Shown: piece after piece, positions 1-11,915 of the stretch | Layout: each line of letters begins with the position of its first letter | Numbering within the stretch: position 1 is the stretch's first letter | NCBI GenBank assembly: GCA_001919995.1 | Contig: MNIY01000174.1 | Location: 1-11,915 of the forward strand | Reading direction: 5' to 3' | Length of the DNA: 11,915 nt | Origin: Ktedonobacter sp. 13_1_20CM_4_53_11 | Lineage (GTDB): Bacteria; Chloroflexota; Ktedonobacteria; Ktedonobacterales; Ktedonobacteraceae | Program-made: the position numbers and the translations under genes | The notes under the pieces: generated by a model | What the model saw: only the letters and a program-made list of their open reading frames with translations | Databases searched by the model: none | Told to the model about the DNA's origin: nothing

Positions 1-142
1 CGACTCGCACGTTCCACACATTGGGGCCATTCATTTTTTCCGTCATTGGGATGACCCACATACGTAAAGAGTTATATGGCGAGGTGTCATCGCATCATCG
101 CGAACCTTGATATTTGAATACCTTTTGAAAGGCAGAACTTCA
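1..142. other. left-edge non-coding leader
   Basis: No gene end, RNA gene or convincing promoter is visible here. The stretch carries a T-rich tract near 34-40 and leads into the secreted-protein gene. A purine-rich ribosome site (AAAGG, about 128-132) sits ten bases before the GTG at 143. An ATG at 107 opens the same frame but has no good ribosome site and would put extra residues ahead of a normal signal peptide. Confidence 0.4.
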
Positions 143-610
143 GTGTTGAACAAGCGAACGTTTGGCGGAGTCATAGCAGTCGTGCTGATCGCGGCTTTCG
201 CATCTATCTTGGGGGTACAGGCGGCTATGGCCGCGACCACGTCAACCTGCTACCACGTGCACGGCACGCTGAGAACCCAGGTGGTCGCCGCAGGTGAGAC
301 CAGGGGGACGATCACACAGGGTGGTCCGCTCAATGGGACGACGCAGGATCAGATCACCAGTTTCAACTCGTCGACGGGCACCTACACCGCCCTGTTCCAG
401 GACACGACTGAGAACGGGACGCTCGCCACCAGGGACAACGGGCAGTTCTCCCCGAATGGCCCCTTCGTCGAGAACGGGGTAGTGGACGGGAGTGCTTCGA
501 CCGGTGGATTTGTCGGCGCCACCGGATCGCTCACGTTCAGCGGGTCAACCCCCGACGGGATCCACTTTACAGCGACGGTCACAGGGGTGATCTGTAAAAT
601 CAGCCTGTAG
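143..610 (+). CDS. small secreted protein, unknown function
   Basis: A 155-residue exported protein that I cannot assign to a characterised family. Residues 1-30 form a textbook signal peptide: the basic start MLNKR, a hydrophobic core at about 8-27, and a likely signal peptidase I site at AMA|A near 30/31. The mature part is rich in Thr, Gly and Ser with alternating short strands, as in an all-beta barrel. Its only two cysteines, Cys36 near the new N-terminus and Cys151 near the C-terminus, could form one disulfide. Gly-rich turns such as GGFVGATGSL (121-130) recall allene-oxide-cyclase-like or dirigent-like barrels, but that is a guess from texture, not a motif match. I prefer GTG 143 over the in-frame ATG 107 because it follows a ribosome site and gives a normal-length signal peptide. 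It stands alone, with a long non-coding gap downstream. Confidence 0.7.
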   Translation: MLNKRTFGGVIAVVLIAAFASILGVQAAMAATTSTCYHVHGTLRTQVVAAGETRGTITQGGPLNGTTQDQITSFNSSTGTYTALFQDTTENGTLATRDNGQFSPNGPFVENGVVDGSASTGGFVGATGSLTFSGSTPDGIHFTATVTGVICKISL

Positions 611-621
611 CCTGCATCGCT

Positions 622-657
622 GGGCAGATGCGTATGGTAACTCTGCCTTGCGGTATT
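622..657 (+). terminator. possible terminator of the secreted-protein gene
   Basis: GGCAGA (623-628) pairs with TCTGCC (642-647), extendable by a G-U pair, over a 13-base loop. A short T5 run follows at about 653-657. The stem is short, the loop is long and the U-tract is five bases away, so this is only a candidate. Its place 12 bases after the stop codon is what makes it plausible. Confidence 0.3.
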
Positions 658-831
658 TTTCCTATTGTACTCTACGTACTCTTGTCCTGACAAGATGTAG
701 GTGCCACCACGTGCGAGTGCCAAGATTTGCTGACTATCCTCTGGGTCAGTGTGTTCTTGGCTTTTCTCAAAGCGGCCTCAGGATTTATGACCAGGCCTCA
801 ATTAGCCAATGAGTACTAAAATGATTGACCG

Positions 832-851
832 TTAACACCTTTTTATGTTAA
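832..851. repeat. TTAACA/TGTTAA inverted repeat, possible operator
   Basis: Perfect 6-base arms, TTAACA (832-837) and TGTTAA (846-851), are separated by eight T-rich bases. Similar half-sites, CTTAACC (about 877-883) and GGTTAA (925-930), occur downstream and are themselves inverted to each other. Spaced half-sites of this kind suit a dimeric regulator of the downstream gene. No regulator is identified, and short AT-rich repeats arise easily by chance. Confidence 0.3.
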
Positions 852-1024
852 GAAAGACATACCTGATTGATTTCTTCTTAACCTGAACTTTACCAATTCA
901 CAATCGTTTAGCAACTACCCCCATGGTTAAATTCTTAAGAGAAGTCTTGGATAACTACTCAGAATGGAAGGGAGCGAGTGCTTTGGCGTTCGGTATTTCT
1001 TCCTTAGTGCACGCTATCATAAAA

Positions 1025-1081
1025 TCGTTCCGCGTTTTGTGACGCTCTCACAGTGTGAGTCTAGCGCGGCACTCGGAACGA
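1025..1081 (+). promoter_or_regulatory. structured 5' leader hairpin
   Basis: The arms TCGTTCCG (1025-1032) and CGGAACGA (1074-1081) are perfectly complementary over eight bases and enclose a second perfect hairpin, CTCAC-AGT-GTGAG (1047-1059). CGCG (1031-1034) can pair with CGCG (1065-1068) as an alternative inner stem. A further seven-base match, CGAGTGC (975-981) with GCACTCG (1069-1075), overlaps the outer arm at 1074-1075, so two mutually exclusive folds are possible. The structure ends 28 bases before the ribosome site of the 1126 gene. It could be a cis-acting RNA leader or a DNA operator; I recognise no known riboswitch class. Confidence 0.4.
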
Positions 1082-1109
1082 ACTTGTGAAAGCCTGTACT
1101 TAAGTAAGT

Positions 1110-1117
1110 AAGGAGGT
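1110..1117 (+). promoter_or_regulatory. ribosome binding site deciding a TTG start
   Basis: AAGGAGGT is an exact match to the consensus Shine-Dalgarno sequence and lies eight bases before TTG 1126. It is the main reason to accept the rare TTG as the start codon of the membrane-protein gene. Confidence 0.8.
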
Positions 1118-1125
1118 TCTTTCAA

Positions 1126-2265
1126 TTGAAGACAGACACCGTCATACCTAATCATCCGCCGCCTCAGGTTGGCTGGGCTCCCCCGGAGATGATAGAGCCT
1201 GAGCCAAGAAAGGACAAGCGCCTGATACAGCTCTGGAATGCGCTCACCACTCTTCCAGAGGCTCCCCCTGACGCGGACCTCGCCCAACGCGAAGCTGTGC
1301 GTAGGTCGCGATTGACCAGTAACGTATTATTTTTCTTCGTCGTCATGGTTGTTGCTCTGCTTCCGGCCTGTTACATTGCCCCGGGCCACTCGTACTTCTG
1401 GCTGGATCTGGCTCTGGCCGTTGCGTCTATCTTCGCGCTGGCGCTCAATCGTCAAGGATACACCTTAGCCGCCGGTATTCTGGTCAATCTTGCTGGCTTC
1501 TCGATACTGACGATCGCCCTCTTCACGACCATTCCATTCGACGAAACGACACTCCAGGGGTACGATATGTACGTCATTGTGGAGCTTCTAGCGGTTTCAT
1601 TGTTGCCGATGCGCAGCATCTTTCTCGTCGCAATTACAGGTGCGATATGTATTATCGCCACTTTAATATATATGCCTCATACGGCGGTACTCGACACAGA
1701 CCTGCACGATCGCCTCCTCATTATTATAGCGCGGCCTATTGGCACGTTGTTCCTTGCGGCAGGCGTTACCTACATACTGGCCTCCACCATGGCAAAAGCT
1801 ATCGAGCGTGCAGGTCGGGCTGAGTTGATCGCCCAATTTCAGCGGAAGTTTGCCGAACAGGAGCATGCGCTTGTCGAAGAACAGAAACGCGAACTTGATG
1901 TGGGCATAGGGCAAATCCTGCACACCCACGTGGCTGTGGCGAACGGCAATTTGCATGCCCGTGCGCCGCTCACCCGGGATAATATGCTCTGGCAGATCGC
2001 AGTGGCATTAAATAATCTGCTGGTGCGATTCCAGCGGGCAGCACGGGCGGAAGCAGAGCTCCAGCGCGCTGATCAGGCTATGACCTACTGCGTCGATTGT
2101 ATCCAGCGAGCCGAGCAGGATCAGCGGGTTCTCGCCCTGCCCCTTACGCACACCCATATTGATCCTTTGATCGCAGCGCTCCAGGGCAAGGCGCTCAGCC
2201 AAACTGGACACTCGCAGGACCATTCTGGCGACCGTCTACCTCCTGAGTATAACCTCAGGAGGTAG
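1126..2265 (+). CDS. six-span membrane protein with HAMP-like domain
   Basis: A 379-residue inner-membrane protein of signalling type, function unknown. Residues 1-63 are cytoplasmic and proline-rich. Hydrophobic segments lie at about 66-85, 90-107, 112-135, 146-161, 163-183 and 198-220. A charged helical stretch at 222-258 looks like a coiled coil, followed by a HAMP-like unit at about 262-303 with the hallmarks GNL (274-276) and D-x4-WQIAVALNNL. After another helical stretch the protein simply ends; there is no kinase, GGDEF, methyl-accepting or phosphatase domain. It may sense a membrane or envelope signal and pass it to a partner through the HAMP helices. The TTG start is supported by a consensus ribosome site. 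The C-terminal residues from about 368 are encoded within the terminator hairpin. It is separated from the biosynthetic genes by that terminator. The length and clean frame argue for a real, complete gene. Confidence 0.75.
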   Translation: MKTDTVIPNHPPPQVGWAPPEMIEPEPRKDKRLIQLWNALTTLPEAPPDADLAQREAVRRSRLTSNVLFFFVVMVVALLPACYIAPGHSYFWLDLALAVASIFALALNRQGYTLAAGILVNLAGFSILTIALFTTIPFDETTLQGYDMYVIVELLAVSLLPMRSIFLVAITGAICIIATLIYMPHTAVLDTDLHDRLLIIIARPIGTLFLAAGVTYILASTMAKAIERAGRAELIAQFQRKFAEQEHALVEEQKRELDVGIGQILHTHVAVANGNLHARAPLTRDNMLWQIAVALNNLLVRFQRAARAEAELQRADQAMTYCVDCIQRAEQDQRVLALPLTHTHIDPLIAALQGKALSQTGHSQDHSGDRLPPEYNLRR

Positions 2266-2274
2266 ACGGTCTTT
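2230..2274 (+). terminator. strong hairpin terminator overlapping the gene end
   Basis: Bases 2230-2247 and 2254-2271 form a perfect 18-bp stem with the six-base loop TATAAC, followed by TTT (2272-2274). The preceding stop codon (TAG, 2263-2265) lies inside the 3' arm. The U-tract is short, but the stem is long and GC-rich, so factor-independent termination, 3'-end protection, or both are likely. A second small hairpin, CCGAT-C6-ATCGG (2275-2290), follows at once. The arms happen to contain AGGAGGT (2257-2263) and its complement ACCTCCT. Confidence 0.7.
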
Positions 2275-2338
2275 CCGATCCCCCCATCGGCCCTATTCAC
2301 TATCTTTGTGCTTACTACTAGTGTCTTTTACGGTAGAG

Positions 2339-2345
2339 AGGAGGT
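2339..2345 (+). promoter_or_regulatory. ribosome binding site deciding a GTG start
   Basis: AGGAGGT lies four bases before GTG 2350. This favours that codon over the in-frame GTG at 2308, which has no ribosome site and would place the Shine-Dalgarno sequence inside the coding region. Confidence 0.7.
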
Positions 2346-2349
2346 CTGT

Positions 2350-3795
2350 GTGCTATTATCTACCATTGAGATAAAGCAGAATCGTTCACTGAAGTGTTCC
2401 GATAGGCAACATGCCCTGGTCATTGGTGCCAGCATGGCCGGACTCCTGGCCGCTCGTATACTTTCGGACTATTTTGAACTGGTAACGGTTGTCGAACGAG
2501 ATCAGCTTCCCACGAATGCGGAAGCACGCAAAGGCGTTCCCCAGGGAAGGCATGTCCATCTCCTGATGTGTAGAGGAGCAGATATCATTTGGGAACTCTT
2601 TCCTGATCTCTCTGCCGCGCTTGAAGAGGATGGAGCCCTGCTGATCAGTCCTACGGAAGACTTCCGCTGGTTTCACTTTGGGAACTGGAAACTCCAGTTC
2701 CCTGGGCCTCTGCGTGTGCATAGCCAGAGTCGTCCACTGCTTGAGTACCATGTCCGTCGCTGTGTCGCAGCCAGGCCCAACGTCCGTATCCTCGACAACT
2801 GCGAGGTGCTTGGCCTCATCGGCGGTGCCGACCATCGTTCCGGTATCACTGGGGTGTGCATGCGCCGCAGGCGCGACAATGTGCAGAACGAGGAATATCT
2901 GCATACCAATCTCGTCGTCGATGCTAGCGGCCGTGGTTCGCAAACACCCTCCTGGCTGGCTGCACTGGATTATCCTCCCGTTGAAGAAACGCTCGTCAAG
3001 ATTGACGTCGGCTATGCGACCCGCATCTATCAGCGTCCAAACAATGCTCCTCGCGACTGGAAGGCCATGGGCATCTATCCATGGCCACTGGAGATGAAGC
3101 GCACCGGGTATATTTTCCCCATTGAGAGGAATGCGTGGATGGTGACACTCTCTGGCTGTTTGCGCGATCATCCCCCCGCCGATGAGGCTGGTTTCCTTGA
3201 ATTTGCCCGCAAGCTGGGCCGGCCCGATGTTTATGAGGCCATCAAGGATGCCGAACCATTGAGCCCTATTGCTATCCATAAATTTCCTGCGAACAGGCGT
3301 CGCCATTATGAACGCCTGTCACATCTACCGGATGGCCTCGTGGTGCTTGGCGATGCAGCCTGTAGCTTTAATCCTGTCTACGGACAAGGCGTGACAGTCG
3401 CTGCGCTGGAGGCCAGTACACTGCGTGCTTGCCTGGACCGGCATCTGAGTTCTCATGCTGGAAATATGGTGGGCTTCCCTCATCGCTTCCAGAAGGCTCT
3501 GGCAAGCGTTGTCGAGGCTCCCTGGCTGTTCGCCACGAGCGAGGATTTCCGCTATCCAGCTACGGAGGGCAAACGCCCCTTCGGTATTCGTCTGCTCCAG
3601 GGCTATACGCAGCGTGTATGCCGCTTGACGGCCACCAACCCCTTTGTCACTCAGTCCTTTTACGAGGTGCTCAATATGCTCAAGCCGCCAACTGCACTGT
3701 TCCACCCGCGCATACTTCTACCCGCGCTGCTTGCACGCCAAAGGGATTCTGTCGCCGCCACGTCTAGCCAATCTCCGGCGTCACACCTTGTGTAG
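2350..3795 (+). CDS. FAD-dependent monooxygenase, polyketide epoxidase-like
   Basis: A 481-residue flavoprotein monooxygenase, probably acting on the product of the adjacent PKS. The N-terminal Rossmann motif VIGASMAGL (Gly26 to Gly31) and the strand-end acid Glu49 in VVERD bind the ADP part of FAD. The second FAD motif, GDAACSFNPVYGQG (334-347), contacts the ribityl and pyrophosphate. RKGVPQGRHVH after the first strand pair, VVDASGRGS and VGYATRIYQRP match what I remember of the polyether epoxidases MonCI and Lsd18, which epoxidise alkenes on polyketide chains. That recall was not checked by alignment, and general hydroxylases share the fold. There is no signal peptide. It starts from GTG and is co-directional with the PKS, 34 bp away, so the two are almost certainly one operon. 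The reaction and substrate are inferred from family and context. Confidence 0.8.
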   Translation: MLLSTIEIKQNRSLKCSDRQHALVIGASMAGLLAARILSDYFELVTVVERDQLPTNAEARKGVPQGRHVHLLMCRGADIIWELFPDLSAALEEDGALLISPTEDFRWFHFGNWKLQFPGPLRVHSQSRPLLEYHVRRCVAARPNVRILDNCEVLGLIGGADHRSGITGVCMRRRRDNVQNEEYLHTNLVVDASGRGSQTPSWLAALDYPPVEETLVKIDVGYATRIYQRPNNAPRDWKAMGIYPWPLEMKRTGYIFPIERNAWMVTLSGCLRDHPPADEAGFLEFARKLGRPDVYEAIKDAEPLSPIAIHKFPANRRRHYERLSHLPDGLVVLGDAACSFNPVYGQGVTVAALEASTLRACLDRHLSSHAGNMVGFPHRFQKALASVVEAPWLFATSEDFRYPATEGKRPFGIRLLQGYTQRVCRLTATNPFVTQSFYEVLNMLKPPTALFHPRILLPALLARQRDSVAATSSQSPASHLV

Positions 3796-3815
3796 TACAG
3801 GAGGGAATTCAAGAT

Positions 3816-3821
3816 AGGGAG
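3816..3821 (+). promoter_or_regulatory. ribosome binding site of the PKS gene
   Basis: AGGGAG lies eight bases before ATG 3830. A stronger AGGAGGG at 3799-3805, just after the upstream stop, is 24 bases from the start and has no usable start codon at normal spacing. It may help hold ribosomes passing from the FAD-enzyme gene. Confidence 0.6.
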
Positions 3822-3829
3822 TAATTAGA

Positions 3830-6800
3830 ATGGAGGAAAGATTGGAACCAATTGCTATCATTGGCATGGGCTGCCGTTTCCCCGGTGCCCCGAATCCACG
3901 TGCATTCTGGCAACTGATGTGTAACGGAGTCGATGCGATTACGGAGGTTCCAGCCGACAGGTACGACGTCAACACCGTGTACGATCCACGGCCAGGCACT
4001 CCCGGCAAGGTGATGAGCCGCATGGGAGGATTCTTAGATCAGGTCGATCAATTCGATGCTGCATTCTTTGGTCTTTCCCCGCGCGAAGCCTCACGTATGG
4101 ACCCTCAGCACCGCTTGCTGCTTGAGGTCGCCTGGGAGGCGATGGAAGATGCAGGCCTGGTCCCAGAGAAACTCAGCGAAGAAATCGCTGGCGTTTTCAT
4201 CGGTATCATCACGGGTGATTACTGGGATCGGCAGTTCCGCAATCCCGCCAATCTCGATGTGTATGCCACGGCAGGGAGCGCTCGCAGTGGTGCCGCCGGT
4301 CGCATTTCTTATGCCCTCGGACTGCAGGGAGTGAGCGTGGCACTGGATGCGGCCTGCTCCTCCTCACTGGTGGCGGTCCATCTGGCTTGCCAGAGCTTGC
4401 GCACCGGTTCATGCACGGTGGCACTGGCGGGTGGCGTGAATGTTCTCCTCAACCCCGACCACACCATTGGGTTTTCACAGGGCAGAATGATGGCACCGGA
4501 TGGGCACTGCAAAACATTTGACGCCCAGGCCGATGGCTACGTACGCAGCGAAGGCGCAGGCGTGGTGGTGTTAAAACCCCTCTCATGTGCACTAGCCAAT
4601 GGCGATCCGATTTACGCCGTGATTCGTGGTAGCTCCTCCAACAACGATGGGCACTGTGAGTTATTTATGGCGCCGAGCGTGAAAGGGCAACAAGCCGGGC
4701 TACGCCGGGCCTACCATGACGCCGGTATCGATCCGCTGCGCGTGCACTATGTCGAGGCCCACGGCACGGGAACCAGCGTCGGCGACCCGGTCGAGATCAA
4801 GGCACTGGGTAGTGTGCTCTGCGAGGGGCGACCGGCCGACCATCCGTTGATCGTTGGCTCGGTCAAGACCAACATCGGCCACACCGAGGGTGCCGCCGGG
4901 CTAGCCGGATTGATCAAGGTTGTGCTTTGCCTCAAGCACAAGATGATCCCGCCCAACCTGCATTTCCATCAGCCTAGTCCCGCGATCCCCTGGCAGGACT
5001 ATGCCCTGATGATCCCCACGCAGCTGATCCCCTGGCCGCAGAGCGATGGCCCATGCCTGGCGGGAGTCAGTAGCTTCGGTATCGCAGGGACGAATGCTCA
5101 TGTCATAGTAGAAGAGGCAGCGCAACTGATAATGCCGGCCCCGGCATCACAGTGCGGTGCAATACCCACGACCCATCTCCTGCCCCTGTCGGCGCAGACT
5201 CCTGATGGGCTGAAAGATCTGGCAGGCAGCTACCTGAAACATTTGGAGGAGGAGGAGTACGCCGATCAGGCATTACATGATATCTGTTACACGGCAAGCT
5301 CGCGCCGCACCCATCACGACCATCGACTGGCCGTCGTCAGCCGCTCCAGACAGGATGCCCACGACAAACTAGCGGCCTTCATCCGCGGTGAGGCGGGTCT
5401 GGAACTGGTCAGCGGGCGCAAGATCACCAACAAGCAACAGAAGATTGCCTGGATTTTCCCGGGCCAGGGCTCACAGTGGCTGGGCATGGGGCACGATTTG
5501 CTCGAACAGGAGCCGGTTTTTCGCGCCGCCATCAAGGCATGTGACCAGGTGATGCGCCACTACGTTGATTGGTCACTGCTCGAACAGTTGCAGGCCGACG
5601 AGGACCATTCGCGCCTCTCCGACATCGATGTGATCCAGCCGATGCTCTTCGCGATCGAGGTGGCCCTGGCCGCCCTCTGGCGCTCGTGGGGTATCGAGCC
5701 TGACATGGTGGTCGGTCACTCTATGGGAGAAGTTGCTGCGGCCTATGTGGCCGGAGCACTCAGTCTAGAGGATGCCGCCTGGATCATCTGCTCCCGCAGC
5801 AAGCTGCTTCTCCGTACGAGCGGCAAGGGGGCTATGGCGGCCGTAGAGCTCTCTCTTGATCAGGCAAGGACGATTGTCTCTGATTACGAAGAGCGTGTCT
5901 CTGTGGCAGTGAGTAACAGCGCAAGCTCGACGGTTCTGTCAGGCGATCCGCAAGCACTGGCCGAAATCCTGACCATACTCGAGCGCAACGGCGTCTTTGG
6001 CCGACTCGTCAAAGTAGACGTCGCCTCGCACAGCCCACAGATGGATCCGCTGCGCGATGACTTGCTCAGGCTTATGGAGCGCGTGCAGCCACGCAGGGCA
6101 GCGATTCCGATGTACTCGACGGTTCACGGAGAAATCATTGACGGGAGCGAGCTCGCGGCCCAGTACTGGGTAAACAATCTACGCAAGCCAGTGCTCTTCC
6201 TCGCCGCTATACAGGCGTTGCTGGAAGACGACTACGGCATCTTCATGGAGATGAGCCCGCATCCGATCCTGGTCGGTGCCGTCAGACAGACCATCGAGCA
6301 GAGCGAAAAGTCCGGACTGGCCCTCTCGTCGATGCGGCGCGATGAGGAGGGACGGGCCGCGATGCTGGCGACGCTCGGCACACTCTACACACAGGGATGC
6401 CCACTCAACTGGTCCGCGCTGTATATCACCGGAGGACATCACGTTCCCCTGCCGACCTATCCCTGGCAACGCCAGCGCTATTGGAACCCCAATATCGACC
6501 GTCCTCAATCTGGCGCCATCTCATCTTTCCAGGCTCGGTGCAGCGACGGGACGTCCCATCCCATCCTTGGCAGAAGCATGCAGTCAGCACTCCATCCCAA
6601 TACGTATTTCTGGACCACCGACATTGATACGGAGATCTTCCCCTACCTGAGCGACCACCGCGTGCATGATATGCCAGTGCTGCCCTGTGCGGCCTATATC
6701 GAGCTGTCCCTCGCCGCCGCGACTGAGATCTTCGGACCGCAGCGCTTCAGCGTCGAAGATCTTGAACTCACGAAGGCCCTCTTCTTCTCGAAAGGGACCA

Positions 6801-9256
6801 CGCAGACCCTGCAGGTGATCCTGACGCCGGAGGCGAACGAGGGGAAGATGACCCTATGCTTCTTCAGCACACAGGCGAGACAGGATAAGCAGGCGGCGGT
6901 GTGGACGCAGCACGCCAGCGTGACCGTGCGGCGCGAGGAGGAACCGCTGCTGAGGGAGGAGATCATCCATCTGTTGCCTGAACAGGTCCAGAGCGAGTGG
7001 ATACTGGCGATGGAGGCTCCGAAATACTATCAGGGCCTGCGTGCTCGCGGCATCCAGCATGGTCCACTTTTTCAGGGCGTCACGCAGGTCTGGCGGCGTC
7101 CGGGCGAGGTGATGTCGCACATTACGATCCCAGAAGGGGTGGCTGACGATATGTCCGGCTACCAGGTACATCCGGCGCTCATGGACGCCTTCCTGCAAGG
7201 TATCACGCCGTTCCTGCCTGAGGAGAACGAGGATACCTATGTACCGGTGGTGGTGAAGCGGGTAAAGTTCTACCAACGGCCAGTCCCTGGCGGCAAGCTG
7301 TGGACGCACGCGATTGTTCGGCAGGAGGCGAACGGCGATCAAAGCACCCTTGAAGGCGACGTCATCCTGCTCGACGAGCAAGGGCGGGTTCTGCTAGAGG
7401 TGCTGGGCTTCCGCCTACAATCTCTGGACGGCAATACGCAGGATTTCATGCGCCAGCGTCTGAATCAGTTACTGTACACCATCGACTGGGAGCAGCAGGC
7501 TCGCAGCGAACAGCGTGCGAAGGGCACACCGCGCAAGAACTGGCTGGTCTTCAGCGAGCACGACGGGCTCGGCCAGGGACTGGCCCAACACTTGCGAGCC
7601 AGCGGTGCAAGCTGCGTGATCGTGACGCCCGGCCAGTCATACAAGCAGGTTGAAGACCAGCATTATGAATTGTCTCCGGCAACCCCCGAGGAGTTTGACC
7701 GACTCCTCAGCGAGTTGTACAGTAAGAACGGTGAGCAGGCCATCGGCATCGTGTACCTGTGGGGCATGCTGACGACCTCGGTGAACGAGAGCATGCGGCA
7801 ACCTTTGCGTGCGAACCAGGACCTGGTCAGCATCGGCGTACTGCACTTGATCCAGGCATTGACAGCGGCAAAGAAGGAGACGTCCTCCCGACTCTGGCTA
7901 GTAACCAGCGGCGTCCATACCATCGAGGAGCAGGATAGGACGACCGCGCTGTCACAGGCAGCGCGGTGGGGATTGGGGCGCGTGATCGTCTATGAGCACC
8001 AGAATCTGCACTGCACCTTGATCGATCTCGATACAACCCCTTCAGAGGAGTGCCTGGGAACCCTGTTCAGGGAAATCTGGTCCGATGAAGAAGCCGACGA
8101 GGTGGCGCTGCGCGGCGACAGGCGCTACGTGGCCAGGCTCACTCGCCATGCCTTGCTGCATGGGCAGGGGCAGGCGGAGGCCCTCTTCCGCTCGGACGGT
8201 ACCTACTTGATTACTGGAGGCTTGGGCGGCGTAGGCCTCCGAACGGCTCAGTGGATGGTCGAGCAGGGCGCACGACATCTTGTCCTCATGGGACGCCGAG
8301 GAGGTACCGAGGAGGCGGAAGCCACGCTGCAAGCCATGCGCGAAACCGGAGCGGCCGTGCGTGTACTGAAGGGAGATGTCGCACGGGAAGAGCAACTGGC
8401 GAACGCACTGGTCACGATACGGCGCGAGATGCCACCGCTACGCGGCGTCTTCCACTGCGCCGTCGTGCTGGATGACAGCACCCTGCTGCAATTGAATCGC
8501 GAGCGCTTTCTAGGTGTGATGCCACCCAAGGTGGACGGGGCCTGGAACCTCCACCGTCTGACGCTGGATGAGCCGCTGGACTACTTCGTCCTATTCTCGT
8601 CGGCGGCATCACTGATCGGTTCGCCTGGCCAGGGCAACTACGCAGCGGCCAGCGCATTCATGGATATGTTGGCCTACTACCGCAGGCAGCAGGGCTATCC
8701 AGCGCTGTGCATCAATTGGGGCCGTTGGGGCGAGGTCGGTCAGGCCATGAAGGAGAACCGGGGCGAGCGCCTGGACTTTCGTGGCTTCGCGAGTATGAAG
8801 CCCAAAGAGGGGCTGGCGATCCTGAGGAGCCTGCTGCACCAGAGCCCACCACAGGTCGGTGTGATGTCGTTTAACCTGCCCAAGTGGAGCCAGTTCTATC
8901 CGAACTTGACCAGGTCTTCGCTCTTCGCTCACCTGCTCGAAGAGCCCGGAGCGCAGCAAGAGAACAGAGCCGGGGGACCGCTCCTGACGAGCGAGATGCT
9001 GGCCGAACTGGACGATGAACTGCGTCAGCAGACGCTCATGCAGTACCTGAGCGACCAGATTGCCAGGGTGCTGGGTCACACCTCGCTGAAGCTCGATGCT
9101 CACCAGCAACTCAACCGACTGGGCATCGACTCGCTGATGTCTGTCGAACTAAAGAACCGCATCGGATCAGACCTGAACGTGGTCATCCCGGTCACAGCTT
9201 TCCTGCAGGACGTCACCTTTGAACAGCTCATCACACAGATCCTAGAGCAGATCTAG
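3830..9256 (+). CDS. single-module type I PKS, KS-AT-DH-KR-ACP
   Basis: An 1808-residue cytosolic megasynthase that extends an acyl chain by decarboxylative condensation and leaves double bonds. KS (about 6-430): Cys176 in DAACSSS, His311 in VEAHGTGT and His351 in VKTNIGH, a complete triad. AT (about 541-860): Ser631 in GHSMG and His734 in VASH; GHSMGE with VASH recalls mycobacterial Mas/Pps enzymes, so methylmalonyl or malonyl use is open. DH (about 905-1200): His943 and Asp1119 (HPALMDAFLQ) are present, but the usual HxxxGxxxxPG reads H-RVH-D-MPVL-PC. A structural psiKR (about 1210-1450) leads straight into KR (about 1455-1640), leaving no room for an enoylreductase. KR has GGLGGVG (1463-1469), an LDD motif (1547-1549, B-type), Ser1591 and Tyr1604, but Ser1608 where Asn is usual. 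ACP (about 1725-1805): Ser1768 in GIDSLMS. There is no thioesterase, loading module or docking segment. As the only module here it probably works iteratively. It is co-transcribed with the FAD enzyme. Confidence 0.93.
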   Translation: MEERLEPIAIIGMGCRFPGAPNPRAFWQLMCNGVDAITEVPADRYDVNTVYDPRPGTPGKVMSRMGGFLDQVDQFDAAFFGLSPREASRMDPQHRLLLEVAWEAMEDAGLVPEKLSEEIAGVFIGIITGDYWDRQFRNPANLDVYATAGSARSGAAGRISYALGLQGVSVALDAACSSSLVAVHLACQSLRTGSCTVALAGGVNVLLNPDHTIGFSQGRMMAPDGHCKTFDAQADGYVRSEGAGVVVLKPLSCALANGDPIYAVIRGSSSNNDGHCELFMAPSVKGQQAGLRRAYHDAGIDPLRVHYVEAHGTGTSVGDPVEIKALGSVLCEGRPADHPLIVGSVKTNIGHTEGAAGLAGLIKVVLCLKHKMIPPNLHFHQPSPAIPWQDYALMIPTQLIPWPQSDGPCLAGVSSFGIAGTNAHVIVEEAAQLIMPAPASQCGAIPTTHLLPLSAQTPDGLKDLAGSYLKHLEEEEYADQALHDICYTASSRRTHHDHRLAVVSRSRQDAHDKLAAFIRGEAGLELVSGRKITNKQQKIAWIFPGQGSQWLGMGHDLLEQEPVFRAAIKACDQVMRHYVDWSLLEQLQADEDHSRLSDIDVIQPMLFAIEVALAALWRSWGIEPDMVVGHSMGEVAAAYVAGALSLEDAAWIICSRSKLLLRTSGKGAMAAVELSLDQARTIVSDYEERVSVAVSNSASSTVLSGDPQALAEILTILERNGVFGRLVKVDVASHSPQMDPLRDDLLRLMERVQPRRAAIPMYSTVHGEIIDGSELAAQYWVNNLRKPVLFLAAIQALLEDDYGIFMEMSPHPILVGAVRQTIEQSEKSGLALSSMRRDEEGRAAMLATLGTLYTQGCPLNWSALYITGGHHVPLPTYPWQRQRYWNPNIDRPQSGAISSFQARCSDGTSHPILGRSMQSALHPNTYFWTTDIDTEIFPYLSDHRVHDMPVLPCAAYIELSLAAATEIFGPQRFSVEDLELTKALFFSKGTTQTLQVILTPEANEGKMTLCFFSTQARQDKQAAVWTQHASVTVRREEEPLLREEIIHLLPEQVQSEWILAMEAPKYYQGLRARGIQHGPLFQGVTQVWRRPGEVMSHITIPEGVADDMSGYQVHPALMDAFLQGITPFLPEENEDTYVPVVVKRVKFYQRPVPGGKLWTHAIVRQEANGDQSTLEGDVILLDEQGRVLLEVLGFRLQSLDGNTQDFMRQRLNQLLYTIDWEQQARSEQRAKGTPRKNWLVFSEHDGLGQGLAQHLRASGASCVIVTPGQSYKQVEDQHYELSPATPEEFDRLLSELYSKNGEQAIGIVYLWGMLTTSVNESMRQPLRANQDLVSIGVLHLIQALTAAKKETSSRLWLVTSGVHTIEEQDRTTALSQAARWGLGRVIVYEHQNLHCTLIDLDTTPSEECLGTLFREIWSDEEADEVALRGDRRYVARLTRHALLHGQGQAEALFRSDGTYLITGGLGGVGLRTAQWMVEQGARHLVLMGRRGGTEEAEATLQAMRETGAAVRVLKGDVAREEQLANALVTIRREMPPLRGVFHCAVVLDDSTLLQLNRERFLGVMPPKVDGAWNLHRLTLDEPLDYFVLFSSAASLIGSPGQGNYAAASAFMDMLAYYRRQQGYPALCINWGRWGEVGQAMKENRGERLDFRGFASMKPKEGLAILRSLLHQSPPQVGVMSFNLPKWSQFYPNLTRSSLFAHLLEEPGAQQENRAGGPLLTSEMLAELDDELRQQTLMQYLSDQIARVLGHTSLKLDAHQQLNRLGIDSLMSVELKNRIGSDLNVVIPVTAFLQDVTFEQLITQILEQI

Positions 9257-9303
9257 CAAGCATACTATAGTGACCCAGATTTTCAAGACACAAAAATCGT
9301 GGT

Positions 9304-9331
9304 TTCTAAGGTGCCGTCTCCTTTCTTAGAA
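9304..9331 (+). terminator. weak hairpin after the PKS gene
   Basis: TTCTAAG (9304-9310) and CTTAGAA (9325-9331) form a perfect seven-base stem over a 14-base loop, 48 bases after the PKS stop. There is no U-tract, so a terminator role rests only on position at the end of the operon. Confidence 0.25.
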
Positions 9332-9396
9332 CGAGAGCAATAGATCTTCGAGTGTGCATCAGTCAGCCTCACTCGTCAACAAATGCCCGCTGATCT

Positions 9397-9755
9397 TTAC
9401 GAGAAAAGTGCGTCAGCAGAAATATAGCGTTCTACCCATTGGCGGAATGGCAATTGCTCATCCCACCAGGCGGTGTGGGTTCTTTGAACATACTCCCATA
9501 CAATCAAAAAGCAGGGCTGGAAGTGGTTGTCCAGCGCATCTTTTGCCTGTTCAATCACTTCTTCTACCCATTCCACATCAGCGGGTGAAGTCCGAACTCG
9601 CCTTTGGTACTGGTCACAAAGACGTTTTGCCCAAACAAACCAAAGGGGATCGGTTCGGCTTGCACAAACAGGCCAAGATCAAAATGATCAAGCGCCCTTT
9701 GGAATTGGTGAGGGGAAATTTCCCCTAAGCGTCGTGAGTAGTTCATTGGCTCCAT
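9397..9755 (-). pseudogene. decayed aminoglycoside-phosphotransferase-like gene
   Basis: Two overlapping minus-strand frames give consecutive pieces of one protein family. The first (9755 down to a stop at 9564) begins MEPMNYSRRLGEIS and contains FGLFGQNVFVTSTKGEF, which resembles the N-terminal lobe of APH-type phosphotransferases as I remember them. The second frame (the stretch read from about 9567 to a TAA at 9397) reads EEVIEQAKDALDNHFQPC and then LIVWEYVQRTHTAWWDE and FRQWVERY, like the helical and C-terminal end of such proteins. Only about 120 residues remain where the family has roughly 300, and the catalytic HGD-x-N and DFG-like DxD segments are absent. A frameshift near 9590 and a large internal deletion therefore explain the remnant. 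The plus-strand frames over this stretch are its antisense shadows. The family call is from memory of sequence texture. Confidence 0.55.
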
Positions 9756-9914
9756 CCAATACTTGGACTGTCTACAACTTCATCATCTGGATTAATCTGG
9801 ACGAAATGCATCTTACCAGATTTACACCTTACAAGCCAATAGATTTTTGTCTGAAATCTTAGGGTCATTATAGTTACAGCAAATAGAAATCGTTCGTTAC
9901 AATCAACAGATAAG

Positions 9915-9941
9915 TTGCCTGACGTACTGGTGAACAGGCAA
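9915..9941. repeat. inverted repeat upstream of glycosyltransferase
   Basis: TTGCCTG and CAGGCAA are perfect seven-base arms around a 13-base spacer, about 77 bases before the glycosyltransferase start. It could be an operator or a leader hairpin; nothing more can be said from the sequence. Confidence 0.3.
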
Positions 9942-10017
9942 ACAGTATTCCTAATCTCCTGGTTAGGCTCGATTTCAAAGCTCGTGTTCATAGGATGAGG
10001 AAGGAGAACATACGTGG

Positions 10018-11691
10018 ATGGAACCGAAGCCTATCGATCTTGTCTGCAACATTGATGTACATCAATTAGAGCCGGATGTAGCAGCTCCGCCAGAAATACC
10101 ACGCCCCAAAAGATTCCTGGAGAGGCTTCGTCGCTCTCAAAATGTGGTCATTGGTGGCGTCTTGTTTCTCGCGGCCCTGGGCTTCAACCTCTATCGCCTG
10201 GGAACCCCCAGTATCTGGTTCGACGAAGCATTTTCCGTTGAGCTTGCCCACCAACCCTTGTCCCTGCTGTGGCACATTCTCTTTGGTGTGGAGCCCAATA
10301 TGGAACTGTATTATCTCTTCCTCCATTTCTGGCTCCAGTTGACCGGAGCACTCGGTCTCATCCCCACCGAGTTTGTCGTACGCCTCCCCTCAGCGATTTT
10401 CGCCGCTCTGAGCACCCTGGCCCTCTTTGTCTTTGGACGACGGTTCCTGGGCGTGTGGGCCGGGGTCGTCGGCGCCAGCCTCTATCTGCTGAACGATCTG
10501 CAACTGACCTATGCGCAAGAGACCCGGGGATACAGCCTACAACTCCTCCTGCTCTGTCTGGCCTGGTACGCGCTCTTCACGGCCTTCACCAACGAAACGC
10601 GGACCAGACGCTGGTGGCTCTGCTATGTTGTCACGATCACCCTGGCCTTCTATACCCACCTGTTCAGTGTACTCATTTTCCTCGCACAACTGACGACGGT
10701 CGCTGGCCTGGTGCTCGTGCCCAATTCCTGGCGTGTACAGATCCGCAAGCGCCTCCTCGCCTTTGGGGCCAGTCTGCTGGCCAGTGGGATCTTGAGCATT
10801 CCCATGATGATCCTGGTGAGCCGTCGGGGATCGATAACGGGCTGGCTTCCTCTTCCCCATCTCCAAAACGTGTTCATCCTGTTTTTCAATATCAGCGCGA
10901 ATAGCAAGATCTACCTGGCTCTGCTTGTCGCGTTCTGTGGACTTGGTCTGTTTGCCGCACTGCTATCGCATCTTCCTCCCCATACACCGCTCCAGAACGT
11001 CCTGACCACGCATGCTTCGGGAAAAGAGGAGGAGACATTACGCCAGCGTTTGCCCATGGCTTTTGCTTTACTCTGCTGGTTGATCCTGCCAGTGGTCATC
11101 AGCTACGTTGTTTCGCAGGGCCACACCCGCCTCTTCTCGACCCGTTACCTGGTGACCATTGTGCCTCCACTCTGTTTGCTCGTCGGCTTAGGGGTTGCGA
11201 CCCTGCGTTCTCAGGGAGTGAAAATCGCACTTGCTGCTGCTCTAATTGCGCTTGCCGTTCACTATACGCCGCTGTACTACGCGCATGCTCAGGTAGAGAA
11301 TTGGAACATCCCCACCTCCTGGTTAGTCCAGCGGTATCAGCCAGGTGATGGCCTGGTCTGCTACACCAATGCGCAGGGCTGCCAGATCTCGGTGGAGTAC
11401 TATCTGTCCCGATATCAGTCCGATGCGCACTTCGACGCCGATTCCCCTGGCGCTTTTTCGTGGGAGAACCACGGCCCTGCGAACTATGATGCGGCCGTTG
11501 ATCTCACTGCTCTGGCAGCCTATGGTGCTCAGCATCCTCGATTATTCTTCATTGTTGCTCGTCTGCCAGATCGGACTGCCTTTTTGAAGGCCCAGGCAGC
11601 CGAGAAGTGGTTAGATAGCCAGTACCATTTTGTTGGACAGATTGTCACCTCTGCCGTGACTATTCGCTTGTACGTGACAAAGGCAGCATAA
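10018..11691 (+). CDS. GT39-like membrane glycosyltransferase
   Basis: A 557-residue integral membrane protein of the GT-C fold (ArnT/PMT/GT39 type), which transfers a sugar from a polyprenyl-phosphate donor to an acceptor on the outer face of the membrane. After a 40-residue cytoplasmic, proline-containing tail, the first span is about 43-62. It is followed by the external loop with WFDEAFS, where Asp69-Glu70 is the expected catalytic or metal-site pair. QETRGYS (167-173) matches the second conserved GT39 motif. Further spans lie at roughly 121-140, 144-162, 172-190, 198-216, 217-234, 247-267, 297-318, 346-366, 378-397 and 402-420. Residues 421-557 form a soluble, probably extracytoplasmic domain. 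ATG 10018 is chosen because AAGGAG (10001-10006) lies 11 bases upstream; a GTG at 10014 is out of frame and stops after 13 codons. The acceptor is unknown: protein, lipid or a cell-wall polymer. A link to the PKS product is possible but unsupported beyond proximity. Confidence 0.8.
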   Translation: MEPKPIDLVCNIDVHQLEPDVAAPPEIPRPKRFLERLRRSQNVVIGGVLFLAALGFNLYRLGTPSIWFDEAFSVELAHQPLSLLWHILFGVEPNMELYYLFLHFWLQLTGALGLIPTEFVVRLPSAIFAALSTLALFVFGRRFLGVWAGVVGASLYLLNDLQLTYAQETRGYSLQLLLLCLAWYALFTAFTNETRTRRWWLCYVVTITLAFYTHLFSVLIFLAQLTTVAGLVLVPNSWRVQIRKRLLAFGASLLASGILSIPMMILVSRRGSITGWLPLPHLQNVFILFFNISANSKIYLALLVAFCGLGLFAALLSHLPPHTPLQNVLTTHASGKEEETLRQRLPMAFALLCWLILPVVISYVVSQGHTRLFSTRYLVTIVPPLCLLVGLGVATLRSQGVKIALAAALIALAVHYTPLYYAHAQVENWNIPTSWLVQRYQPGDGLVCYTNAQGCQISVEYYLSRYQSDAHFDADSPGAFSWENHGPANYDAAVDLTALAAYGAQHPRLFFIVARLPDRTAFLKAQAAEKWLDSQYHFVGQIVTSAVTIRLYVTKAA

Positions 11692-11718
11692 CCATTATAG
11701 GCTTCTCAGGGGTGGATG

Positions 11719-11740
11719 AAAGGCGCTGGGGCGCGGCTTT
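11719..11740 (+). terminator. weak hairpin after the glycosyltransferase gene
   Basis: AAAG (11719-11722) pairs with CTTT (11737-11740), followed inward by one G-G mismatch and CGC/GCG, around a TGGGGC loop. It lies 28 bases after the stop codon and ends in TTT. The stem is short and imperfect, so it is only a candidate. Confidence 0.25.
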
Positions 11741-11819
11741 GATTGCCTGTGCCGACTTCCTGGCAGTTTCGCGCATTCATGGTGAAGTGTGACCAGGTTC
11801 ATACTGGAAGGATCATCTA

Positions 11820-11915
11820 TTGACAAGTCCAGGTCATATCATAAAACGGATCAAGATCAAGTTGGGACAACTCATATTTTACTCCATGAGCGAAGCTGAT
11901 ATTGGTAGCGAAGTC
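11820..11915 (+). CDS. start of a gene cut by the window edge
   Basis: The first 32 codons of an open frame begin at TTG 11820, seven bases after AAGGA (11808-11812), and stay open to the last base. The predicted start is MTSPGHIIKRIKIK, a basic amphipathic stretch, followed by LGQLIFYSMSEADIGSEV. No family is recognisable from so little. An in-frame stop at 11790-11792 leaves little room for an earlier start; ATG 11886 is a later in-frame option without a ribosome site. Same strand as the glycosyltransferase, with a 128-bp gap. Confidence 0.45.
   Translation, partial: MTSPGHIIKRIKIKLGQLIFYSMSEADIGSEV

Follow-up and report, generated by a model that had tools for sequence, protein, structure and literature searches.

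A MonCI-like flavin monooxygenase paired with a single-module polyketide synthase in Ktedonobacter: a putative polyene epoxidase outside the polyether clade

What does a relative of the polyether epoxidases do beside a polyketide synthase (PKS) of one module? The question is raised by a locus of the soil bacterium Ktedonobacter sp. 13_1_20CM_4_53_11, which we have studied in a window of 11,915 bases of one contig; all statements about the locus are limited to that span. The answer we favor, with a probability of roughly 0.55, is that two adjacent genes are transcribed together, the PKS supplying an unsaturated chain that an FAD enzyme then oxygenates, most likely by epoxidizing C=C bonds. The features of the window are as follows.

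1126..2265, + strand: membrane protein P0001, without a Pfam match
2230..2271, + strand: terminator-like hairpin, 18-bp stem followed by TTT
2308..3795, + strand: FAD reading frame as an open frame, 495 aa, open from 2308
2350..3795, + strand: FAD monooxygenase P0002, MonCI/Lsd18-related, class A-type flavin monooxygenase, about 481 aa
3796..3829, + strand: gap between the FAD and PKS genes, 34 bp, with GGGAG ahead of the PKS ATG
3830..9256, + strand: type I PKS P0003, stand-alone KS-AT-DH-KR-ACP, without ER and without TE, 1808 aa
10018..11691, + strand: PMT_2-type membrane glycosyltransferase (PF13231, 4.5e-8)

The original prediction placed an FAD gene 34 bp ahead of a KS-AT-DH-KR-ACP synthase lacking an ER, and both the coordinates (stop at 3795, PKS ATG at 3830) and Pfam agree. 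The two reading frames are open and intact. The likely start of the FAD gene is the GTG at 2350, which has GGAGG just 5' of it, and the closest database protein, 99% identical, has the same first residue (MLLST). The hairpin at 2230..2271 overlaps the 3' end of the membrane protein gene and sits between that gene and the FAD-PKS unit. Its folding energy is -38.8 kcal/mol (z -8.8), with none of 200 shuffles equally stable, and it is likely a terminator; a simple terminator scan did not list it. Because this terminator-like element lies upstream, the FAD and PKS genes look like a transcription unit of their own, and we infer that they are co-transcribed. There are 30 open reading frames of at least 80 aa in the window. 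Twelve were scanned with Pfam, and the 18 others each share bases with the FAD, PKS, or glycosyltransferase gene. Among the 12, no epoxide hydrolase (of the MonB/Lsd19 type or otherwise), cyclase, or release enzyme was matched, as had been noted for the MonB/Lsd19 type. Rfam gave no match in the window at gathering score, no relative was found among viral contigs, and the 147 matches in plasmid records were every one below 60% identity.

The synthase itself is the more readily interpreted of the two proteins. Pfam divides it as follows.

PKS residues 6-380: KS
PKS residues 541-854: AT
PKS residues 910-1201: DH
PKS residues 1457-1634: KR
PKS residues 1739-1802: ACP

The Pfam models for ER and thioesterase had no match in it. 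The active-site blocks DAACSSSL, GHSMGE, VASHSPQ, HPALMD, GQGNYAAA, and GIDSLM are present, and the commonest variants of these blocks in 50 aligned homologues are the same or nearly the same. The KR carries LDD, from which a KR of B type is predicted, so that dehydration should leave E-alkenes. The Pfam domains and active-site motifs thus uphold the original prediction that the PKS should leave C=C bonds in its chain. The protein has the features of a Ktedonobacterial stand-alone reducing type I PKS: it is a single polypeptide with intact sites, and it falls within a 39-row Ktedonobacterial clade of the PKS tree with 100% support, the enzyme of Ktedonobacter robiniae being 71% identical. Other stand-alone KS-AT-DH-KR-ACP synthases of this group share the architecture, but five reference genomes have no FAD gene beside theirs. 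Another Ktedonobacterial PKS, ~42-43% identical over most of its length, was seen among other long open reading frames at two loci (L131 and L132).

The best PDB match of the PKS is mycocerosic acid synthase (MAS; E 7e-295), an iterative enzyme that has the AT motif VASHSPQ in common with it; the VASH motif is common to MAS, MxaF, and StiA. Unlike MAS, the window PKS is without an ER by Pfam, and between its residues 1449 and 1450 the alignment skips from MAS residue 1411 to 1758, presumably the stretch in which the ER lies. Modular chains of the erythromycin type score close behind MAS in the same search, so a lone module with MAS as its best PDB match only suggests that the PKS may be iterative.

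Placement of the FAD enzyme requires more care. A phmmer search of the PDB returned MonCI at 1.2e-79 (271 bits) and Lsd18/LasC at 1.6e-67, with the next family at 0.026, and a fold search with the predicted model gave a MonCI-type fold. Homology to MonCI/Lsd18 extends over the full length and is well above that to other FAD enzymes. As predicted, profile, PDB, and fold searches place the protein nearest to MonCI/Lsd18 and away from the aromatic hydroxylases, the halogenases, and the geranylgeranyl reductases. Assignment as a geranylgeranyl reductase or UbiH-type hydroxylase was rejected at 18-29 bits against cut-offs of 159-653 (seven NCBIfam models), as was an FAD halogenase, the closest sequence match not being one. 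With MonCI (monensin) and Lsd18/LasC (lasalocid), the window enzyme shares its predicted fold and FAD-contact residues, and those enzymes likewise work beside a type I PKS. The differences are that it is only 35% identical (to a 98% MonCI-like protein) and sits in a separate clade, next to a one-module PKS and with no epoxide hydrolase found in the window.

Kinship of this kind does not make a polyether epoxidase of the MonCI/Lsd18/SalC/NanO type. The MonCI study PMC10560226 states that two motifs occur only in polyether epoxidases, RKG[VQ]PQ[AG]RH[AV]H[LVI]LWS[NSG]GA and AFNP[IV][YH]GHGMS[SCVA][AS]A. The window enzyme departs from both. In place of the first it has RKGVPQGRHVHLLMCRGA, with M, C, and R at three positions (LLMCRGA against LLWS.GA in the polyether enzymes), and in place of the second SFNPVYGQGVTVAA (SFNPVYGQGVT against AFNPIYGHGMS), so that LLWS and GHG become LLMC and GQG. 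The signatures fail at MonCI W60, S61, and H334, among other places. The stretches RKGVPQGRHVH, VGYATRIYQRP, and FNPVYGQG, which had been put forward as marks of MonCI/Lsd18 epoxidases, are all present, but that use of them is rejected. Blocks of the RKG.PQ..H.H and FNP.YGQG types occur in FAD homologues from Chloroflexota, Cyanobacteriota, Nitrospirota, Pseudomonadota, Myxococcota, Acidobacteriota, and Actinomycetota, with FDP replacing FNP in most of those from Bacillota (the pattern for the first block matched nothing in many rows of this survey); being spread over so many phyla, the blocks do not point to polyether enzymes.

The tree agrees. Among 105 rows from a quick search, the 18 MonCI-type rows form a group of their own at 100% (stem 0.99), with the window enzyme elsewhere; this tree is without Lsd18, leaves out nine Chloroflexota loci, duplicates, and short open reading frames, and takes only 21 and 18 rows from two 120-row lists. 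Met87 and Gln360 of the window enzyme stand at the positions of MonCI Trp60 and His334. The Trp60 column holds W in 18/18 MonCI-type rows, M in 12/12 rows of the window subclade, and L in 69/75 others. At His334 there is H in 17/18 MonCI-type rows and Q in 12/12 and 74/75 of the remaining two sets, which makes the GQG block the norm of the family. What the window enzyme does have are the features of the wider MonCI-like family, namely the two blocks, the adenine-site Arg, and the flavin-stacking His (H84, in 105/105 rows compared). Judged by its sequence, it belongs to this wider family and lies outside the polyether epoxidase clade. Neither the names of matches nor the portions of the literature available gave an assigned function for family members outside that clade.

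If the FAD enzyme serves the PKS, the two genes should be found together elsewhere, and the original prediction depends on conservation of the pair in relatives. Homologues were taken from a protein database as the best 120 of 7391 for the FAD enzyme and the best 120 of 7987 for the PKS, cluster representatives only, and linkage was judged by a proxy, the occurrence of FAD and PKS matches on equal-sized contigs with agreeing source labels. Residue 87 is Met in 20 of 121 rows (the best 120 of 7391 and the window, itself one of the 20), Leu in 99, Thr in one, and a gap in one. The Met87 rows, 19 of the 20 being tested, form one group with support of 96/91, in a tree that omits P0007, keeps the trait column, and has an outgroup that does not hold together. 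Thirty-three of the best 120 FAD matches are on contigs of at least 10 kb. Every one of the seven with Met87 is size-matched to a listed PKS homologue, against 0/26 of those without it (Fisher 2.3e-7, relatedness not corrected for). Two rows below 10 kb are outside this test: P0033, which is gapped at position 87, and P0007, the 8-kb cluster to which the window itself belongs. In all seven pairs one or more source labels are shared, that of Ktedonobacter sp. SOSP1-52 among them, and two of the contigs, of 13,038 and 11,761 bp, are small enough that the two genes are necessarily close. For the window and the seven loci, FAD identities rise and fall with those of the PKS (r 0.85, 28 comparisons, Mantel p 1e-4). 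Because the PKS list is the best 120 of 7987, a more distant PKS beside an FAD gene outside the subclade would be missed.

The view from the PKS is different. The 39-row clade has 38 database members, 30 of them on contigs of at least 10 kb, and 7/30 are size-matched to a listed FAD homologue. The eight paired loci are scattered in the PKS tree, where the label needs 8 changes and 500/500 shuffles need as few. P0127, a 98% relative of the window, is among the 23 unpaired rows; these mix true absence with loci hidden behind cluster representatives, and part of them may be unknown rather than empty. With a threshold of E 0.001, 20 of 47 genomes of the class have an FAD-family match, and in some there are several paralogues. 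Five genomes have PKS homologues at 55-71% identity, at six loci, with the best 10 or fewer candidates per genome scored; the six regions contain no FAD homologue beside the PKS, and the best FAD matches of these five genomes are only 38-44% identical. In 54 loci of the wider FAD family, many with short flanks, P0003 gave tblastn matches in three, at only 25-31% identity, and matches so scarce and weak indicate that members of the wider family do not depend on PKSs of this kind. The pairing exists, and recurs in related metagenomes, but it is one-sided. Conservation is complete on the FAD side in the testable Met87 subclade; on the PKS side the paired loci are a minority, and five genomes do without the FAD gene.

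Several observations on neighboring genes may be recorded here. A P0001 homologue, 60-61% identical, adjoins the PKS divergently in 4/5 PKS-bearing reference genomes (L122-L125); the membrane protein is probably outside the chemistry. Its relatives also adjoin a protein of 178-225 aa (L122 12225-13406 and 13561-14097; L125; L001 6768-8426), with which they look like a recurrent pair, and three of these small proteins, when scanned, had no Pfam match. The PMT_2-type glycosyltransferase had no match in 13 regions of relatives, six of which contain this PKS at 54-71% identity, and is probably unrelated to the FAD-PKS pair. In a 13.7 Mb genome (G033), a P450 gene (L124, 4860-6098) lies 142 bp from an FAD-less PKS (6241-11676) and is convergent with it; no P450-like open reading frame was found at the equivalent spot in L122 or L123. 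The P450 may serve as an alternative oxygenase for the PKS chain. The same genome has, on a 64.7 kb contig beside a resolvase gene, a second PKS copy without the first ~120 residues (L126:6155-11164), which is perhaps decaying or mobile.

Few neighbors recur within 4 kb of wider-family FAD genes, and the six that were Pfam-scanned are a mixture in which SnoaL-like proteins (PF07366) are the one recurrent type worth notice. Genes for these are near the FAD gene in 5/54 loci, from Chloroflexota and others (L012, L021, L028, L005, and L008), and within 80 bp of it in two, at L012 (9439-9849 beside FAD 9914-11365) and L021 (11475-11888 beside FAD 9932-11398); a further one (L126:5625-6011) adjoins the second PKS copy. 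MonB and Lsd19 are of the same general fold as SnoaL-like proteins, and such pairs might consist of an epoxidase and an opening enzyme. Searched against the PDB at E 10, however, the SnoaL-like protein of L012 gave no match to an Lsd19 chain.

How, then, might the enzyme act? One possibility, which we consider unlikely, is that the MonCI-like fold has been reused and the enzyme oxygenates the PKS product in another way, by hydroxylation, Baeyer-Villiger insertion, or oxidative cleavage. Two polyether-diagnostic positions are changed, Trp60 to Met87 and His334 to Gln360, and monooxygenases of related fold found in the fold search catalyze many reactions. The Lsd18 study PMC12144862, in which farnesyl acetate is a substrate taken by the enzyme, lists Trp74 of Lsd18 among the substrate-touching residues; the place of Trp74 after the flavin-stacking His would equate it with MonCI Trp60. 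However, with Gln in 74/75 other rows, Gln360 need not signal a new reaction; the PKS is predicted to leave alkenes, and the sole characterized close relatives found, MonCI and Lsd18, are both epoxidases, which makes epoxidation the best guess.

It is less probable again that the FAD enzyme acts on an unrelated substrate, such as a lipid or a foreign compound, with the PKS a mere neighbor. Such a role would suit a large family whose genes mostly lie apart from PKSs of this kind and are present as several paralogues in certain Ktedonobacterial genomes. It would also suit the five genomes that have the PKS without this FAD gene and the PKS homologues on the longer contigs (10 kb or more), of which 23/30 lack a size-matched, listed FAD homologue. 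Against it stand the confinement of FAD-side linkage to one clade, the mirror-tree correlation of the two proteins, and the 34-bp gap. A full polyether-type pathway, in which a polyepoxide is cyclized by epoxide opening to cyclic ethers, we regard as very improbable: fold and sequence kinship to MonCI/Lsd18 speak for it, but the signature motifs and the clade do not, and polyether clusters have a multimodular PKS and an epoxide hydrolase/cyclase, where the window has one PKS module and, among its 12 scanned open reading frames, no Pfam match to the latter. That the enzyme is a geranylgeranyl-reductase-type reductase saturating the chain in place of the missing ER is hardly credible, since its weak NCBIfam similarity to DGGGPL reductase (7.2e-7) and GG-red-SF (1.7e-4), the latter also matched by 13/15 close homologues (best 6.3e-9), is far below the cut-offs (28 against 580 bits and 21 against 159 bits) and MonCI matches at 271 bits.

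Epoxidation of the PKS product remains the reading we prefer. Its basis is the intact sites of both proteins, a predicted fold of MonCI type, the close spacing of the genes in the window, the reappearance of the pair on equal-sized contigs in one FAD subclade, and the subclade-wide Met for the MonCI-type Trp. Weighing against it are the failed polyether signatures and the 35% identity to a MonCI-like protein, the wider family's position mostly away from such PKSs, the minority and scatter of pairs on the PKS side together with the five FAD-less genomes, the dependence of linkage beyond the window on contig size and source, and the lack of a release or epoxide-opening enzyme among the scanned genes. 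In the proposed mechanism, the lone module would build an unsaturated (E-alkene) acyl chain, perhaps through several rounds of extension. The FAD enzyme would be reduced by NAD(P)H and react with O2, and the resulting C4a-hydroperoxyflavin would transfer oxygen to one or more C=C bonds to give an epoxide, as is thought for MonCI and Lsd18; the chain would be released by an enzyme encoded elsewhere. The FAD enzyme is thus most likely a tailoring monooxygenase for a polyene-type chain, and an epoxidase. With no epoxide hydrolase or release enzyme found among the 12 scanned open reading frames of the window, the unit is probably not a polyether system.

The nearest functional analogue appears to lie in fungi. 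The aurovertin, citreoviridin, and asteltoxin pathways (PKS AurA, FMO AurC, and epoxide hydrolase AurD) combine a polyene PKS with an FMO, as is proposed here, but they also carry a methyltransferase and an epoxide hydrolase, unlike the window pair as found. AurA-type synthases are iterative. PMC12312803 describes a small fungal cluster whose synthase yields a pyrone-polyene, which is epoxidized by an FMO. The statement that no example had been described consequently needs qualification: a polyene-making PKS with an epoxidizing FMO in a small cluster is already known from fungi, and for the bacterial pair no description was found in titles and abstract openings, most subscription papers falling outside this coverage. 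The terms "epoxidase" and "monooxygenase" were not found in the main text of two papers on Ktedonobacteria. What appears to be new is a MonCI-like enzyme outside the polyether clade that is tied, in one lineage, to a one-module Ktedonobacterial PKS.

A fuller version of the preferred reading, offered tentatively and at less than even odds, is of a two-gene bacterial system in which an iterative one-module PKS would produce a polyene, either methyl-branched or plain, for a dedicated Met-for-Trp MonCI-like enzyme to convert to an epoxy-polyene. A single recruitment in a Ktedonobacterial lineage, separate from the actinobacterial polyethers and the fungal FMO pathways, would have given rise to the system. 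If epoxidation of the PKS product is correct, the locus would be a minimal bacterial route to epoxidized polyenes, of two genes and ~7 kb. Polyether clusters are far larger, and expression in a standard host would be simple by comparison. The locus would also provide a MonCI-like enzyme from outside the polyether clade with a natural change at a substrate-touching residue, and hence a means of testing how members of the MonCI-like family select their substrates.
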